From contig NC_015738.1 of the NCBI RefSeq assembly GCF_000270285.1, forward strand, positions 2,480,001 to 2,544,000: a DNA stretch of 64,000 bases. The letters are read 5' to 3'. Position numbers and translations under genes: made by a program. This document shows positions 1 to 64,000 of the stretch, one piece after another; position 1 is the first letter of the stretch; every line of letters starts with the position of its first letter. The notes beneath the pieces are model-generated. The model did no database searches. It saw only the letters and a program-made list of their open reading frames with translations, and had not been told where the DNA came from. The DNA is from Eggerthella sp. YY7918 (GTDB lineage Bacteria; Actinomycetota; Coriobacteriia; Coriobacteriales; Eggerthellaceae).

Positions 1-202
1 ACGCGCCAATCGCACACGAAAGCGCCGAATGCTCGCTTTCCACATGCACGTATTCGGCTGCCAGTTCGCCGGACTCCACCATTTCGCTTAGACGCTCAAC
101 CACAACGGTTTGCGGCGTAATGGGATATGCGGAAATAACCTGCGGCCGCGCAAGGCGCACACCCTCAGCAAGAGCTTCGTCACCAGAAAGAAACCGTTTC
201 AT
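1..202 (-). CDS. 2-oxoacid:ferredoxin oxidoreductase alpha subunit (partial)
   Basis: The N-terminal 67 codons are present and the rest lies beyond the window edge. The protein opens with MKRFLSGDEALAEG and then the segment YPITPQT, typical of the alpha subunit of pyruvate/2-ketoisovalerate/2-oxoglutarate:ferredoxin oxidoreductases. These enzymes decarboxylate 2-oxoacids to acyl-CoA with thiamine diphosphate and reduce ferredoxin in the cytoplasm. The start codon overlaps the stop of the upstream gamma-delta gene in an ATGA arrangement, so the two are probably translationally coupled. Substrate specificity cannot be told from this fragment. The aryl-CoA ligase in the same operon hints at aryl or branched 2-oxoacids, which is inference. 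Confidence 0.85.
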   Translation of the reverse strand, partial: MKRFLSGDEALAEGVRLARPQVISAYPITPQTVVVERLSEMVESGELAAEYVHVESEHSALSCAIGA

Positions 203-1320
203 CGGGCACTCGCCTCACTTTCCAGATCGCCCGCAGTCTCGGCAGCGAGTGCTTCTTTTTCGGAAATCATCGCGATGGCACCGAACTTGCACATCCGCGC
301 GCAAATGCCGCAGCCTTTGCAAAAATCGTAGTCGATGGCAACAAAAGTTTGGTTCCTCGCCGGTTGAATAACATCAGCGAGGGTTTCCGCCGACTGACAA
401 GCCGACGGAACCTTATATATGGTGCCATCCGGACAGTAGAGATAACACTGCAGACAACCGGTGCAAGCGGAGAGGTCAACAACAGGGCGGATATTGCGCC
501 AGCCAGCGTTTTTCGCCACCAAATACCCCGCCTCAAAACACGTCGTACGCGCGTAACTGGTCGGGTCAAGCTCGTCTGTACGCAACGTGGGAATGTGAAC
601 GGAAGGCCGAACGGGTTTGTCATCCTGAGCGGAGCACCGAAGGTGCGGAGTCGAAGGATCCCCTACGGTACCAACCGTACGTGCTTCAGCTGTCGCCGCA
701 CGGGGTCCCTCGACTTCGCGCTGCGCGCTACGCTCGGGACAGGAAGGGGCGCTGACGCTTTGCACGGGATGGTGCGCGGCAGAAACCGTTTCGTCAACAC
801 ATTCCACAACCTGGTGAAAAGCCGCATCCACTATGGCACTATTCTTCGCGTGCAACTTTTCGGGCATGTACTGGCGAATGGCCTCTTGTACATCCTCGCG
901 CTTCACCTGGTCGCACAGCGCCGAGAGCGCACCCAAAAACACCGTGTTGGGAATGGGTCGACCCAAAATATCTGCCGAGATACCATCGGCATCAATGGCC
1001 AAGATACGATCGTCATCAAAGGTCTGTACACTGTTGATGAGCACCACCCCGCCGGGCTTAAGTTCATCTTCCCAGCCTTCGCCCAAAAGCGTGTCGTCAA
1101 GATAGATCACGTAGTCGGCCTGCGTAATAGCGCTTCTATCGCCGATGGGCACGTCGGACAACTTCGTGAACGCTCGCATAGGCGCGCCGCGACGCTCCGG
1201 CCCGAACGAGGGAAAGGCAAGCGCATAGCGGCCATCTGCAAGCGAGGCCGCTGCGCCCAAGAGCCGCGCCGCCGTAAATGCCCCTTGGCCGCCGCGGCCA
1301 TGCCATAAAACTTCAATCAT
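199..1320 (-). CDS. 2-oxoacid:ferredoxin oxidoreductase gamma-delta fusion
   Basis: 373 aa. Residues 1 to about 185 form the gamma domain (HGRGGQG near the N terminus, then FPSFGPERRGAP). The C-terminal part carries two 4Fe-4S clusters, CTGCLQC...C near residue 283 and CKGCGIC...C near 335, as in delta subunits. The start at 1320 has AGGAG eight bases upstream. Residues about 193-234 fit neither domain: they are Arg/Ser/Pro-rich and encoded by a dispersed, palindromic intergenic-type repeat (618-744) read through in frame. The insert sits exactly in the linker between the two domains, so the enzyme may tolerate it. The gene belongs to the operon running from 3472 leftwards; the beta subunit is presumably outside the window. 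Confidence 0.88.
   Translation of the reverse strand: MIEVLWHGRGGQGAFTAARLLGAAASLADGRYALAFPSFGPERRGAPMRAFTKLSDVPIGDRSAITQADYVIYLDDTLLGEGWEDELKPGGVVLINSVQTFDDDRILAIDADGISADILGRPIPNTVFLGALSALCDQVKREDVQEAIRQYMPEKLHAKNSAIVDAAFHQVVECVDETVSAAHHPVQSVSAPSCPERSAQREVEGPRAATAEARTVGTVGDPSTPHLRCSAQDDKPVRPSVHIPTLRTDELDPTSYARTTCFEAGYLVAKNAGWRNIRPVVDLSACTGCLQCYLYCPDGTIYKVPSACQSAETLADVIQPARNQTFVAIDYDFCKGCGICARMCKFGAIAMISEKEALAAETAGDLESEASAR
618..744. repeat. Dispersed palindromic repeat inside a coding sequence
   Basis: About 127 bases starting GTCATCCTGAGCGGAGC and ending GCTCGGGACAGG, with imperfect inverted halves (GTCGAAGGATCCC against GGGTCCCTCGAC). This wording is typical of small dispersed intergenic repeats in many bacteria (recalled, not searched). 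Here it lies within the oxidoreductase gamma-delta gene without breaking the frame. A second, shorter relative is at about 48012-48078. Confidence 0.6.
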
Positions 1321-1461
1321 GAATATCTCCTGTATACCGAGTTTCTCTCTGCCAGTATATCGCTTGACATGGCCCAAAACCTCGGAATACAGACGAGCGC
1401 ACGCAACATGCCGCAGCACGGCCTACCGAGATCGCCCACGAGCGACCAAGGCAAGCAAACG

Positions 1462-2115
1462 CTAGAATCGCGCGTACTTCACAAGGTTTTTCTGCAGCGT
1501 GTCGACGAAGCGTTGGCCAATGTCGCTCAGGTCGTCACCCTTACGCACAACATAGCCGAGGTGCAGCTTAACGTCGGTTTGCAGCGGAACGGTGTTGAGG
1601 CCCGCACCGTCAGAGATTCCCACGAGAATGCCGCTTGTCACGGTATAGCCGTTGAGCGCTACGATAAGTTCGGACAGCGACGCGCGATCAGTGCACGCTA
1701 TGGTCTTTGCACGCGGAACCTCGGCCAGCGCTTCCTCGTAAAACGCAACGGGTGCATCGGCATCCTGCTCGAAGTACAAGTAGGGATACTCTTCCATGTC
1801 TTCAAGGGAGAGGCTTTCCGCGTTCACCATGGGATGGCTTTTTGGCAGCGCCACGCGCGGAGCCGATTCAATAAGCTCCACAAACTCAAGCCCAGCCGCC
1901 TCAAGCGCCGCGTTCAGTTCGTCGGCCGTAGCGGATGTCTGAAACAGAACACCCAGCTCACTTGCGCCGCTCGCAACGTCGTTGATGACGCCCTGCGTGG
2001 TACGATCGCGCAGCGCGTATTGGTATGCATCGCCTCCTAACGCCAGCACCACATGGGCGAACGTCTGCACATTGAACAGGTAATGCTGTCCCGAAACAGC
2101 GAATGTCTTGGTCAT
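1462..2115 (-). CDS. Stand-alone LysR-type effector-binding domain
   Basis: 217 aa. The protein begins FAVSGQHYLFNVQTF and aligns by eye along its length with the effector domain of the full LysR regulator at 5584-6510 (FAVSGQHYLFNVQ against LAVSTQHYAFSVQ; TSGILVG against LSTGVLSA). It lacks the N-terminal winged helix-turn-helix, so it cannot bind DNA in the usual LysR way. The start at 2115 has AAGGA upstream; longer readings run into the aryl-CoA ligase gene in another frame. It sits between the ligase and the oxidoreductase genes in one operon. Possible roles are a ligand-binding antagonist or partner of the intact LysR, or a binding protein for the pathway substrate. No signal peptide is seen. 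Confidence 0.75.
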   Translation of the reverse strand: MTKTFAVSGQHYLFNVQTFAHVVLALGGDAYQYALRDRTTQGVINDVASGASELGVLFQTSATADELNAALEAAGLEFVELIESAPRVALPKSHPMVNAESLSLEDMEEYPYLYFEQDADAPVAFYEEALAEVPRAKTIACTDRASLSELIVALNGYTVTSGILVGISDGAGLNTVPLQTDVKLHLGYVVRKGDDLSDIGQRFVDTLQKNLVKYARF

Positions 2116-2128
2116 GATACATCCTTCC

Positions 2129-3472
2129 CTATCGCGTCTGACAGCCACGTTCGTCGATGAAGCGCGATGCCTTATGTTCGGACGACGTTCCCAACTTACC
2201 CGCATCATACACGATAACCTTCTGGGGACGCACACCAACATGCGCCCTGATGGCAGCCATAGTGCGGCTGGCAACTTCGTCGTAGGGTTCGTCGCTGCCC
2301 AGCGCACGTTCCACGGACACCTCGTATTTGCAGGTGAAATCATGCTCGTATACGCGGATGGAGTATTCGCCGGTCAAGCCGTCAAGTCCACGCACCACGT
2401 ATTCGATATCGGTCGGGAATACGTTCACGGCACTGACAATAAACATCTCGTCCTTACGACCCGTAATATGGATGCGCGCCAAGGTACGGCCGCATTCGCA
2501 GGTGTCAGTGCTCACGTAGCCGATATCGCCCGTACGGAAACGGATCATCGGACGCGCCTTCTTGCACAGCGTCGTATACACGAGCTCACCTGTTTCACCC
2601 GGTGCCAGCACCTCGCCCGTGGTCGGATCAACCGTCTCGACAAGAATCTGGTCCTCTACGATATGCAGACCGTCGTGTGCCTCGCAGGCGGCGGCACACG
2701 CTCCGTAAATGTCGGACAGACCGTAGAAGTCCACCACCTTCGCGCCCCACAGATTCTCGATGGATTCGCGCGTCGACTTGATGGAGCCGCCCGCTTCACC
2801 AGCCACGATGATGGTATGAATGTTGAAATCGACCTTCGGATCAAAACCTTTTTCCTTGGCGATCTCGCCAAGATGCCAAGCGTAGGAAGGCGACGTCCAG
2901 ATGACCGTGGGCTGATATTGCTTGAGCACAAACAGCAAACGATCGGAAGGTACCGCACCCACCCAAATAGCCGTCGCACCCAGACGCTGCGCGCCGATAA
3001 CATCGGGACCGCCCACATACAGTGCAAAGTTGAGCGCATGCACATAGCGGTCGCGCGGACGCATACCTGCCTGCCAGAACAGACGGGCCTCAGTGTCCTG
3101 CCACACATCAAAGTCTTCCTGCGTAAAGGGACTGACCGTCGGCACGCCAGTGGAACCCGACGAAGTGGCCATAAAGATGACTTCTTCTTCAGGTACCGAG
3201 CACATCTCGCCGAAGAACGTGCCCACGTGCTGCGTTTCGCGCTCCGTCTTCTTGTCGATAAACGGAAGCTTTGCGATATCCGCCAATGTTTGAATGTCGT
3301 CGGGCTTCACACCCACTTCGTCAAACGCGCGCTTGTAATACACGGTGTTCTCATAGGCATAGGCCACCATAGTGCGCAAGCGCTCAAGTTGCAGCGCCTC
3401 AAGCTCAGGCCGGGGCATGCACTCGATCTCCGGATCATAGTATTTCTGATCGTAGGGGATGTCTTTCGCCAT
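2129..3472 (-). CDS. paaK: Phenylacetate-CoA ligase-type aryl-CoA synthetase
   Basis: 447 aa, the usual length for PaaK-type adenylate-forming ligases. The phosphate-binding loop ATSSGSTGVP lies at residues 102-111, followed by YGLSDIYG (adenine-binding region), RFRTGDIG, and a C-terminal PaaK-type subdomain with a conserved GRKDEM. It would activate an aryl or related acid to its CoA thioester using ATP, or run in reverse to conserve energy from acyl-CoA. GGAG lies nine bases before the ATG at 3472. It is the first gene of the minus-strand operon and 13 bases from the orphan LysR domain. Pairing with a 2-oxoacid:ferredoxin oxidoreductase resembles archaeal and anaerobe pathways for oxidising aromatic 2-oxoacids. 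The exact acid is not determinable. Confidence 0.85.
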   Translation of the reverse strand: MAKDIPYDQKYYDPEIECMPRPELEALQLERLRTMVAYAYENTVYYKRAFDEVGVKPDDIQTLADIAKLPFIDKKTERETQHVGTFFGEMCSVPEEEVIFMATSSGSTGVPTVSPFTQEDFDVWQDTEARLFWQAGMRPRDRYVHALNFALYVGGPDVIGAQRLGATAIWVGAVPSDRLLFVLKQYQPTVIWTSPSYAWHLGEIAKEKGFDPKVDFNIHTIIVAGEAGGSIKSTRESIENLWGAKVVDFYGLSDIYGACAAACEAHDGLHIVEDQILVETVDPTTGEVLAPGETGELVYTTLCKKARPMIRFRTGDIGYVSTDTCECGRTLARIHITGRKDEMFIVSAVNVFPTDIEYVVRGLDGLTGEYSIRVYEHDFTCKYEVSVERALGSDEPYDEVASRTMAAIRAHVGVRPQKVIVYDAGKLGTSSEHKASRFIDERGCQTR

Positions 3473-3549
3473 GGTTGCTCCATTCCGCTGTTCGTATCGT
3501 GTCGCTTGTTGTTTGCACACATCAATCCCGCCGAGTTTGCCTTTTCAAA

Positions 3550-3565
3550 TGTTTCACGTGAAACA
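3550..3565. promoter_or_regulatory. parS site (ParB binding)
   Basis: TGTTTCACGTGAAACA, a perfect 16-bp palindrome identical to the well-established bacterial parS consensus bound by ParB/Spo0J for chromosome segregation. It is intergenic. A second identical copy is at 48129-48144. Confidence 0.92.
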
Positions 3566-3834
3566 CTCGTCTATGACCGGGATTTATCTGCGCAAAAAAC
3601 AACGTCCTGTATGAAACCACGAACGACGATCGAATACAACCGTTTGAGTCATTCAATGTTTTCATAGTTCGCTATCTATTTTAGAGATATCTCGGTAAAT
3701 CGACAGATAGATAGAGCGCCTCGCGCCTGTCAGCCCGACATCATCGGCCCCAACCGTCCGCCGCATCTGTTTCCCGCATACCCGTGCTGTGTTTGATACT
3801 GGTGTGGATATCGGAAATAGCCGCGGCAATGAAC

Positions 3835-3840
3835 TATAAT
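3835..3840 (+). promoter_or_regulatory. -10 box implying a leaderless transcript
   Basis: TATAAT ends eight bases before the ATG at 3849. Transcription would start at about 3847-3849, at the start codon itself, and no Shine-Dalgarno sequence precedes the ATG. No convincing -35 box sits 16-18 bases upstream. Confidence 0.5.
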
Positions 3841-3848
3841 CTCAAGCC

Positions 3849-5579
3849 ATGAAGCACTTTATGAAAAAACCCGCACCCACACAAGCGGATTCACCGGAAA
3901 ACGCGCAGCCGGACAAGGCGTATTCCCCCTCCGACACGACGCCCTTCCTCGGCGCATCTTCGCGCGAGCGGCGCGAAGCGGCAGGCAAACCGGCCCGTAA
4001 GCCCAACTTCATCACGCGCACCGTAAACGGCTGGTGGAATCGTTTGCTGGGAGCCGTATCGGAAGGTTCGCTCGCTGACCAAGAGGCCGAATACGCCGCG
4101 CATCGCACGTCGCGCGACTACGTGTGGAATACTATCGGCTTCGCCACCTGGGGCATGGTATTCCCCATCCTCACCGTGGTGGTCACGCAGCTGGTGGGCG
4201 TGGAGCAAGCCGGCATGTTCTCGCTCGCCTTTGTCACCGGCATGCTGCTCATGATCCTGGCGAACTACGGTGTGCGCACCTACCAAGTATCCGACGTAGA
4301 CGAGGAGCACTCGTTTTCGGATTATCAGCTCAACCGTTGGATTACCTGTATCGTCATGGTGCTCGTGGGCATAGGGTACTGCCTGATACGTGGCTACGAA
4401 AACGAAATGTTCACCATCAGCGTAGGCGTCTACCTGTATAAGATGGTCGACGGTCTGGCCGATGTCTATGAGGGCCGTTTGCAACAGATGGACAAGCTGT
4501 ATTTGGCCGGCATTTCACAGTCGTTCCGGTCGGTGGTTGTGCTCATCGTGTTCTCGCTCGCGCTGCTGATCACGCGCAACCTACCAGTTGCCTGCATAGC
4601 AATGGCCATTGCCGCCCTCGCATCATTCTTCATACTGACGTTTCCTCTTGCGCTATTTGAAACACCGAAATCGCAGCGCTGGACCTTGGGCAGCGTCGCC
4701 CTGCTGTTTCGGCAGTGCTTCCCCCTGTTCATCGCGCTGTTCCTGTACGCGTTCATCGACAACATGCCGAAGTTCGTCATGGAGGGCGTACTCTCCTACG
4801 ACAACCAGCTGTACTTCAACGCGCTGTACTTCCCCGCGCAGGGCATCCTGCTCACCGTCGGGTTCATCTACAAGCCGCTGCTGGTGAAGATGGCGAACGT
4901 GTGGGCCGATCCCGAGAAACGCAAGCGTTTCGACCTGATTATCGTTGTGATCATGCTGGTGGTTGTAGGCGTAACCGCCGCTACGGCGCTCATCATGGGA
5001 TGGATCGGCATCCCCGTCATGAGCTTCCTCTACGGCGTGGACTTCGAGCAATTCCGCGGACTGTGTTACATCATGCTGGTAGCGGGCGGCGTGACCGCGG
5101 CTATCGACTTTCTCTACCAGGTCATCACCGTATTGCGGCGTCAAAAGGCCGTCACCACGCTCTATATCATCACGTTCGGCTTCGCGCTGTTCGTCCCCAT
5201 ACTGCTGGTGAACTTCACCGGACTGCCGGGCGCGGTCATTGGCTACCTCATTGTGATGTGTATCTTGTTCGTGTTGCTTATCTGGGAGTACGCTCGCATC
5301 CGCATGGAGCTTGCCCGCAAGGATAAAGCCGAAGCCGCCGCAGCAGAAGTGAGCACAGGTCGCCACCTTCGCCCAAGCGAAGCACGCGCCGAACGCGAAC
5401 GTCGCGCCCAAGTGCACGCCAAATGGGGCTCTCACGCCGCACCGAGTCGCAAAGATCCCGGCAGCGACGCGATAGACCTTGCCGGCAGAAGAACCCTCAG
5501 AAGAAGCGGCGCCGCATCACACGCAAGACGAGACAGCGACGATGACGCTCCACAGGACGCATCCCCGCAGGAGCATTAA
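3849..5579 (+). CDS. Polysaccharide flippase-like multi-spanning membrane protein
   Basis: 576 aa with about 12-14 hydrophobic segments from residue 90 to 490, between a charged N-terminal region (about 85 aa) and a long, hydrophilic, Arg/Glu/Asp-rich C-terminal tail (about 90 aa). The layout and sequence style match the oligosaccharide flippase (Wzx/MurJ/MATE-like) superfamily, which moves lipid-linked sugars across the membrane. No glycosyltransferases are adjacent, so the substrate is unknown. The start at 3849 is supported by a -10 box at the right place for leaderless translation; an in-frame ATG at 3861 is the alternative. The LysR gene follows after four bases, so the two are probably co-transcribed. 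Confidence 0.65.
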   Translation: MKHFMKKPAPTQADSPENAQPDKAYSPSDTTPFLGASSRERREAAGKPARKPNFITRTVNGWWNRLLGAVSEGSLADQEAEYAAHRTSRDYVWNTIGFATWGMVFPILTVVVTQLVGVEQAGMFSLAFVTGMLLMILANYGVRTYQVSDVDEEHSFSDYQLNRWITCIVMVLVGIGYCLIRGYENEMFTISVGVYLYKMVDGLADVYEGRLQQMDKLYLAGISQSFRSVVVLIVFSLALLITRNLPVACIAMAIAALASFFILTFPLALFETPKSQRWTLGSVALLFRQCFPLFIALFLYAFIDNMPKFVMEGVLSYDNQLYFNALYFPAQGILLTVGFIYKPLLVKMANVWADPEKRKRFDLIIVVIMLVVVGVTAATALIMGWIGIPVMSFLYGVDFEQFRGLCYIMLVAGGVTAAIDFLYQVITVLRRQKAVTTLYIITFGFALFVPILLVNFTGLPGAVIGYLIVMCILFVLLIWEYARIRMELARKDKAEAAAAEVSTGRHLRPSEARAERERRAQVHAKWGSHAAPSRKDPGSDAIDLAGRRTLRRSGAASHARRDSDDDAPQDASPQEH

Positions 5580-5583
5580 GACG

Positions 5584-6510
5584 ATGACGCTTCAGCAACT
5601 CCGCTACCTCATTGCCATCGCCGAATACGGCTCTATCAACGCCGCCGCGCAAAACCTCTACGCTTCGCAGTCGAACCTGTCCACCGCCATCAAGGAATTG
5701 GAACGCGAGCTGGGCATTACGGTGTTTACCCGCAGCAATCGCGGAGTCACGCTCACCAATGACGGCACCGAGCTTTTGGGTTACGCGCGCCAGGTTGTCG
5801 AACAGGCCGACATGCTGGAGAGCCGCTACGCCACCGGCACCGACAAGCATTTACGCTTAGCTGTGTCCACCCAGCATTATGCTTTCAGCGTGCAAGCGTT
5901 TGTTAACGTAGTTGAAGCCTGTGAGGGCGACGACTACGAGTTCATCCTACGCGAAAGCAGCACCGGCGACATCATCGACGACGTGCGCACCTTCCGTAGC
6001 GAGGTGGGCATTCTCTACACCGACACATTCAACCGACGTGTACTGCAAAAGGCGTTCGACGATGCCGATGTTGCCTACTCCCCGCTCTTTGACGCCCGTG
6101 TGCACGTGTTTGTGGGCGAGCACCATCCGCTCGCTTCGAGCACCCTGCTCAGTCCTGACGATCTGCAGGACTTCCCCCGCTACTCGTTTGAACAGGGCAC
6201 CACAAACTCGTTTTATTACTCCGAAGAACCGCTGAGCTACCTGCCACACGCACGCAACATTCGCATTTCTGACCGAGGTACCCTCTCAAATCTGCTGACC
6301 AGCCATAACGGCTATACGCTTTCAACCGGCGTACTGTCAGCAGAAATGCAGTCGGGAATCGTGAGTATTCCCCTTGACGTGGACGAGCGCATGCAGGTGG
6401 GCTACATCATGCACAACGAACGTCGTCCCAGTTCGTTGCTTTTGCGCTACATCGACGAATTGCACGCCATCATCAAGGCGAATCCCACCGTCGCCGTGCA
6501 CCGCGACTAA
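5584..6510 (+). CDS. LysR-family transcriptional regulator
   Basis: 308 aa. The N-terminal winged HTH is clear: TLQQLRYLIAIAEYGSINAA, then SQSNLSTAIKELERELG and the wing RSNRGVTLT. The effector domain starts near residue 90. AGGAG lies ten bases upstream of the ATG at 5584; upstream in-frame starts lack a ribosome site and overlap the flippase. Its effector domain is closely similar to the orphan domain at 1462-2115, so both may sense the same ligand. It sits four bases after the flippase gene on the same strand. The regulated targets are probably the flippase or the divergent ligase/oxidoreductase operon (inference). Confidence 0.85.
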   Translation: MTLQQLRYLIAIAEYGSINAAAQNLYASQSNLSTAIKELERELGITVFTRSNRGVTLTNDGTELLGYARQVVEQADMLESRYATGTDKHLRLAVSTQHYAFSVQAFVNVVEACEGDDYEFILRESSTGDIIDDVRTFRSEVGILYTDTFNRRVLQKAFDDADVAYSPLFDARVHVFVGEHHPLASSTLLSPDDLQDFPRYSFEQGTTNSFYYSEEPLSYLPHARNIRISDRGTLSNLLTSHNGYTLSTGVLSAEMQSGIVSIPLDVDERMQVGYIMHNERRPSSLLLRYIDELHAIIKANPTVAVHRD

Positions 6511-6512
6511 AA

Positions 6513-6541
6513 CGAGCCGACGCAACAAAGGCATCGGCTCG
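6513..6541. terminator. Hairpin after LysR gene
   Basis: CGAGCCGA at 6513-6520 pairs with TCGGCTCG at 6534-6541 just after the LysR stop. There is no clear T-run, so function as an intrinsic terminator is uncertain. Confidence 0.35.
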
Positions 6542-6597
6542 CGCTTAGTGCATAGTTTGCCGCTCTTAAAGCAGCAGCAACCCATTATAACTTGCAG

Positions 6598-7374
6598 TTA
6601 TTCGACGCTCATCGTCAACAGCAGAAGCGCATCGTGCGTGCGCGCCTCGTCTACCAATTCCTGCGTGAGCGTCGTGCCCTTCTTCACCGTGAATTCGCCG
6701 TCTTTGCTGGTAACGTCCTCGGTTACCGTCGATCCCAGCAGAAATTCGACGAGCGCTGCGTCATCATCGGACTCACCAGCATCCACAAAAGCGTCCTGAG
6801 TCTCCTCCTCTTCGACACGCGTGGCCTCAGCCGTTACGTCCTCCGCCTGGTCATCAGGCTCGACCGCTTCCGCCTCGACGACCGCAGCATCACCTTCATT
6901 TCCTTGTTCGCGAAGCTCGGCGGCCGTCTTGGTCCCATCGTTCACAAAAACGAATTCAGGCGAAAAGAACACGAAGCTGTCGTGAGAAAACGTGCGACCA
7001 TCATCAAGCGCAATGCTCTTCACCGTGCCAAATACGGTGTCGAACTCATACGACTTCAGCTTACCGAGCGCATTGCCCGTGTGCGAAAACACCTCAACCC
7101 CCAGAAGGGTGAACCCATCGCGAATAATTGCCTGCGATTCTGTGCTGTTTGACACGAAGGCCGTACGGCTCTGGATGGTCAAAAACGTATCGCCAGCCGA
7201 TAACGTGGAGGCAAAAGGCAAGGCCAAAGGCGCGTTGGTACTTGCACTGCCCACAATATAATGGCTGACAGCGAGGATGTCGCAGTCAACACGCAACTCG
7301 TTCACCTTGCCAAGCGTTTTACGGTCATCAAGGCCGACAACCTTGCGCGTTAAAATTGACTCGTTAGTTTCCAT
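6598..7374 (-). CDS. PRC-barrel domain protein
   Basis: 258 aa. The N-terminal half reads as one or two PRC-barrel-like beta domains (LTRKVVGLDDRKTLGKVNEL; later GNALGKLKSYEFD), a fold found in the photosynthetic reaction centre H subunit and in RimM. Residues about 155-215 are a very acidic low-complexity stretch, followed by a C-terminal segment resembling the start of another small beta domain (VTEDVTSKDGEFTVKKGT). There is no signal peptide or membrane segment. GGAG precedes the ATG. It is the last gene of a minus-strand group with VanW and a membrane protein. Function is unknown; PRC barrels often act as small binding or adaptor modules. Confidence 0.65.
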   Translation of the reverse strand: METNESILTRKVVGLDDRKTLGKVNELRVDCDILAVSHYIVGSASTNAPLALPFASTLSAGDTFLTIQSRTAFVSNSTESQAIIRDGFTLLGVEVFSHTGNALGKLKSYEFDTVFGTVKSIALDDGRTFSHDSFVFFSPEFVFVNDGTKTAAELREQGNEGDAAVVEAEAVEPDDQAEDVTAEATRVEEEETQDAFVDAGESDDDAALVEFLLGSTVTEDVTSKDGEFTVKKGTTLTQELVDEARTHDALLLLTMSVE

Positions 7375-7467
7375 ACCCAGATCTCCTGCCCTACCGCGAC
7401 GCTCATATCAACGTCGCCTCGATGGTCTTTCCATTCGTGCCCAAGCAACCGCCATTTCACTTGCCTG

Positions 7468-8364
7468 TTACTTTGTTGGTCCGACGCTTCCTTCGCCCAA
7501 GCTCACCAAAGCGTCGTCTTCAACTTTGTATGTGTCGGTCGAAAGCAGCACGCTCTCCTTCTTTACGCCGTTATCATAGTACACGCGATACGATTCGGCC
7601 ACATAATACGTACCTTGAGACTCACCGATTCCCTCCTGCGCCTCATCAGGAGTAATCTCGTATCGCTCGATAATTTTCGAAGTGGCATCGACCGACGTTC
7701 CTTCGGAAAGCGGCTGCCCCTGTATCTCCACCGTAACCGATTGACCGAGCGGTCGCACCACAAGTTTAATCGGATGCCCACTGGTATTTTTGATGCGGAG
7801 GTCAAGCTGACCATAGGAAACCGTGGCATCAAGACCAATGGGCGCATAGTCGGAAACAAGCGTATGGGAATGGCGCTCTACAATTTCCAAATCAGCCTTA
7901 AGAGCGGCGATATATAACGCTGTCGATACCTGGCAGATACCGCCTCCGCGACCATTAACCGTCACGTCGTCGCTGATGATGGGCGCTTCGAGGTAACGCT
8001 CGTCGCTTTCAGTATCTCCGACGGCCTCATTGAACGAGAACGTTTCGCCCGGTTCGATAATGGTGCCGTCGATAGCCTCAGAGGCTAAGCGAATATTCTC
8101 AATGCGATTCTCGTTCGAGCTTTGAGAGATGGCTTCGTAACTTCCGATGAGCTCCATGCCGTCATCCGCAGAATCAGAGCCGGAAGGTTCGGGAGCGACA
8201 CTGGCCACAAAATCACGATCGTCTGTTACATTCTCCGCTGCTGCCGGAGCGCCTAAAAACATGCAGCCAGCCACCAGCACGCCGCATATACCGACGAGCG
8301 GAAGCGATGACCAGGGACTTTTTGCCACCAAGGCGGAACTGGTATGTTTCGGTGTCCGCGCCAT
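7468..8364 (-). CDS. VanW-family protein, exported or anchored
   Basis: 298 aa. Residues about 20-43 form a hydrophobic segment ending in APAAAE, either a signal peptide or an N-terminal anchor. The VanW domain covers about residues 85-215 with the hallmark GGICQVST at 141-148 and SFNEAVG before it. A C-terminal beta-rich region resembling a G5-type domain follows. VanW proteins are associated with vancomycin resistance clusters and cell-wall proteins, but the biochemical role is not established. GAGGAT precedes the ATG, and the start is one base from the stop of the upstream gene, so it is in an operon with it. Confidence 0.75.
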   Translation of the reverse strand: MARTPKHTSSALVAKSPWSSLPLVGICGVLVAGCMFLGAPAAAENVTDDRDFVASVAPEPSGSDSADDGMELIGSYEAISQSSNENRIENIRLASEAIDGTIIEPGETFSFNEAVGDTESDERYLEAPIISDDVTVNGRGGGICQVSTALYIAALKADLEIVERHSHTLVSDYAPIGLDATVSYGQLDLRIKNTSGHPIKLVVRPLGQSVTVEIQGQPLSEGTSVDATSKIIERYEITPDEAQEGIGESQGTYYVAESYRVYYDNGVKKESVLLSTDTYKVEDDALVSLGEGSVGPTK

Positions 8365-8365
8365 G

Positions 8366-9484
8366 CTAGAGCATCCTCGTTACCGCATCGAGCTTTACGC
8401 GCTCAGCCTTGGTTAAAGAATCGGCTTGTTCTTGCAGGCGATTCGCCAGATCATGCGCCTTATCGGCCTGATCGGCCTTCACATAGCAAGCAAGCTCTTC
8501 AAACCGCGCACGACGGCAAACCGCCTCGTCGCCTGCGAGTTCGGCGCTTTCTGCAAACAGACGGGCGGCCACCGCATAAAGCCCCTTACCCTTGAGCCGA
8601 GCGGCTTTGTCGAAGCAGGTTTCCGCAGTGGGTTCTGCGGCAGACACAGACTCGGCCTTCGTGGGGGCCGCCGACACAGGCCCAGCAACGGGTGCTTCTG
8701 TCTCTTTCTTAACGACCGGCGCAACATCGTTAATCCCAGAACCACTCTTCTCTGAATCGGATAGCGCAGTACGAGTATGAAGCGATTTGACCACGCCCAA
8801 GGGTGGCGGATACGAAATTGCTGGCGTTTCGGATGGTGTTGTGGGCCGCACCGCCGACTCTACCATCTGTGTTTCAGTTGGCATGTGGCCATTCTGAGCA
8901 GGAGCCGACCACGATGGCATGTCTGCGATTGCGCTTTGTTGATCAGCGGGTTCATTCAACTCAAGCTCATCCCGCATAGCCATAATGGCATCGTCATCTA
9001 CAGTAGGAACGGTACTCGGAATACGCAGCGGCGCAGCTTCGGCATGAGAAGAGGCTGTGCGCTCGTTGCGTTCTTCGTGCAAAATCGGATGAGTTTCAGC
9101 TCTGTCGGGAATCTCCTCTTCATCTTCTTTGAGCGAAATGACCACAGGCTTTTTGCGAACCAAACGCGTCCGAGAGGAAGGCAGGGAACTTCCCAACCCT
9201 GTTGCCCGAGAGGGTGACGAAACTAATTCCGATCCTGTCAGAACGACGGCGGCGTACGTCGCGAGCGGCAAAATAATGCTGAAGAGACCGAACCACAACT
9301 CAAGCGCTGATGCATGCAGAACATAGACAGCTATGCCGTAGGTGACGGCAACAAGCGCAAGTACGACGAACGCTGAAGCGATCGCCTTACTTTGAAGTGC
9401 GCTTTGGCTGCGCCGCAAACCGATGATTGCCCCCACGACCACCACAAGGGCCATAGGCACGATCATCCACCACATGTGCTGCAT
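8366..9484 (-). CDS. Membrane protein with C-terminal helical-repeat region
   Basis: 372 aa, not recognised. Three hydrophobic segments lie in the first 90 residues, followed by about 170 residues of low-complexity, Glu/Pro/Ser/Ala-rich linker. The C-terminal region of about 75 residues (KAARLKGKGLYAVAARLFAESAELAG...) resembles a pair of TPR-like helices. The ATG at 9484 is followed by MQHMWWMIVPMALVVVVGA, a plausible membrane start. It heads the operon with the VanW gene directly downstream. A scaffold in the cell envelope is possible, but nothing identifies a partner. Confidence 0.6.
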   Translation of the reverse strand: MQHMWWMIVPMALVVVVGAIIGLRRSQSALQSKAIASAFVVLALVAVTYGIAVYVLHASALELWFGLFSIILPLATYAAVVLTGSELVSSPSRATGLGSSLPSSRTRLVRKKPVVISLKEDEEEIPDRAETHPILHEERNERTASSHAEAAPLRIPSTVPTVDDDAIMAMRDELELNEPADQQSAIADMPSWSAPAQNGHMPTETQMVESAVRPTTPSETPAISYPPPLGVVKSLHTRTALSDSEKSGSGINDVAPVVKKETEAPVAGPVSAAPTKAESVSAAEPTAETCFDKAARLKGKGLYAVAARLFAESAELAGDEAVCRRARFEELACYVKADQADKAHDLANRLQEQADSLTKAERVKLDAVTRML

Positions 9485-9769
9485 CCATTCTCCCGTCAGA
9501 TATGCTTGACGGCTTCAAGCCGATAACGCTTCATTTTATCATCCAACAAAGGGGTTATTGCATAGAGAAGCACACCCATCAACAAATTGTTTGAGATTCT
9601 CGTTGGCGTACTTACTACTAGATGCTCTACCTGCGCAAATAATTCACAATTCAACTGTTCTCTCATGCAGCAAAGCCTGCCGACACGTCATCAGCAGGCT
9701 TTGCGTAGGTCTTTGTACAGCATCCTTCGAAAGCCCGTAATCAATGCGAGCTTTCAAGGTGCGCACGCC
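9485..9769. other. Intergenic gap after guaB
   Basis: 285 bases between the membrane-protein operon and the end of guaB. The only structure seen is the hairpin at 9670-9704. I find no supported gene. Confidence 0.5.
9670..9704. terminator. Hairpin downstream of guaB
   Basis: GCAAAGCCTGC (9670-9680) and GCAGGCTTTGC (9694-9704) form a perfect 11-bp stem with a 13-base loop, 65 bases past the guaB stop on the minus strand. It lacks a downstream T-run, so it may be a processing or Rho-related structure rather than a simple intrinsic terminator. Confidence 0.45.
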
Positions 9770-11290
9770 CTAGTGAATGGTGTTGCTCACGTACGGCGTC
9801 TTGTCCTTCAGCACGACGTCATGGGCGCCACCCTCGACAATGCTTGTGGAGGACACCACGGTCAGCTTCGCCTTCTCTTGCAGCTCGGGAATGGTCAGCG
9901 CGCCGCAATTGCACATGGTGGACTTCACCTTGGAAAGCGTCAGGTCCACGTTGTCCTTGAGCGAACCGGCGTAGGGCACGTAGCTGTCAACGCCTTCCTC
10001 GAACGACATGCCCTTCTTGTCGCCGCCCAGGTCGTAGCGCTGCCAGTTGCGGGCGCGCGCACTTCCCTCGCCCCAGTATTCCTTCATATAGGAGCCGTTG
10101 ATGTTCACCTTGTTGGTGGGGCTTTCGTCAAAGCGGGCGAAGTAGCGGCCCAGCATCACGAAGTCAGCGCCCATGGCCAGAGCCAGCGTGATGTGATGGT
10201 CGTACACGATACCGCCGTCGGAGCAGAGCGGAATATAAATGCCCGTCTCCTCGAAATACTCGTTGCGCGCCTTCGCCACCTCAATGGTTGCCGTTGCCTG
10301 ACCGCGACCGATGCCCTTCTGCTCGCGCGTGATGCAGATGGAACCGCCGCCGATGCCAATCTTGATGAAGTCCGCGCCGGCCTCGGCCAAAAAGCGGAAG
10401 CCCTCGGCATCAACCACGTTGCCCGCGCCCACCTTCACGTCGTCGCCGTAGTGCTCGCGAATCCACTCGATGGTGAACTTCTGCCAGTCGGAGTACCCCT
10501 CCGACGAGTCGATGCACAGCACGTCGGCACCAGCCTCCACCAGCGCCGGCACGCGCTCGGCATAGTCGCGCGTATTGATGCCCGCACCCACCATGTAGCG
10601 CTTGTGCGCGTCCAGCATCTCGTTGGGGTTGGACTTGTGCGAGTCGTAGTCCTTGCGAAATACCATGTACATAAGGCGATCGTCTTCGTCCACCACGGGC
10701 AGCGAGTTCAGTTTGTTATCCCAAATAATGTCGTTGGCAACTTTAAGGCTGGTGTCAGCGGGCGCCACGATAAGCTTCTCGCGCGGCGTCATGAAGTCGG
10801 CTACCTTCTCATCCATCGACATACGCGACAGACGATAATCGCGACCGGTCACGATGCCGACCAGCTTGCCATGCGCCGTGCCGTCGTCGGTCACCGGCAT
10901 GGTGGAGTGGCCGTGCTCTTCTTTGAGAGTGATAACGTCGGCGAGCGTCATGTCAGGTGAAAGGTTCGCATCGCTCGTGACGAAACCGGCCTTGTAATCC
11001 TTCACGCGCGCCACCATGGCTGCCTGACTCTCGACAGTCTGAGAGCCATAGACAAACGACATGCCGCCTTCGGTGGCCAACGCAATGGCCATACCGTCGT
11101 CGGACACCGCCTGCATGATAGCCGACACCATGGGGATGTTCAGTGAGATGGCGGGTTCCTCGCCGCGCTTGTACTTCACAAGCGGCGTCTTGAGGCTGAC
11201 GTCGGCCGGAATGCACTGCGATGATGAATACCCCGGAACAAGCAGGTACTCATTAAAGGTACGGGACGGTTCATCAAAATAGTAGGCCAT
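9770..11290 (-). CDS. guaB: IMP dehydrogenase
   Basis: 506 aa. It catalyses the NAD-dependent oxidation of IMP to XMP, the committed step of guanine nucleotide synthesis. A TIM barrel is split by a CBS-domain pair at about residues 110-215. The catalytic loop reads [12 protein letters not shown] with the active-site Cys at 319, followed by [13 protein letters not shown] and [10 protein letters not shown] follow. The start at 11290 has AAGGAG eight bases upstream; a longer frame to 11377 has no ribosome site. It is a single gene with a -10 at 11401-11406 and a leader of about 100 bases. Confidence 0.93.
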
Positions 11291-11351
11291 AAACTGAACT
11301 CCTTCTCCGGTCGATCGGCGCGACTCCATCGTTCGAGCAAAGGCACGAACA

Positions 11352-11406
11352 CGGATGATTGGCTTCGGCGCACTCATCCGTTACTTGGGTGTTACCCGCT
11401 ATTATA
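11352..11406 (-). promoter_or_regulatory. guaB promoter and leader hairpin
   Basis: On the minus strand, TATAAT (11401-11406) would start transcription near 11394. The leader contains CGGATGA/TCATCCG arms (11352-11358 and 11374-11380), a 7-bp stem with a 15-base loop. I do not recognise a purine or PRPP riboswitch in it. Confidence 0.45.
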
Positions 11407-11512
11407 GCCACGGACACCAACCAAACGCACGGCCCCACCCGTGAAAATTCCGAATATGGAGAAATATTCGCGACGGGATGTGCGAGTCGAAAGAATCAAA
11501 GACCGCGAGGCG

Positions 11513-12940
11513 CTACTGACGCTTTGCCAACTGCTCAACTTTGCTCATAAGCTCCTGCTTGGAATGTACGCCAGTCTTTGCATATACCCGTTTGATATGC
11601 GCCCAAGCCGTGTTCTCGGATATAACGAGAGTGTCTGCGATAAACTTCGCCGACCGACCTCGTGCTAAATAGCCCAAAATCTCCCGCTCGCGCTTCGTCA
11701 ACTTGAAGCGATCGGCCAGTATATCCACACCCGATCCAAGCGCGTCATCGATTCCAGGCGCACCGCCAGCGCTTGCTACATCCACTGTGTCATTCGCAGG
11801 ACGCACGCGACGCAACACCACAACTAATACGATGGCAAGTGGGTAGATGGCCGCAAACGCGAGCAACGTTAAAAGAGACAAACCATAGTCGGCGCTCAAC
11901 GCGCCCAGCACCACGCCAATGCCTAAACCGATGACGAGAAACAGCCCCGAACCGCCCAAATACACACTTGACAGTATGTAACTCGATATATGCAGCGTTC
12001 GCGCCCGATCAACAATGAAAAGCAGGAACACCATACCGCACACATCGTAACAGGTGATCATCACCAAGCCGGCAAGACCACCGAGCGCTTCGCCAAAGAA
12101 CGGCAACAGCGACAAAATGATGAGCATAAGCGGAAGACACGCCTTGTACACCGCCGTCGGGTCGGGATGGCGCACCGTCAATCCCGCCACAAGAGCAGTG
12201 AGCGCCGTAGCGGCCACCAGCGGCATCCACATATTCACATCGCCGACAATATGCTCAGATTGGGATCCGAGTACGGAGGTATGCAAGATGCCAACCACGC
12301 CCACAAGCACAAACAGGCACAAAAACGCCTGCAGCAGGACAAAACGATCACTGCGCTGCTTGGGAAGCAGGTCATTTGCGGTGGGAAATGTTACCGTCCG
12401 CTTAAGGAAGGCAAGCAGACACGCCGACACGATCATTGCGCCAATAGAACATAGGCTGACCACCAGCGTTCCCATTAACGGCAGCACCGAAACAAGCACA
12501 CACTGCACTATCAGGCCGCCCAAAATTTGCAGGACGCCCACGGCAGCATCGGCCTCACCGACAAATACCTCCAACCAGACAGCATTAAGAATCGTGAGCG
12601 AGAACCCGCAGAGAATACCGTACAGCACCGCCGTTGTTATAGCCGGCAATCCTGTTACCACACCGGTGGCGCTTAAGAAAAACCCTACCAGCATTGCAAC
12701 AATGGCAGGTACTTGAGAGAGTGAACCGGGCCGTACACGACCACAGCGAACAAGCGCAATAATCACCAATGCCGTCACAAACGATGACGCATTCATGGCA
12801 AACATAAAGTCGAGCTCCGACACGAAGCCCACCGTTGAAGAGACGGAACCCATCGCCGTGATGTAGGCAACCGAGATAGCGGTCTTACACAGACCGAATC
12901 CCAACACTCCCACAGCTATGCTGACAAGCTTATTTTTCAC
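11513..12940 (-). CDS. Membrane-embedded LuxR-family regulator
   Basis: 475 aa. About twelve hydrophobic helices occupy residues 1-390, followed by a C-terminal LuxR-type HTH (LTKREREILGYLARGRSAK, then SENTAWAHIKRVYAKTGVHS). This MFS-like sensor plus LuxR-HTH architecture is characteristic of Eggerthellaceae. The start is GTG at 12940 with AGGAG six to seven bases upstream; the longer ATG frame has no such site. It is divergent from the flavoprotein at 13290 and probably controls it. The ligand presumably binds the membrane part, which is inference. Confidence 0.85.
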   Translation of the reverse strand: MKNKLVSIAVGVLGFGLCKTAISVAYITAMGSVSSTVGFVSELDFMFAMNASSFVTALVIIALVRCGRVRPGSLSQVPAIVAMLVGFFLSATGVVTGLPAITTAVLYGILCGFSLTILNAVWLEVFVGEADAAVGVLQILGGLIVQCVLVSVLPLMGTLVVSLCSIGAMIVSACLLAFLKRTVTFPTANDLLPKQRSDRFVLLQAFLCLFVLVGVVGILHTSVLGSQSEHIVGDVNMWMPLVAATALTALVAGLTVRHPDPTAVYKACLPLMLIILSLLPFFGEALGGLAGLVMITCYDVCGMVFLLFIVDRARTLHISSYILSSVYLGGSGLFLVIGLGIGVVLGALSADYGLSLLTLLAFAAIYPLAIVLVVVLRRVRPANDTVDVASAGGAPGIDDALGSGVDILADRFKLTKREREILGYLARGRSAKFIADTLVISENTAWAHIKRVYAKTGVHSKQELMSKVEQLAKRQ

Positions 12941-13289
12941 ACCACTCCTCCCACGTACGCATTGTATCTTTTTTTCACCTCCCACATGACGTCATCAGGC
13001 GGAAACTACCGCCACGGGCTGTTTCAACCTGCCCGCCGAACAGGTATTTTGCAAAAATAACCGATAATCGGCGAGAAGAAAACGGATGCAGAATCGAAAT
13101 GTACCGATTACCGGGGTCGACCGCATATCCTCTGAATTCGATACTACCTCTCGTCCATGTCGGCGACGGACGCATGTGCCAGCAAACAAGGGAGATGAAC
13201 CTCGGCCAAGCACATTGCATACAGGACTACGGGAGGACCGGTTTGCCTGTTTCCGCAAAGCCGACCACTACAAGGAGGGAGAACAACCC
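12941..13289. other. Divergent LuxR/flavoprotein control region
   Basis: 349 bases between divergent starts. It includes a perfect TGACGTCA palindrome (12987-12994) and the decamer CATCAGGCGG (12993-13002), which recurs at 18798-18807 upstream of another LuxR/flavoprotein pair. I could not assign promoters with confidence. Open frames here are extensions of the flavoprotein frame without a ribosome site. Confidence 0.45.
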
Positions 13290-15161
13290 ATGGAGCTTAA
13301 CCGTAGAGACTTTTTGAAGGGTTCAGTTGCGTTTGGCGGCATCGCCGCACTTGGTCTTGCCGGCTGCGCTTCGGCACCCAAAGAGGACACCGAACAAACT
13401 GAGACGGGCGAGACAAAGGTAAAAATTCCCGAAAGTTTTACTGACGGAAAATGGATTGGCAAAGCTATGGGTCACGACGACGAGCTCATCGTGCAGGTGA
13501 CGATCGCAGGTGGAGATTTGGCAGGCATCAGCGTGTTGCGCTGCGACGACACCATTGGTATCGGATCGGTGGCCGCGCCTATGATGGCTGCGAAAATATT
13601 TGAAGGAAAGAACCTCGACGTCGATGTTGTAACAGGTGCCACGACCACTTCAATGGCTGTACAAACCGCCGTACAAGATGCGATTACCAATGCTGGCGGC
13701 AATCCGAAAGACTTCCGTAAAGGCGCAACCTCTCCGAGCGGAGGCACACCGCAAACCGCCGACGTTGACGTTGTATTCATGGGAGCAGGTACCGCAGGAC
13801 TCATAGCGGCAACGCGCCTTCTGGAAGCAGGAAAAAAGGTTATTCTGTTCGAAAAGCAGGATATTGCTGGCGGATCAATGGCTATGACCTATTCAGGTGT
13901 TGCCGCAGCCGAGTCTCAGCTGCAAACAAATTACGCGCTAGGTCGCATGGACGACAATCCCATGTTCAACAAGCAGGGTATGTTGGGCGTTATGCAGAAG
14001 TACCTCATTCCCGAGAATGATCGCTTCAATGGCGCAATGCCCTACCAAACGGCCCTCTATTCCAACTCTGGACAGTTGGTTGACTGGATGCACAGCATTG
14101 GTGTTGGCTTCTACAGCTTAGGTGTAAATAAGGCCTATGGCGTAACACCCTATCTTGCCCCTGGATGCTATATGGGCGGATGCGGTTATGCAAAGGAATT
14201 CTTGGTTGATCGCATTGGTGCGTTGGGCGGCCAAATCATATATGGCACAAAGGTTACCGAGCTCGTGAAGGAAGGCGACCGCATTACCGGACTTAAAGCT
14301 GAAGGCAAAGATGGCTCCACTTGGACAGTTACCGCCAAAGCAGTCTGCTTGACTTCAGGTGGTTTTGCGGCAAATCAGGACATGATCAAGCAGCACTATC
14401 CAAAGTACGGCGAATATAAGTTCAATTGCGCCCCCGGCTCTACCGGCGACGGTATCGAACTGGGCCAAGCGGCAGGCGGTGCTATCGAATGCATGGGTCG
14501 CGAACTTGGCGCCTTCCTGTCCACCACAAATCAGGCAGGATCGTTCTTCGAGATTGCGTTCCTTTATCAGACCACGCCCGGCATTATCGTCAATGCATCG
14601 GGCAAGCAGTTCGGCAACATCATGTCCGACAATCACGGTGTATTGGGGCGTGCCCTCATCGATGAGGCAAACGGTGGTAAGTTCTTCTACATTACCGACG
14701 AGGCAGGGCGCATCACCACGAACAAGAACGAACTGTATGCCATGGACACGTACAAGTGCCTTGAACACCGCGGCGACATGGTGCACTACGACAGCGTTGA
14801 AGCTGCAGCCGAGGCGCTTGGCCTGCCCGACTTGCCCGCGACGCTCGAAACGCACAATCAGCATGCCCTTGCAGGCGAAGAAGATGAATTCGGACGCAAG
14901 AAGCTTCCCTATATCGATACGTATAACGGCGTGTGGGTGGTGTCGTGCATTCCGACGTTCTATCTGACCACAGGCGGATTGGTCATTGATACTTCCTGCC
15001 ATGTGCAAGATGACACAGGCGCGGTTATCGCTGGCTTGTACGCCGCTGGCGACGTATGCGGTTCAGTCGAAGAAAAGGATGGCCGTCCCTACGCCATGGG
15101 CTTTGATGCTGCCATGAACTACGGCTACATTATGGCCGAAACTGTGAAGGCCGAAATCTAG
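13290..15161 (+). CDS. FMN-binding fumarate-reductase-type flavoprotein (Tat lipoprotein)
   Basis: 623 aa. A Tat signal (NRRDFLKG) leads into a lipobox with Cys26 (LGLAGC), so the protein is exported and probably lipid-anchored. An FMN_bind domain at about residues 50-135 ends in VTGATTTS (residue 114 on), the type of Thr site that ApbE flavinylates. An FAD_binding_2 domain begins with VFMGAGTAG near residue 162. Such proteins reduce fumarate or other organic acceptors at the cell surface; the substrate here is unknown. AGGAGG precedes the ATG at 13290. The gene is divergent from the LuxR regulator and ends in a strong terminator pair. Confidence 0.9.
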   Translation: MELNRRDFLKGSVAFGGIAALGLAGCASAPKEDTEQTETGETKVKIPESFTDGKWIGKAMGHDDELIVQVTIAGGDLAGISVLRCDDTIGIGSVAAPMMAAKIFEGKNLDVDVVTGATTTSMAVQTAVQDAITNAGGNPKDFRKGATSPSGGTPQTADVDVVFMGAGTAGLIAATRLLEAGKKVILFEKQDIAGGSMAMTYSGVAAAESQLQTNYALGRMDDNPMFNKQGMLGVMQKYLIPENDRFNGAMPYQTALYSNSGQLVDWMHSIGVGFYSLGVNKAYGVTPYLAPGCYMGGCGYAKEFLVDRIGALGGQIIYGTKVTELVKEGDRITGLKAEGKDGSTWTVTAKAVCLTSGGFAANQDMIKQHYPKYGEYKFNCAPGSTGDGIELGQAAGGAIECMGRELGAFLSTTNQAGSFFEIAFLYQTTPGIIVNASGKQFGNIMSDNHGVLGRALIDEANGGKFFYITDEAGRITTNKNELYAMDTYKCLEHRGDMVHYDSVEAAAEALGLPDLPATLETHNQHALAGEEDEFGRKKLPYIDTYNGVWVVSCIPTFYLTTGGLVIDTSCHVQDDTGAVIAGLYAAGDVCGSVEEKDGRPYAMGFDAAMNYGYIMAETVKAEI

Positions 15162-15176
15162 TTTTCACATTCTCTT

Positions 15177-15256
15177 CCAAGTGCAGTTTCTTCCTTTGGT
15201 AACTGCACTTGGCCCCTCTTCCGTCCAGCCCGACCCTTCCCGGGCTGGACGTTTTT
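15177..15256 (+). terminator. Double hairpin terminator
   Basis: First stem CCAAGTGCAGTT/AACTGCACTTGG (15177-15188 with 15201-15212). Second stem GTCCAGCCCG/CGGGCTGGAC (15223-15232 with 15241-15250), followed by GTTTTT. The second is a classical intrinsic terminator for the flavoprotein gene. Confidence 0.85.
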
Positions 15257-15277
15257 CAAGATGCTACGTACAAGCAC

Positions 15278-16642
15278 TCATCGGACATAAAAACTCTGGG
15301 AGGGGTAAACGGAGTAGCGGGTGTTCTTCCCTTGCCCAAATTTTCTGAGCAGTCCTAATTTTTGCATGCGGTCAAGCAAGCGAATGGCAGCCGACTGGGA
15401 CAGCCCGAGTTCTTGCTCAATCTCCTTACGCGAAATCTCACCTCTTTCCTCTGCGAGCTGTACTACGGCATACTCCACACGAGAAAGTGAGGCAGCATCG
15501 ACAGCAGAGTTTATAAGCACAGCCTTTTCACCCTCTGTCGGGATGGCCGATGCGAAAGGCCCCGCAGAAGGAAGCGTCACTTTAAATGCGTTATCGCTGA
15601 TATGAAACAACGGCTGATCAGCGAGTGTTTGGTAGCTCTCCATAATTTTAGGCACGCCAGTTCCGTACGCCTCAATCCATTTAAGACGATACAGCACACG
15701 CGCAAGTCGCGGATTTCGCTGTACCGAGACTCCTGCCAGCATGTCGTTTTCAGTGATTCCCGCTCGCAAGCCTCCGATGTTGAGGAATTCGGCTCGATCA
15801 TCAAAAATACTCACGAGAGCTGGCCCCGGAACCGCATAATCGCGATGAACGAACATATTCAGGAGCACTTCACGAACCGCTACGTCAGGATAGTCTCGCT
15901 CATCCACGCGACGTAAATCGGGTCCAATTTCCGAGCGTGTTTGGTTGTGCAAATCAAAAAAATGCAGCACTTCATGAAATTGTCTAAATAGCGATCCCTC
16001 GAATTCAAAACGATCACGAAAGCGGAGCTTTGTAAGGCCATCGAACACCGCCGCTTTTACCGTAGCCGGGCACTGATCAGACAACAACAAAGCAAGGTTC
16101 GTGAACGAACCATCTGGCATGGTGAGACCAAGTGTGCGCATATGACGATCCTCGAACGATATGCCCGCTTCAGCGAATACGCGCTGCGCGTAATCGAATG
16201 AGAGGCGCTGTTCAAGCGATCGTGAGTCTTCGAACGACTCCCCGGACGATTCTCTGATCATCGCAAGAATCGCCGCATCGGAGGCAGGCGCAGAAAGCGC
16301 ACCTTGCCTGACGTACACCCCTGCTGGACGGATTCCTTTTTCCGCGAGGTAATAAGGACGAGCAGCGCCGCGTTGCACTTCCACAACCACCACAGCTACA
16401 GTATCGATTTCCTCTATATGAGCACGGGTAAACAAAGTGACATCTGGCTTGATAGCATTGCCCGCAGCCTGCATAGTTTTAAGAAGACAGTCGTCGGCAT
16501 CATCAACGCCTATCGGCTCACCATGGTCGGTCATGCCAATATAGATAGTTCCACCATCGGTATTTGCAAAGGCCACAATCGTCTTTTTTATGCTTTCAGA
16601 CCACGATTGCTTAAATTCGACGTTCGGCCCTTCGTGCAACAT
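15278..16642 (-). CDS. AlbA/Schlafen-type ATP-binding transcriptional regulator
   Basis: 454 aa. An N-terminal AlbA_2 (Schlafen-like) domain (NVEFKQSW, then AFANTDGGTIYIGM) precedes a central GHKL-like ATPase region (VREVLLNMFVHRDY; AYGTGVPKIMESY) and a C-terminal winged HTH (RGEISRKEIEQELGLSQSAAIRLLDRM). This matches the predicted regulator family COG2865, whose targets are mostly unknown. GGGAGG precedes the ATG at 16642. Four tandem decamers lie 29-68 bases upstream of the start and are the obvious candidate for self-binding. It is monocistronic. The gene is convergent with the flavoprotein gene to its left. Confidence 0.82.
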   Translation of the reverse strand: MLHEGPNVEFKQSWSESIKKTIVAFANTDGGTIYIGMTDHGEPIGVDDADDCLLKTMQAAGNAIKPDVTLFTRAHIEEIDTVAVVVVEVQRGAARPYYLAEKGIRPAGVYVRQGALSAPASDAAILAMIRESSGESFEDSRSLEQRLSFDYAQRVFAEAGISFEDRHMRTLGLTMPDGSFTNLALLLSDQCPATVKAAVFDGLTKLRFRDRFEFEGSLFRQFHEVLHFFDLHNQTRSEIGPDLRRVDERDYPDVAVREVLLNMFVHRDYAVPGPALVSIFDDRAEFLNIGGLRAGITENDMLAGVSVQRNPRLARVLYRLKWIEAYGTGVPKIMESYQTLADQPLFHISDNAFKVTLPSAGPFASAIPTEGEKAVLINSAVDAASLSRVEYAVVQLAEERGEISRKEIEQELGLSQSAAIRLLDRMQKLGLLRKFGQGKNTRYSVYPSQSFYVR

Positions 16643-16670
16643 TACGCAACCTCCCTCATGATGCTCTGTT

Positions 16671-16710
16671 CTAACCGATTCTAACCGATTCTAACCGATT
16701 CTAACCGATT
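16671..16710. repeat. Four perfect tandem decamers upstream of AlbA regulator
   Basis: CTAACCGATT occurs four times in succession without a mismatch (16671, 16681, 16691, 16701). The 10-bp period places each copy on the same helix face, as expected for cooperative binding of a regulator. The array lies directly before the AlbA-type gene on the minus strand. Confidence 0.85.
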
Positions 16711-16727
16711 CACGATACAATTAGTTA

Positions 16728-16751
16728 AAAATGAATGGAAAGTTTGCTTTA
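16728..16751. repeat. Left 24-bp direct repeat flanking flavoprotein/LuxR cassette
   Basis: AAAATGAATGGAAAG, one variable base, then TTGCTTTA. It matches 20403-20426 at 23 of 24 positions in the same orientation, 3675 bases away. The right copy lies in the XRE gene promoter; this left copy has no gene of its own. Confidence 0.75.
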
Positions 16752-16862
16752 AAGATTTAAAGCATAGACGTTGACAAAGGGATGTTTGGGTTACGCGAGT
16801 GGCATGAGATACGCACTTTTATTCGTGATATTACTTATTGCGCGTTCCTTAAAACAAGGCGT

Positions 16863-16910
16863 GAACACTCCTCGCATCGCTCCAAATAAGAGTCAATACG
16901 AGGAGTGTTC
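16863..16910 (-). terminator. Hairpin after Tat flavoprotein gene
   Basis: GAACACTCCTCG (16863-16874) and CGAGGAGTGTTC (16899-16910) form a perfect 12-bp stem with a 24-base loop. It lies 66 bases past the stop of the minus-strand flavoprotein. A short TTTT stretch occurs about 11 bases beyond on that strand. Confidence 0.5.
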
Positions 16911-16975
16911 TCTTTTGAACTTTACGAACCCAAATAGGACCTTCTGGCTCAATACTTTCCGGTGTCGGGACACAT

Positions 16976-18694
16976 TTATGAAGTGAGCTCCTTGCCGAGC
17001 AGGTATCCGAATGTGACAGCTCTACCGTGGCTATTACCAGGAATGACCAGCGGATAATCAACCGCGTACAATCCTCCTGACACATTACCGACCGCATAAA
17101 GACCTTCGATAGGCTTATCATCCTCATTCAAAACCTGAGAATTGGTATTAATCAGCAAACCACCTGGTGCCACCATACGACACGGACCATATTTTGCTGC
17201 ATAAAAGGGAGGCGTATTCAATTCGAACAGCAATTCGGAACGCTTGCCAAAATCGGTATCCTTACCGGCTACACACAACTCGTTATAGCGTTTGATTTCA
17301 GCCAAAAAGTCTTCCTTAATAAAGTTCGGCTCTTCTTTTGCAATAAGATCAGCAAGCTCTTCAAATGTGTCAGCCTGTTTAACCATGCCGTTTTCCAGCC
17401 CTGCATCCAAAAAACCTTGATCGTTCTCAGGCGACCATTCTTGCCCATAGGTATGTCCCGAACCCTCCCAGAACATTCCACCACCAATGTCTACTGTTTG
17501 CGGGATCTGATTGAGCCAATTCGCATCAAAAATGGTCCACCCATGATCAGCATTTCCTTCGGTAGTGAGAGCACCAAGCGATTTACCCTGGCTCCAGGTA
17601 TCTTCGTTCATATAGCGATGTCCCAAAGTATTTACAAACATGAAAAAGTGGCTAATGCGCGTGTAGCCTTGCGGATGAATCATGGGTGAAAAAGGCGCAT
17701 CCTCCATCTTTGCACCAATCCACATTCCCATTTTTTGTCCGTCGCCGGTATTTGCACCGAGCGGAACATACTGTGTTTGTTGACAACGAACCATCAGTGG
17801 GCTGTAGCGCTCGCACATCTCGTCATCGCCGCCGATGTCGCCCGTGGCCAGAATGACACCTTTTGATCCAATGTATTTCTTATATACGTCGCCCTCTCGC
17901 GTGATAACACCTGTAACTTTATCAGCCTCTTTAACAAGTTGCTGCGCTGGCGCGTTAAACACGAACTGAGCGCCAGCCGAAAGAGCATCGTCGCACAAGC
18001 TAAAAATAACGCATTCGGATACGCTCAAATCACCATCTCCACGAATTGTTAAAATATCAGGAGAGGTAGCACTGCCGAGTGCCTCTTCTCCTGGAATAAA
18101 CAGCATCGTCCCTCGATATTCTTCATACATGGAACCTTTATATACTGCGTCAATGAGAAGCGGCATGCATTCGTGACTTTCGACTTTATCGATTGCCCAA
18201 TCCATCGCTTCACCGGAGTTTTCCAAGAATTTCCAGACAAGCGGCTCCTTACAACGACTATTGCATTGGGCAATCCAAGCTTTGGCAACTTCGGCTATAT
18301 CATTCTCTACGCCAGCCGAACGCCAACGGCTGTTATTGAGCGATCCATAGTGACCTCCACGGAATGAATAGGTGCCGTTCTTCTCTAGCACGAGCACGTC
18401 TGCTCCGTTTTCAGCAAGAGCACATGCCGTGGCTACGCCCGCAATGCCAGCGCCAACAATAATGAATTCATGCTCGATAGTTTCGGCAATATCAGAGTCC
18501 GGAATGGCATCGGGAATAGTCTCCCAACTCCAGGAACCTGAACCGGAATCTGTATCTGATGAACTCTCTGCTTTCACAGGCGCTGAAGGATTGCACCCAA
18601 TAAGGGTACCAGCCGTTGCAGCACTTATGGCAGCCACGCCACCAATTTTGAACAATCCGCGTCGGCTTATAGTATGCTTCATTCCATCTTTCAT
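16976..18694 (-). CDS. FAD-dependent fumarate-reductase-type flavoprotein (Tat lipoprotein)
   Basis: 572 aa. A Tat motif (SRRGLFKIGG) and lipobox Cys34 (GTLIGC) predict export and lipid anchoring. The FAD_binding_2 domain starts with IIVGAGIAG at residues 78-86 and ends with NSHGRAVTFG, typical of this family. Unlike the flavoproteins at 13290 and 33055 it has no FMN_bind domain, only a short Ser/Gly linker after the lipobox, so it may receive electrons differently. AAGGAG precedes the ATG at 18694. Base composition is clearly AT-richer than surrounding housekeeping genes. It is divergent from a frameshifted LuxR regulator. Confidence 0.88.
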   Translation of the reverse strand: MKDGMKHTISRRGLFKIGGVAAISAATAGTLIGCNPSAPVKAESSSDTDSGSGSWSWETIPDAIPDSDIAETIEHEFIIVGAGIAGVATACALAENGADVLVLEKNGTYSFRGGHYGSLNNSRWRSAGVENDIAEVAKAWIAQCNSRCKEPLVWKFLENSGEAMDWAIDKVESHECMPLLIDAVYKGSMYEEYRGTMLFIPGEEALGSATSPDILTIRGDGDLSVSECVIFSLCDDALSAGAQFVFNAPAQQLVKEADKVTGVITREGDVYKKYIGSKGVILATGDIGGDDEMCERYSPLMVRCQQTQYVPLGANTGDGQKMGMWIGAKMEDAPFSPMIHPQGYTRISHFFMFVNTLGHRYMNEDTWSQGKSLGALTTEGNADHGWTIFDANWLNQIPQTVDIGGGMFWEGSGHTYGQEWSPENDQGFLDAGLENGMVKQADTFEELADLIAKEEPNFIKEDFLAEIKRYNELCVAGKDTDFGKRSELLFELNTPPFYAAKYGPCRMVAPGGLLINTNSQVLNEDDKPIEGLYAVGNVSGGLYAVDYPLVIPGNSHGRAVTFGYLLGKELTS

Positions 18695-18883
18695 CCCCGC
18701 ACTCCTTACCAAGCGTTGTTGTAAGCTGCGATATAATGCGCAGCAGCGAAAAAGGCCTTCGCATGATGGAGATGGTATCCATTTCGCAAGCTCAAGCCAT
18801 CAGGCGGTACGGATGAATACTGGCTGATCGATACCTATATCATCCGCAGAGGGTGAGGGTGATAGAGGTATAGGGAGAATTTT

Positions 18884-20367
18884 TTGAACTCAGCAGGCGC
18901 CAAATATCTAAAACTACAGCGTTATGTAGTTATTGCTATAGGCTGTTATTGGGCTTGGATTCAATCGCTCTTTTTTAATACGGCGTTCTCCTCTAACACA
19001 CCTGAAGCTACTACCGTATTCTTATGTAATGTCGGCGCGCATTTTTTTAGCCTCATTCTGTTTGCTATAGGTACAAAACGTTTTGCACCTTACATAGAAC
19101 GCCGAACTTTAGTCATCACGTCGACTGTTGTTGTATGCGTCGCTTCGATCGTTATTTACGTCGGCGCTACAATGAATTTTTTATATGCTGAAGCTATTGG
19201 CAGCTTGTTGGCAGGTTCGGGTTCAGCAGTATTCCTTGTTCTATGGGGTGAGGCATACGCACATATCCCCAATCAAAACACGCGGAAAACCACTATTGCT
19301 CTATCAGTTCTCGTTGCATTTATGCTTTTTGTTATTATTGCTAACCTTCCGGAAATCCTACAGGTTGTCGCTATAGCTTTTGCCCCCATCGTTTGCGTCA
19401 TGGCCGCCACTTCCGCTTATAACCTTCCCGTCCAAACAGGTACCCAAAAAGATACTAATCCTAGAAACATTAAAGCCGAGAGAACGAAGTCAGTACCCAG
19501 CTGGATACGACTACTTGCGTGTACCTTCCTTTTTTCAATTCCCATGGCTTACTTCAAGACAGGCACCCAAGGCAGCAACGAGACGGCATCGCTTGCCGTT
19601 GTATTACTTGTATTGGCGCTCATATTCATAATTGATTACTTCGTGAGAACTAAACATAGTCTTACCATTTTGCCCCACTTTTTGTATTAACCATCTCCGG
19701 AGGCATGCTTCTTCTACCGTTTCTCACCCAAGAAAACGCCTTCCTAACCGGCGTTCTCATTACCGCTGGAGGCTTTAGTTTTCGGGCGTATTTATATCCT
19801 TTGTGTTTACAGATTACTGAAAAAAGCTATTTGCCACCTGCGTATACTTTTGCAATCGCCACGTGCGCTCTCGATGCGGGGCAAATTACGGGTGCATTAC
19901 TGCGAGATGTCGTAACATCCCTTCCCGAGTCATGGTTCACAAATGTTACCCTTGCCATTGTGTACTTACTCTTTTTGGTTGGGTTTTTGTTCTTCACCCA
20001 ACGTTTTGAGGAAATGAGCACCCACAAAGACGCTTCACACTCAGAACAAGAAATGTTCTCTTCGCAGAAAATATCCGATGGGGTAATTCTTTCATCAGAC
20101 CATACCATTACACATAGTACGACACCTGAAATTCCAAATGTTGTGACCAGTGTTGAACATCAGTGCAGTCTACTAGCCGCATCTTTTTCGCTCACCCCTC
20201 GCGAACAAGAAATCGCAGCATTACTTGTCCGCGGTCGCAGCATTCAGTCCATCGCCGAAGAGGTCACTCTTTCCCAGAACACAATTAAGACTCATGTCAG
20301 CCATATATATCAAAAATGTGACATCCATTCTCGCGAAGAGCTTATCAAGCTTATTGAAAATCTTTAA
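18884..20367 (+). pseudogene. Membrane LuxR-family regulator, frameshifted
   Basis: Two adjacent open frames together make one membrane LuxR regulator of about 494 aa. The first (TTG start at 18884, GGGAG six bases upstream, ending at 19690) carries about eight membrane helices. The second (continuing to 20367) carries the remaining helices and the C-terminal HTH (LTPREQEIAALLVRGRSIQS; SQNTIKTHVSHIYQKCDIHS). The frame changes near 19665-19690, where runs of T, C and T occur; restoring one base gives continuous FVLTISGGMLLLPFL. It is either a real inactivating frameshift or a sequencing slip. An ATG at 19705 could yield a short HTH-containing fragment. It is the divergent partner of the flavoprotein at 16976-18694. 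Confidence 0.8.
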
Positions 20368-20402
20368 AACTAAAAGACCTTGCGAGTTTCGCATACTGAT
20401 TC

Positions 20403-20426
20403 AAAATGAATGGAAAGCTTGCTTTA
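20403..20426. repeat. Right 24-bp direct repeat
   Basis: Same-orientation partner of 16728-16751 with one mismatch. It overlaps the first XRE operator and the -35 region. Confidence 0.75.
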
Positions 20427-20470
20427 CATTTCGGGAAAAGTGCGTATACTGCATGGAAAGTTAACTTTAC
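20412..20470 (+). promoter_or_regulatory. XRE gene promoter with two operator-like palindromes
   Basis: -35 TTTACA (20423-20428), 16-base spacer, -10 TATACT (20445-20450). Two copies of GGAAAG-N4-CTTTAC lie at 20412-20427 and 20455-20470, 43 bases apart (about four turns), overlapping the -35 and lying just past the -10. The second has the perfect core AAAGTTAACTTT. The arrangement suggests autorepression. Confidence 0.7.
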
Positions 20471-20504
20471 ATCAATCGTACCGCGCGGTTGGAGGGAAAA
20501 GACT

Positions 20505-20711
20505 ATGGAGAACCGCTTGGAGGAGCTGCGCCGTGAGCGCGGCATCAAGCAGGAGGATCTGGCACTAGAACTGGGAGTGTCGCGTCAAACCATCAGCTCG
20601 CTTGAAAAGGGACGTTATAACCCCTCTATCCTGCTGGCATTCAAAATTGCGCGACGGTTTAATCTGCAAATTGAAGACGTGTTTATCTATCGAGAGGACG
20701 ATCATGAATAA
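20505..20711 (+). CDS. Small XRE-family regulator
   Basis: 68 aa, a single Cro/CI-type HTH (KQEDLALELGVSRQTISSLE, then NPSILLAFKIARRFN). It is the short type that commonly pairs with a small membrane protein. GGAGG lies nine bases before the ATG at 20505. It overlaps the next gene by 8 bases. Twin palindromes in its promoter are the likely binding sites for itself. Confidence 0.85.
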   Translation: MENRLEELRRERGIKQEDLALELGVSRQTISSLEKGRYNPSILLAFKIARRFNLQIEDVFIYREDDHE

Positions 20712-21138
20712 CTCTGAGAATACCAACCGGAAATCCGGTCTTGTTACCCTGTCAATCGCTGTAGCGCTCACCCTCGTAACGCTTGCGCTTGCGTTTAATG
20801 TAGGTGGTATTGCGAGCCTTGTGCCCACCGCAGCGAAGGCGGTCTGGGGCTTCGCTGGATGTGCCTTTGCGTTGTTCATCTGCAGCGCCGTTGCGCTCGC
20901 GCACAAACCCACGCCGCAGGAGCAAATCGAACAGGCCGACGAACGCAACCAAACTATCGGCAACTTAGCCGCGCGTAAGGCGCTCACTTTCATGAGCGTG
21001 TTTATGCCACTTGTAGCGCTTGTGCTCTATGTGCTTGACCAGGTGTCGCTTGTTGCCATGCTCGTAATCATCGGCATCGAGGTGGTCACCTTTGTAGCTT
21101 ACGCCGTCTACATCGCCCGCCTCCAGCGCACCATGTAA
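20704..21138 (+). CDS. Small membrane protein paired with XRE regulator
   Basis: 144 aa with four hydrophobic segments: about 13-31, 44-66, 96-112 and 116-136. The central hydrophilic stretch (PTPQEQIEQADERNQTIGNLAARKA) resembles the conserved loop of DUF2178-like proteins found beside XRE regulators. Its function is unknown. The start overlaps the regulator's stop region, implying coupled translation. A longer frame beginning at 20602 would overlap most of the regulator and lacks a ribosome site. Confidence 0.75.
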   Translation: MNNSENTNRKSGLVTLSIAVALTLVTLALAFNVGGIASLVPTAAKAVWGFAGCAFALFICSAVALAHKPTPQEQIEQADERNQTIGNLAARKALTFMSVFMPLVALVLYVLDQVSLVAMLVIIGIEVVTFVAYAVYIARLQRTM

Positions 21139-21192
21139 CAAGGAGAACCGTACGGGGAGCTACACCGATAGCGCATGGCTCCCCCTCATTCC

Positions 21193-22614
21193 CTACCCCA
21201 TTCCCAGCCAGATGCGGATGATGGGAACGTAACCTGCCACGAACACGGCAACGATCAGCACGGGCAGGACGAAGCGTACGTAGCTGCGTGCCCAGCGAGG
21301 AAAGCGGGCGCCCTCTCCCGTGTCCGCTTCACGCACGAACGCGTCCCATCCCCAGCCGCGTTTCGTGGTGCAGAACAGCAGAAACACAAGCGCACCCAAC
21401 GGCAGCACGTTGTTGGACATGAGGAAGTCCTCGATGGCTTGGATGTTGCCGATACCCGGCACTTCCGCACCCGCCCACAGGTTGAACCCGAGCACGCACG
21501 GCATCGAAAGCGCCGCCAGCGCCAGACCGTTCACTAGGCACGACTTATGGCGCGACCAGCCCCACTCGTCCATGCCGAAGCTCATGATATTCTCGAACAC
21601 CGCCACCACCGTGGACAGCGCCGCAAAGCTCATGAACAGGAAGAACAGCGTCCCCCACACCTGCCCAAACGGCATCTGCGCAAACACGCTCGGCAGCGTG
21701 ACGAACACAAGCCCGGGCCCGCTGCCCGGCTCCACGCCGAACGCAAAGCACGCCGGGAAAATGATAAGGCCCGCCATGAGCGCGACCAGCGTGTCAAGCC
21801 CCGCAATGCGTACCGCCTCGCCCGTAAGACGGTAGCGTTTATCGATGTAGCTGCCGAAGATAGACATGGACCCCACACCCACCGACACGGTAAAGAATGC
21901 CTGACCCATAGCCGCAAACACAGCATCGGTAAACGTACTCCAACCGCCCGCGAACAGCTTTCCGAAATCAGGCATCAAATAGAAGGCAAGCCCGTCACCC
22001 GCCCCCGGAAGCGTGACTGCGCGCACGACGAGTACGGCCAGCACCGCAAGCAGAGCGACCATCATCACCTTCGTCACGCGCTCCACGCCGTTACGCAAAC
22101 CTGCACGCGTCACCAACACGCCGATGGCCACCACAACCAGCATAAACGCCGTCATTTCAAGCGGGTTTGCCAACATGCCATTAAACATGTCGCCCACTCC
22201 GGCGGCATCCATTCCTTCGAAGGTGCCCGTTGCGCTCATCATCATGAAGATGAGCATCCAGCCAGCCACCGTGGTGTAGAACATCATGAGCAGGAAGTTT
22301 CCTGCCAGTGCCACCCATTTAAAGCGGTGCCACTTTGCCCCCGTCGGCTCCAGCGCATCGAAGCTGCGCGCGACGCCCTTCTGGCTTGCGCGTCCCACGG
22401 CGAGCTCCATCACCAGAATAGGCAGTGCAAACACCACCAGAAATCCCAGATACATAAGCACAAACGCCGCGCCGCCATATTGTCCTGCAATGTAGGGAAA
22501 ACGCCACACGTTTCCCAAACCGATAGCACAACCGGCGCTGATAAGAATAAAACCCAGACGAGAGCCGAATTTCTCGCGCTCGACTGTGTCGCTTTTTGTA
22601 GGCGTTTCTCGCAC
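21193..22614 (-). CDS. Sodium-dependent (NSS/SNF family) transporter
   Basis: About 473 aa from the chosen GTG. The signature SRLGFILISAGCAIGLGNVW starts about 17 residues in, with roughly twelve membrane helices following. NSS proteins import amino acids or related solutes with sodium; the substrate is not predictable here. The frame is open to a TTG at 22707 with no ribosome site, and the GTG at 22614 has only a weak GGGAA upstream. The N terminus is therefore uncertain. It is convergent with the XRE/membrane pair and divergent from apbE. Confidence 0.85.
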   Translation of the reverse strand: MRETPTKSDTVEREKFGSRLGFILISAGCAIGLGNVWRFPYIAGQYGGAAFVLMYLGFLVVFALPILVMELAVGRASQKGVARSFDALEPTGAKWHRFKWVALAGNFLLMMFYTTVAGWMLIFMMMSATGTFEGMDAAGVGDMFNGMLANPLEMTAFMLVVVAIGVLVTRAGLRNGVERVTKVMMVALLAVLAVLVVRAVTLPGAGDGLAFYLMPDFGKLFAGGWSTFTDAVFAAMGQAFFTVSVGVGSMSIFGSYIDKRYRLTGEAVRIAGLDTLVALMAGLIIFPACFAFGVEPGSGPGLVFVTLPSVFAQMPFGQVWGTLFFLFMSFAALSTVVAVFENIMSFGMDEWGWSRHKSCLVNGLALAALSMPCVLGFNLWAGAEVPGIGNIQAIEDFLMSNNVLPLGALVFLLFCTTKRGWGWDAFVREADTGEGARFPRWARSYVRFVLPVLIVAVFVAGYVPIIRIWLGMG

Positions 22615-22831
22615 TGACCGATTCCCGTCATACGACAGCTTCAATAACGCAAGCAGTGTAGCGAAAAAGCACCCAAGAGCCAACGGTCCCGCAGCGGCGT
22701 GCAACAAAAGGTCATGGTCTATTCACCGCGCCGCACCCTAACGCCTGCACCCGCCCCTTACGTATCGTAGTAAGCTAGAATGAGCACGTCCCTTCGAGGA
22801 CGCGAAAGAAGGAAAGGCAGCGCAAACCGCT

Positions 22832-23815
22832 ATGACAGAGCGATCCGATATAGTTCCTCAGGATCCCATCCCCCTTGAGGACGTGTTTGATTTCACAGCA
22901 GCGCATGACGAACACAGCATGCACGTTGCTCAGTTTTATGCGTTCAACACAGAAATCACGCTGCAAGCCTACGGCGAAACAGAGCTTGTACGCGAGGCTT
23001 TTCACGATGCCTGCACCCACTGCCGACGTTACGAGCGACTGTTTTCAAGGACGCTTCCCCACAGCGAAATAAGCACGCTTAATGCGGCAGGCAGTGCGGC
23101 CGTTGCGGTTTCGTCCGATACGTTTGAGCTGCTTCGTGCGAGCATCGCGTACTGCGCACGCTCCCGGGGTCTTTTTGATATCACCATCGGATCGGTCAGT
23201 CGTCTGTGGGATTTCCAATCTGGGATAATGCCTGCTCCTGATGCAATTGCGACAGCGCTGCAACATGTCGACTTCCACTTTCTTGAACTTGACGAGGGGC
23301 CGCAAGGTTACACCGCCCGACTGGCCGACCCAAAAGCCGCAGTTGATGTGGGCGGTGTGGCTAAGGGGTTTATTGCCGACCGCCTTTGCGAACTCCTTCA
23401 AACCCACGGACTCGCGCATTTTCTCCTAAACCTGGGCGGCAACGTGGTGGTACATGGTGGAAAGCCCGATGGAAAACCTTTTTCGGTGGGAATTCGCAAC
23501 CCTAAAGACGCGCAGAAAGTGCTTGGGAGCATCGCTCTTGAAAGCGGCTCGGTCGTCACGAGTGGATTGAGCGAGCGTTTCTTCGTGATCGACGGCGTGC
23601 GCTATTGTCACATCTTGAGCCCACGCACGGGCTACCCCGTAAAAACCGATGCCGAGAGTGCGACCATCGTCGCACCGCTCAGCATCGATTGCGATGGATT
23701 TTCTACCACGCTTTGCGCGCTGGGAATAGAAGCTGGCCTCGAATTTGCCCGAACCTGCCCCGAAATTGCGGCCGCCGTCTTCGTTGATGCCGCTAACCAG
23801 CTCCATATGACATAG
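22832..23815 (+). CDS. apbE: FAD:protein FMN transferase
   Basis: 327 aa. ApbE transfers FMN from FAD onto Ser/Thr of exported FMN_bind domains. Seen are the family features SRLWDFQSG, DVGGVAKGF, LLNLGGNVVVHGGKPDGKPF and the metal/FAD region with DAESATIVAP. No signal peptide or lipobox is evident, so it may act in the cytoplasm or be released differently. The flavoproteins at 13290 and 33055 carry suitable acceptor motifs (TGATTT, TGATIS), making them plausible clients. GGAAAGG precedes the ATG. The gene ends 13 bases from a convergent methyltransferase. Confidence 0.9.
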   Translation: MTERSDIVPQDPIPLEDVFDFTAAHDEHSMHVAQFYAFNTEITLQAYGETELVREAFHDACTHCRRYERLFSRTLPHSEISTLNAAGSAAVAVSSDTFELLRASIAYCARSRGLFDITIGSVSRLWDFQSGIMPAPDAIATALQHVDFHFLELDEGPQGYTARLADPKAAVDVGGVAKGFIADRLCELLQTHGLAHFLLNLGGNVVVHGGKPDGKPFSVGIRNPKDAQKVLGSIALESGSVVTSGLSERFFVIDGVRYCHILSPRTGYPVKTDAESATIVAPLSIDCDGFSTTLCALGIEAGLEFARTCPEIAAAVFVDAANQLHMT

Positions 23816-23828
23816 GCACATGGCGCAA

Positions 23829-24533
23829 TCACACAAAGGCTTGCACAACGACAGCCGAGAAAGCACGACCAGCCAAACCGGATGCGGCATCCGCCCCCTC
23901 GGGCGATACGGAACGCGCCGTGCCGGCTTCTACCCGATGAAAACCAGCCGCGCGTGCGGCGGCTTCAAACTCGGCAAGGGTGCTCGCCGCGCCGAATACA
24001 TTGCCTTCGGCGGCAAAAGCCTGTACCTGCTCTACGGGTAGCGACTCATCGGCAAACACACCCGCATGGAAAAGCATGCCGCCCGGAGCCAACACGCGAA
24101 CAATCTCACGCAGACTCCTGTCGCGATCCCACGCCAAATTCAGCACGTTGTTGACCACCACCACATCTAGCGAGTCTTCGCCCAACCCGGCGAGACGCAA
24201 GTCCTCAAACGGCGCGCAGGCGAACTCAGGCGTGGGAGCACCCGGGACTTTGCTGCCCTGTTCGGCACAATAGGCGCGTGCAGCGCAAACACGCTCCTCG
24301 CTGGGATCGACCCCCAGCACCCAGCCTTCAGGCCCCACCCGATCGGCTATTTTGCACGCACCCTTACCGCGACGACACCCCAAGTCAGCCACACGCTTGC
24401 CTGCTAGGTCGTCAGGAAGGGGCAGATCGCAACGCCCACAATAGCGCCCATCGTCAGGCAGAGCACAGTAATACTGCAGCAACTCCTCCAACGTCGGGTC
24501 ATTTGCATCCGCAGCTCTCTTTTCGCTCACCAT
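23829..24533 (-). CDS. SAM-dependent methyltransferase (ArsM-like)
   Basis: 234 aa, class I methyltransferase fold. Motif I VADLGCRRGKG, then VLGVDPSEERV and VVNNVLNLAWD. The N-terminal part with clustered cysteines (YYCALPDDGRYCGRC) recalls arsenite methyltransferases, but the catalytic Cys pattern cannot be confirmed and the substrate is open. GGAGG precedes the ATG at 24533; longer frames run into the aminopeptidase gene. It follows the aminopeptidase on the same strand by 31 bases. Confidence 0.78.
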   Translation of the reverse strand: MVSEKRAADANDPTLEELLQYYCALPDDGRYCGRCDLPLPDDLAGKRVADLGCRRGKGACKIADRVGPEGWVLGVDPSEERVCAARAYCAEQGSKVPGAPTPEFACAPFEDLRLAGLGEDSLDVVVVNNVLNLAWDRDRSLREIVRVLAPGGMLFHAGVFADESLPVEQVQAFAAEGNVFGAASTLAEFEAAARAAGFHRVEAGTARSVSPEGADAASGLAGRAFSAVVVQAFV

Positions 24534-24564
24534 GGCCCCTTCCTCCGAACCAAAGCCTTCAAAC

Positions 24565-25971
24565 TTACGCGTTCTGCAAAAACGCTTTGTAGCCTTTGTA
24601 GGCTTCGTAGATGTCGGCCTTGCTTGATACTTCCCAAGGCGAGTGCATCGAGAGCACCGCCACGCCGGAATCGATGACGTCCATGCCGTATTTCGCCGGG
24701 ATATAAGCGATGGTTCCACCGCCGCCTGCATCGACTTTGCCGAGTTCAGCCGTTTGAAACGACACCTCCGCTTCGTCCATAATGCGGCGAATGCGCGCCA
24801 TGTATTCGGCGCTCGCGTCGTTGCTGCCGCTCTTGCCGCGGCTGCCCGTGTACTTGTTGAACACAAGGCCGCGCCCCAAATACGCGGAATTTTTCGCCTC
24901 GAACACGCTCGCATACGCCGGATCAAAGCCCGCCGACACGTCGGACGACAGCATGCTCGATGCCGCAAGAGCACGACGCAGCGGCAAAGCGCCGCCCTCG
25001 CCTGCAAGCTCCATCACCTCAGCCACCGTGTTCTCAAAGAACTGCGAAGCCATACCCGTGGCGCCTACGCTGCCAATCTCTTCCTTGTCTACCAGCACAC
25101 ACAGTGCCGTCTTGGCGGGCGTTTCGTCGCCGAGTGCCAGCTGCGCAATCAGCGACGTATAGGCGCACACGCGGTCATCCTGTCCGTAACCAATCACCAT
25201 GCTTCGATCAAACCCCAGGTCGCGAGCACGTCCCGCAGGCACAACCTCAATCTCCGCCGATAGAAAATCCTCTTCGGCTATGTCGTATTTATCGGCCAAG
25301 AGCTTGAGCGCGTAGGCCTTTACCGGCTCTTTCTCTTCGCCGCCATCCTCCGATTTGTCTACCACCAACGGACGATTGCCCATGAGAATGTCCAGATCTT
25401 CGCCCTCGATAACCTCTGACGCCTTTTTACCCATCTGCTTGTTAGCCAGATGAATAAGCAGATCAGTCACGCAAAACACCGGATCAGACGGATCGTCGCC
25501 CACCTGTACATCCACAACCGTGCCATCCTTTTTTACAACCACGCCATGCAACGCAAGCGGCAGCGTAACCCACTGATAAGCCTTAATGCCACCATAGTAG
25601 TGGGTATCAAGGAGGGCAAGGCCGTTCGCCTCCGCAAAGGGGTTCTGCTTGATGTCGAGACGCGGGCTGTCGATGTGCGCACCGAGGATGTTGAAGCCAT
25701 TCGCCAATGGCTCGCTGCCGATATGTGCAAGAATGAGGGCCTTACCCCGCGCAAGCGCCCACACCTTATCCCCTGCCGCAAGCGCACGGCCTTCGCGTAC
25801 CGCCTCATCAAGAGAGCGATATCCCTGCTCCTCGGCCAGTTTCACCGCTGTAGCAGCACATTCGCGCTCGGTTTTATTCTCCGAAATGAAATTGATATAT
25901 CCTGCTGCCACCTTCTCAAGCGAATCGAGGTCAGCCGCACGGTATTTTTTCCACGCCACTTCATGTTCCAT
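24565..25971 (-). CDS. M18 family aminopeptidase
   Basis: 468 aa, the usual M18 length. Zinc and catalytic motifs are visible: GAHIDSPRLD, DKEEIGS and MHSPWE near the C terminus. M18 enzymes are cytosolic dodecameric aminopeptidases that favour acidic or neutral N-terminal residues. AAAGGA precedes the ATG at 25971; the frame extends to 26016 without support. It heads a two-gene unit with the methyltransferase. Confidence 0.9.
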   Translation of the reverse strand: MEHEVAWKKYRAADLDSLEKVAAGYINFISENKTERECAATAVKLAEEQGYRSLDEAVREGRALAAGDKVWALARGKALILAHIGSEPLANGFNILGAHIDSPRLDIKQNPFAEANGLALLDTHYYGGIKAYQWVTLPLALHGVVVKKDGTVVDVQVGDDPSDPVFCVTDLLIHLANKQMGKKASEVIEGEDLDILMGNRPLVVDKSEDGGEEKEPVKAYALKLLADKYDIAEEDFLSAEIEVVPAGRARDLGFDRSMVIGYGQDDRVCAYTSLIAQLALGDETPAKTALCVLVDKEEIGSVGATGMASQFFENTVAEVMELAGEGGALPLRRALAASSMLSSDVSAGFDPAYASVFEAKNSAYLGRGLVFNKYTGSRGKSGSNDASAEYMARIRRIMDEAEVSFQTAELGKVDAGGGGTIAYIPAKYGMDVIDSGVAVLSMHSPWEVSSKADIYEAYKGYKAFLQNA

Positions 25972-26219
25972 GTAAAAAATCCTTTCACGTATACGATTAT
26001 CGCAGTTTAGTTTCACGGTTCATTATGCACCATTTCGCAACTACCCAAAAACATAGCTATACAGACAGGTTAAAAATGAAAAGTAACCGTTTGGTAAAGT
26101 CGGTGAAGTTTGGGGATTCTCACTCTACTTGTGGCAGGAAAATTTACCATAGGTAACAAGACATCAACTTTCGCGTAACGAACACCTCTCGTTCCGCGGG
26201 GGCACCGAAAGGCGCATCC

Positions 26220-29200
26220 ATGCTGCAACTGCTCAATATTTGTAAGTCATACACCACGGCCGACTTCACACAGACCGCGCTCGACAACGTATCCGTATCA
26301 TTTCGCGACAACGAATTTGTGGCCATTCTGGGTCCGTCCGGCTCGGGCAAAACCACGCTTTTGAACATCGTTGGCGGTCTTGACCACTACGATTCGGGCG
26401 ACCTTGTCATCGACGGCATTTCCACCAAGGAATACAAAGACCGCGATTGGGATACCTATCGTAACAACCGTATTGGATTCGTGTTCCAAAGCTACAACCT
26501 TATCCCCCACCAGACCATCTTGGCCAATGTCGAGCTTGCGCTCACGCTTTCCGGCGTGTCGCGCGCTGAACGTCACGAACGTGCGATCAAGGCGCTTGAA
26601 GACGTTGGACTGGGCGAACACATCAACAAGAAACCCAGCCAGCTTTCTGGCGGTCAGATGCAGCGCGTCGCTATTGCCCGCGCGCTTATCAACGATCCGG
26701 AAATCCTTCTGGCCGACGAACCCACCGGCGCCCTTGATTCAAAAACGAGCGTACAGGTGATGGATCTGCTGACCAAAATTGCCGACGATCGTCTGGTCAT
26801 TATGGTCACGCACAATCCCGAGCTGGCTGAACAGTACGCCACGCGCACCGTCACCCTTGCCGACGGCGTCATTAGAAGCGATACCGACCCCTTCGAACCG
26901 GCTTCTGAAGATATGCACCTCAGCGAAAAGCCTGCCCGCAAGACGGGTATGTCGTTTTTGACGGCACTGTCGTTGTCGTTCAACAACCTCATGACCAAGA
27001 AGGGCCGCACGCTTATGACGGCGTTTGCGGGCTCCATCGGCATCATCGGTATCGCCGCCATCTTGGCGCTGGCCAACGGCGTGAATAACTACATCAAGTC
27101 GGTGGAAGAAGAAACGCTTTCGCAATACCCTCTTCAAATCCAAAGCACCGGTTTCGACATGACTTCCATGATGCTTGGAGCGGCAACCGCTGGTTCAGGA
27201 AGCGATACGGGCAGTTCGGAAGGCGAAGACGCTGCCTCAGAGAGCAGCGATAGCAAGGACGGCGAATCGGTGCGCGTCATCGAAATGATGACCAACATGT
27301 TCTCGAGCATCGGGTCGAATGACCTCGCTTCGCTCAAAGCCTACTTCGACAAGGGCGAGAGCGGCATCGAGCAATACACCAACGCCATCGAATATACCTA
27401 CAATGTGGCCCCGCAAGTGTACAGCGCAAATACCGAAAAACTGCGTCAGGTGAATCCCGACAAAACGCTTGCACCCCTAGGCATTAGCTCTACCGCCAGT
27501 TCCAACAGCCTCATGTCCATGTCCATGTCGACCGACGTGTTCTATGAGATGCCGCGTGACGAAGATCTGTTCCGGAACCAATACGACGTTAAAGCGGGAC
27601 ATTGGCCGGAAAACTACGACGAATGCGTGCTGGTGCTCACGGGTTCGGGCAGCATGAGCGACTTCATGCTGTACACCCTCGGCATGCGCGATTCCGCCGA
27701 GCTGGACGACATGGTGAAGAAGTTCGCCGCGGAAGAGGAAGTAACCGCCCCCACCGATATACAGCAACCCTCCTACGAGGATATTCTGAAAGTGAAGTTC
27801 AAGCTGGTCAACGCCACGGACTACTACGTGCACGACGACGAGTTCGGCGTGTGGAAAGACAAGACCGACGACACCGCCTACATGCGCGAGCTCGTGAACA
27901 AAGGTGAAGACCTGAAAATCGTCGGCATCGTGCAGCCACGCGACGATGCAAACGCCACCATGCTCAGCTCGGGTATCAACTACCCCGCATCGCTCACCGA
28001 CCATGTGATTGATCAGGCAAAGAACAGCACCATCGTAAAGGACCAATTGGCTCATCCCGACATTAACGTATTCACCGGCAAGGCGTTCGGCGAAGAGGAC
28101 GAGGATCAGAATGGCTTCAATATGGAGTCGCTGTTCACCATCGACGGCGACGCTATCCAGGCGGCCTTCACCATCGACGAGAGCAAGCTATCGGTGGACA
28201 TGTCCAATGCTCTCAACCTACAAGGCAGCTTGCAGAACATGCCCGCCGCCCCTCAGTCCAATATGGACGAGATCGCCGGTTCGCTCAACATCGATCTACC
28301 TGTTGACCAGGTGTCGGGATTGATGACTACCTTGATGGAAGGGTACGCGGCCTACCTGCAAGACCACCTTGCCAAAAATCCACCCCAAATTCCGGAACTC
28401 GATGCTGGAAACAACCCCACGGGCAACATGGTTGACAACCCCGACTATACACCGCCCCTAAGCGCCCAAGAATGGCTTAACCAACCCGCCGTGCAGGGGC
28501 AGATCATGGCAGGAATACAGGGCATGGTCGATCAAGACGCCCTGCAGGCCCAACTTGCCACCGCCCTGCAAGGCTATGTGCAGACGACCATGACCACGTA
28601 CATGACCGCCATGGCAAGCGAACTGCAGACGCAGGTGACCGCAGCACTCCAGCAATCGATGAACCAGATGGCGAACAACATGGCTTCTGCTATGTCCATC
28701 GACCCCGATAAGTTCAAAGATGCCTTCCAGATGAACATGAGCGAGCAGGAGCTCACCGAGCTTATGATGTCGCTCATGAACACCGAAGAGGCCTCGTTCG
28801 ACAACAACCTTAAGAAGCTGGGCTATGCTGATGTCGACAAGCCCGGCGGCATCGACATCTACCCCATCGACTTTGAGAGCAAGGAAAAGGTCATTGAAAT
28901 CCTTGACGGCTACAACGAACGCATGGAGGCCGATGGGCAGGATGACAAGGTGATCACCTACACCGACTTTGTAGGTGCACTCATGTCGTCGGTCACCGAT
29001 ATCGTGAACATGATCAGCTATGTGCTCGTGGCATTTGTGGCCATTTCGCTGGTGGTGTCTTCCATCATGATTGGCGTTATCACCTACATCAGCGTGCTCG
29101 AACGTAAGAAGGAAATTGGCATTCTGCGCTCCATCGGCGCGAGCAAAGGCGATATCGCCCGCGTGTTCAATGCTGAAACCATCATCGTTGGCTTTGTGGC

Positions 29201-29414
29201 CGGCGTTATCGGCATCGGCGTAACGGCACTTGCTTGCATCCCCGCAAATGCCATCGTCTACGCAAACTTCGACGTGGCAAATGTGGCTGCGCTTCCCTGG
29301 GAGGCCGCGCTCATCCTTGTGGGGATTAGCGTGTTCCTGACATTCTTGGCCGGCCTCTTCCCATCAAGCGCCGCCAGCCGCAAAGACCCCGTGGAAGCAC
29401 TCAGGAGCGAATAA
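26220..29414 (+). CDS. Fused ABC exporter: ATPase plus FtsX-type permease
   Basis: 1064 aa. Residues 1-225 are a MacB/LolD-type ATPase (Walker A GPSGSGKTT, signature LSGGQMQRV, Walker B ILLADEPTG). A first transmembrane helix near 255-280 is followed by an extracytoplasmic region of about 600 residues, and a C-terminal FtsX bundle of three helices with LERKKEIGILRSIGASKGD. MacB-type pumps use mechanotransmission rather than classical transport. The large ectodomain contains Met/Gln-rich helical stretches around 740-830 (QNMPAAPQSN, MNQMANNMASAM) that look coiled. The gene is monocistronic, with a palindrome-bearing 200-bp region upstream. The substrate could be a peptide, lipid or antibiotic. 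Confidence 0.88.
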   Translation: MLQLLNICKSYTTADFTQTALDNVSVSFRDNEFVAILGPSGSGKTTLLNIVGGLDHYDSGDLVIDGISTKEYKDRDWDTYRNNRIGFVFQSYNLIPHQTILANVELALTLSGVSRAERHERAIKALEDVGLGEHINKKPSQLSGGQMQRVAIARALINDPEILLADEPTGALDSKTSVQVMDLLTKIADDRLVIMVTHNPELAEQYATRTVTLADGVIRSDTDPFEPASEDMHLSEKPARKTGMSFLTALSLSFNNLMTKKGRTLMTAFAGSIGIIGIAAILALANGVNNYIKSVEEETLSQYPLQIQSTGFDMTSMMLGAATAGSGSDTGSSEGEDAASESSDSKDGESVRVIEMMTNMFSSIGSNDLASLKAYFDKGESGIEQYTNAIEYTYNVAPQVYSANTEKLRQVNPDKTLAPLGISSTASSNSLMSMSMSTDVFYEMPRDEDLFRNQYDVKAGHWPENYDECVLVLTGSGSMSDFMLYTLGMRDSAELDDMVKKFAAEEEVTAPTDIQQPSYEDILKVKFKLVNATDYYVHDDEFGVWKDKTDDTAYMRELVNKGEDLKIVGIVQPRDDANATMLSSGINYPASLTDHVIDQAKNSTIVKDQLAHPDINVFTGKAFGEEDEDQNGFNMESLFTIDGDAIQAAFTIDESKLSVDMSNALNLQGSLQNMPAAPQSNMDEIAGSLNIDLPVDQVSGLMTTLMEGYAAYLQDHLAKNPPQIPELDAGNNPTGNMVDNPDYTPPLSAQEWLNQPAVQGQIMAGIQGMVDQDALQAQLATALQGYVQTTMTTYMTAMASELQTQVTAALQQSMNQMANNMASAMSIDPDKFKDAFQMNMSEQELTELMMSLMNTEEASFDNNLKKLGYADVDKPGGIDIYPIDFESKEKVIEILDGYNERMEADGQDDKVITYTDFVGALMSSVTDIVNMISYVLVAFVAISLVVSSIMIGVITYISVLERKKEIGILRSIGASKGDIARVFNAETIIVGFVAGVIGIGVTALACIPANAIVYANFDVANVAALPWEAALILVGISVFLTFLAGLFPSSAASRKDPVEALRSE

Positions 29415-29466
29415 GGATAGCAAGGCGTCTACGCTGGCTTTGTGTGCTGCCATACGGTAGAGAGAA

Positions 29467-29497
29467 AGCAGAGCCCCGGGACTTCCGGGGCTCTGCT
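29467..29497. terminator. Bidirectional hairpin between convergent genes
   Basis: AGCAGAGCCCCGG (29467-29479) and CCGGGGCTCTGCT (29485-29497) form a perfect 13-bp stem with a 5-base loop. It lies between the ABC exporter and the antiporter stops. Confidence 0.7.
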
Positions 29498-29523
29498 GTA
29501 TGAGCATTTGTAGGACTAGTTCA

Positions 29524-31902
29524 TCAAGGTATGGGGGGCACGTCGGTAGCTGTGATTACTTCGCCGCTTTCGCTTAAAAGGCTCATGAGCGGGGCTGCCA
29601 TGACGCAGTCGGCAAGCACCCACACGCGGTCGCCCTGGGACAAAAGGGTGTGCCGGCTTGGCTTGATTTTGATAAGCGCGTTATGCTCAAAGGCGACCAC
29701 CATGCTCCCGTACTCACCCATGAAGTCGATCGCATTGATGGTTTTGCCGCGAAATTCCGACGACGAATCGATCTCGAACGAAAAGCAGCGCGCCTCTCGT
29801 GGTGCACGACCGCTACGCAGATACCGCTCCAGCGTCTCGCTTGATGCCTCGTCTTCCTCGATCATGTCGTCCTTAAGAAGCTTCTGCAAATACGAGTCTA
29901 TCTCGTCTTCGGTTCCCATGAATGTCAGCAGGTCGCCCTCGTGTATGCCTAAAGGATCCTCAGGATCGTTGATACGTCGCCCCATTTCTTCTTTGGTCAG
30001 GCGCGGTATTAAGTCTTCCCCGATCAAATGCCCATCTCGCTCAATCGCGATGAGATCCAGATTAAACGCGAAGCCGAATAGGTAGTCTGACGAGCGCGGA
30101 AGCCCTCGTCTGCTCAGACGTCCCGTTGCGGCAACCTGCACCACATACAGCTGCCGCTCAACCCAATTCACGTGTTCCTCGTCGTCAAGTTCGGCTTTGC
30201 GTTCAGCCAAAACATTTGCATTCAAGTTTGCAAGGAAGCTTGCTTCCAGCCGCAAAAACCCTGAATGAATGGCTTTCGAACGAGCGAGTCCCGTCGCCAG
30301 TAAGAACGCCAAAAGAACCAGCCACCACGAGAATATACCCTCAAGCGCGTAAACGATGTAGACGATGGCTGCGCTCGATATCACTATGGCAACAAGCGTG
30401 AGCGTGAAGAACATAGCGCGCGCTCCTTTGCCGCCCAACCACAGCAGCCGCAACTCGCCTTTTCGGTTTCCGTAGAACAAGTTGGACATGAACACGCCCG
30501 TGATGAGAATTCCGATCACGGAAAGCGCAATGCCCAGCCCGGGTTCGACCGCAAATCCGCGAAGCAGCGGTTTCACAATTTTGGCAAGCACCTCAACCGA
30601 AGCGATAGCGGCAACCACCACCATGGCAAGGCGCAACGCCCAGTGCTTGACGTACATTCCCACCATGGACGGACCTTTGTCATCGTCCGATGACTTGCGG
30701 TACTCCAACCGATCGAGCACCGGCTGCGGCAAAAGCCTGACAAGCAGGCGATACACGCCATCCGAATGCCGGATATAAAACGGCGTAGTAAGCGTTGTGA
30801 CCACCGACACCGTCACGATGACCGGATACAAAAAGCTGTCCGTTACCCCAAGCGACACGCCCAACGCTGCGATGATGAACGAGAACTCACCCACCTGCGA
30901 TAGGCTGAGACCGCACTTGACAGCCGTTTTGAGCGACTGTCCGCCCAGCAATGCGCCTATGCCACTGAACAGCGGCATCCCAACGAGCACCACCAGCACG
31001 ATGATCACAATAGGAATGATGTTCTTCGTAATAGCGAATGGCGACACCATCATACCCACCGATACAAAAAAGATGGCACCGAACAGATCTTTAATGGGCT
31101 TGAATAACTCTTCAATGCGGGAAGCTCGTGTGGTGCCAGCCAAAATCGAACCCGCCAAGAATGCGCCGAGAGCGGCCGAGAACCCAATGGCATTTGCCAC
31201 CACAACCATGACGAGACAGAGGGCGACCGACACGGTGATAAGGATTTCATTGTTGAGAACCCGGGCTACCCGCTTGAGCACGCTCGGCACGATAAGCACG
31301 GCCAGCACAAACCAAACAACCAGGTAAAGCACCATGCGACTTAAGTCGGCTACCACTTCCCCGCCTTCAACGCTGCCCACGGCAATGGTCGAAAGTACCA
31401 CCATCAGGAAAATGGCAACGATGTCCTCGGTCACGAGAGCACCGAGCGCCAAGTCGGCAAACCGGGTGCCCTTAAGCCCCAGTTCGTCGTACACCTTCGA
31501 CACAATCATGGTCGAGGAAATGGAAAGCATGCCACCCAAGAAGAGGCTCGTGTAGAACGACCATCCCAGCAGGGTTCCCAGCGCCATCCCCGTCAGCATC
31601 ATGCCGCCCATTACCGTGATGGCTACGACGAAGGCGCCTTTGCCGATAGTCGACAAACGCACAATGCTAAATTCCAGTCCAAGGCCGAACATGAGGAAGA
31701 TCATCCCGATTTCCGACCAGGTGGAAACGCCCTCAGCATCGCTGACGCTGGGAACCCAGCCGAACGTGGGGCTGATAAGAAAGCCGGCAATAACGTAGCC
31801 CAGCAGCACCGGTTGTTTGATGAGTTTGCAGATGATTGTCGTGATTGCCGCCACGCCCATGAGGAGGGCCAAGTCAACCACAAGCTGGGGAATTTCAACC
31901 AT
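29524..31902 (-). CDS. CPA2-type cation/proton antiporter with TrkA-C domains
   Basis: 792 aa. Residues 1 to about 390 are a Kef/NhaA-like exchanger with about twelve helices (KQPVLLGYVIAGFLISP; GALVTEDIVAIFL; LSLSQVGEFSFI). A second, unusual set of four to five helices follows at about 430-580. A cytoplasmic part then carries two TrkA_C-like domains (DLIAIERDGHLIGEDL; SMVVAFEHNALIKIKPS). It probably exchanges K+ or Na+ for protons under ligand control. AAGGAGG precedes the ATG at 31902; the upstream extension to 32100 has no support. Confidence 0.82.
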   Translation of the reverse strand: MVEIPQLVVDLALLMGVAAITTIICKLIKQPVLLGYVIAGFLISPTFGWVPSVSDAEGVSTWSEIGMIFLMFGLGLEFSIVRLSTIGKGAFVVAITVMGGMMLTGMALGTLLGWSFYTSLFLGGMLSISSTMIVSKVYDELGLKGTRFADLALGALVTEDIVAIFLMVVLSTIAVGSVEGGEVVADLSRMVLYLVVWFVLAVLIVPSVLKRVARVLNNEILITVSVALCLVMVVVANAIGFSAALGAFLAGSILAGTTRASRIEELFKPIKDLFGAIFFVSVGMMVSPFAITKNIIPIVIIVLVVLVGMPLFSGIGALLGGQSLKTAVKCGLSLSQVGEFSFIIAALGVSLGVTDSFLYPVIVTVSVVTTLTTPFYIRHSDGVYRLLVRLLPQPVLDRLEYRKSSDDDKGPSMVGMYVKHWALRLAMVVVAAIASVEVLAKIVKPLLRGFAVEPGLGIALSVIGILITGVFMSNLFYGNRKGELRLLWLGGKGARAMFFTLTLVAIVISSAAIVYIVYALEGIFSWWLVLLAFLLATGLARSKAIHSGFLRLEASFLANLNANVLAERKAELDDEEHVNWVERQLYVVQVAATGRLSRRGLPRSSDYLFGFAFNLDLIAIERDGHLIGEDLIPRLTKEEMGRRINDPEDPLGIHEGDLLTFMGTEDEIDSYLQKLLKDDMIEEDEASSETLERYLRSGRAPREARCFSFEIDSSSEFRGKTINAIDFMGEYGSMVVAFEHNALIKIKPSRHTLLSQGDRVWVLADCVMAAPLMSLLSESGEVITATDVPPIP

Positions 31903-32141
31903 GGTCGCCCTCCTTAGCCTCGCTCTTTTGCGTGTTATGTTTTGGCTCATATGCCGACAAGCACCATTCTTTATTGTACCAGTATCGATTCGCCACAAGC
32001 CCCTTGCGAGAAGCAAAATTGCGCCACGCACAGATGCGATCTGCACCGTTTCAATAAAGCGCACTACGGCACATCGGCAGCACGCACCCCAGCCTCCCAT
32101 GTGAACGTTATGCGAATCATGGCATCCTCACGATTATTTTC

Positions 32142-32193
32142 TTGCGCATTGCTTCCCATGCGGTTACAATAATCTTATTGAGATTGATTCTCA
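32142..32193 (+). promoter_or_regulatory. Rubrerythrin promoter with Fur-family box
   Basis: -35 TTGCGC (32142-32147), 17-base spacer, -10 TACAAT (32165-32170). TGAGATTGATTCTCA (32179-32193) follows, a 7-1-7 near-palindrome resembling Fur/PerR boxes. It overlaps the expected start of transcription, so it would repress. Confidence 0.65.
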
Positions 32194-32239
32194 TTAAGAA
32201 CACACGAGAAAACGTAATGACGAGAAGGAGAATGCATTC

Positions 32240-32842
32240 ATGAAGGTACGCGCACAAGTTCCTACCGCTGAGAATTCCACGAACATGAACGGCTTCGGCA
32301 CCTGCGAAGTCGGCACCACGCTTGAGAACCTGAAGGCCGCCATCACCGGTGAGACGGGCGCGTCCGCCAAGTATGCCGCATTTGCAAAAGCTGCCGAGGA
32401 ACAGGGCTACGACCAGATCGCTCGCCTGTTTAAGGCCACCTCTGCCGCCGAGCAGATTCACATCGGCCTTGAGTATGCGCTCGTTGCCGAGATGGAGCCG
32501 GGCTTCGAGAAGCCTGCCGCCCCTGAGGCCGAGGGTATGCAGACCGACCTCAACCTCATCTCCGGCGCGCAGGGCGAGATCTTCGAGACCTCCGACATGT
32601 ACCCGGCGTTTATCAAGAAGGCTCAGGAAGAGGGCAACACCAAGGCCGTTCAGGTGTTCACTCGCGCCAAGCTGGCCGAGTCCGTGCACGCCGAGCGTTA
32701 CTTGGCTGCGTACAACGACATCGATGCCGCCGACGACGACACCTTCTACCTGTGCCCCATCTGCGGCTACATCCACAAGGGCGAAGACTTCGAGAAGTGC
32801 CCCATCTGCTTCTGCCCGAAGGCCTCCTTCACCGCTTTCTAA
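32240..32842 (+). CDS. rbr: Rubrerythrin
   Basis: 200 aa. An N-terminal ferritin-like diiron domain (ITGETGASAKYAAFA; AAEQIHIGLEYA; AKLAESVHAERY) is followed by a C-terminal rubredoxin-like domain (LCPICGYIHKG, then CPICFCPKASF). It reduces hydrogen peroxide in the cytoplasm of anaerobes using electrons from rubredoxin or NADH systems. GAAGGAG precedes the ATG at 32240. It is a single gene with its own promoter, a Fur-like operator and a strong terminator, suggesting an iron- or peroxide-responsive unit. Confidence 0.93.
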   Translation: MKVRAQVPTAENSTNMNGFGTCEVGTTLENLKAAITGETGASAKYAAFAKAAEEQGYDQIARLFKATSAAEQIHIGLEYALVAEMEPGFEKPAAPEAEGMQTDLNLISGAQGEIFETSDMYPAFIKKAQEEGNTKAVQVFTRAKLAESVHAERYLAAYNDIDAADDDTFYLCPICGYIHKGEDFEKCPICFCPKASFTAF

Positions 32843-32862
32843 GCCGCTCTCACAGCTCCGCG

Positions 32863-32895
32863 AAACGACCGCCTCATTTAGGCGGTCGTTTTTTG
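32863..32895 (+). terminator. Intrinsic terminator after rubrerythrin
   Basis: AAACGACCGCC (32863-32873) pairs with GGCGGTCGTTT (32881-32891), 7-base loop, followed by a T-run. Confidence 0.88.
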
Positions 32896-33054
32896 TTCCC
32901 TCGAATCCCCTGATCAGCTTCCCGACATGAAATATGGGAGGTATGCTTTGCCACTTTCCCATGCGCTATGGCTATCCGCGAAAGCTTCTTTCATTCACCC
33001 TCTGTGGAGGGGTTGCCCAATACGACAATCACACAGATCGAGGAAGGGGAAAGC

Positions 33055-35202
33055 ATGAAAGAGAAGGGTATCTCTCGTAGGAATTTTATCGGGGGCGCAC
33101 TTGTCAGCGCGGCATCGCTCGGCACTGTTGGCGCGCTAAGCGCCTGCTCGCCTCAGGGGAGCGGCTCGAAGGAGACCAGCGCTGTCCATATGCAGCCCGG
33201 ACAGTACACCAACACGTACGTGGGGCACTGGGGAATATTCGAAACGCCTGTTACCATCACCGTGAACGAGACGGCCATTACCGCCATTGACGTGCCGACC
33301 GACCGCACGCAATACGGCGACACCGAAAAGATATTCCAAGCATGCCGCGACCGTCTTTTCCCGCGCATCATTGAGAATCAGTCGTTTTCGGTGGACACCA
33401 TTACCGGCGCGACCATCTCTAGCATGGGCGTTCTACAGGCTGTACGGTCGGGACTTGAGCAGGCACTTGAAGCAGGAGGCTCTGACCCGAAGGCCATCAA
33501 TGCGTTTGACGTCGTGCCCGAAAAAGCCGAAGAGGGCGAAACCGAAGAAATGAATGTCGACGTACTGGTGGTCGGCTTGGGTTCGTTTGGTCTTGTGGCC
33601 ATGAAACGAGCACGTGACGCCCTACTGCGCGAGACGGGCGAAGCCTGTTCCGTTTGGGGCATCGATAAAGCGGGCTACATTGGCGGGCAATCGCTTCTCA
33701 CACACGAGATGAACGCCGTCAATCCACCGCATCTTGTCGAACAGCGCGGTGGCGAAGTGCTTGTTGATTATGACGATTATCTCAACACCTGGTTCACCGA
33801 TACCACAGGCGCAGACGGCACGCTAAAGTGCAAGGAAGAGATGGTCCGCTGGTTCTTCGACAATTCAGGTCTGGCCAACCGGTGGCTTGAAACCGAAGAA
33901 GGATGGGAGTTTGGCAGCGTAAAAGACAAGAACGATTTTTCAGAGTCAAACTACGCCGTTGTGTTTAACTACTTCTCCACCAACGGTATGGACAAGTACA
34001 GCAACAGCAACGAAAATCGTCGCGCCGTCAAGGACAGTTGGCATCGGAAAATCGTGGCGGAAGTCGAAGGCACCGGCGGCGGTATTCTGCTGGAAACCGA
34101 AGGCTATGAGATCCTCTACGACAAGGCGAGTAATACCGTCACCGGCGTGAAGGCACGCAATACCGTGACTGGCAAGGAATACGTTATCAACGCCAAAGCG
34201 GTCATTATTTCTACCGGCGGGTTCGGCGGAAACGCTGATCTTATGAACAGCCTGCTTGATCCACGCTGGGCAGGCAACTGGAAGCAAAACGGCGCGACGC
34301 AAAACGATGGCAAGATGATCAAGGCCGGCCTTGATATTGGCGCCGGAACGTTCAATATCGACATGTCGCCCATCACCATGGAAATCGGCCTGCCGAAATA
34401 CCTCACGCACTTCCCCATCAATTTCATCGACGGCAAGATTACCGCACGAACAGGTCGCACAAGCACGTGGACATACAACGACATTCCGCTGTATATGTGT
34501 GTGTCCATCAACTCGTTTGCCGTCGACAAAACCGGGAAACGCTTTGGCAATGAATACGCTATCGCCAACGGCATTGGAACCCAGATGCCGCCAAACGCCT
34601 GGGAAGTGGGACCCTACTTCTACAGCGTGTGGTCGCAGGGTCAGGTAAACCAGCTCATGGAAGAAGGGTTTACCGCCGTAAAGCGCACGGCCGCGTATTG
34701 CCAGCAAGGTGGATTTGAACTGGAAGTACCCACTCCTGAAGTGCAGGAAGCCCTTGATGCCAGCGTTGAATCGGGCATTGCCTGGAAAGCCGACACCATA
34801 GAAGAGTTGGCAAGCGCTATCGGCGCCGACCCGGCCACACTTGCGGCTTCAGTAGAGCGCTACAACGAGCTGTGCGCAAAGGGTTCCGACGACGACTTTG
34901 GCAAGGATGCAGAATACCTGGTAGAGGTAGGTTCAGGGCCTTACTACGCCATCAAAGCGATGCCGGTTATGTACGGCACCGGCGGCGGCTTCGACGTGGA
35001 CGAAAAGCTTCGTGTGCTCAAAGACGACCATGTAACGCCTATCAATGGGTTCTATGCCATCGGCCAAGACTCGTTTGGAGTGCTGTGCAGCAACGAATTG
35101 AACTACCTCGCCTATGGCGGTGTTTGCCAAGGTTACGGTATGACGTCTGGCTTTATTGGCGGCAATGAAGCGGGTCTTTACGCGGCAGGTGTGCAGGCAT
35201 AG
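33055..35202 (+). CDS. FMN-binding fumarate-reductase-type flavoprotein (Tat lipoprotein)
   Basis: 715 aa. A Tat motif (SRRNFIGG) and lipobox Cys31 (ALSAC) predict export and anchoring. An FMN_bind domain at about 50-140 holds DTITGATISS (flavinylation candidate near residue 117). An FAD_binding_2 domain starts with VLVVGLGSFG near 170. It is longer than the flavoprotein at 13290 and its C terminus (LCSNELNYLAYGG) lacks the usual HGR motif, suggesting a different substrate. AGGAAGG precedes the ATG at 33055; an upstream in-frame ATG at 32968 lacks a site. A LuxR membrane regulator follows on the same strand, which is a tandem rather than divergent pairing. Confidence 0.9.
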   Translation: MKEKGISRRNFIGGALVSAASLGTVGALSACSPQGSGSKETSAVHMQPGQYTNTYVGHWGIFETPVTITVNETAITAIDVPTDRTQYGDTEKIFQACRDRLFPRIIENQSFSVDTITGATISSMGVLQAVRSGLEQALEAGGSDPKAINAFDVVPEKAEEGETEEMNVDVLVVGLGSFGLVAMKRARDALLRETGEACSVWGIDKAGYIGGQSLLTHEMNAVNPPHLVEQRGGEVLVDYDDYLNTWFTDTTGADGTLKCKEEMVRWFFDNSGLANRWLETEEGWEFGSVKDKNDFSESNYAVVFNYFSTNGMDKYSNSNENRRAVKDSWHRKIVAEVEGTGGGILLETEGYEILYDKASNTVTGVKARNTVTGKEYVINAKAVIISTGGFGGNADLMNSLLDPRWAGNWKQNGATQNDGKMIKAGLDIGAGTFNIDMSPITMEIGLPKYLTHFPINFIDGKITARTGRTSTWTYNDIPLYMCVSINSFAVDKTGKRFGNEYAIANGIGTQMPPNAWEVGPYFYSVWSQGQVNQLMEEGFTAVKRTAAYCQQGGFELEVPTPEVQEALDASVESGIAWKADTIEELASAIGADPATLAASVERYNELCAKGSDDDFGKDAEYLVEVGSGPYYAIKAMPVMYGTGGGFDVDEKLRVLKDDHVTPINGFYAIGQDSFGVLCSNELNYLAYGGVCQGYGMTSGFIGGNEAGLYAAGVQA

Positions 35203-35265
35203 CCTTACAAGATCCGACGCGGCAAGATCGACACGCCTGACAACGTAGGTTCTTCAACCCTCCAG

Positions 35266-35293
35266 CCCCCGAGAGCATAATGGCTCTCGGGGG
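35266..35293 (+). terminator. Hairpin between flavoprotein and LuxR genes
   Basis: CCCCCGAGAGC (35266-35276) and GCTCTCGGGGG (35283-35293), a perfect 11-bp stem with a 6-base loop. A TATACT hexamer at 35302-35307 just past it may be the -10 of the LuxR gene. No T-run follows. Confidence 0.55.
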
Positions 35294-35369
35294 TCCTATG
35301 CTATACTGAGATTCCCATGACGGCGAAACAGCAGAATCACCAAAGTGGACAAGGGGATGGGGACACCTG

Positions 35370-36782
35370 GTGAAACGCCGAACACGTATCGCATTCGTTG
35401 GCTTGCTTTTCTTTTGGCCACTCTTACGCACTCAGACAACAGGGGTGTTACTTTCAGCTGCTTCCCCGTCTTTTTCTTGGGCTGTCGATTGCTACTATCT
35501 GTATCTTCTCTCAGGTGTTGTATTCAGTATTGTCGGAGTATGTGCCGATCATACGCTGAGGTTTCTAATCAGTCGAAAACGAATAGTGCTTGGCTCTGCC
35601 GCAATCGCTTCGGCTTGCAATATCGTCTTGGCATCGGCCATTGAGCTGGGCGCCGTCCATCCCCTGCTTCTTTCTGTAGGTACACTCCTCTTTGCGCTTT
35701 GCATTCCTTTACTTATCCTCGCTTGGATGTGCACCTGTGCTGATTTGCTGGGCGAAGATCACCACCGCATCGCTCTTTATATTGCCGCGTCGTTCGTCGC
35801 GAGCTTCCTTTTGGGTTTCACGCAGTATCTGCCGTACCCTATTCCTTTTCTGCTTCCTATTGCTTGCCCCCTCATCTCCGCACTTTGCTGGTATGCGGTT
35901 ACACGCGAGCAACAAGATGTTGAATCAACCGCAAAGACAGACCTCCGGACCACCTTCAGGCAACTGCCCGCTAAATCAATCACCCTGCTGATTATCACCA
36001 TGTTCCTCAGCTGCTTTTTGATAGGCGTGGTGCGATCGGGCTCCATTGCCCCTGCAAGCGATACGGTGCTCTTTATAGCGAAGGATATTGCAACCATCAT
36101 CGTGACGGCCATCATTGCCGTCATGCTGCACGCGCTCATAGTTACCCGGCGATCTTTGCGCATTATTTGGATATTCATTTTTAGCGTGCTGTGCTTAGGC
36201 CAGCTCATTGTTCTTTCGTTCCATGACAGCCCGCTCGCCCTTTTGGGAATTGGAGCCTCTTCGGCTGCGCGCGCAAGTCTATCGTTTTTCCTATTCTTCT
36301 ACCTGCTAACGCTTATACACGAGAAGCATTTACCCGTCATCCCTATTACTGCAGGCATATTCCTTTCGACAAACGTTGTTTCAGATGCCCTCTCGTTTGC
36401 CGTGGTGCCGGCGCTTTCGAACGCCATCGGTGTCGATTACAGCCAGCTGATACGACCGGTGTCGCTGGCGGTAAGTGTTATCGTATTTCTCTGTCTCGCC
36501 TTCTTCGCAGGCTCTTTGGCGCTCAGCTATCCTTCAAGTAGCGATAGGCTCTCCGATGCCGATGTCGATCTAGAAACCCGCATCAGAAACCTCACCGAGC
36601 TGTACGGCATAAGCCAACGAGAGTGCGAGGTCATGGAGCTTATCGTTCAAGGATTCAGCTACAAGGCAACCGCCGAGCGACTCCACATTTCCGAGGGAAC
36701 TGTTCAGTCTCACATAAAGCGCTTGTATACAAAACTGGACGTGCATTCGCGACAAGAGCTTATCGACATCGTCAGAGAATAG
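35370..36782 (+). CDS. Membrane-embedded LuxR-family regulator
   Basis: 470 aa from a GTG with a GGGG-rich ribosome site. About twelve hydrophobic helices fill residues 1-395. The C-terminal HTH reads ISQRECEVMELIVQGFSYKA, then SEGTVQSHIKRLYTKLDVHS. It probably senses a ligand through its membrane part and controls the flavoprotein just upstream. This arrangement recurs at 11513, 18884 and 62062. Confidence 0.85.
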   Translation: MKRRTRIAFVGLLFFWPLLRTQTTGVLLSAASPSFSWAVDCYYLYLLSGVVFSIVGVCADHTLRFLISRKRIVLGSAAIASACNIVLASAIELGAVHPLLLSVGTLLFALCIPLLILAWMCTCADLLGEDHHRIALYIAASFVASFLLGFTQYLPYPIPFLLPIACPLISALCWYAVTREQQDVESTAKTDLRTTFRQLPAKSITLLIITMFLSCFLIGVVRSGSIAPASDTVLFIAKDIATIIVTAIIAVMLHALIVTRRSLRIIWIFIFSVLCLGQLIVLSFHDSPLALLGIGASSAARASLSFFLFFYLLTLIHEKHLPVIPITAGIFLSTNVVSDALSFAVVPALSNAIGVDYSQLIRPVSLAVSVIVFLCLAFFAGSLALSYPSSSDRLSDADVDLETRIRNLTELYGISQRECEVMELIVQGFSYKATAERLHISEGTVQSHIKRLYTKLDVHSRQELIDIVRE

Positions 36783-36810
36783 CAGCTGCTTGAAGATTGA
36801 CCGTTCGTCA

Positions 36811-36969
36811 AGGTGGCCCCAAATCGGGGGCTGTGGCAATTTTTGGGAGAAATTGGGAAGGCAAAAGGCTGCCGACGTTGTTAAAACTCCTGTTCACGTT
36901 TTTTCACACCTGCAGCAAAACCTAGTCTCGCAAGAGAAAAATGCCACAGCCCCCGATTTGGGGCCACCT
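36811..36969. repeat. 159-bp element with perfect 28-bp inverted arms
   Basis: Arms 36811-36838 and 36942-36969 are exact reverse complements (AGGTGGCCCCAAATCGGGGG... against ...CCCCCGATTTGGGGCCACCT), separated by 103 AT-richer bases without a frame. It lies between the LuxR gene stop and the SPFH gene stop. The arms could act as a bidirectional terminator, but the size and perfection fit a small non-autonomous mobile or structural repeat. Confidence 0.7.
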
Positions 36970-37015
36970 CATGGCTAGGGGGTTCACAACTTGCGCAATC
37001 ATGAGGGCTTCGGAT

Positions 37016-37993
37016 CTATACAACAGAACCGGAAGTCTTTGAGCTTTTCAGCGAGTCGGCCATATGATCGAGGGCGGCATCGCTGAAACCTTCGCTGTAC
37101 GCGCTCGGGATAACCACCGTTCCGCCGGAGCCCTTCACGCTCTCGTACAGCAGGTGCATCGTGCGCAACCGCAGCGCGACGTCGTTTTTCTCGTACACGT
37201 TCGCCGCCTTCACCAGCATTTCCGAAATATCCTCTTCGACCTCGGCCAACACCATGCGGGCGTTCTTTTCGCGCTCGGCCTGCGCTTCGGCGGACATGAC
37301 TTCCTGTAGTTCCTGCGGAATGACGATGTCGCGAATTTCCACGGAAAGGATAGTGATGCCCCAGGTGGAGGTACGCTCTTCGATAACCTCTTGCAGCTCC
37401 TGGTCCAATTGATTGCGGCGGATGGCCACCTCCGACACGCTTGCGCGTCCAATGGCATCGCGCAGCGCCGTTTGCGCTGCCAGCGAAACCGAGTTGTAAT
37501 AATTTTCCACCTCAAGGCACGCCTTTTCGGCATCCCACACCATCCAGAACAGCACGGCGTCCACGTTGATGGGCACAAGGTCGCTCGTCAACGTTTCTTC
37601 CGCACCGAACCCGGTCACCATGATGCGCTGATCGGCCTTGAGCGCAGTCTGCTCAATGAAGGGAATAGTGAAGTACAGCCCCGGCCCCTTCGTGCGGCTG
37701 AACTTGCCGAAACGCAGCACCACCACTTTTTCCCATTGCAGCGCAATGTGGATGGACATAACCGCCAGACAGGCAAGTAAAAATGCACTGACAACCGCCC
37801 ATACATCGAAGCGACCGCTTATCGCATAGCCCAATGCCATAACCAGCACGAACACGACCGTGAACACGAACGCCGAAAACGCCAGCGAGCCGTTCTGCGA
37901 CGTGCGACGGTCGGTGCGAGAATTGTATTTCTCAATGGAAAACGGTTTCGCAGGAACCGCTTCAGTCTGGCTTTTTCCTCTGTGACTTTTCAT
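37016..37993 (-). CDS. SPFH/stomatin-like membrane protein
   Basis: 325 aa. A cytoplasmic N terminus of about 35 residues and two hydrophobic segments (about 37-60 and 66-85) precede a band-7/SPFH domain (VVLRFGKFSRTKGPGLYFTIPF) and a coiled, charged C-terminal region. SPFH proteins scaffold membrane microdomains and often regulate proteases. Its ATG lies inside the 3' end of the GntR gene (32-base overlap), so the two are tightly coupled and probably autoregulated together. Confidence 0.85.
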   Translation of the reverse strand: MKSHRGKSQTEAVPAKPFSIEKYNSRTDRRTSQNGSLAFSAFVFTVVFVLVMALGYAISGRFDVWAVVSAFLLACLAVMSIHIALQWEKVVVLRFGKFSRTKGPGLYFTIPFIEQTALKADQRIMVTGFGAEETLTSDLVPINVDAVLFWMVWDAEKACLEVENYYNSVSLAAQTALRDAIGRASVSEVAIRRNQLDQELQEVIEERTSTWGITILSVEIRDIVIPQELQEVMSAEAQAEREKNARMVLAEVEEDISEMLVKAANVYEKNDVALRLRTMHLLYESVKGSGGTVVIPSAYSEGFSDAALDHMADSLKSSKTSGSVV

Positions 37994-38408
37994 ACAAGCC
38001 TCGTCTCATGCTCGTTCCGTCGTCGCCTTCCTGCTGAATGCGGTGGGCAACGTCGATCATCCGCAATGTCACTTCATCAATCGTCATGCCGAGCGATAGG
38101 CAACGTTTGATACTCTCTTCAATTTCGGTGTCGGCAATCGACTGCACATCGTCGGCAGCAACATCGCCGATATCGCATACAAACACCCCACGTCCGCGCA
38201 CCGACTCTACGTAGCCGTCGTGCTCGAGATTGATGTACACCTTACTGACCGTGTTGTAGTTGATAGCCGCCTCGGCGGCGAGGGTACGCACGCTGGGAAG
38301 CTGATCGCCCGGTTTGTAGTGGCCGGTCTTGATAAGGTAGACGAATCTATTACGAAGCTGCACCCACACGGGCAACCCGGATGATTCGTCTATCTGAAAT
38401 AACGCCAT
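37962..38408 (-). CDS. GntR-family (YtrA-type) regulator
   Basis: 148 aa. An N-terminal GntR winged HTH (GDQLPSVRTLAAEAAINYNT, then YINLEHDGYVESVRGRG) is followed by a short helical C-terminal part, as in the YtrA subfamily that lacks a large effector domain. GAGGGA precedes the ATG at 38408. YtrA regulators typically control membrane stress or transporter genes; here the obvious target is the overlapping SPFH gene. Confidence 0.85.
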   Translation of the reverse strand: MALFQIDESSGLPVWVQLRNRFVYLIKTGHYKPGDQLPSVRTLAAEAAINYNTVSKVYINLEHDGYVESVRGRGVFVCDIGDVAADDVQSIADTEIEESIKRCLSLGMTIDEVTLRMIDVAHRIQQEGDDGTSMRRGLYEKSQRKKPD

Positions 38409-38456
38409 GCCACTTCCCTCGTATTACCTTCGATTTTTCGGGCAGACCCCTTCTGC

Positions 38457-38509
38457 GTACAAGAAGGTCAACCTTGCATGCCTTCTCCTTTTCGCATTGT
38501 ACAAGAAAG
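38457..38509. promoter_or_regulatory. Candidate GntR operators
   Basis: Direct repeats GTACAAGAAGG (38457-38467) and GTACAAGAAAG (38499-38509), 42 bases apart (four helical turns), flank the probable promoter upstream of the GntR gene; TACAAT occurs on the minus strand. Confidence 0.45.
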
Positions 38510-38609
38510 TAAGCTCCTCACCACGGCAAACGGATAACTCCAGTGCATCCCCATCGCAATAGAGATGCCGGCACGCGCATTGAGCGCACCCGGATCCCTC
38601 ATTCCATCA

Positions 38610-39482
38610 TCAGTGCATTCCCGACCAAATGACGCAGAACCGAAGCGCCAGACCGCCCAAAATGCACAGAAGATCAACCGGCAACAGCCGAAGCGCACGG
38701 TGCGTAAGCGCCATGAATGCCTCGACGGCCAGAGGAATCAACACGCCCATACCCACAACTACGACAACGAACCACCCGCCAAAGCTATCGCTTCCCAGCA
38801 TCACGCCCAGCGATTCTATGGCATAGGGGTCCGAATACGCCACCACAAGAAAGACTGCCAGCGCAACGGATTCCAAGGCGAGCACTCCCAGGTGTGCCCG
38901 ATGGAGCGGTTCGATCCAGGGATCAAGCTCCGGCCAATCATGAACGAACGGTGCCGAGATGAACACCACCGAAAGCCCCGCCGACAGCGACGACAGCGCA
39001 AACAACGCAGGAATGGCCACATTGTTCCACAACGCTACCGCCTCGACACAGGCCACATACACGCCGGTGTACACCATCATGCAAACCGACACGATGACGC
39101 ACACCACCTCCGCCACTTTTCGAGCGGATGCATGCACAAACGGTATATAAAACAGATTTGCCGCCGTCAAGAATCCGCCGACAAGCAAGCTTATCAGAAG
39201 CACGAACGACCCGAACGACAGAATAGAACCCGTCGGTTGCATGAACAAAAGGTACGCCCGATCAGGCCGACCTAAATCAAGCAACAGACACAGAGCCGCC
39301 ACGCACAACGTCACAAAGCCCACGGCATAACAACGCGCCTTAAGATGGTCGAACGCCTCTGTTTGCACGAGGGAGCGATTGAGGGAGCGATGGAACACGA
39401 GCGACCATGAGGCCATCGAGCAGAGCACACCGGCCCCGCAGCCCCCTAAAAACAGGTACAGTATCACGAACGTCCCGAGCAT
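38610..39482 (-). CDS. NrfD/DmsC-type membrane anchor subunit
   Basis: 290 aa with eight to nine hydrophobic helices (FLGGCGAGVLCS in helix 1; LDLGRPDRAYLLF, typical of NrfD/PsrC proteins). In these complexes the subunit passes electrons between the quinone pool and the FeS subunit. It is the last gene of the operon with the catalytic subunit, FeS subunit and chaperone. The ATG at 39482 has GGGGGAG six bases upstream; GTG two codons earlier is possible. Confidence 0.82.
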   Translation of the reverse strand: MLGTFVILYLFLGGCGAGVLCSMASWSLVFHRSLNRSLVQTEAFDHLKARCYAVGFVTLCVAALCLLLDLGRPDRAYLLFMQPTGSILSFGSFVLLISLLVGGFLTAANLFYIPFVHASARKVAEVVCVIVSVCMMVYTGVYVACVEAVALWNNVAIPALFALSSLSAGLSVVFISAPFVHDWPELDPWIEPLHRAHLGVLALESVALAVFLVVAYSDPYAIESLGVMLGSDSFGGWFVVVVVGMGVLIPLAVEAFMALTHRALRLLPVDLLCILGGLALRFCVIWSGMH

Positions 39483-39585
39483 CCCCACTCCCCCTCTTAC
39501 TAGACGCGTGGTCTATGATAGGGTCTCGAGTTCCTATTGCCTAGCCTTCGCTTTCGGCTGCGGTGCCTGCGCGTGTACGCCACCC

Positions 39586-40305
39586 CTACGATATTCGCTT
39601 GAAACCTTGCGCCTCATCGTCGAAAGCAATGTCGAAACGCTGCGCGTAGCGAGCGCACAGGCCGAACACGAATTCGCCCACACCCTTGTAGTAATCGGAA
39701 GTCGCATGCTTATCCACCGCATAGCGCCACACTGCCAACCAGGGAAGAATGTGCTTCGCAAGGAATTTCTCCTGCTCTGAAGCTGCGTGCGCCGCCGCTT
39801 CAGAATTGCCGGAAGCTACCGCATCGGCTTCCTGCCCCACAAGGTGTCCCATAAAGCCCAGCATAAGGCCCAAGTGGTCGTCAGGCTCGGAATGGAGCCG
39901 CTCTATTTGTAGGTCATGCGTACGATAGGCCTCGCGCACTTCAAGGGTACACTTTCCGAACAGAAGGCTGTTCGGTTCTATATAGTACGATTCCCAACAC
40001 GGTGCGTCGGGTGTGCCCGCACCCACAAACAGCCGGAACCACTCTCGCCTGAGCGCGGCTACGAGTTCGGCAAAGACAGTGGGGTCGGCAGCAAGCGCGC
40101 CCGCTGCTTCGTCACACCAAGAGCAAAGCAGCCGCAATCCCTGTTGCACGGACGGGTTGTCCATGCCGTAGGGTGCCGCTTCAAACAAGCGCTCCTGTAC
40201 CTGTGCAGCCACTTCGTCGTCATTCGGTTCGCAGTACAACAGCCGCGAAGCCTGCATGAAGCACGCTTCCACGGCAGCAAGTTGATCTTGATCGTATGCG
40301 GTCAT
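39586..40305 (-). CDS. TorD/DmsD-like molybdoenzyme chaperone
   Basis: 239 aa, all-helical, with the family feature WESYYIEPNSLLFGKCTLEVREAY-type region (E-x2-Y then LFG) and EPDDHLGLMLGFMGHL. These chaperones bind the Tat signal and help insert the molybdenum cofactor into exported enzymes. AGGAGG lies nine bases before the ATG at 40305; a longer frame covers the intergenic gap. It lies between the FeS subunit and the membrane anchor in the operon. Confidence 0.85.
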   Translation of the reverse strand: MTAYDQDQLAAVEACFMQASRLLYCEPNDDEVAAQVQERLFEAAPYGMDNPSVQQGLRLLCSWCDEAAGALAADPTVFAELVAALRREWFRLFVGAGTPDAPCWESYYIEPNSLLFGKCTLEVREAYRTHDLQIERLHSEPDDHLGLMLGFMGHLVGQEADAVASGNSEAAAHAASEQEKFLAKHILPWLAVWRYAVDKHATSDYYKGVGEFVFGLCARYAQRFDIAFDDEAQGFKRIS

Positions 40306-40390
40306 CGTTGAAACCTCCTGCCACATGTGCGGAGGCGCCGGGTGGCTGGGGAGGGAGGTGCCACCCGACGCTCCCATCAACAATGGTCGC

Positions 40391-41023
40391 TTATGCGGAA
40401 AGTTCTTCTTCCAAATTCACGAGCGCGCCCGTGCCGCTGCCCGTCTTTTGTGCGTTGCGGTGCGGATTCATAACGAGGTTTGGACCCGTTGTATCCTTCG
40501 GAAGCGGCTCCACCTCAATGTCACCTTCGCCATACTGGGCAACCATGTCTTCACGCGTACCGAAATCGAGCGCACGCATGGGACATGCCGTCACACAGAT
40601 GGGCTTGCCACCGGCCGCCACTTCGTCTTTGCACATGTCGCACTTGATCACGAGGCCCGATTCTTCATCGAACGCCGGCGCATCGTAGGGACACACCGTC
40701 TGGCACGTCTTGCAGCCGATGCACGATTCCGCATCAATCCACACGATGCCGGTGTCTTCGTCTTTCTGAATGGCGCCCGTGGGGCAGTTGCCGAAGCAGG
40801 CTGGATTGTCGCAATGGTTGCATGCCATGGAGACAAAGTAGCCAAACACGCCATTGGGCACATAGCTGCCAGCCTCATTGAGCTCCCAGGTGCCGCCCTG
40901 GTAGTTCAGCACCTTGCGGTACAGGCAATTCGTCGGCAACTTGTAGGTTTCTTTGCACGCCACCTGGCAGGTCTTGCAGCCAGAGCACTTGTTTGAGTCG
41001 AAATGAAATGCGTACTGAGCCAT
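40391..41023 (-). CDS. DmsB-type four-cluster iron-sulfur subunit
   Basis: 210 aa. Four Cys groups: CSGCKTCQVAC, CNHCDNPACFGNC, CIGCKTCQTVC and CDMC...CVTAC. This is the pattern of DmsB/PhsB-like electron-transfer subunits carrying four 4Fe-4S clusters between the membrane anchor and the molybdenum subunit. It has no signal peptide, so it would be exported with the catalytic subunit. GGAGG precedes the ATG. It is 12 bases downstream of the catalytic gene. Confidence 0.92.
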   Translation of the reverse strand: MAQYAFHFDSNKCSGCKTCQVACKETYKLPTNCLYRKVLNYQGGTWELNEAGSYVPNGVFGYFVSMACNHCDNPACFGNCPTGAIQKDEDTGIVWIDAESCIGCKTCQTVCPYDAPAFDEESGLVIKCDMCKDEVAAGGKPICVTACPMRALDFGTREDMVAQYGEGDIEVEPLPKDTTGPNLVMNPHRNAQKTGSGTGALVNLEEELSA

Positions 41024-41035
41024 GATGCACCTCCC

Positions 41036-43666
41036 CTATTCCTCGATGCCAACCGGCATGACGATGGGCCGATTCTTATCGGGTTCAAGCTTGATGTTGC
41101 CCGTGTACTTTTCCACCTGCACAAGGGTGCCGGTCCACGATTGAGACGCCTGACCAGAAGCCTTCGGTGCTTGCAAGATATTCGGGTCGCCGCCCAGGTC
41201 AATACCCGTTTCTTCATCAATCTGTATCCAGGCGCCGTCTTGCAATGCTACTGAACCAGGTACAAGCGTCGGCATCACCTTCGCCGGACGGAGCACCTGG
41301 CCGTACGGGCTGGTCATTAACACAAGATCGCCGTTCTTAATGCCTCGAGCCTCGGCATCCACCGTGCTCATGAAGCACTCCTGCGGGAACGCCTCGCGCA
41401 GTGACACCACATTGTCATTAACCGTATGAGCACGACGCAGCGAATGAGGAGTCCAGAGCAGAAGAGGATATTCTTCGGTTTGCGTCCCCTGACCTTGCTC
41501 CGGATCGCCAATTTGCCATTTTCCGATGGGGGCGATCTGAGAATAACCCAGTGAATTGACCACAGCAGCCAGCGTCGGGCAGTAGATTTCGAACTTACCG
41601 GTGGACGTGGGTAGCGGGTTGGCAGCCGGATCGGCGAAGAACGCACTCCACGGCACGCTTGTCAGCTTGTCGCCCTTCTGACGCTGCGTCTTGTAGCAGC
41701 CCTTTTCCTTCAGCTCCGCCACGGTCATGATGCCTTCCTGTGGCGCTCCTTCGACACCGAATGCGTCAATATCCTCCTGCGTGATGGTGAGCAGCGGCCT
41801 GTAGTCCATCGTCGCGGCATCCGCAAGATAGGTTGCACCTGCGAGGGAGGCATACGTACGCTCCTCGTCCGTCATGGTGTTCGCAGCCTTCGGATCGAGA
41901 TCGAGGCGCTTGCACAGCTCTTCGGCGATGTAACCTTCGGGCTTTGACTCGTAGAGTGGTTCCATAATCCTATCGGCCCAGAACACCGTTTCGGAGTTGT
42001 TCGTCCAGGCAAGGTTACCTTTCTCCCACCACGTGGCAACCGGCAGCACGATATCGCAGTACTGGCGCGAAGGATCGAAGAACGGGTTGGCACCAAAAAC
42101 GAAATCGGCCTTGCGGAACACCTTGATGCCGGCGTTCGCGTTGGGTAGCGAATTCAACGAGTTCTCGTACCCGCCGCTATAAATGAGATGGATGTCGAGC
42201 GGCTTCTTACCTCCCGGCCAGATGTCGCGACCGTACGCGCCGTCGAGGATGGACTGCCAGCATTCGGTGAAGTCGATCCGCTCCCATCCGCCGGGGTCTT
42301 TGATCTCGGCGAAGTTCGGCGTAACCATAAGCGACGGAGGAGTAAGCGGGTTGACCGGATTCTTTTGCGCACCATTGGAGGAGTCGCCCGCCGTGACGTA
42401 CGGGGCACCTGACATACCTTCGTGCAGGCCGACCCACGAAGCATAGTTGCCCTGGGAGCCCATGCCGCCGTGCATGAACGCAAGCGTATAGAACACTTGG
42501 GCGAACATTTCACCGGCCGGAATCTTCGTTGTCGACTGACCGGCGAAGAAGTCCACTTTCTCGGCTCCGGCAATCTCTTCCGCCAGTTCGCGGATCTTGG
42601 CAGCCGGAACACCGCAGATGGCCTCGGCCCATTCGGGCGTCTTCGGCTCACCGTCATGCGTGCCCAGCACATAGTCCTTGAAGTTGTCCTCGGCAGGAGC
42701 GCCCTCGGGCATATGCTCGGCATCGAATCCGACGCAGTACGTGTCAAGATATTCCTGATCAAAGAGGTTATTTTCGATCTGATGGTAAGCCATACCCAAG
42801 CAGAAGGCTGTGTCAGTACCGGGGCGGATAGCAATCCACTCGTCGGCGACCGCCTGAGCCGTCTGGTTCAGCCACGGATCGATGATGATGATTTTTCCAC
42901 CCTGCTGGCGTGCATAGTCCAGCTGGAATGTGGTGTTACCACCCTTGTTCGCCATCCAGTTGCAGCCGAACAGGATATGCAGATCGCTGTCAGCAACGCT
43001 CAGTGCGTCAGGAGCAGCCAACATGCCGCCCGTCATGAACATCTCAGGTAGCGGCCATGAACCGAGCGACACCGTACCGAGGTCGTGATGGACAGCTCCG
43101 CCCATCAGGTTGAACATGCAAACGACCGGATCGAAATACGTGTCACCAATGTCGTCGTACGCGGCGCTCAGGATGGCGCGGTTGCCGTACTGGTCGACGG
43201 TCTTCTTGATCTCGGCTGCGATGTAATCGAGCGCCTCTTCCCAGCTGATGCGCTCCCATTCGTCCTTACCGCGCATTTCGCCGTTCGGATTGTCGGGACT
43301 CCAGCCCTTGCGCTTCATCGGATACTTAATGCGCGCAGGTGATACCATGTTGCTGATCTGAGCGCGGCCACGCGGGCAAGCACGACGCTGCGGCACTTCG
43401 ATCGTATCCTCGTCCTGCTCATCGGTTCTGATTTTCAGCGGAACACCGTCTTCGACGTACACCCGCAGCAGACAGCGTGACGAGCCGCAACTGCAGTTGT
43501 TCATGCAAGCGCCCGTTAACCACTGACCTGCTTCTTGATTTCCCGCTTGACCGTCACCCGATCCTTGGCCCGAGGATGAACACCCCGTAAAGCCCACGAG
43601 TGCCGTTGCACCAGCAGCTGCCGTCCCCCACTTAATGAAACTTCGCCGTGTTAATGTCGTGTCCAC
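41036..43666 (-). CDS. DMSO-reductase-family molybdopterin oxidoreductase (Tat-exported)
   Basis: 876 aa from a GTG start with a GGGGG-type ribosome site. A Tat signal (LTRRSFIKWG) is followed by a possible lipobox Cys29 (GFTGC). The 4Fe-4S site uses C54, C58/C60, C65 and C97 (ACPRG). Mo-bisPGD domains follow (LFGCNWMANKGG; IIIDPWLNQTAQ; APIGKWQ). By position, the Ser in GTVSLGSW could be the Mo ligand, but this is uncertain. The acceptor (DMSO, TMAO, S-oxides or others) is unknown. It is the first gene of a four-gene operon and divergent from the ferric-reductase-like protein. Confidence 0.88.
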   Translation of the reverse strand: MDTTLTRRSFIKWGTAAAGATALVGFTGCSSSGQGSGDGQAGNQEAGQWLTGACMNNCSCGSSRCLLRVYVEDGVPLKIRTDEQDEDTIEVPQRRACPRGRAQISNMVSPARIKYPMKRKGWSPDNPNGEMRGKDEWERISWEEALDYIAAEIKKTVDQYGNRAILSAAYDDIGDTYFDPVVCMFNLMGGAVHHDLGTVSLGSWPLPEMFMTGGMLAAPDALSVADSDLHILFGCNWMANKGGNTTFQLDYARQQGGKIIIIDPWLNQTAQAVADEWIAIRPGTDTAFCLGMAYHQIENNLFDQEYLDTYCVGFDAEHMPEGAPAEDNFKDYVLGTHDGEPKTPEWAEAICGVPAAKIRELAEEIAGAEKVDFFAGQSTTKIPAGEMFAQVFYTLAFMHGGMGSQGNYASWVGLHEGMSGAPYVTAGDSSNGAQKNPVNPLTPPSLMVTPNFAEIKDPGGWERIDFTECWQSILDGAYGRDIWPGGKKPLDIHLIYSGGYENSLNSLPNANAGIKVFRKADFVFGANPFFDPSRQYCDIVLPVATWWEKGNLAWTNNSETVFWADRIMEPLYESKPEGYIAEELCKRLDLDPKAANTMTDEERTYASLAGATYLADAATMDYRPLLTITQEDIDAFGVEGAPQEGIMTVAELKEKGCYKTQRQKGDKLTSVPWSAFFADPAANPLPTSTGKFEIYCPTLAAVVNSLGYSQIAPIGKWQIGDPEQGQGTQTEEYPLLLWTPHSLRRAHTVNDNVVSLREAFPQECFMSTVDAEARGIKNGDLVLMTSPYGQVLRPAKVMPTLVPGSVALQDGAWIQIDEETGIDLGGDPNILQAPKASGQASQSWTGTLVQVEKYTGNIKLEPDKNRPIVMPVGIEE

Positions 43667-43965
43667 GTTTGACCCCCTCTAGATCGTGCCCGGGAGACCC
43701 TTCCCTTGATCGAATTGTCCCCCCGACAATTCCAACCACGACACTGGGGTAAACCAAATGATACCGTCATACTTTCGTATGATACCCCATTGACGCTATA
43801 CTATCAGCCTTATGTATGACAGTCAATATAAAATGCCTGTTTAGAGTTATCTCTTTTAAGGATAATACCCTTGAACTCTCCGCAAATCTGCCCGTACTAT
43901 CTCATATTGATATTCAATCTATACTATGATAGTATGACAGAAGCCGAGACCAAAGGGGGTTGGTC
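43667..43965. promoter_or_regulatory. Divergent molybdoenzyme/haem-protein control region
   Basis: For the plus-strand gene: TTGATA (43907-43912), 17-base spacer, TAGTAT (43930-43935). The perfect palindrome ATACTATGATAGTAT (43921-43935) overlaps the -10. Other copies of related words are ATGATACC at 43758 and 43779 (21 bases apart), CATAC-TTTC-GTATG (43768-43781) and GTATGACAG at 43814 and 43932. The density suggests multiple binding sites for one regulator. Confidence 0.6.
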
Positions 43966-44661
43966 ATGAGGTTTCTGATAGCGCTTGTTGTTGCTGTTGC
44001 AATCATCGCCGCCTGCGAAAAGCCGCTTAAACGCTTCCCTGTTCTGTTTTATCTTCTGTCGCTTGCACTTGTCGGAGTGTATTTCTATGGCTCTGCAACT
44101 AACGCAACCGGTGGAGTATGGCCCTATTTCCTGCCATTGATGCAGCGATGCGCGCTTGCATTCGTGCTTTTTTCGGCCGTTATGTTCATAGGGGTTTTGG
44201 GAGAATCATCGCGCTTACGGGCGCATCTTATGCCCATCAGACGGCAGCTTTCCATCATGGCCTGCATTTTTGCTGCAGGGCATATCGTTTACTACGCCGC
44301 TTCGTATCTGCCGCGCCTTGCAGCAACTCCCACCATCAATGTGACGTTCTCACTTGCGCTCGCACTCGTGCTTGTCGTGCTGATGGTTGTGTTGCTTATT
44401 ACGTCACTGCTGGTGGTAAAACAGCATTTGAGCGCTGCAACCTGGAAAGGCATTCAACGCCTCGCGTATCCGTTCTATGCGTTGATTTACGTGCACCTAG
44501 CGCTATTCTTAATGCCCTCTGCTTTCGCAGGAAAAGAAGTAGCCCTCGTAAGCCTTGTGGTTTACACTGCCATTTTCGCAAGCTATGCGGTACTCAGGCT
44601 CAAGAAAGCTTTTGGTCACACGGCATCCTCGCCTAAACCGCAACAGGCTTTTACAAAGTGA
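43966..44661 (+). CDS. Ferric-reductase-like transmembrane haem protein
   Basis: 231 aa with about seven hydrophobic helices. Helices contain the MsrQ/YedZ-style pattern AAGHIVYY and TWKGIQRLAYPFYALIYVHL, with His residues likely to bind haem b. There is no flavin domain, so it probably relays electrons across the membrane to an exported partner, possibly a flavinylated or molybdenum protein (inference). A GGGGG ribosome site precedes the ATG at 43966. It is divergent from the molybdoenzyme operon, sharing palindromic control sites. Confidence 0.7.
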   Translation: MRFLIALVVAVAIIAACEKPLKRFPVLFYLLSLALVGVYFYGSATNATGGVWPYFLPLMQRCALAFVLFSAVMFIGVLGESSRLRAHLMPIRRQLSIMACIFAAGHIVYYAASYLPRLAATPTINVTFSLALALVLVVLMVVLLITSLLVVKQHLSAATWKGIQRLAYPFYALIYVHLALFLMPSAFAGKEVALVSLVVYTAIFASYAVLRLKKAFGHTASSPKPQQAFTK

Positions 44662-44695
44662 CATGCGACCTGGTACAACAATCTGACGATTAAGC

Positions 44696-44869
44696 CTAAG
44701 CAGTAGCTGCAATAGCTTTTCGTTTGCGTTCGGCTGCATAGTCAGCCCACATTTTCTTTGAGTTTTCTTCTAACTTAGCTTCAATCTCAGGCGGAACATA
44801 CGGAGCATCGGCGGGATCAAGATCAAGCTTTGTGTCATCCATAACAAAATGAAGTTTCTCTTCTTCCAT
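44696..44869 (-). CDS. 57-residue acidic protein paired with JAMM protein
   Basis: 57 aa, not recognised. It starts MEEEKLHFVMDDTKLDLDPADAP, Asp/Glu-rich, and ends in a basic helix (KKMWADYAAERKRKAIAATA). GGAGGAGG lies shortly upstream of the ATG, and the ATG overlaps the stop of the JAMM gene by one base (TAATG), so the two are translationally coupled. Low GC matches its partner and differs from the neighbouring operons. The charge pattern and size would suit an inhibitor, antitoxin-like or adaptor peptide; this is speculative. Confidence 0.7.
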   Translation of the reverse strand: MEEEKLHFVMDDTKLDLDPADAPYVPPEIEAKLEENSKKMWADYAAERKRKAIAATA

Positions 44870-45459
44870 TACCGCAACCTCCTCCAGATGAATAGATTAT
44901 GCGTTTCGTTTTCCTTAAGGAGCATATCTAAAGCTTTGTTTTCGGCAAAATTTCCATAGTAATCTTTTCGTGCATTGTACGCACTCTCAAGTTGGTGCGC
45001 AATGTTTGCATCGCCAATGGATATGTACCAGAGCGATCCATCATGACCAACAATGATTGATGCTGAAATCTTCTCCTCTTTTGCAGCTGTATACACGTCT
45101 CGATATGAGGGCGGTCTACTTGAAGGATGGTTATGAACGATAGTCACACGATCTGGACATTTTTGAACTCTCCACATTTCTCTATCATTAAATGAAGTTT
45201 TCTTTTCTGATGCCGAGCGATACAGATTGTCCGCAACAAGTTCGCCTGTTCGAGCGTTGATAGCGACCATATATTCAAAGTTCGTTCCACTTGTCGCCCT
45301 CAAAATGCGACCGGTTTGTTCGTAAGCGCTCTCAGCAACAAACTTAGGTATTGGCATTTTTTCAAATGCATCATGAAATGCCTTTGTGTTTACAACGGAA
45401 GAAACTGAGAGAGCATTAGTTTTCTTGTCAAGAGGAACGAGTGATTCGCTGCATTCCAT
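44869..45459 (-). CDS. JAMM/MPN-domain putative metalloprotease
   Basis: 196 aa. Residues 60-135 look like a JAMM (RadC/Mov34-like) fold with the zinc motif H109-x-H111-x6-S118-x2-D121 (VHNHPSSRPPSYRD). A preceding beta-strand (YMVAINARTGEL) fits as well. JAMM proteins are isopeptidases or peptidases, and RadC-like ones have unknown targets. AGGGG precedes the ATG at 45459. A 17-bp hairpin sits just upstream and a degenerate 22-bp repeat array beyond it. It forms a coupled pair with the 57-aa gene. The pair is AT-richer than its surroundings, suggesting transfer. Confidence 0.72.
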   Translation of the reverse strand: MECSESLVPLDKKTNALSVSSVVNTKAFHDAFEKMPIPKFVAESAYEQTGRILRATSGTNFEYMVAINARTGELVADNLYRSASEKKTSFNDREMWRVQKCPDRVTIVHNHPSSRPPSYRDVYTAAKEEKISASIIVGHDGSLWYISIGDANIAHQLESAYNARKDYYGNFAENKALDMLLKENETHNLFIWRRLR

Positions 45460-45474
45460 GAGACCCCTTTTGCC

Positions 45475-45526
45475 ATACTGATAGGAGCGAAAGAGTAGGC
45501 AACACACCCTTCGCTCCTATCAGTAT
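45475..45526. promoter_or_regulatory. 17-bp inverted repeat before the JAMM gene
   Basis: ATACTGATAGGAGCGAA (45475-45491) and TTCGCTCCTATCAGTAT (45510-45526), perfect arms 18 bases apart, starting 16 bases before the JAMM start codon. It could be a dimeric operator or a leader hairpin. Confidence 0.7.
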
Positions 45527-45536
45527 AGGAAGCTCA

Positions 45537-45668
45537 TCCAGCAGATATATGACAGGAATCCAGCTTAAACCTATCGGATATTGTGCACAGGTACAGCGGA
45601 AATCTAGCGCGAATCTCACACACCTCTAGCGTGAAACTAGCAACAATCCAGCGCAAATCAAGCAACTT
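45537..45668. repeat. Degenerate array of six 22-bp units
   Basis: Units begin at 45537, 45559, 45581, 45603, 45625 and 45647, all exactly 22 bases apart. The best-conserved starts are TCTAGCGCGAA, TCTAGCGTGAA and TCCAGCGCAAA (units 4-6); units 1-2 start TCCAGC and unit 3 is weak. The array fills the gap between the JAMM gene hairpin and the nuclease stop. The period is two helical turns. Confidence 0.6.
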
Positions 45669-45671
45669 AGC

Positions 45672-46436
45672 CTACGCCCATTTATGGGTGACACCACGGT
45701 TGTCGGCAAGGGCTTCTTGGCCCCATTGGGCGAACAATCCGTCGTGATAGGTGTCGGGGCGATAGGTTCGCGCTTGACCGTAGCCGTCGATGATTTGAAT
45801 GGCATTCAGCATGCCGCGTGCGATAATAGCAGGATCATCGGCATCTGCCGCGCTGGCGGGCAGTTCGCGCCAAATATAGGCGAGGGGACGGTCGTACTTG
45901 TCGGTTACGCTGGTGTCGTACTGTAGCCACAGCGTGTCGCCCTCATGTACCAGTTCCTTCAAATGGTTGGATGCCAGCACCCCTTCTTCGCAATTGCGCT
46001 CCTTCTGAGGCGCGACGCTTTCGGGCGTGTCGAGGCCCACCATGCGCACCGACGCATGCTCGCCTGTGGCGGTCATCACCGCAATGGTGTCCCCATCAAC
46101 CACGTGGCGCACCGTTACCTGGTCAAACGTTGCAGGATCCAAATGCGCACGCTGCTCTTGCTTGCCGCGTGCTGCATCTTGTTCGGCGGCTCGATAGGCC
46201 GCTTCAGAAACACTCCCCGCCGGCTGGGTTGCCGTTGAGGCACCTGGTACTTCTTCGCTTCTTGCGGCATCAAGCGCAGGAAGCTGCGTGCCCACCCAGG
46301 CCACGGCAAGCACCACCACAACAAGCAACACGCTCACAACCCTGCCCGAAGGCGTACCCTTTGAAGCTTCAAAAGCCCGCATCAGGCTTTTGCGAACGTG
46401 TGCGTTTTTCAGAAGCGATAAGAGCCTATTGGCCAT
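45672..46436 (-). CDS. Membrane-anchored staphylococcal-nuclease-like protein
   Basis: 254 aa. A basic N terminus and one hydrophobic segment (about 34-53, VVSVLLVVVVLAVAWVG) suggest an anchor or uncleaved signal. The SNase domain covers about 100-225 with VRHVVDGDTIAV, RMVGLDTPES and KYDRPLAYIW. It probably degrades extracellular DNA or RNA. The start at 46436 is one codon past the phosphoesterase stop, so it is the second gene of that unit. GGAG precedes the ATG inside the upstream gene end. Confidence 0.85.
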   Translation of the reverse strand: MANRLLSLLKNAHVRKSLMRAFEASKGTPSGRVVSVLLVVVVLAVAWVGTQLPALDAARSEEVPGASTATQPAGSVSEAAYRAAEQDAARGKQEQRAHLDPATFDQVTVRHVVDGDTIAVMTATGEHASVRMVGLDTPESVAPQKERNCEEGVLASNHLKELVHEGDTLWLQYDTSVTDKYDRPLAYIWRELPASAADADDPAIIARGMLNAIQIIDGYGQARTYRPDTYHDGLFAQWGQEALADNRGVTHKWA

Positions 46437-46439
46437 TGC

Positions 46440-46964
46440 CTACGCTCCGACTTCCATCAACGTCTGACCATCAAGCGACTCAATGCGCACGCTCAGCACT
46501 CGACCATTTTCGACAACCATGCGGCCCGTACATTTCGGAAATCCACCGCGCGGGCGAAACGGCGCTCCAGGGCACACCACGTACAACGCCGGACGTGCCT
46601 CGGGGCCGGTCAGAATTTCGGGCACATGCGTGTGCCCGTGCACGCACACCTGAGGGATGGGATCTCCCGCCGACAGAGCCGCGCTACCGTTGAAACCAAT
46701 TTTCACGTCGCGCGGATAGTGCGCCACCAGAAACCGCACGCCATCGATGACCGGATGGGCAAACCGACGCACTCTATCGCCGTATTCGTCAAAGTCATTA
46801 TTGCCGAGAACAGCTGTCGTAGGAGCAAGCGCTTCAAGCGTGCGCAGAATGTCGGGACCGCCGATATCGCCCGCATGAATGATATGGTCGACATCGGCCA
46901 TCGCAGCAAACGCCTCCTCCGGCAACCGACCGTGCGTATCTGAAATGAGTCCGATTGTGGTCAT
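46440..46964 (-). CDS. YfcE/MJ0936-type metallophosphoesterase
   Basis: 174 aa. Metal motifs ISDTHG, AGDIGG, LGNNDFD and HGHTHVPE are all visible, matching small YfcE-like phosphodiesterases active on cyclic or aryl phosphodiesters in vitro; the natural substrate is unknown. TATACT on the minus strand at about 47032-47037 is a plausible -10. It precedes the nuclease gene in the same unit. Confidence 0.87.
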   Translation of the reverse strand: MTTIGLISDTHGRLPEEAFAAMADVDHIIHAGDIGGPDILRTLEALAPTTAVLGNNDFDEYGDRVRRFAHPVIDGVRFLVAHYPRDVKIGFNGSAALSAGDPIPQVCVHGHTHVPEILTGPEARPALYVVCPGAPFRPRGGFPKCTGRMVVENGRVLSVRIESLDGQTLMEVGA

Positions 46965-47464
46965 GCGACAAGCCTTTCATCGTTTGAGCGCCGGAAAGTC
47001 GCAAACAACTCCGGCACAACAAATTGATTTCAGTATAGGCCATCGCACGCGTAAGCTCATCTCCACACACGACCCTCAACTCAGACAATAGCGCACATCG
47101 AACCTCTATGGTGTTCGCTTGCTCCATCGATTCTCAATTGAGGCTCTCCATTGACCTTGAGCGCTCTTATTCGCCCGTTCGAATGCATCCGAATCGACGG
47201 TATAGGTAACAAGGCTGTTGCGAATGCCTTTCGCTTTTATAGGGTTGTAACTATCTCCCTTTCCCCTTTTCTTTGCGCGCTACCCTGACACAGCAATAAG
47301 AATCCCGTAGCTTTAAAGTTGACGAAAACGTAACTTTTAGCACTCGACGCTTGACAGTGCTAGCTGATCGATTTATAACAGCAGTGTTAAGAAAATCATA
47401 TAGACAGAGGCTTAGATTTTATGATAGTTGCACAAGCCTCGCCTGACACTAGGAGATGATTAGT
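46965..47464. other. Intergenic region between phosphoesterase and hsp20
   Basis: 500 bases. The left part holds the minus-strand promoter of the phosphoesterase; the right part holds the hsp20 promoter and CIRCE box. No gene is supported between them. Confidence 0.6.
47337..47379 (+). promoter_or_regulatory. CIRCE element and hsp20 promoter
   Basis: TTAGCACTC, nine bases, CAGTGCTAG (47337-47363) matches the HrcA-binding CIRCE inverted repeat (TTAGCACTC-N9-GAGTGCTAA) with two mismatches in the right arm. -35 TTGACA (47351-47356) and -10 TATAAC (47374-47379) are separated by 17 bases, so HrcA would block the -35. Confidence 0.8.
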
Positions 47465-47929
47465 ATGGCTATGATGGTACCGATGCGGAGGAATCGCAAC
47501 CTGCTGAGCGAGCTGATGACCGATCCGTTCGACGCGTTCTTCGACGCGGCGGCAGCCCCCATGCAGGCGATGCAGAAGATGTCGCCGACGCTCATGCGCA
47601 CCGACATCAAGGAAACCGACAGCGGGTTTGAGTTGGTTATCGACCTGCCGGGCTTTAAGAAGGACGACGTGCAGGCAGAGCTCAAAGACGGACAGCTCAC
47701 CATTACCGCCCAGACCCAGTCCGAATCTGAGGACAAAGATGAAGAGGGCACCTACGTTCGCAAGGAACGCTTCAGCGGCAAATGCAGCCGTACGTTCTTC
47801 GTCGGCGAAGACATCGAGGAAGACGATATCAAGGCGAAGTTTGAGGACGGCATGCTGAAGATTGCGGTGCCGAAGAAGCAGGAACAGCCCAAGCTTGAAG
47901 AGAAGAAAACTATTTCCATCGAAGGTTAA
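47465..47929 (+). CDS. hsp20: Hsp20 small heat-shock protein
   Basis: 154 aa. An alpha-crystallin domain at about 45-145 (MRTDIKETDSGFELVIDLPG, later FEDGMLKIAVPKK) is preceded by a short Met/Arg-rich N terminus (MAMMVPMRRNRNLL). It binds unfolding proteins in the cytoplasm without ATP. AGGAG lies nine bases before the ATG at 47465. A CIRCE box in its promoter predicts HrcA control, and a strong terminator follows. Confidence 0.92.
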   Translation: MAMMVPMRRNRNLLSELMTDPFDAFFDAAAAPMQAMQKMSPTLMRTDIKETDSGFELVIDLPGFKKDDVQAELKDGQLTITAQTQSESEDKDEEGTYVRKERFSGKCSRTFFVGEDIEEDDIKAKFEDGMLKIAVPKKQEQPKLEEKKTISIEG

Positions 47930-47966
47930 CCCCCTCCCCTTCCTCCTTTCCCCCCTCCCCGAACGT

Positions 47967-48003
47967 GGAAGGCGACCGACATCCTCGGTCGCCTTCCTTT
48001 TTT
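47967..48003 (+). terminator. Intrinsic terminator after hsp20
   Basis: GGAAGGCGACCGA (47967-47979) pairs with TCGGTCGCCTTCC (47985-47997), followed by six Ts. Confidence 0.92.
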
Positions 48004-48011
48004 GTGCCCCT

Positions 48012-48078
48012 TTGCCACCCTGAGCGCAGACGCAAAGTGTCGTAGTCCCGACACGAAGCTCGCCAAGATGACAGCCAG
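48012..48078. repeat. Shorter copy of dispersed CCCTGAGCG repeat
   Basis: GCCACCCTGAGCGCAGACGC ... GCCAAGATGACAG, the same family style as 618-744. It is intergenic, between the hsp20 terminator and parS. Confidence 0.45.
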
Positions 48079-48128
48079 GACGCTTGTCCCCGCATAACAG
48101 CAGAATACTCAACGGGTTTTTGAACGAA

Positions 48129-48144
48129 TGTTTCACGTGAAACA
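48129..48144. promoter_or_regulatory. parS site (ParB binding), second copy
   Basis: TGTTTCACGTGAAACA, identical to 3550-3565. It lies 94 bases before the sirtuin start, in an intergenic stretch of 308 bases that also contains the hsp20 terminator and a short repeat. Confidence 0.92.
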
Positions 48145-48237
48145 TTTCGACTCAGTACACCACAGTGCATCGGCGTAACGTCACGAGAAGCCATGGTATG
48201 ATGAGGTCGACCCGCGAGCAAAGCGAAGGAGCACCGC

Positions 48238-48996
48238 ATGACATCCCTCGACGACAAGACCAAGCGCGATGTTGAAATGTTTCGTGAATGGGTGGCAAAA
48301 ACACCCTCCGGCGGCATGGTGTTTTTTGGCGGCGCAGGCGTGTCAACTGAAAGCGGCATCCCCGACTTTCGCAGCGCAGACGGTGTGTTCGCACAGAAAT
48401 ATCCCTGCCCTCCCGAGCAGATGGTCAGCCGCAGCTTCTTCGACGCCCACCCGGCTGCCTTCTACGACTTCTATTGCGACCGCATGCTTGCCCTTAATGC
48501 GCAGCCGAACCAGGCACATCGCAAGCTGGCCGAACTCGAGAAGGCCGGGACCTTGCGCGCAGTGGTGACGCAAAACATCGATGCCCTCCACCAAAAGGCG
48601 GGCAGCCAGCAGGTGTACGAGCTGCACGGCAGCGTACTTCGTAACTTCTGCATGGGATGCGGGGCAGCATATTCTGTCGAGCAGCTGCTGGAGCTACGCG
48701 AAGCTGCCGCCGACGGCGTGCCGCGCTGCCCCACCTGCGGCGGCATCGTGAAGCCCGATGTGGTGTTGTACGAAGAGACGCTCGACGAGCGCACGCTCAA
48801 AGGCGCGATGCAGGCCATTGCGGAAGCGAGTTTTTTGGTTATCGCCGGCACCTCGCTTGCCGTCTATCCTGCCGCCGGCCTCATCGATGGTTTCCACGGC
48901 TCGCACCTTGCTATCATCAACCGTACGCCCACTCCGCGCGACCGCTACGCCGACCTCTGCCTTACTGCGAATGTCGGCGAAGCGTTCGACTTTTAG
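48238..48996 (+). CDS. cobB: Sir2-family NAD-dependent deacylase
   Basis: 252 aa. GGAGVSTESGIPDFRS at 31-46, TQNIDALHQKAG at 111-122 and catalytic His130 in ELHGS. Four zinc Cys (138, 141, 164, 167) and GTSLAVYPAAG are also present. It removes acyl groups from lysines using NAD, giving nicotinamide and O-acyl-ADP-ribose. AAGGAG precedes the ATG. Nearby genes encode a Nudix hydrolase and a nicotinamidase-like enzyme able to process both products. Confidence 0.92.
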   Translation: MTSLDDKTKRDVEMFREWVAKTPSGGMVFFGGAGVSTESGIPDFRSADGVFAQKYPCPPEQMVSRSFFDAHPAAFYDFYCDRMLALNAQPNQAHRKLAELEKAGTLRAVVTQNIDALHQKAGSQQVYELHGSVLRNFCMGCGAAYSVEQLLELREAAADGVPRCPTCGGIVKPDVVLYEETLDERTLKGAMQAIAEASFLVIAGTSLAVYPAAGLIDGFHGSHLAIINRTPTPRDRYADLCLTANVGEAFDF

Positions 48997-49100
48997 AAAA
49001 TGAGCATGCACACGAGAGCGAACCATAAGCGTGCGCGCAGCCAGGCGAGCACGCGACGACACAGACCAACCAGAGCCTCACTTACAAGACAAGGAATCCT

Positions 49101-49724
49101 ATGACCGACATCCTTCCTACTCTCTCAGACATTCGCCAGGTATCTGACGGATGGATTAAGAAGTACCTGCTCACCTACACGCTGCCCGATGGATCGCCCT
49201 ACGAATACGAAAGCGTCTCGCGCAAATCTCTTGACGCATATCGCGCCGAACTTGAAGGAAACGCGCGCGGCGAGCGTCCCGCGGCCGATGCTGTATGCAT
49301 CGTTCCCCAGACGGCAGACGGAAACCTGCTGCTCATTCGCGAATTTCGCTATCCGCTCAACAGCTGGTGCATCGCGTTTCCGGCAGGCCTTATGGATCCG
49401 GGCGAAGAACTGGCCGAATGTGTCGACCGCGAACTGCGCGAGGAGACCGGCTACGCCCTGCGTGCGCAGGGCGAGTTGGGCGACACGCCAGCACTTGAGC
49501 CGCTTCCGCAGGCAGGCTACTCGTCAACCGGCCTGACCGACGAGACAGTGCATGTCGTATTCGCCCAAGTTGAGAAAATCGCCGACGCGCAACCGGAACC
49601 TGGCGAATTTATCGAGCCGTTCCTGCTGCCCATTGAAGACATCCCACGCTTCCTCGCCGAAAACACCACCCCTATCGGCACCCGTGCCCAACTCGTCCTA
49701 GAGGCCTTCGCCCGCCGCCGTTAA
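49101..49724 (+). CDS. Nudix hydrolase, ADP-ribose pyrophosphatase type
   Basis: 207 aa. The Nudix box spans about residues 96-118 (GLMDPGEE ... RELREETGY). The N-terminal beta region and LLIREFRYPLN upstream of the box fit the ADP-ribose/NDP-sugar pyrophosphatase group. It would cleave ADP-ribose to AMP and ribose phosphate. AAGGAA precedes the ATG. It lies about 100 bases after the sirtuin, same strand. Confidence 0.83.
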   Translation: MTDILPTLSDIRQVSDGWIKKYLLTYTLPDGSPYEYESVSRKSLDAYRAELEGNARGERPAADAVCIVPQTADGNLLLIREFRYPLNSWCIAFPAGLMDPGEELAECVDRELREETGYALRAQGELGDTPALEPLPQAGYSSTGLTDETVHVVFAQVEKIADAQPEPGEFIEPFLLPIEDIPRFLAENTTPIGTRAQLVLEAFARRR

Positions 49725-49754
49725 AACAGGTCCCGAGGTCGTCGAGAGTTATCG

Positions 49755-49786
49755 GGGTGCCGTGGGTTATCAAGCTTTCGGCACCC
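49755..49786. terminator. Hairpin between convergent Nudix and nicotinamidase genes
   Basis: GGGTGCCG (49755-49762) pairs with CGGCACCC (49779-49786); the right arm lies within the last codons of the nicotinamidase-like gene. No long T-run. Confidence 0.4.
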
Positions 49787-50339
49787 TATTGATCACCTGA
49801 ATTTGCAGGCCCTCCATCACGTCGAGAGCAGCCTCGTTCAGGCTGGGGTCGAACGAAGCCGTGCAGGCGGCATCCACGATGATGGGCACCTCGGGGCAGG
49901 CGGCTTTCGCCAGCACGGCGTTGGAAATCACGCAGATGTTCGACACCAGACCCACGAGCTCAATGCTTTCAAACGGAGGTTTGCCCAGTTCGGCTGCTGC
50001 ATTCTGAGCGACACGCAACCACTCAAACAGTTCAGCAGAACCAAACGTTGGCTTGCAGAACACCGCGTCCGCCGGATGACGCAGGTCCGCGACCGCACCG
50101 TAGAGGTCGTGGCCGGGCGTTCCTTCAATGCAGTGCTCAACCGGCAAATTCTTACCCTCCTGCCTTTGCAGGTAATCGGGTCCGTGGGTGTCAAACGTGA
50201 ACACAATCTCGTCCAAGTTCTCACGATAAGCAGCTATCTTGTCCGCGATGGGCTGTTCAAGCTTTTCAGCCCCGGAAAAGCCCAATGCGCCATCCACGAA
50301 ATCATTCTGAAAATCAACCACTATGAGCAACCGTTTCAT
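49770..50339 (-). CDS. Nicotinamidase-like cysteine hydrolase
   Basis: 189 aa, isochorismatase fold. The catalytic triad is visible as D9 (VVDFQNDF), K96 (VFCKPTFG) and C136 (LVSNICVISN). D50/H52 (FDTHG) are probable metal ligands, as in PncA. It would convert nicotinamide to nicotinate or act on a related amide. Its ATG overlaps the HD-GYP stop by four bases (ATGA). The sirtuin and Nudix genes next door support an NAD-salvage role (inference). Confidence 0.82.
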   Translation of the reverse strand: MKRLLIVVDFQNDFVDGALGFSGAEKLEQPIADKIAAYRENLDEIVFTFDTHGPDYLQRQEGKNLPVEHCIEGTPGHDLYGAVADLRHPADAVFCKPTFGSAELFEWLRVAQNAAAELGKPPFESIELVGLVSNICVISNAVLAKAACPEVPIIVDAACTASFDPSLNEAALDVMEGLQIQVINRVPKA

Positions 50340-51709
50340 TTCTTCACCTCTCCGCTCATACTTCTCCGAACCCTCGTCTCCTCAAGCTGTTCAACAAGCC
50401 ATACGTATTGTTCTTGCACACGACGATACGCCTCCATAACGGGCTGCCTCGCTCGCTCGACCGAGCGCATAATACTGTCGTAATCGCGTGTCATGGTTTC
50501 AACAATCGTTGAGTCGATAAGCCCCCGATCGCTTTGATCACGCAAAAGCGCAAGCACCTTATCCTTCGGATAGGCCTCCTTATAGCTGCGCGTTCCCACC
50601 AACGCACTCACGATATCAGCCACGATGACGATGCGCTCCGCACGGGACAGCTCCTCGGCGCCAAGACCGCGCGGGTAGCCAGAACCATCAAGCTTTTCAT
50701 GATGGCGCACCGCAGCGCGAAATACGTCATCGGAAACACGTCCCTCCAAGATGACTTCGGTGAGCATCACGTGAGTACGCATGATAGCCATCTCGTCAGC
50801 ATCGAGCTTTCCCGGTTTTTCCAAAATAGACAGCGGCACGCCAATCTTCCCTAAATCGTGCAGCATCGCTGCACAGTAGACGCGCGTCGCATCACTCTCG
50901 CTATCTAACAGCCGACATGCCAGCTCATAGGCCACCCATGCGGTAGTCACCGTGTGGGTGACCGTGTGACGACTGCGAAAATCGATAATGCTGACCAGCA
51001 TGTCGACGAATGAAAGAGCCGAACCGGTGCCAAGCGGATCGTCGACGATATGCATGAGATTCGGCTCATAGACCCCTTCGCGCAGCTTACCAAGAACATC
51101 GAAGCGTCGTTGCGCCTCTTCAAAAAGGGCAACCACGTTGGGATCGAATTGGCTCGGGCACGCTTCTCTCAACTTGCAAGAGAGCTCATCGAGCGTAGTC
51201 TCGGTATCATCAAGCAACAGCACGTCAATACGATCGGCAACCTGCATCGCCTGCGAAAGAAACCAAATATGCTCATCCTGGTCGGTAAAGGCATCGTTGG
51301 CCATGTGATGATACAGGACGACCTCGGCGTACGAGGCCAGCGGCGAAAGCTCCTTGAAGAACAGATAGCCGTAAAACGAATGCTCCCATACGTCGTCGGT
51401 CTCAAACTCAACAAGCCGATCTATCTCCTCGGTACGATAGGCGCCAATATCATGCATAAGCGCCAAAAAGTACGCCGCCCGTCGGTCGACTTCATCAAGC
51501 GAACCATCTACATCGAGCATTGCGTCAAGCAGCGTCGCCACGCGCAATCCGTGATCAACAAGACGAGGATCCACGCAGTTGAGCGAATAGCGCATCATTT
51601 CCCCGACGTTGTAGAGACTGAGATCGTCCTCGAAGCCCTCCGGATGGACGATTTGCGGACGAGAAGGCGACGCACCGGGCCATGCCTCAGACACCGAGAA
51701 AGCGCTCAT
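50336..51709 (-). CDS. Tandem HD / HD-GYP domain phosphohydrolase
   Basis: 457 aa. A first HD-like domain covers about 50-180 (LALMHDIGAY, YHHMAND). A full HD-GYP domain covers about 235-420 (MLHDLGKIG, then HHEKLDGSGYP). HD-GYP proteins usually degrade cyclic di-GMP or other cyclic dinucleotides. There is no transmembrane or PAS segment, so signal input is unclear, possibly through the first HD. It overlaps by four bases both the reductase upstream and the nicotinamidase downstream, an unusual coupling of cyclic-dinucleotide and NAD genes. Confidence 0.85.
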   Translation of the reverse strand: MSAFSVSEAWPGASPSRPQIVHPEGFEDDLSLYNVGEMMRYSLNCVDPRLVDHGLRVATLLDAMLDVDGSLDEVDRRAAYFLALMHDIGAYRTEEIDRLVEFETDDVWEHSFYGYLFFKELSPLASYAEVVLYHHMANDAFTDQDEHIWFLSQAMQVADRIDVLLLDDTETTLDELSCKLREACPSQFDPNVVALFEEAQRRFDVLGKLREGVYEPNLMHIVDDPLGTGSALSFVDMLVSIIDFRSRHTVTHTVTTAWVAYELACRLLDSESDATRVYCAAMLHDLGKIGVPLSILEKPGKLDADEMAIMRTHVMLTEVILEGRVSDDVFRAAVRHHEKLDGSGYPRGLGAEELSRAERIVIVADIVSALVGTRSYKEAYPKDKVLALLRDQSDRGLIDSTIVETMTRDYDSIMRSVERARQPVMEAYRRVQEQYVWLVEQLEETRVRRSMSGEVKK

Positions 51710-52266
51710 GCGAGTTTTGCCATCTGAGCGCGCGCCTTGTCCATCTGGGCATCCATATCGATACCGACAATGTCGAGCCCTTCGGCCGCCACGAAGCGCG
51801 TCTCGGGAATGCCGAACATCTTCGCAATGCCACAGATGTATTCATAGCCGAAGTTTGCACCTTCAACAAAGCCACCGCAGCTGGTGATATAGGTGATGCG
51901 AGACGCTTTGCAAATGCCCTCGCAGCGTGCGTCTTCGGTGTAGTGGAACGTGAGGTCGCATACGCTCACGTGTTCGATGTACACCTTAAGCGCAGCGGGA
52001 AACGACAAATCCCAGTACGGCGCGCCAATGACGATATCGTCCGCTTCAGCGAACTGGCGCGATAGGGCGAAAATAGGATCATCCCATGCGCCTGCCGTTT
52101 GTTTCTCCGTGCGATACGCAACCATCTGCGCATCAAAGGGCTTAAGGTCAAGAGCGGCAAGATCAACCTCGACGACATCGGGCACTCCTTCAAGATACTC
52201 GCGGCACAAGGTAAGTGTATGGGACGCTTCCCCGCGCATGCACGCGTTTACGAACAACGTGGTCAT
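51706..52266 (-). CDS. Flavodoxin-fold NAD(P)H oxidoreductase
   Basis: 186 aa. MTTLFVNACMRGEASHT opens a flavodoxin-like fold, with GAPYWDLSFPAALKVYIEHV and YITSCGGF as in the AzoR/MdaB FMN-dependent NAD(P)H dehydrogenase family. Such enzymes reduce quinones or azo compounds with NAD(P)H. AGGAGG precedes the ATG at 52266. It is the first gene of a three-gene overlapping operon. Confidence 0.85.
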   Translation of the reverse strand: MTTLFVNACMRGEASHTLTLCREYLEGVPDVVEVDLAALDLKPFDAQMVAYRTEKQTAGAWDDPIFALSRQFAEADDIVIGAPYWDLSFPAALKVYIEHVSVCDLTFHYTEDARCEGICKASRITYITSCGGFVEGANFGYEYICGIAKMFGIPETRFVAAEGLDIVGIDMDAQMDKARAQMAKLA

Positions 52267-52380
52267 GTTTCCTCCTGAAAATGAACTTCTTGAACGGTAT
52301 CCGCCCATAATACCGCACACGTTGGCTCCGTACACCCAAAGGTGTGCGAACGAAAGCACATGAGAGACCTCCGGCCTCTG

Positions 52381-53043
52381 TCAACTCTCTTCCGGCTTCT
52401 TGAGGGGAACCATGTCGAGATGCAGCGTCTGTTCGACGACCTTCATCAGAGCTTCGTCACTGATGGACGGGTTGATTTTCACAAGCCCCACCAACCCAAA
52501 GATAACGACGCAAAACATTTCATACACCAGATCGATCTCAATATGGTGGTAGGCCGCGTATTCGGAAACGATATTGCCGTTGATGCAGTCCACCGTTTCG
52601 CGGACAGCCCGCACGTCGAAGGCATCGCGCACGCCCAGCTCTTCAAGCACGGCGATCATAGGGCGCGGATTGCCGCTTGCGTCGTAGAGCGCGCGACGAA
52701 ACGTAGCAATACAGGTGCGAAGGGACCCGGGCGTATCGCCGAAGATGCGCGACTCGTTCCACACGATAACGCTTTCGACCAAGTCCTCGACATAGTCGTC
52801 AAGCACGGCATCGATAAGAGCCTGTTTGTTTTCGAAATAGTAGTAGACAAGTTCGCGAGTCACGCCCGCTTCGGCGGCAACGTCCTTCACTGTCGTGGCG
52901 CCGACGCCCTGCCGCTCGAACAGCACGCGCGCAGCCAGCATGATGTCGCCCGCAGAACCTGTCAGTCGGCGACTTTCGGACAGCGCGCGTCCGCATTCGC
53001 GCCTGATCGGCTGATACCGGGTGTCTCGATCGCCAAGTCGCAT
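52381..53043 (-). CDS. TetR-family regulator
   Basis: 220 aa. A TetR HTH occupies about residues 25-75 (IMLAARVLFERQGVGATTVKD, then GVTRELVYYYFENKQALID). The C-terminal helical domain is ligand-type specific and not assignable. AGGGGAG precedes the ATG at 53043. It faces the same direction as the membrane gene at 53179-54141, whose stop is about 135 bases upstream of it, and probably regulates that gene or its divergent paralogue. Confidence 0.87.
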   Translation of the reverse strand: MRLGDRDTRYQPIRRECGRALSESRRLTGSAGDIMLAARVLFERQGVGATTVKDVAAEAGVTRELVYYYFENKQALIDAVLDDYVEDLVESVIVWNESRIFGDTPGSLRTCIATFRRALYDASGNPRPMIAVLEELGVRDAFDVRAVRETVDCINGNIVSEYAAYHHIEIDLVYEMFCVVIFGLVGLVKINPSISDEALMKVVEQTLHLDMVPLKKPEES

Positions 53044-53178
53044 CGCATCTCCCCTCGGACCCTTGCGCACGTGGCCGCATGGGCGCACCGCCTGCGCGTT
53101 GCGCCCATTATACGGGAGAGCATAGTTTTTCATGACCATAAAACCTGATGGCTTACGTCTTTATACCTTTAGGACGCT

Positions 53179-54141
53179 TTAGCGGTTCTCCTCAACCACT
53201 TCCTGATAGGCCTTCGTGTCGGCATACAGCTCGTCCTTGAGCGGATTGAGCTTGCGTGTACGAATCTTACGGAACTGATACACCGCCACCGCAACATTAG
53301 CCGCAAGCGCGAGGAAGCTCACGACGAAAAACGCGGTCGGATTGTGCGTGGTAGGAATAGGTGCCAGCACGTCGGCGAACTGAGGCACCGTCATCACGAA
53401 CATGATCCAGAGCGCAAGCGTCTGTGCGCGATGCTGCAGCCACGCTCCCCGCTTGATGAAAAATGTGGGGATGGTGCAAGCAAGCAGCAGCGCCAGCCCC
53501 GCGTAGGCCGAGTGGTCGGAAATGCAATTGTACGTATAGGCGAAGTTCCACAGGTCATAGGCGATAATCCATGCCCAAATCATGTCGGGCCAAATCATAT
53601 CCTTCGACGAGTCTTTCGAAATGATGATGCCGAACCACCCGCAGATGGTGACGATATTCAGAATGCCCGCAATGCCGTTCATGATGTTCCATGGACCCGA
53701 AATGGTCCACAGATTTTCGACCAGACCGCCCTGCCAAAGCCCGAAGCTGAATACTTGAAAATCACGGAGAACCGCTTCGGCAATATTTATCGCCAGAATA
53801 AGCGGCGGGAAACAGAGTGCCCAACACTTCTCATACAGATAGTGCGTTTTACCATCTGCGCCGCGCCACTTCACGAAACGCAGCGCCATAAAGCCCAGAC
53901 AGCCCGCCAACGCCGAATACGTTTTCACCCAGTTGAACCAGGTGCCGGTGCCGTACTCGTTTCCCGGGGCCGCCGTTGTGGGCCACACAAAGATGGTCAG
54001 CACGATGGGCACAACAGCGAACAGCGTGATGCCCGCCCACAGCCGGACTCGCCCCAGTTCATTGAACGCCATAAGCGCGAATAGCACGAAAAGCCAGATT
54101 ACCCAATACACCGGATCGGCAGCTTGATAAAGAATACCCAT
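53179..54141 (-). CDS. Multi-spanning membrane protein of unknown function (paralogue 1)
   Basis: 320 aa with about eight to nine hydrophobic helices rich in Trp and Tyr. Shared motifs with the gene at 54497 include NIAEAVLRDFQVF (against NIAEATLRDVQMG), WNFAYTYNC (against WNFLYTTWNA) and an ending of polar, charged residues. I believe both belong to the uncharacterised DUF5692 family (from memory, unverified). There is no recognisable active site. GGGAGGGG precedes the ATG at 54141. It is divergent from its paralogue, with TetR downstream. Confidence 0.75.
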   Translation of the reverse strand: MGILYQAADPVYWVIWLFVLFALMAFNELGRVRLWAGITLFAVVPIVLTIFVWPTTAAPGNEYGTGTWFNWVKTYSALAGCLGFMALRFVKWRGADGKTHYLYEKCWALCFPPLILAINIAEAVLRDFQVFSFGLWQGGLVENLWTISGPWNIMNGIAGILNIVTICGWFGIIISKDSSKDMIWPDMIWAWIIAYDLWNFAYTYNCISDHSAYAGLALLLACTIPTFFIKRGAWLQHRAQTLALWIMFVMTVPQFADVLAPIPTTHNPTAFFVVSFLALAANVAVAVYQFRKIRTRKLNPLKDELYADTKAYQEVVEENR

Positions 54142-54496
54142 GCGAACCCCTCCCTTCCCCATTACGCGCATGCGCATGCCACGCGCAAAGCCTGTGCGCT
54201 GCGACTTGCGTTGTTGCAGCTGACGGCACCCTTAGTTCCGCGTCGGCATGATCTGGACAGGCGCGTCTTGCACACAACCCGTACTGCCTCGCAGTATAAA
54301 AAGAGTTCACGCGCGAGTCTTTTACATCAAGGCCTTGTTTGTGAAAGAAGTTTCTTAATGCTCGGTGCTAGACTGGCGCTGTTCGCGCCGCAGGGGAAAG
54401 GACGCGACACGGGTTGCCCGGCACGCGCGAAATGACGCTGGCTGCCCCGGCATTCTTGCCGCTGTCGCACGCATATCCGGCAGAAGGGGGATTACC
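54142..54496. other. Divergent promoter region between the two paralogues
   Basis: 355 bases. It contains a 10-bp palindrome CAAGGCCTTG (54328-54337) with partly symmetric flanks (CTTTTACA on the left, TTGTGAAAG on the right), and ACTGC-CTC-GCAGT (about 54284-54296) next to TATAAA. These are candidate TetR operator and promoter elements. No gene is supported. Confidence 0.5.
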
Positions 54497-55447
54497 ATGA
54501 CCGTTCCTGTTTGGGTCACACCTATCTCGATGGCCGCCTACATTGTACTGCTCATGCTGCTTACCGAGTTTATGCGTCGCCATTACCGCACGTCGATGTG
54601 GGTGTGGGTGGTTTCGCTTGTCACCATTCCTCTCTGGATTGCCAACATTCCCGGCGATGACTGGTTTCGCTGGGCAAAAAATCTTTCCGTCATCCTGCCT
54701 CTTATTTTTGCCGGCATCGGACGTATCGCGGCAGTCGAGCAGAAGGACACGCCGTTTTGGCGGCTCATGCGTAAACGCTGGGTGCGCTGGACGCTCTACG
54801 GCATCGTGTTCTGCAACATTGCCGAAGCCACGCTGCGCGACGTGCAGATGGGCAACATGATGAATGGCCTTGCCGGCCTTATCCTGTGTATCACCATGCC
54901 GTTTGGCGACAAGTATTGGAAGTACGACACCTCAAGTCACGGCGAAATTCTGTCCTACACCGTACCTATGTGGAACTTCCTCTACACCACCTGGAACGCC
55001 TGCTTTGTGTACGCCGAAGGCCACGAGTTCTTCGCTTCCACCTGCTGCATTTTGGCCGCAGCAGAGCTCTATCCCATCATCATGCGTCGCCCCGAACTCT
55101 ACATTACCGGTCGAATTTATACGCTTGGCGCGCATCTGCTGCTGCGCAGCTGCTTCCCGCTGTTGTTCCCCACCATCATGAACAGCGCAGCTTGGTTCAA
55201 CCCCGACGTCATGTATTGGTGGGGCATGGTGAACGGCATCATCGGCATCCCCTTTGTGTTCTGGTACTGTTACCAGTTGAGCAGCGGCAAGGCCGACGTG
55301 AGCTTCCGTCGTGGCAAGGCGCGTACGGCCTACCTTGAGGGTCGGGCAAACGGCACAATTGACGACTACGGCGATCCCATCGCCCTGCCTGCAGGAACCA
55401 CGCCTTCCACCACCGTCTCGGACGAGAATGCACCTGCGACGAACTAG
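54497..55447 (+). CDS. Multi-spanning membrane protein of unknown function (paralogue 2)
   Basis: 316 aa with about eight hydrophobic helices and a soluble C-terminal tail (about 45 aa, Ser/Thr/Pro-rich). It shares motifs with the protein encoded at 53179-54141 and is similar in length, so the pair likely arose by duplication. AAGGGGG precedes the ATG at 54497. The conserved acidic and aromatic residues in the helices suggest a carrier or a lipid-related enzyme, but nothing specific can be claimed. Confidence 0.75.
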   Translation: MTVPVWVTPISMAAYIVLLMLLTEFMRRHYRTSMWVWVVSLVTIPLWIANIPGDDWFRWAKNLSVILPLIFAGIGRIAAVEQKDTPFWRLMRKRWVRWTLYGIVFCNIAEATLRDVQMGNMMNGLAGLILCITMPFGDKYWKYDTSSHGEILSYTVPMWNFLYTTWNACFVYAEGHEFFASTCCILAAAELYPIIMRRPELYITGRIYTLGAHLLLRSCFPLLFPTIMNSAAWFNPDVMYWWGMVNGIIGIPFVFWYCYQLSSGKADVSFRRGKARTAYLEGRANGTIDDYGDPIALPAGTTPSTTVSDENAPATN

Positions 55448-55456
55448 GCAGATTTG

Positions 55457-55609
55457 TGGCAAAAACCACGCGATTTGGTAACGGAATGAGGAGATCTGGC
55501 TGTCTTGTTCGGAGCCTAAGGAGCGAGAGGATTGCATCGTCGCAGGTCGCTTTTGAACTTCGCTTGTCTAAGCCCTCTTGCCTGTTACCAAATCGGACCG
55601 TTTTTGCCA
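55457..55609. repeat. 153-bp element with 26-bp inverted arms
   Basis: TGGCAAAAAC-N4-CGATTTGGTAAC (55457-55482) and its reverse complement (55584-55609) agree at 22 of 26 positions, separated by 101 bases without a supported gene. The CGATTTGG core also occurs in the arms of the element at 36811-36969. It lies between the paralogue 2 stop and yerC. Confidence 0.65.
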
Positions 55610-55733
55610 TGAAACGCACCATTTTGTGACGAGCGTCAGTAAAATGCGCCCAGCAGCATCCTTCCAGGCGCCACATGCAAACGCTACATAGTGGCACGAT
55701 GCCCTAGCGAAGCAGTCGCACAAGAATGCTTCG

Positions 55734-56036
55734 CTAATCGCGCTTCTTTTGCGCGTCGTCCAGAACGTTGAGAGCGGCGTTGTAGCCGCCGGCGCCGTAG
55801 GAGAGACACTTCGACACGCGAGCGATAGTGGTGGCCGAAGCACCCGTGGCCTCTTCGATAGCGGCGTAGGATTTGCCCGCATCCAACTGACGCGCTACAG
55901 CCAAACGCTGGGACGTCTCTTTGATCTCGCGGATAGTAAAGAGGTCCTCAAGCAGCGAGAAGATGGTGTCCTCGTCGTCGAGTGCGGCAAACACGCGCAA
56001 CAGGTCGTCCACTTCTGGCGTACGAATTTCGCTCAT
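55734..56036 (-). CDS. yerC: YerC/YecD TrpR-related DNA-binding protein
   Basis: 100 aa. A TrpR-like HTH (EIKETSQRLAVARQLDAGKS, then EEATGASATTIARVSKCLSYG) is the hallmark of the YerC/YecD family of small regulators. Targets are unknown in most bacteria. A long structured intergenic stretch lies just upstream. It follows cimA on the same strand and could be cotranscribed if that structure does not terminate. Confidence 0.87.
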   Translation of the reverse strand: MSEIRTPEVDDLLRVFAALDDEDTIFSLLEDLFTIREIKETSQRLAVARQLDAGKSYAAIEEATGASATTIARVSKCLSYGAGGYNAALNVLDDAQKKRD

Positions 56037-56076
56037 TCACAACCAACTTTCCGTACGTATCCAGTACTGTCAGCGA

Positions 56077-56176
56077 GGTCTCCTGAGGTGCCTCGTATTG
56101 CCGTGTCGCACGGCCGAACGTGCTTCGCACGTAAGGACAAGTGCGAAAGCGGCAAGGTGGGGCGCCTCAGGAGACC
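56077..56176. repeat. 100-bp nested hairpin between cimA and yerC
   Basis: Outer arms GGTCTCCTGAGGTGCC (56077-56092) and GGCGCCTCAGGAGACC (56161-56176) pair with one G-T. Inner stems TTGCCG/CGGCAA and ACGTGC-TTC-GCACGT (56118-56132) nest inside. No T-run adjoins it. It may be a structured RNA leader for yerC, a terminator or a mobile repeat. Confidence 0.6.
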
Positions 56177-56202
56177 GCAGCGTCGAGCCAGTCCGTCGTC
56201 CG

Positions 56203-57792
56203 TCAGGACGACGGAGTCCATCGCATGAGGCCATACTCGATGGAATCAACGAGTGCATTCCATGAGGCCTCAATGATATTCTCCGATACGCCCACCGTGC
56301 CCCAGCTACCACATTTATCGCGTGTGGTGATAACAACGCGCGTGATGGCGTCGGTACCCACATTCTCGTCAAGGATGCGCACCTTATAGTCAACCAGCTC
56401 GATATCGGCAACCTGAGGATAGAACGCCTCGATAGCCATGCGCAGCGCGTTGTCGAGCGCACCAACCGGACCCGCGCCTTCGCCTGTCGCCACAAAGCGC
56501 TGGTCGCCCACATGAATCTTGATGGTGGCTTCGGACATCGCATCTTTCGCAAGCGCACCCGTGTCCTCGTGGTCGTCCACAATGACGCGGAAGCTCTCCA
56601 AGGTGAAGTGCGGTCGGTACGCGCCGAGGTGGCGCTGCAACAAAAGCGCAAGCGAGCCGTCGGCCGTTTCGTAAGAATAGCCCGCAGCCTCGCGACGCTT
56701 GATGTCATCGAGAATGGACTGCGTCTTGTCAGGGTACTGCGTCAGATCGATACCAAGACCTTTCGCCTTCGCAATAAGCGATGCTTTGCCAGCCAGCTCA
56801 CTCACCAGCATACGCTGCGTATTGCCAACGCTTTCGGGACGGGCATGCTCGTACGCTTCCGGAAAACGAGCAATGGCGCTCGCATGCAGGCCGCCTTTGT
56901 GCGCGAATGCGGACGCCCCCGTATAGGGGTGGTGTGCAGGCACTGACATATTGCAGGTCTCGGCCACGAATTGAGACACGCTTGTGAGCTCGCGCAGATT
57001 GTCCGAGCCAACGGTGACACAGTCCATCTTGAGCTCAAGGTCGGCGATGACCGTTAGCAGGTCGGTGTTGCCCACACGCTCACCGAAACCGTTCACCGTA
57101 CCTTGCACCTGCGTCGCCCCGGCACGCACGGCGGCCAACGTATTGGCAACCGCGCACCCCGAATCGTTGTGACAATGAATGCCCAGCTGCTGTCCGGGAA
57201 GCGCAGCTGCCACGGCGGCCACGATCTCTGCCACCTCGTGCGGCAGTGCGCCGCCGTTCGTTTCACACAGGTCAATGGAATCCGCGCCTGCATCGCTCGC
57301 CGCGCGCACGCACGTGAGCGCGTAATCCGCATTGGCCTTGTAGCCGTCGAAAAAGTGCTCCGCGTCGAACACCACCGCCAAACCCTGCGCCTTGAGGTGG
57401 GCCACCGAGTCGGCAATCATGCGCAAGTTTTCGTCCAAGGTGGTCTGCAGCGCGCGCGTGACCTGCTCGTCCCATGTTTTACCCACGATGGTAACAACGG
57501 GTGCCCCGCTACCGATAAGATCGGCCAATCCCTGGTCGTCAGCCGCCGCCACACCTTTTTTGCAGGTGGAACCAAACGCCGCAATGCGCGCGTGTGTAAG
57601 CGGCATGCTGCGCACTCGTTCGAAGAACGCGATGTCTTTCGGGTTCGATGCCGGAAAGCCACCCTCGATAACGTCGACCCCGAACGCATCTAAGCGCTCG
57701 ACGATGCGCAGCTTGTCCTCAAGCGATAGCGTAATGCCTTCGCATTGCTCGCCATCCCGCAGCGTACTGTCGTAGGTGAAAATTCTCTTCAA
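56203..57792 (-). CDS. cimA: (R)-citramalate synthase
   Basis: 529 aa. A DRE-TIM/HMGL catalytic domain (YDSTLRDGEQCEG; EGGFPASNPKD; HCHNDSGCAVAN; GTVNGFGERVGN) is followed by a LeuA dimerisation/allosteric domain. It condenses pyruvate and acetyl-CoA to citramalate for isoleucine synthesis, and the domain layout is the CimA type. The start is TTG at 57792 with GAGGTG upstream, one base after the ilvE stop; the frame to 57843 overlaps ilvE. It forms an operon with ilvE. Confidence 0.9.
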   Translation of the reverse strand: MKRIFTYDSTLRDGEQCEGITLSLEDKLRIVERLDAFGVDVIEGGFPASNPKDIAFFERVRSMPLTHARIAAFGSTCKKGVAAADDQGLADLIGSGAPVVTIVGKTWDEQVTRALQTTLDENLRMIADSVAHLKAQGLAVVFDAEHFFDGYKANADYALTCVRAASDAGADSIDLCETNGGALPHEVAEIVAAVAAALPGQQLGIHCHNDSGCAVANTLAAVRAGATQVQGTVNGFGERVGNTDLLTVIADLELKMDCVTVGSDNLRELTSVSQFVAETCNMSVPAHHPYTGASAFAHKGGLHASAIARFPEAYEHARPESVGNTQRMLVSELAGKASLIAKAKGLGIDLTQYPDKTQSILDDIKRREAAGYSYETADGSLALLLQRHLGAYRPHFTLESFRVIVDDHEDTGALAKDAMSEATIKIHVGDQRFVATGEGAGPVGALDNALRMAIEAFYPQVADIELVDYKVRILDENVGTDAITRVVITTRDKCGSWGTVGVSENIIEASWNALVDSIEYGLMRWTPSS

Positions 57793-57793
57793 C

Positions 57794-58714
57794 CTACACC
57801 TCGGAAAGCCACTCGGAGTATTCGCCGATTTTGCCATAGGCAACGTCGAAGAAGCGCTCCTGCAGCGCGCGCGTTATTTCGCCCGGCTTGCCGATCACGC
57901 GCCCGTCGACACTGCCAATAGGCGTAAGTTCGGCAGCGGAACCCGTCATGAACACCTCGTCGGCGATGTACAGGTCGCTACGTGTGAGGCTTTCCTCAAT
58001 AGCGGGGATTTCCAAATCGTCAGCAAGACAGAGCACCGTGTCGCGCGTAATGCCTTCCAAAAGACCATCGGACAGAGGCGGCGTGGACAGGATGCCGTCC
58101 CGCACCACAAACAAATTCTCGCCCGTGCCCTCGCACACAAGGCCCGCTTCGTTCAGCATAATGGCCTCGGCGTATCCATGTTCCTTGGCCTCGAGCTTTG
58201 CCAGAATGGAATTCATGTAAGAGGCGGTAGCCTTCACCGCAGGCGGGATGGAATTGTTCGTACGCTGGCGCCACGAAGACACGCCCACAGCCACGCCGTT
58301 TTGAAGCGCGTCGTCACCCAGGTACGAATCCCACGGCCAACAGGCGATAACCACATCGGTCGGCGCACCGGTAGGATCAACGCCCATTACACCGTAACCG
58401 CGATACACGATAGGACGAATGTAGCACGACGGCAGATCATTCTTGCGAACGACCTCGAGCGTGGCTTCGCACAGCTCGTCCACCGTGTACGGCAGATCGA
58501 TAAGCGCAATCTTGCAGCTACGATGCAGGCGCTCCATGTGATCGCGCAAGCGGAAAATGAAGCTCTTTTTTGACTCCGGGTCTTGATAGCAGCGGATGCC
58601 CTCAAACACGCCCGAGCCATAATGAAGTGAGTGAGACAGGACGTGCGTCGTCGCCTCAGCCCAGGGAATCATCTCCCCATTCTTCCAGATGTAGTCGACT
58701 TCGTTGATGTCCAT
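57794..58714 (-). CDS. ilvE: Branched-chain amino acid aminotransferase
   Basis: 306 aa, fold-type IV PLP enzyme (LHYGSGVFEGIRCY; RPIVYRGYGVMGV; KATASYMNSILAKLEAKEHG, where the PLP Lys lies in the KATASY region; EGTGENLFVV). It transfers amino groups for Ile, Leu and Val. It is the first gene of the ilvE-cimA operon. The ATG at 58714 is preceded by AAGGGA; a longer frame starts at 58735. AT-rich inverted repeats lie in its upstream region. Confidence 0.92.
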   Translation of the reverse strand: MDINEVDYIWKNGEMIPWAEATTHVLSHSLHYGSGVFEGIRCYQDPESKKSFIFRLRDHMERLHRSCKIALIDLPYTVDELCEATLEVVRKNDLPSCYIRPIVYRGYGVMGVDPTGAPTDVVIACWPWDSYLGDDALQNGVAVGVSSWRQRTNNSIPPAVKATASYMNSILAKLEAKEHGYAEAIMLNEAGLVCEGTGENLFVVRDGILSTPPLSDGLLEGITRDTVLCLADDLEIPAIEESLTRSDLYIADEVFMTGSAAELTPIGSVDGRVIGKPGEITRALQERFFDVAYGKIGEYSEWLSEV

Positions 58715-59096
58715 GCCCTGAATCCCTTCTCGCACACCCCAAACGTCGCCGCATACAATCGTTCAAGCGCTTCGAACGAAGTGGATTAAAGCCGAACGAG
58801 CCTATACGGTCTGACGTGCCGGTATAGTTTTAATACGTCGGCCCATTGTACTCCAATCGGCTAAAGCGCGGGAAATTTTCCGGCGAACCGTCATTTTCTC
58901 GATCAAAGGGGCGGAATGTCTTCTGTTGTCGGGACAGATAATGCCGAAAAATACCAAATGAGGAATATTTTTATTCAGTCAACGTGAGCAATAATATTCT
59001 TTATTTGGTACATTTTCATTCGAAGAATATTTGATGACCGAATGACGCACGATCTTTCCGGTGCGAAAGCAACCCCGCCTTCAAGGCGGGGTGCGC
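58715..59096. other. ilvE upstream region with AT-rich inverted repeat
   Basis: 382 bases. TACCAAAT-N3-GAATATT (58952-58969) has an inverted partner at 58993-59010, and GAATATT recurs a third time at about 59025. The stretch 58930-59040 is markedly AT-rich. I see no T-box signature. The glnN terminator lies at its right end. Confidence 0.5.
59065..59091 (-). terminator. Intrinsic terminator of glutamine synthetase gene
   Basis: CCCCGCC and GGCGGGG arms (59073-59079, 59085-59091) form a GC-rich stem just past the stop on the minus strand, followed by TTGCTTT. Confidence 0.75.
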
Positions 59097-61187
59097 TTAC
59101 ACGTAGAACAAAATCTCGTTGTAGGTTGGTACGGGCCAGTGGTCGCGATCGACCAAAACCTCAAGGTCATCCACAGCCTTGCGAAGCTTTTCCATGACCG
59201 GAATGACTTCGTGTGCATAGGTATTTGCTTTTTCCTGCTCGTTTTCGATCTCAAGCGTTTCATGGTGCAGCTTGCCAAGCGCACGCAGATGCGTATCGAT
59301 TTCGCGAATGCCGGAGAGCAGGCGGCGGAGCAACTCGTCCTGCTGCTCGGTATCCGCACCGGGACACGCAGCCTTGATCGTATTGATATTGTTGGCCACT
59401 TCGGCAGCATATGTATTGATAGCAGGCAGATACATGCGGCGCACCATGCGCTTCATCGTACGCGCCTCGATATTAAGCAACTTGTTGTACTTCTCGAGCT
59501 TTACCTCGTAACGACTGCGCACCTCAGTCTCGTTGAGCACGCCGAACTCTTCGAACAGCGCAATGCTCTTGGGTTCCACGAAGCACGGCAAAGCATCAGC
59601 CGCCGTGGTCTTGTTCGACAGCCCGCGCCGCTCAGCCTCGCGCGTCCATTCTTCAGCATATCCGTCGCCGTTGAAGATAATGCGCTGATGAGCGCGCAGC
59701 GTCCGCTTGATATAGGCGAATACCGCCGTTTTGAATTCCTCTTTCGGCGTGCCCTCCAAAGCGTCTGCAAAATCCTTGAGACTCTTTGCCATGGCCGTGT
59801 TAAGAATCATATTGCAGTCGGACAGATTCACCGACGACCCCGGCATACGGAACTCGAACTTGTTGCCAGTAAACGCAAAGGGGCTGGTGCGGTTGCGATC
59901 AGTCGTATCCTTGGGGAAATTCGGCAGTACGGTTACGCCCAGGTCCATGGACTCTTTTCCGGAGTCGGTGTATTCGTGTTCATCCACGAGAGCGTCCACA
60001 ACGGCCCCCAGCTCATCACCCAAGAAGATGGAGATGATGGCCGGCGGCGCCTCGTCGGCACCAAGGCGATGATCGTTGCCGGCCGAAGCCACCGACATGC
60101 GCAACAGTTCCTGATAGTCATCCACCGCCTGAATGACACCCGTCAAAAATACGAGAAAGCGCAGGTTGCCCATGGGGCTTTCGCCCGGCTCAAGCAGATT
60201 GGTCTTACCAGCCGAAAGCGACCAGTTGTTGTGCTTGCCCGAGCCGTTGATGCCCTCAAACGGCTTTTCGTGCTGTAGGCACACCAAATCATAATGGCTG
60301 GCCAGCAAGCGCATTTTCTCCATGGTGAGCAAGTTCTCGTCGATGGCACGATTCGCGTTGGTAAAGATGGGTGCCAACTCATGCTGTGCAGGAGCCACCT
60401 CGTTGTGCTTCGTGCGCGCCGACACGCCCAGCGCCCACAGCTCGTCGTCGAGTTCCTTCATGAACTCGTTCACCGTGGGGCGAATGGCTCCGAAATAATG
60501 CTCCTCCAGCTCTTGGCCCTTGCACGGCGCGTAACCAAACAGCGTACGACCCGTCATAACAAGATCCATGCGCTTGGCATAATCCTTTTCGGAAATGAGA
60601 AAATACTCCTGCTCCGAACCCACGGTAGGCACCACACGCTCGACCGGTTCGCCAAACAGAGCAAGTACGCGTTTTGCCTGTTCGTTGATGGCATCCATGG
60701 AACGCAAAAGCGGCGTTTTTTTGTCGAGCGCCTCACCGGTGTACGAGCAGAACGCCGTAGGGATACACAGCACCTCATCTTTGATGAAGGCATAGCTGGT
60801 GGGGTCCCACGCAGTGTATCCGCGCGCCTCAAACGTGGCGCGCAGGCCGCCGGAAGGGAAGCTGGACGCATCGGGTTCGCCTTGGATCAGCTCTTTTCCG
60901 GAAAAGCTCATGATGGCGCGGCCGTCGCTGACCGGATCGAGGAAGCTGTCGTGCTTCTCTGACGTGATGCCAGAAAGTGGCTGGAACCAGTGAGTAAAGT
61001 GGGTAGCACCCTTTTCGATTGCCCATTCCTTCATGGCGTGAGCTACAACATTGGCGACTTCGATCTCCAGCGGTTCTCCGTGCTTGATGGTCCTGAGCAG
61101 GCTTTTGTAGGTCGCCGAAGGAAGGCGCTCCTGCATTGTGTGCTCATTGAACACCATCGAGCCATAGATATCCGAAACCATCGCCAT
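59097..61187 (-). CDS. glnN: Type III glutamine synthetase
   Basis: 696 aa, the length of the large GSIII type. Family motifs are GSEQEYFLI (ATP/glutamate site), KHNEVAPAQHELAPIF, EKPFEGINGSGKHNNWS and NRTSPFAFTGNKFEFRMPGSS. It makes glutamine from glutamate, ammonia and ATP in the cytoplasm. AAGGAG precedes the ATG at 61187. It is monocistronic with its own terminator. Confidence 0.95.
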   Translation of the reverse strand: MAMVSDIYGSMVFNEHTMQERLPSATYKSLLRTIKHGEPLEIEVANVVAHAMKEWAIEKGATHFTHWFQPLSGITSEKHDSFLDPVSDGRAIMSFSGKELIQGEPDASSFPSGGLRATFEARGYTAWDPTSYAFIKDEVLCIPTAFCSYTGEALDKKTPLLRSMDAINEQAKRVLALFGEPVERVVPTVGSEQEYFLISEKDYAKRMDLVMTGRTLFGYAPCKGQELEEHYFGAIRPTVNEFMKELDDELWALGVSARTKHNEVAPAQHELAPIFTNANRAIDENLLTMEKMRLLASHYDLVCLQHEKPFEGINGSGKHNNWSLSAGKTNLLEPGESPMGNLRFLVFLTGVIQAVDDYQELLRMSVASAGNDHRLGADEAPPAIISIFLGDELGAVVDALVDEHEYTDSGKESMDLGVTVLPNFPKDTTDRNRTSPFAFTGNKFEFRMPGSSVNLSDCNMILNTAMAKSLKDFADALEGTPKEEFKTAVFAYIKRTLRAHQRIIFNGDGYAEEWTREAERRGLSNKTTAADALPCFVEPKSIALFEEFGVLNETEVRSRYEVKLEKYNKLLNIEARTMKRMVRRMYLPAINTYAAEVANNINTIKAACPGADTEQQDELLRRLLSGIREIDTHLRALGKLHHETLEIENEQEKANTYAHEVIPVMEKLRKAVDDLEVLVDRDHWPVPTYNEILFYV

Positions 61188-61418
61188 GGGTCGTGCTCCT
61201 TACTCGCTGCCTTCAGGCGACACACTCGCGCCGCCGTCACACTCGCGCACTCAATGCGCCTTTAATTATCTGCATACGATAGCATGCTTTGCAGACAAAA
61301 CACGCCTTCAACATGCGGTTACCAAACGAACGGCGAAATGTTATGCACGTTTTTGCGCATTCCCAACATGAACAAAACCCGTTGGATAGGCTTGTCGCGA
61401 AACGTCCGGCACGCCACG

Positions 61419-61988
61419 CTAAAGCGCATACTCGTACAGAGCGGCCTCCAACTCAGGATCGATATGTGGATAGAAATGCGGATATACGCCAATACAATCG
61501 AAGCCGCATGTTTCGTACAGGCGGCGACCGCGTACATTTGTCGAAAAGGTATCCAGCCGTAGAGCCCTTTTGTCTGCAGCACGCGCCGCCGCGATGCCGC
61601 CCTGCAACAACTGACGCGCGAACCCGCGTCCATGGAATTCCGGCAGGGTGGCAACTACGTGAAGCACGAGCACTTCATCGGGCACAGCTTTCACCCGCCA
61701 CGAGGCCTCTTCGTAACCGGGTTCGCCTTCGGCATTCATAACCATGGCCGCCGCAATGCGATCCTCGCCACTCAGCGCGCACGCGGCAGCATCTTCGAGT
61801 GCAGGCGCGGTCAATACGCCCACGTACACTTCGCCCGCCTCCACCGATGCCCGCAGAAACTCTGGTGACGGATGCACGCCATGTTCCCAGAGCACATCAA
61901 AATCTGTACCCTGCATCTCATTGATCATCCGTGTATAGAAGGCCATAACCTGATCGAATTCGTCACGACGCGCCACCCGTACCTCCAT
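61419..61988 (-). CDS. GNAT-family acetyltransferase
   Basis: 189 aa. The acetyl-CoA site is LHVVATLPEFHGRGFARQLL (motif V/A-x-P-x2-x-x-G-x-G/A), then RLDTFSTNVRGRRLYETCGF. The acceptor is unknown; N-terminal residues are typical of the YpeA/RimI-like superfamily. It is a single gene between glnN and the LuxR regulator. Confidence 0.82.
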   Translation of the reverse strand: MEVRVARRDEFDQVMAFYTRMINEMQGTDFDVLWEHGVHPSPEFLRASVEAGEVYVGVLTAPALEDAAACALSGEDRIAAAMVMNAEGEPGYEEASWRVKAVPDEVLVLHVVATLPEFHGRGFARQLLQGGIAAARAADKRALRLDTFSTNVRGRRLYETCGFDCIGVYPHFYPHIDPELEAALYEYAL

Positions 61989-62061
61989 GCGCGCACCTTT
62001 CCTCTCGCAATCACTCTCTTTTCAAAAAGAAAATGATACCACCCGCTCAAGGAGGCACGCG

Positions 62062-63624
62062 CTATATTCGCATGTCGGTTTCTTCAGGTGGTTCGTCTAT
62101 GCCAAGCGCCTGCTGTTCCGCCACGACAGCAGCAAGAGTATCTTGCTGAGAATGAATACCCATTTTTCGGTAGATATTACGGACATGAGTTTTCACCGTC
62201 TCTTTTGATAGAGTAAGCTCTTCGCAGATGTCGGCTCGACTTGATCCGCGCGCAAGCATAGAAAATATTTCCTGCTCCCGTGATGTCAATGCATATCGAC
62301 GGCCTACGAGTTCACACGCACGATCAAAACTGTCGGGCATTTCGTTCATTTCGCCAGGTCGAACCATACCCCATCCCGTTTGAAGATTTTTTCGATCGCT
62401 CATAACCAGCGAAACAGCCAGCAAAACAAATACCATCACCGTCGCGAGATCACGTGCAGTATGAACGGTAATATCAAAGGTATACACCACGCCGCTTCCT
62501 ATAAGCGCCCCAACGACTTGACCCAGTAGTAAAAAGCACGTCGTGATCGCAAACACCCAGTTTGCAGGCAATCCGCGTTGGTTGATGAGAAACGTACACA
62601 AGGCCCACATCATTATATCGACGAAACGATATCCCAAAGTGTGAATAAACAGTCCCTCTGGCGCATCGGGACTCACTACTGCTAAAACTAAATAACCAGC
62701 CGCCATGATAAGAAAACCAACCTGATAGATAAGTTGGTTGAAATCCATTCGAAAAAAGAGCGCGCATACAAACAACACTATGGCTGAAAGGGCAAAACTT
62801 GCTGCAGAAAGGGCTACAACTGGCCCCTCAACTCCCCCGAGCAAGAGAACCGCCTGCACAATACCGAACGATAGCCCTTGCGTGAACGATGTTGCTAAAA
62901 AGCGACGGGGAATATATAACGGCGCATCTAAACCGTGCATGAGCAAGGCGGGCGTTACAGGAACATCCCGAACAAGAAGCCTCATGCATATCGGGGGTAT
63001 AACAACCGCGACTATCCATACCGCAATATCTGGCAAAAATGTAATGCAAACCGTCAGCAACGCAGCAACTACGGTCCCCACTACACCATGCAAAATGGTA
63101 ATACGCGGGCCCAATTCCCCCAGCACACGTCCCCACTCAACATGAAGACAGGCCGTCCCTGCGCCCATCAATACCCCACCAAAACACGTAACCACCGCAT
63201 TAATAGAAAAGACGGTTAGGGGTGAATACGATAGCATCCCGCATATACCCACTCCTACCGACATTGTGGCCGACACGCATATTAAATACCAACGACCCTG
63301 TGGAACAATACCTTTCAATTTGAACAAGAACCCCAGTAACAAGAACGTCAAAGCATAGGCGGTAAGAGGAACAACCCAACCAGGAAGAATGAAATCAAGC
63401 TCGTTAAGAAATGCAGGGCTGAATAAGGTTGTTTGGAACACAAGCCATACCCATGTCCAAAACAAACCAAAACCTATCGATAACCTTGGGTGAATACGTA
63501 TTTCATGGAGAAATGACATGAGCATCACACGCCGCTCGCGCCAACCCACTACGACACGCTGTGTACTTCGAGAACCCTCCGCGGCAGACACCGCTCGGTT
63601 TTTCATATCGCTTTCACTCTGCAT
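62062..63624 (-). CDS. Membrane-embedded LuxR-family regulator
   Basis: About 520 aa from the chosen ATG at 63624 with GGGAGGGG ten bases upstream; starts at 63666 and further downstream cannot be excluded. Roughly twelve hydrophobic helices are followed by an HTH (LTSREQEIFSMLARGSSRAD, then SKETVKTHVRNIYRKMGIHS). It is divergent from the Tat flavoprotein at 63871 and probably controls it. Fourth LuxR/flavoprotein unit in the window. Confidence 0.82.
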   Translation of the reverse strand: MQSESDMKNRAVSAAEGSRSTQRVVVGWRERRVMLMSFLHEIRIHPRLSIGFGLFWTWVWLVFQTTLFSPAFLNELDFILPGWVVPLTAYALTFLLLGFLFKLKGIVPQGRWYLICVSATMSVGVGICGMLSYSPLTVFSINAVVTCFGGVLMGAGTACLHVEWGRVLGELGPRITILHGVVGTVVAALLTVCITFLPDIAVWIVAVVIPPICMRLLVRDVPVTPALLMHGLDAPLYIPRRFLATSFTQGLSFGIVQAVLLLGGVEGPVVALSAASFALSAIVLFVCALFFRMDFNQLIYQVGFLIMAAGYLVLAVVSPDAPEGLFIHTLGYRFVDIMMWALCTFLINQRGLPANWVFAITTCFLLLGQVVGALIGSGVVYTFDITVHTARDLATVMVFVLLAVSLVMSDRKNLQTGWGMVRPGEMNEMPDSFDRACELVGRRYALTSREQEIFSMLARGSSRADICEELTLSKETVKTHVRNIYRKMGIHSQQDTLAAVVAEQQALGIDEPPEETDMRI

Positions 63625-63700
63625 GCCCCAAACGCCCCTCCCTGAGCACCTGTGCGCTCGGGTCATGGTATCACAGCGCGCTACAAGCAGCCCTCTGCAT

Positions 63701-63723
63701 ATCTACCCCTTCCGGGGGTAGAT
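63701..63723. promoter_or_regulatory. Inverted repeat in divergent LuxR/flavoprotein promoter region
   Basis: ATCTACCCC (63701-63709) and GGGGTAGAT (63715-63723), perfect 9-bp arms with a 5-base gap, midway between the divergent starts. Candidate LuxR operator. Confidence 0.5.
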
Positions 63724-63870
63724 GTTCTCACCTGCGAATTTACCGCGTAAGGGGGATGGCAAAACAAAGGCCTGTACCGTAACTTCAATGGCAGCTCATC
63801 TATATGCGGAAGTGATAGGGGTACCTTTCCGTACCGATGAGCAAAACAATACAGGGAGGAAGGACTACGT

Positions 63871-64000
63871 ATGGAGAGTCGCGAGAGTGTTTCTAAGACG
63901 GGCGTATCTCGTCGCCAGTTTCTCATTGGTGCAGGTTTGGCAGGCTTAGGTGCCGCAGGAGCAGGTCTTGCAGGATGTGCGCCCAGCGGAGAAAAAGCTC
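63871..64000 (+). CDS. Tat lipoprotein, probable flavoprotein (partial)
   Basis: Only the first 43 codons are in the window. GGGAGGAAGG precedes the ATG at 63871. The Tat motif SRRQFLIG and lipobox Cys36 (AGLAGC) match the N termini of the fumarate-reductase-type flavoproteins at 13290, 16976 and 33055. The divergent membrane LuxR regulator supports this assignment, but the catalytic domain is outside the window. Confidence 0.65.
   Translation, partial: MESRESVSKTGVSRRQFLIGAGLAGLGAAGAGLAGCAPSGEKA

Follow-up and report, generated by a model that had tools for sequence, protein, structure and literature searches.

A Family of 11-bp Repeat, Promoter-Like Arrays before Competence Genes of Eggerthellaceae, and a Phage-Related JAMM Gene Pair behind One of Them

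Organization of the Locus

The window, that is, the whole 64,000-nucleotide stretch of the Eggerthella sp. YY7918 genome analysed here, contains a gene for a JAMM-motif protein followed by a gene for a small acidic partner. Upstream of the pair is an array of short direct repeats, and upstream of the array is an SNase-domain gene (Table 1). A sequence-only reading of the window had described the two genes of the pair as overlapping by one base, and both ORFs are indeed present, sharing TAATG at 44869. For the JAMM gene, a start at ATG 45459 is more likely than one at GTG 45507 because AAAAGGGG precedes the ATG and because the N-termini of homologues agree with it. The pair is AT-rich, as that reading had also held: GC is 0.40–0.44 in intervals across 44750–45499 versus 0.56–0.63 across 45625–46999 and 0.54–0.61 across 42000–43624. 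On the far side of the small ORF, the next gene is also fairly AT-rich, with a GC of 0.47–0.53.

Table 1. Features of the JAMM locus, numbered from the first base of the window.
Feature	Position	Strand	Remarks
JAMM gene, RadC-clade JAMM/JAB domain protein, 196 aa	44869..45459	−	Extension to GTG 45507 possible
Small partner gene, acidic 57-aa protein with DD motif	44696..44869	−	
Array of twelve 11-bp operator-like units, approximately YGCTDGATTYN	45533..45664	−	Score 92.1; R1 E 5.4e-25
Penultimate unit, TGTCATATATC	45544..45554	−	Near the −35 position
−10-like hexamer TATACT	45522..45527	−	5 bp past the last array unit
17-bp inverted repeat, possible leader hairpin	45475..45526	−	Arms 45475–45491 / 45510–45526
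SNase-domain gene 5' of the array	45672..46436	−	Outside array control; context only

The array had been seen as six degenerate units of 22 bp. Those units have a mean pairwise identity of 0.51 versus 0.26 in shuffled sequence, with none of 2000 shuffles as high, and when the period (10–30), the start and the number of units (3–6) are left free, none of 60 shuffles matches. The periodicity is far beyond chance, but the basic period is 11 bp and the units number twelve instead of six. The fraction of matching bases is 0.44, 0.52, 0.54 and 0.48 at lags of 11, 22, 33 and 44, respectively, and 0.15–0.35 at the other lags from 5 to 49. On the minus strand, the array begins directly past the stop codon of the SNase gene and ends 5 bp short of the TATACT hexamer. 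It is the sole array in the window with a score of at least 16. Tandem Repeats Finder misses it, and a sigma-70 consensus scan finds neither a promoter at the array nor a TTGACA-like hexamer. Elsewhere in the window, at 16669–16711, is a perfect 10-bp tandem repeat, TTCTAACCGA, in 4.3 copies.

The inverted repeat, perfect over 17 bp as first reported, covers the −10 box, the mRNA leader and the start of transcription, which is predicted at about 7 nt past TATACT. A leader hairpin of −19 kcal/mol is predicted, weakly better than shuffles (z −1.57). At the corresponding locus of a genome from another genus (L031 of G228), a smaller leader hairpin of different sequence is predicted in the same place (z −1.15).

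A Dispersed Family of Promoter-Like Arrays

The window array has many counterparts in its own genome. A two-unit pattern has 46 matches there versus 4 for the pattern read backwards, and a position-weight scan of the loci around the two-unit matches gives 19 arrays. Four weak scores (16.6–18.5) were left out of the 19 because scores up to 16.4 occurred in the reversed control too; a fifth weak score (16.3, at L031) was counted as the tail of the L031 array. Eight of the 19 have exactly 12 units, and the others have from 6 to 15.

The arrays share a promoter-like end in 17 of the 19 cases, the ends of two (L113 and L125) having been extended by eye for this count. In 13 of these 17, the motif [TC]AnnnT follows exactly 5 bp past the last unit, and in the other four it follows at 6 bp; two arrays, L121 and L127, have no such end. 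In 14 of the 17, the penultimate unit carries CAT at its positions 4–6. CRISPR arrays and plasmid iterons were rejected as explanations since the arrays are scattered and run up to −10 boxes.

The genes behind the 19 arrays fall into several kinds, as follows. Six arrays precede rpsF-ssb, a comFC-like gene, recA, comEA-comEC, comM-dprA and a Tad/Flp pilus operon in which cpaB and cpaE are followed by T2SSE and T2SSF genes. Five (L114, L115, L116, L122 and L123) precede toxin-type genes, namely MazF, Fic and three genes of the Gp49 family, which we take to be HigB-like. Another four stand before topB, a DUF559 gene, a SpaA/TQ surface protein gene and the JAMM pair. One (L113) precedes a small ORF whose homologue in G260 also follows an array, and for three (L112, L121 and L127) no downstream gene fits the promoter model. 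Pfam recognises RecA, HHH/SLBB (ComEA), Competence (ComEC), Mg_chelatase (ComM), DprA, S6, SSB, RcpC/CpaB, topoisomerase, PemK/MazF, Gp49 (three times) and Fic among the proteins 3' of the arrays; where Pfam yielded domains alone, the gene names are our reading. For most of the genes, the start is no more than about 120 bp from the −10 box, but rpsF, comM, fic and topB start 253–538 bp away. The comFC-like ORF as called starts before the −10 box, and its true start must therefore be later.

Two further gene types recur at arrays. An 85-aa, apparently membrane-spanning ORF without a Pfam match lies behind an array in two genera (L113:2586-2843 and L228). Genes with alike starts ('SHISALEFW' and similar) are found at L121, L127 and L130, and also at L288 and L300; they are divergent 5' of, or lie behind, arrays that have no other clear target.

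The Arrays in Other Genomes

R1, a sequence-only model built from 13 arrays, 12 of them from the YY7918 genome, has 21 matches in that genome at E ≤ 1e-3, two arrays each being split in two. At E ≤ 0.001, it matches in 35 of 138 genomes of the family and in 19 of 48 genera. At E ≤ 1e-4, it matches in 28 of 392 genomes of the order, with eight candidates scored per genome; all 28 are inside the window's family, and no match was seen outside it in this sample. In G317 the unit is GCAAGRTT, with 64 matches versus one for the control, and R1 scarcely detects these variant arrays (one match); therefore, the absence outside the family holds for the R1 consensus only. The unit differs among genera, GCAAGRTT in the G317 arrays (L285–L303 and L035) versus GCTDGATT, while the regulon stays much alike, as if the specificity of a regulator had drifted together with its operator.

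Over seven genomes, arrays precede comEA-comEC, comM-dprA, comFC-like, recA, rpsF-ssb, Tad-pilus and toxin–antitoxin genes. The array loci among the matches listed, followed by the number with a homologue of the YY7918 regulon behind the array, are G228, 19 (besides L031), 11; G283, 14 of 18, 8; G296, 6 of 13, 3; G260, 9 of 18, 3; G262, 11 of 20, 4; and G317, 19 (besides L035), 7. That is, such a homologue is present at 36 of 78 array loci in the six genomes and absent at 42, versus 1 of 33 control chunks when proteins other than the JAMM protein are counted. The controls, of 4.6 kb each, come from the window and from five family loci fetched by their JAMM genes; one holds the window's own array, and the single positive one is comM-dprA beside a JAMM gene. 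None of the six other genomes has the complete set behind arrays; in G260 it comprises comEA-comEC, the L113-type ORF and a HigB-like gene only. AbiEi and BrnT genes also lie behind arrays in other genomes, and toxin-type cases (L188, L205 and L289) occur in several genera.

A comparison that makes no use of the consensus gives a similar picture. Among the best 30 of 123 matched genomes, L352 being left out for its upstream stretch of 149 bp, an 11-bp periodicity is found in 18 of 29 comEA upstream regions (10 of 14 genera) and in none of 29 downstream stretches. The other 11 upstream regions, including that of G270, from the window's own genus, lack it. ComEA is present in 123 of 137 family genomes; many comEA genes may therefore lack such an array.

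A promoter element is thus shared by comEA/EC, dprA, comM, comFC and pilus genes, as would be found in a natural-competence regulon. A DNA-damage regulon of the SOS kind would also bring together recA, ssb, a topoisomerase and toxin–antitoxin genes, all of which fit both readings. LexA boxes are palindromes, unlike the 11-bp direct repeats of the arrays, and comEA-comEC, comFC-like, comM-dprA, Tad pilus and prepilin-peptidase genes are genes of uptake and transformation. We regard a damage regulon as unlikely on these grounds.

The direct repeats offer a hint about the kind of protein that might bind them. Tandem 11-nt direct repeats near −35 are present, as in operators of the OmpR/PhoP type, and our first guess for the regulator is an OmpR-type factor because Streptomyces PhoP binds 11-nt direct repeats, some of which overlap −35 (described in PMC7866108). 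The PhoP operators have about 2 to 6 units and serve phosphate genes, whereas arrays of the window type often have 12 and precede competence genes. BldC-type binding is not favoured because BldC operators are 9-bp direct repeats, AATTXXXX(C) (PMC5859096), and the array period is 11, not 9. The YY7918 genome has 13 HTH_17 matches, four of them above the cut-off; the two of those four loci that were read apparently lie in mobile elements.

The JAMM Protein

The protein has the catalytic set E...HxH...S..D of the RadC/JAB (JAMM) superfamily, and its residues E62, H109, H111, S118 and D121 are invariant in all 35 rows of alignment A5. The AlphaFold model (mean pLDDT 94.1) has a JAMM/MPN fold, matching Pyrococcus JAMM1, AMSH-type enzymes, Cap3 and RadC; folds missing from the list of matches are not taken as excluded. 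Canonical RadC has an N-terminal HhH region. The 212-aa JAMM ORF has no HhH match in Pfam, and the protein has no Pfam RadC match (PF04002) at E ≤ 1, so it was rejected as a RadC orthologue. Canonical RadC was not found in five of six family genomes searched, the window's own included; the sixth has one (L381, G317:C96). In a sequence profile search of the PDB, designed 'Cake' proteins (E 5.2e-5 to 6.1e-4) stand above RadC 2qlc (E 1.2e-3) through a 20-residue stretch that we take as chance.

JAMM relatives, some of them weak, occur in 29 of 395 order genomes, and in 2 of the 11 genomes with at least 10 R1 matches. The JAMM gene is an accessory gene of patchy presence among the order genomes. 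Searches of PADLOC, PHROGs and NCBIfam gave no useful match, the plasmid search gave no JAMM match, and the single protein as query found no relatives in genome contigs or viral contigs. The alignment as query, against viral contigs, found JAMM relatives in 44.

Kinship with Phage Minor-Capsid Genes

All eight fused relatives that were scanned have Phage_min_cap2 or Phage_Mu_F at the N-terminus, in one case just below the cut-off. Streptococcus phage MissF has the order terminase, portal, minor capsid protein, three small ORFs, scaffold and major capsid, and its minor capsid protein is 27% identical over the JAMM part. The small partner belongs to the same arrangement. Inspection by eye of 21 rows, the window and 20 relatives, shows in all 21 a small ORF that adjoins or overlaps the stop codon of the JAMM gene. 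Residues D11-D12 of the 57-aa partner are invariant in all 11 rows of alignment A4. A small ORF with an RBS-like motif is present at 40 of 44 viral loci, a count made without a chance control, and a loosely defined DD-like motif in the small ORF at 35 of the 44.

In sequence, the JAMM pair is akin to minor-capsid proteins of phages (MuF/Phage_min_cap2) that carry a C-terminal RadC-like JAMM domain and are followed by a small ORF. With fused phage relatives and a small ORF at the JAMM stop, the pair therefore looks like an old phage cassette. A comparable arrangement is known from the MuF polymorphic toxins of temperate phages, in which the domain is C-terminal in a MuF or minor capsid protein and a small ORF lies behind in 89.4% of 191 cases; the words 'JAMM' and 'JAB' do not occur in the available text of that source (PMC5576092). 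The window copy has the small ORF directly downstream, but it lacks the MuF/Phage_min_cap2 N-terminal domain and has a host-type promoter, and there are no phage genes among the ORFs read nearby.

Stand-Alone Pairs and Their Places

Six intact stand-alone JAMM pairs were found, and all six keep the active-site residues. The pairs of the window and of G228 (L031), from two genera, share the SNase locus and the array. In G317, one pair (L035) lies behind its own array at another locus, and a second follows, after about 0.5 kb, the homologues of the genes that close the Tad cluster, with no array detectable there. In G236 the order is comM-dprA-JAMM-small, the JAMM ATG being 8 bp past the dprA stop; an array 5' of comM was sought and not found (z 2.6). 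The sixth pair, L034 of G352, has no competence link, and its neighbours are presumably mscL and sbcDC. Judged by arrays, dprA operon and Tad cluster, five of the six intact stand-alone pairs are tied to competence genes. Assuming that about 3% of a genome lies in competence neighbourhoods, the chance for four of five independent loci would be about 4e-6.

In a midpoint-rooted tree of 46 rows, the six stand-alone pairs fall in one clade (100/99), among phage-type sequences. The phage-fused L033 of G216 lies inside this clade as the sister of L034, which comes from another family (99/96), suggesting exchange between phage and chromosome. Identities of 0.63, 0.74 and 0.33 at the three codon positions, window versus L031, show at the level of the coding sequence that the JAMM gene is under purifying selection.

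These comparisons bear on the proposal that the locus is a transferred defence or regulatory module with an array of its own. It holds that the JAMM gene and its small partner form a coupled unit, that this unit has relatives in mobile elements and that its control region is of the array type. The array, however, is not private to the pair, being a dispersed promoter element before DNA-uptake and recombination genes, and it accompanies three of the six intact stand-alone pairs (window, L031 and L035; three genomes, two loci) but not the other three. Nor is there a match in the PADLOC defence library. The pair is not considered a recent transfer because a second genus has it at the equivalent position after an SNase-like gene and because it is under purifying selection.

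Common phage copies of the pair, and the grouping of L034 with L033, might be thought to make it a prophage relic, a remnant of a minor-capsid gene without present function. Intact ORFs, the kept active sites, conservation of codon positions 1 and 2 with a diverged third, the same place in two genera, and a promoter with an RBS already disfavour this reading, and we judge it highly improbable. Hardly more probable is a module for anti-phage or superinfection immunity, in which the captured pair would protect against phages that inject a matching JAMM effector. MuF toxins have been proposed to be injected, with immunity genes behind them (PMC5576092), but the enzyme and its active site are kept here although the partner alone would suffice, PADLOC is silent, and the linkage to competence would be left unexplained.

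More weight is due to a toxin–antitoxin or addiction module, with a JAMM toxin and a 57-aa antidote that would merely hitch-hike on competence control, as would the MazF, Gp49/HigB-like, BrnT and AbiEi genes behind arrays. Five of the 19 arrays of the YY7918 genome (Fic counted) stand before toxin-type genes, with BrnT and AbiEi behind arrays elsewhere, and an overlapping small acidic partner and patchy presence are consistent with such a module. The usual type II order is antitoxin first, HigBA being an exception; the pair is JAMM-first and, being linked to dprA and to the Tad cluster, seems to serve a function there and not to hitch-hike. We hold this alternative to be a serious one, yet the less probable account. 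A relevant precedent is the HigBA-type toxTA of Haemophilus influenzae, in which, likewise, two coupled genes form a small unit controlled by a competence promoter (as described in PMC6957337), although its protein families are different and it has a CRP-S site where the window pair has the array.

A Proposed Competence Switch

We propose, as the likely explanation, that the array promoter family is a natural-competence switch and that the JAMM pair is a phage-derived cassette under competence control. The array would be a tandem-operator promoter, with a putative regulator sitting on the twelve 11-bp sites head-to-tail, with roughly one site to each helical turn. Over the −35 region would lie the final two units, from which the regulator would bring RNA polymerase to the −10 box, 5 bp past the array. 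Because this switch also stands before DNA-uptake, recombination and pilus genes, it is most likely the natural-competence switch of the family. The cassette would consist of the C-terminal RadC-like domain of a minor capsid protein and its small follow-on gene, minus the capsid part and with a start of its own; the transfer, we infer, ran from phage to chromosome.

Under this competence switch, the JAMM protein would be made together with the uptake machinery. It would probably be a metallo-enzyme acting on protein or nucleic acid during transformation, like the competence-induced RadC; RadC-clade JABs may act on nucleic acids (PMC3482391, PMC5512222). The acidic DD protein, through coupled translation, probably restrains or stabilises the JAMM protein, and it may be an antidote, a stabiliser or a substrate. 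In its widest form, the proposal is that a single regulator on at least 12 tandem 11-bp operators turns on the transformation programme across gut Eggerthellaceae, that the JAMM enzyme and its partner were recruited at places beside SNase, a DUF362-like neighbour, dprA and Tad genes, and that the operator drifted from GCTDGATT to GCAAGRTT while the regulon stayed. We lean towards this wider form with somewhat less assurance.

Competence control of a RadC-clade JAMM/JAB enzyme, proposed here from the arrangement of the genes, has a parallel in the streptococci. For radC of S. mitis, which has a CIN-box promoter, induction values of 167.3 and 297.6 are given in PMC6001120, and PMC4774983 describes RadC levels that rise during competence and a RadC that is not always apparently essential. 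The window protein differs from streptococcal RadC (UPF0758) in being non-orthologous, of phage minor-capsid kin, without a Pfam RadC or HhH match, and provided with a coupled partner.

Among actinobacteria, Micrococcus luteus requires tad genes for transformation, which is Flp/Tad-dependent (PMC4322843). It has a comEA-comEC operon (PMC8467076); the term 'direct repeat' is absent from the available main text of that source. For Eggerthella, Gordonibacter and Coriobacteriia, no title or abstract on an array regulon is among the matches listed for competence, DNA uptake or comEC, which is not proof of absence, and the available text of PMC10269533 contains no competence data on Eggerthella. The array regulon points to an undescribed natural-transformation programme.

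Implications for the Family

Competence control in Actinomycetota is an open question, and according to the available text of a 2026 paper the upstream regulation of competence in M. luteus remains to be identified (PMC12849477). Phage heads appear to be the source from which a competence regulon recruited the JAMM fold here, which bears on the recurrence of JAMM (RadC-like) enzymes in such regulons. In this family of gut bacteria, the promoter element marks a putative competence regulon and so makes it directly testable, and, for hosts in which modification is difficult, the element could provide a way in for genetics.
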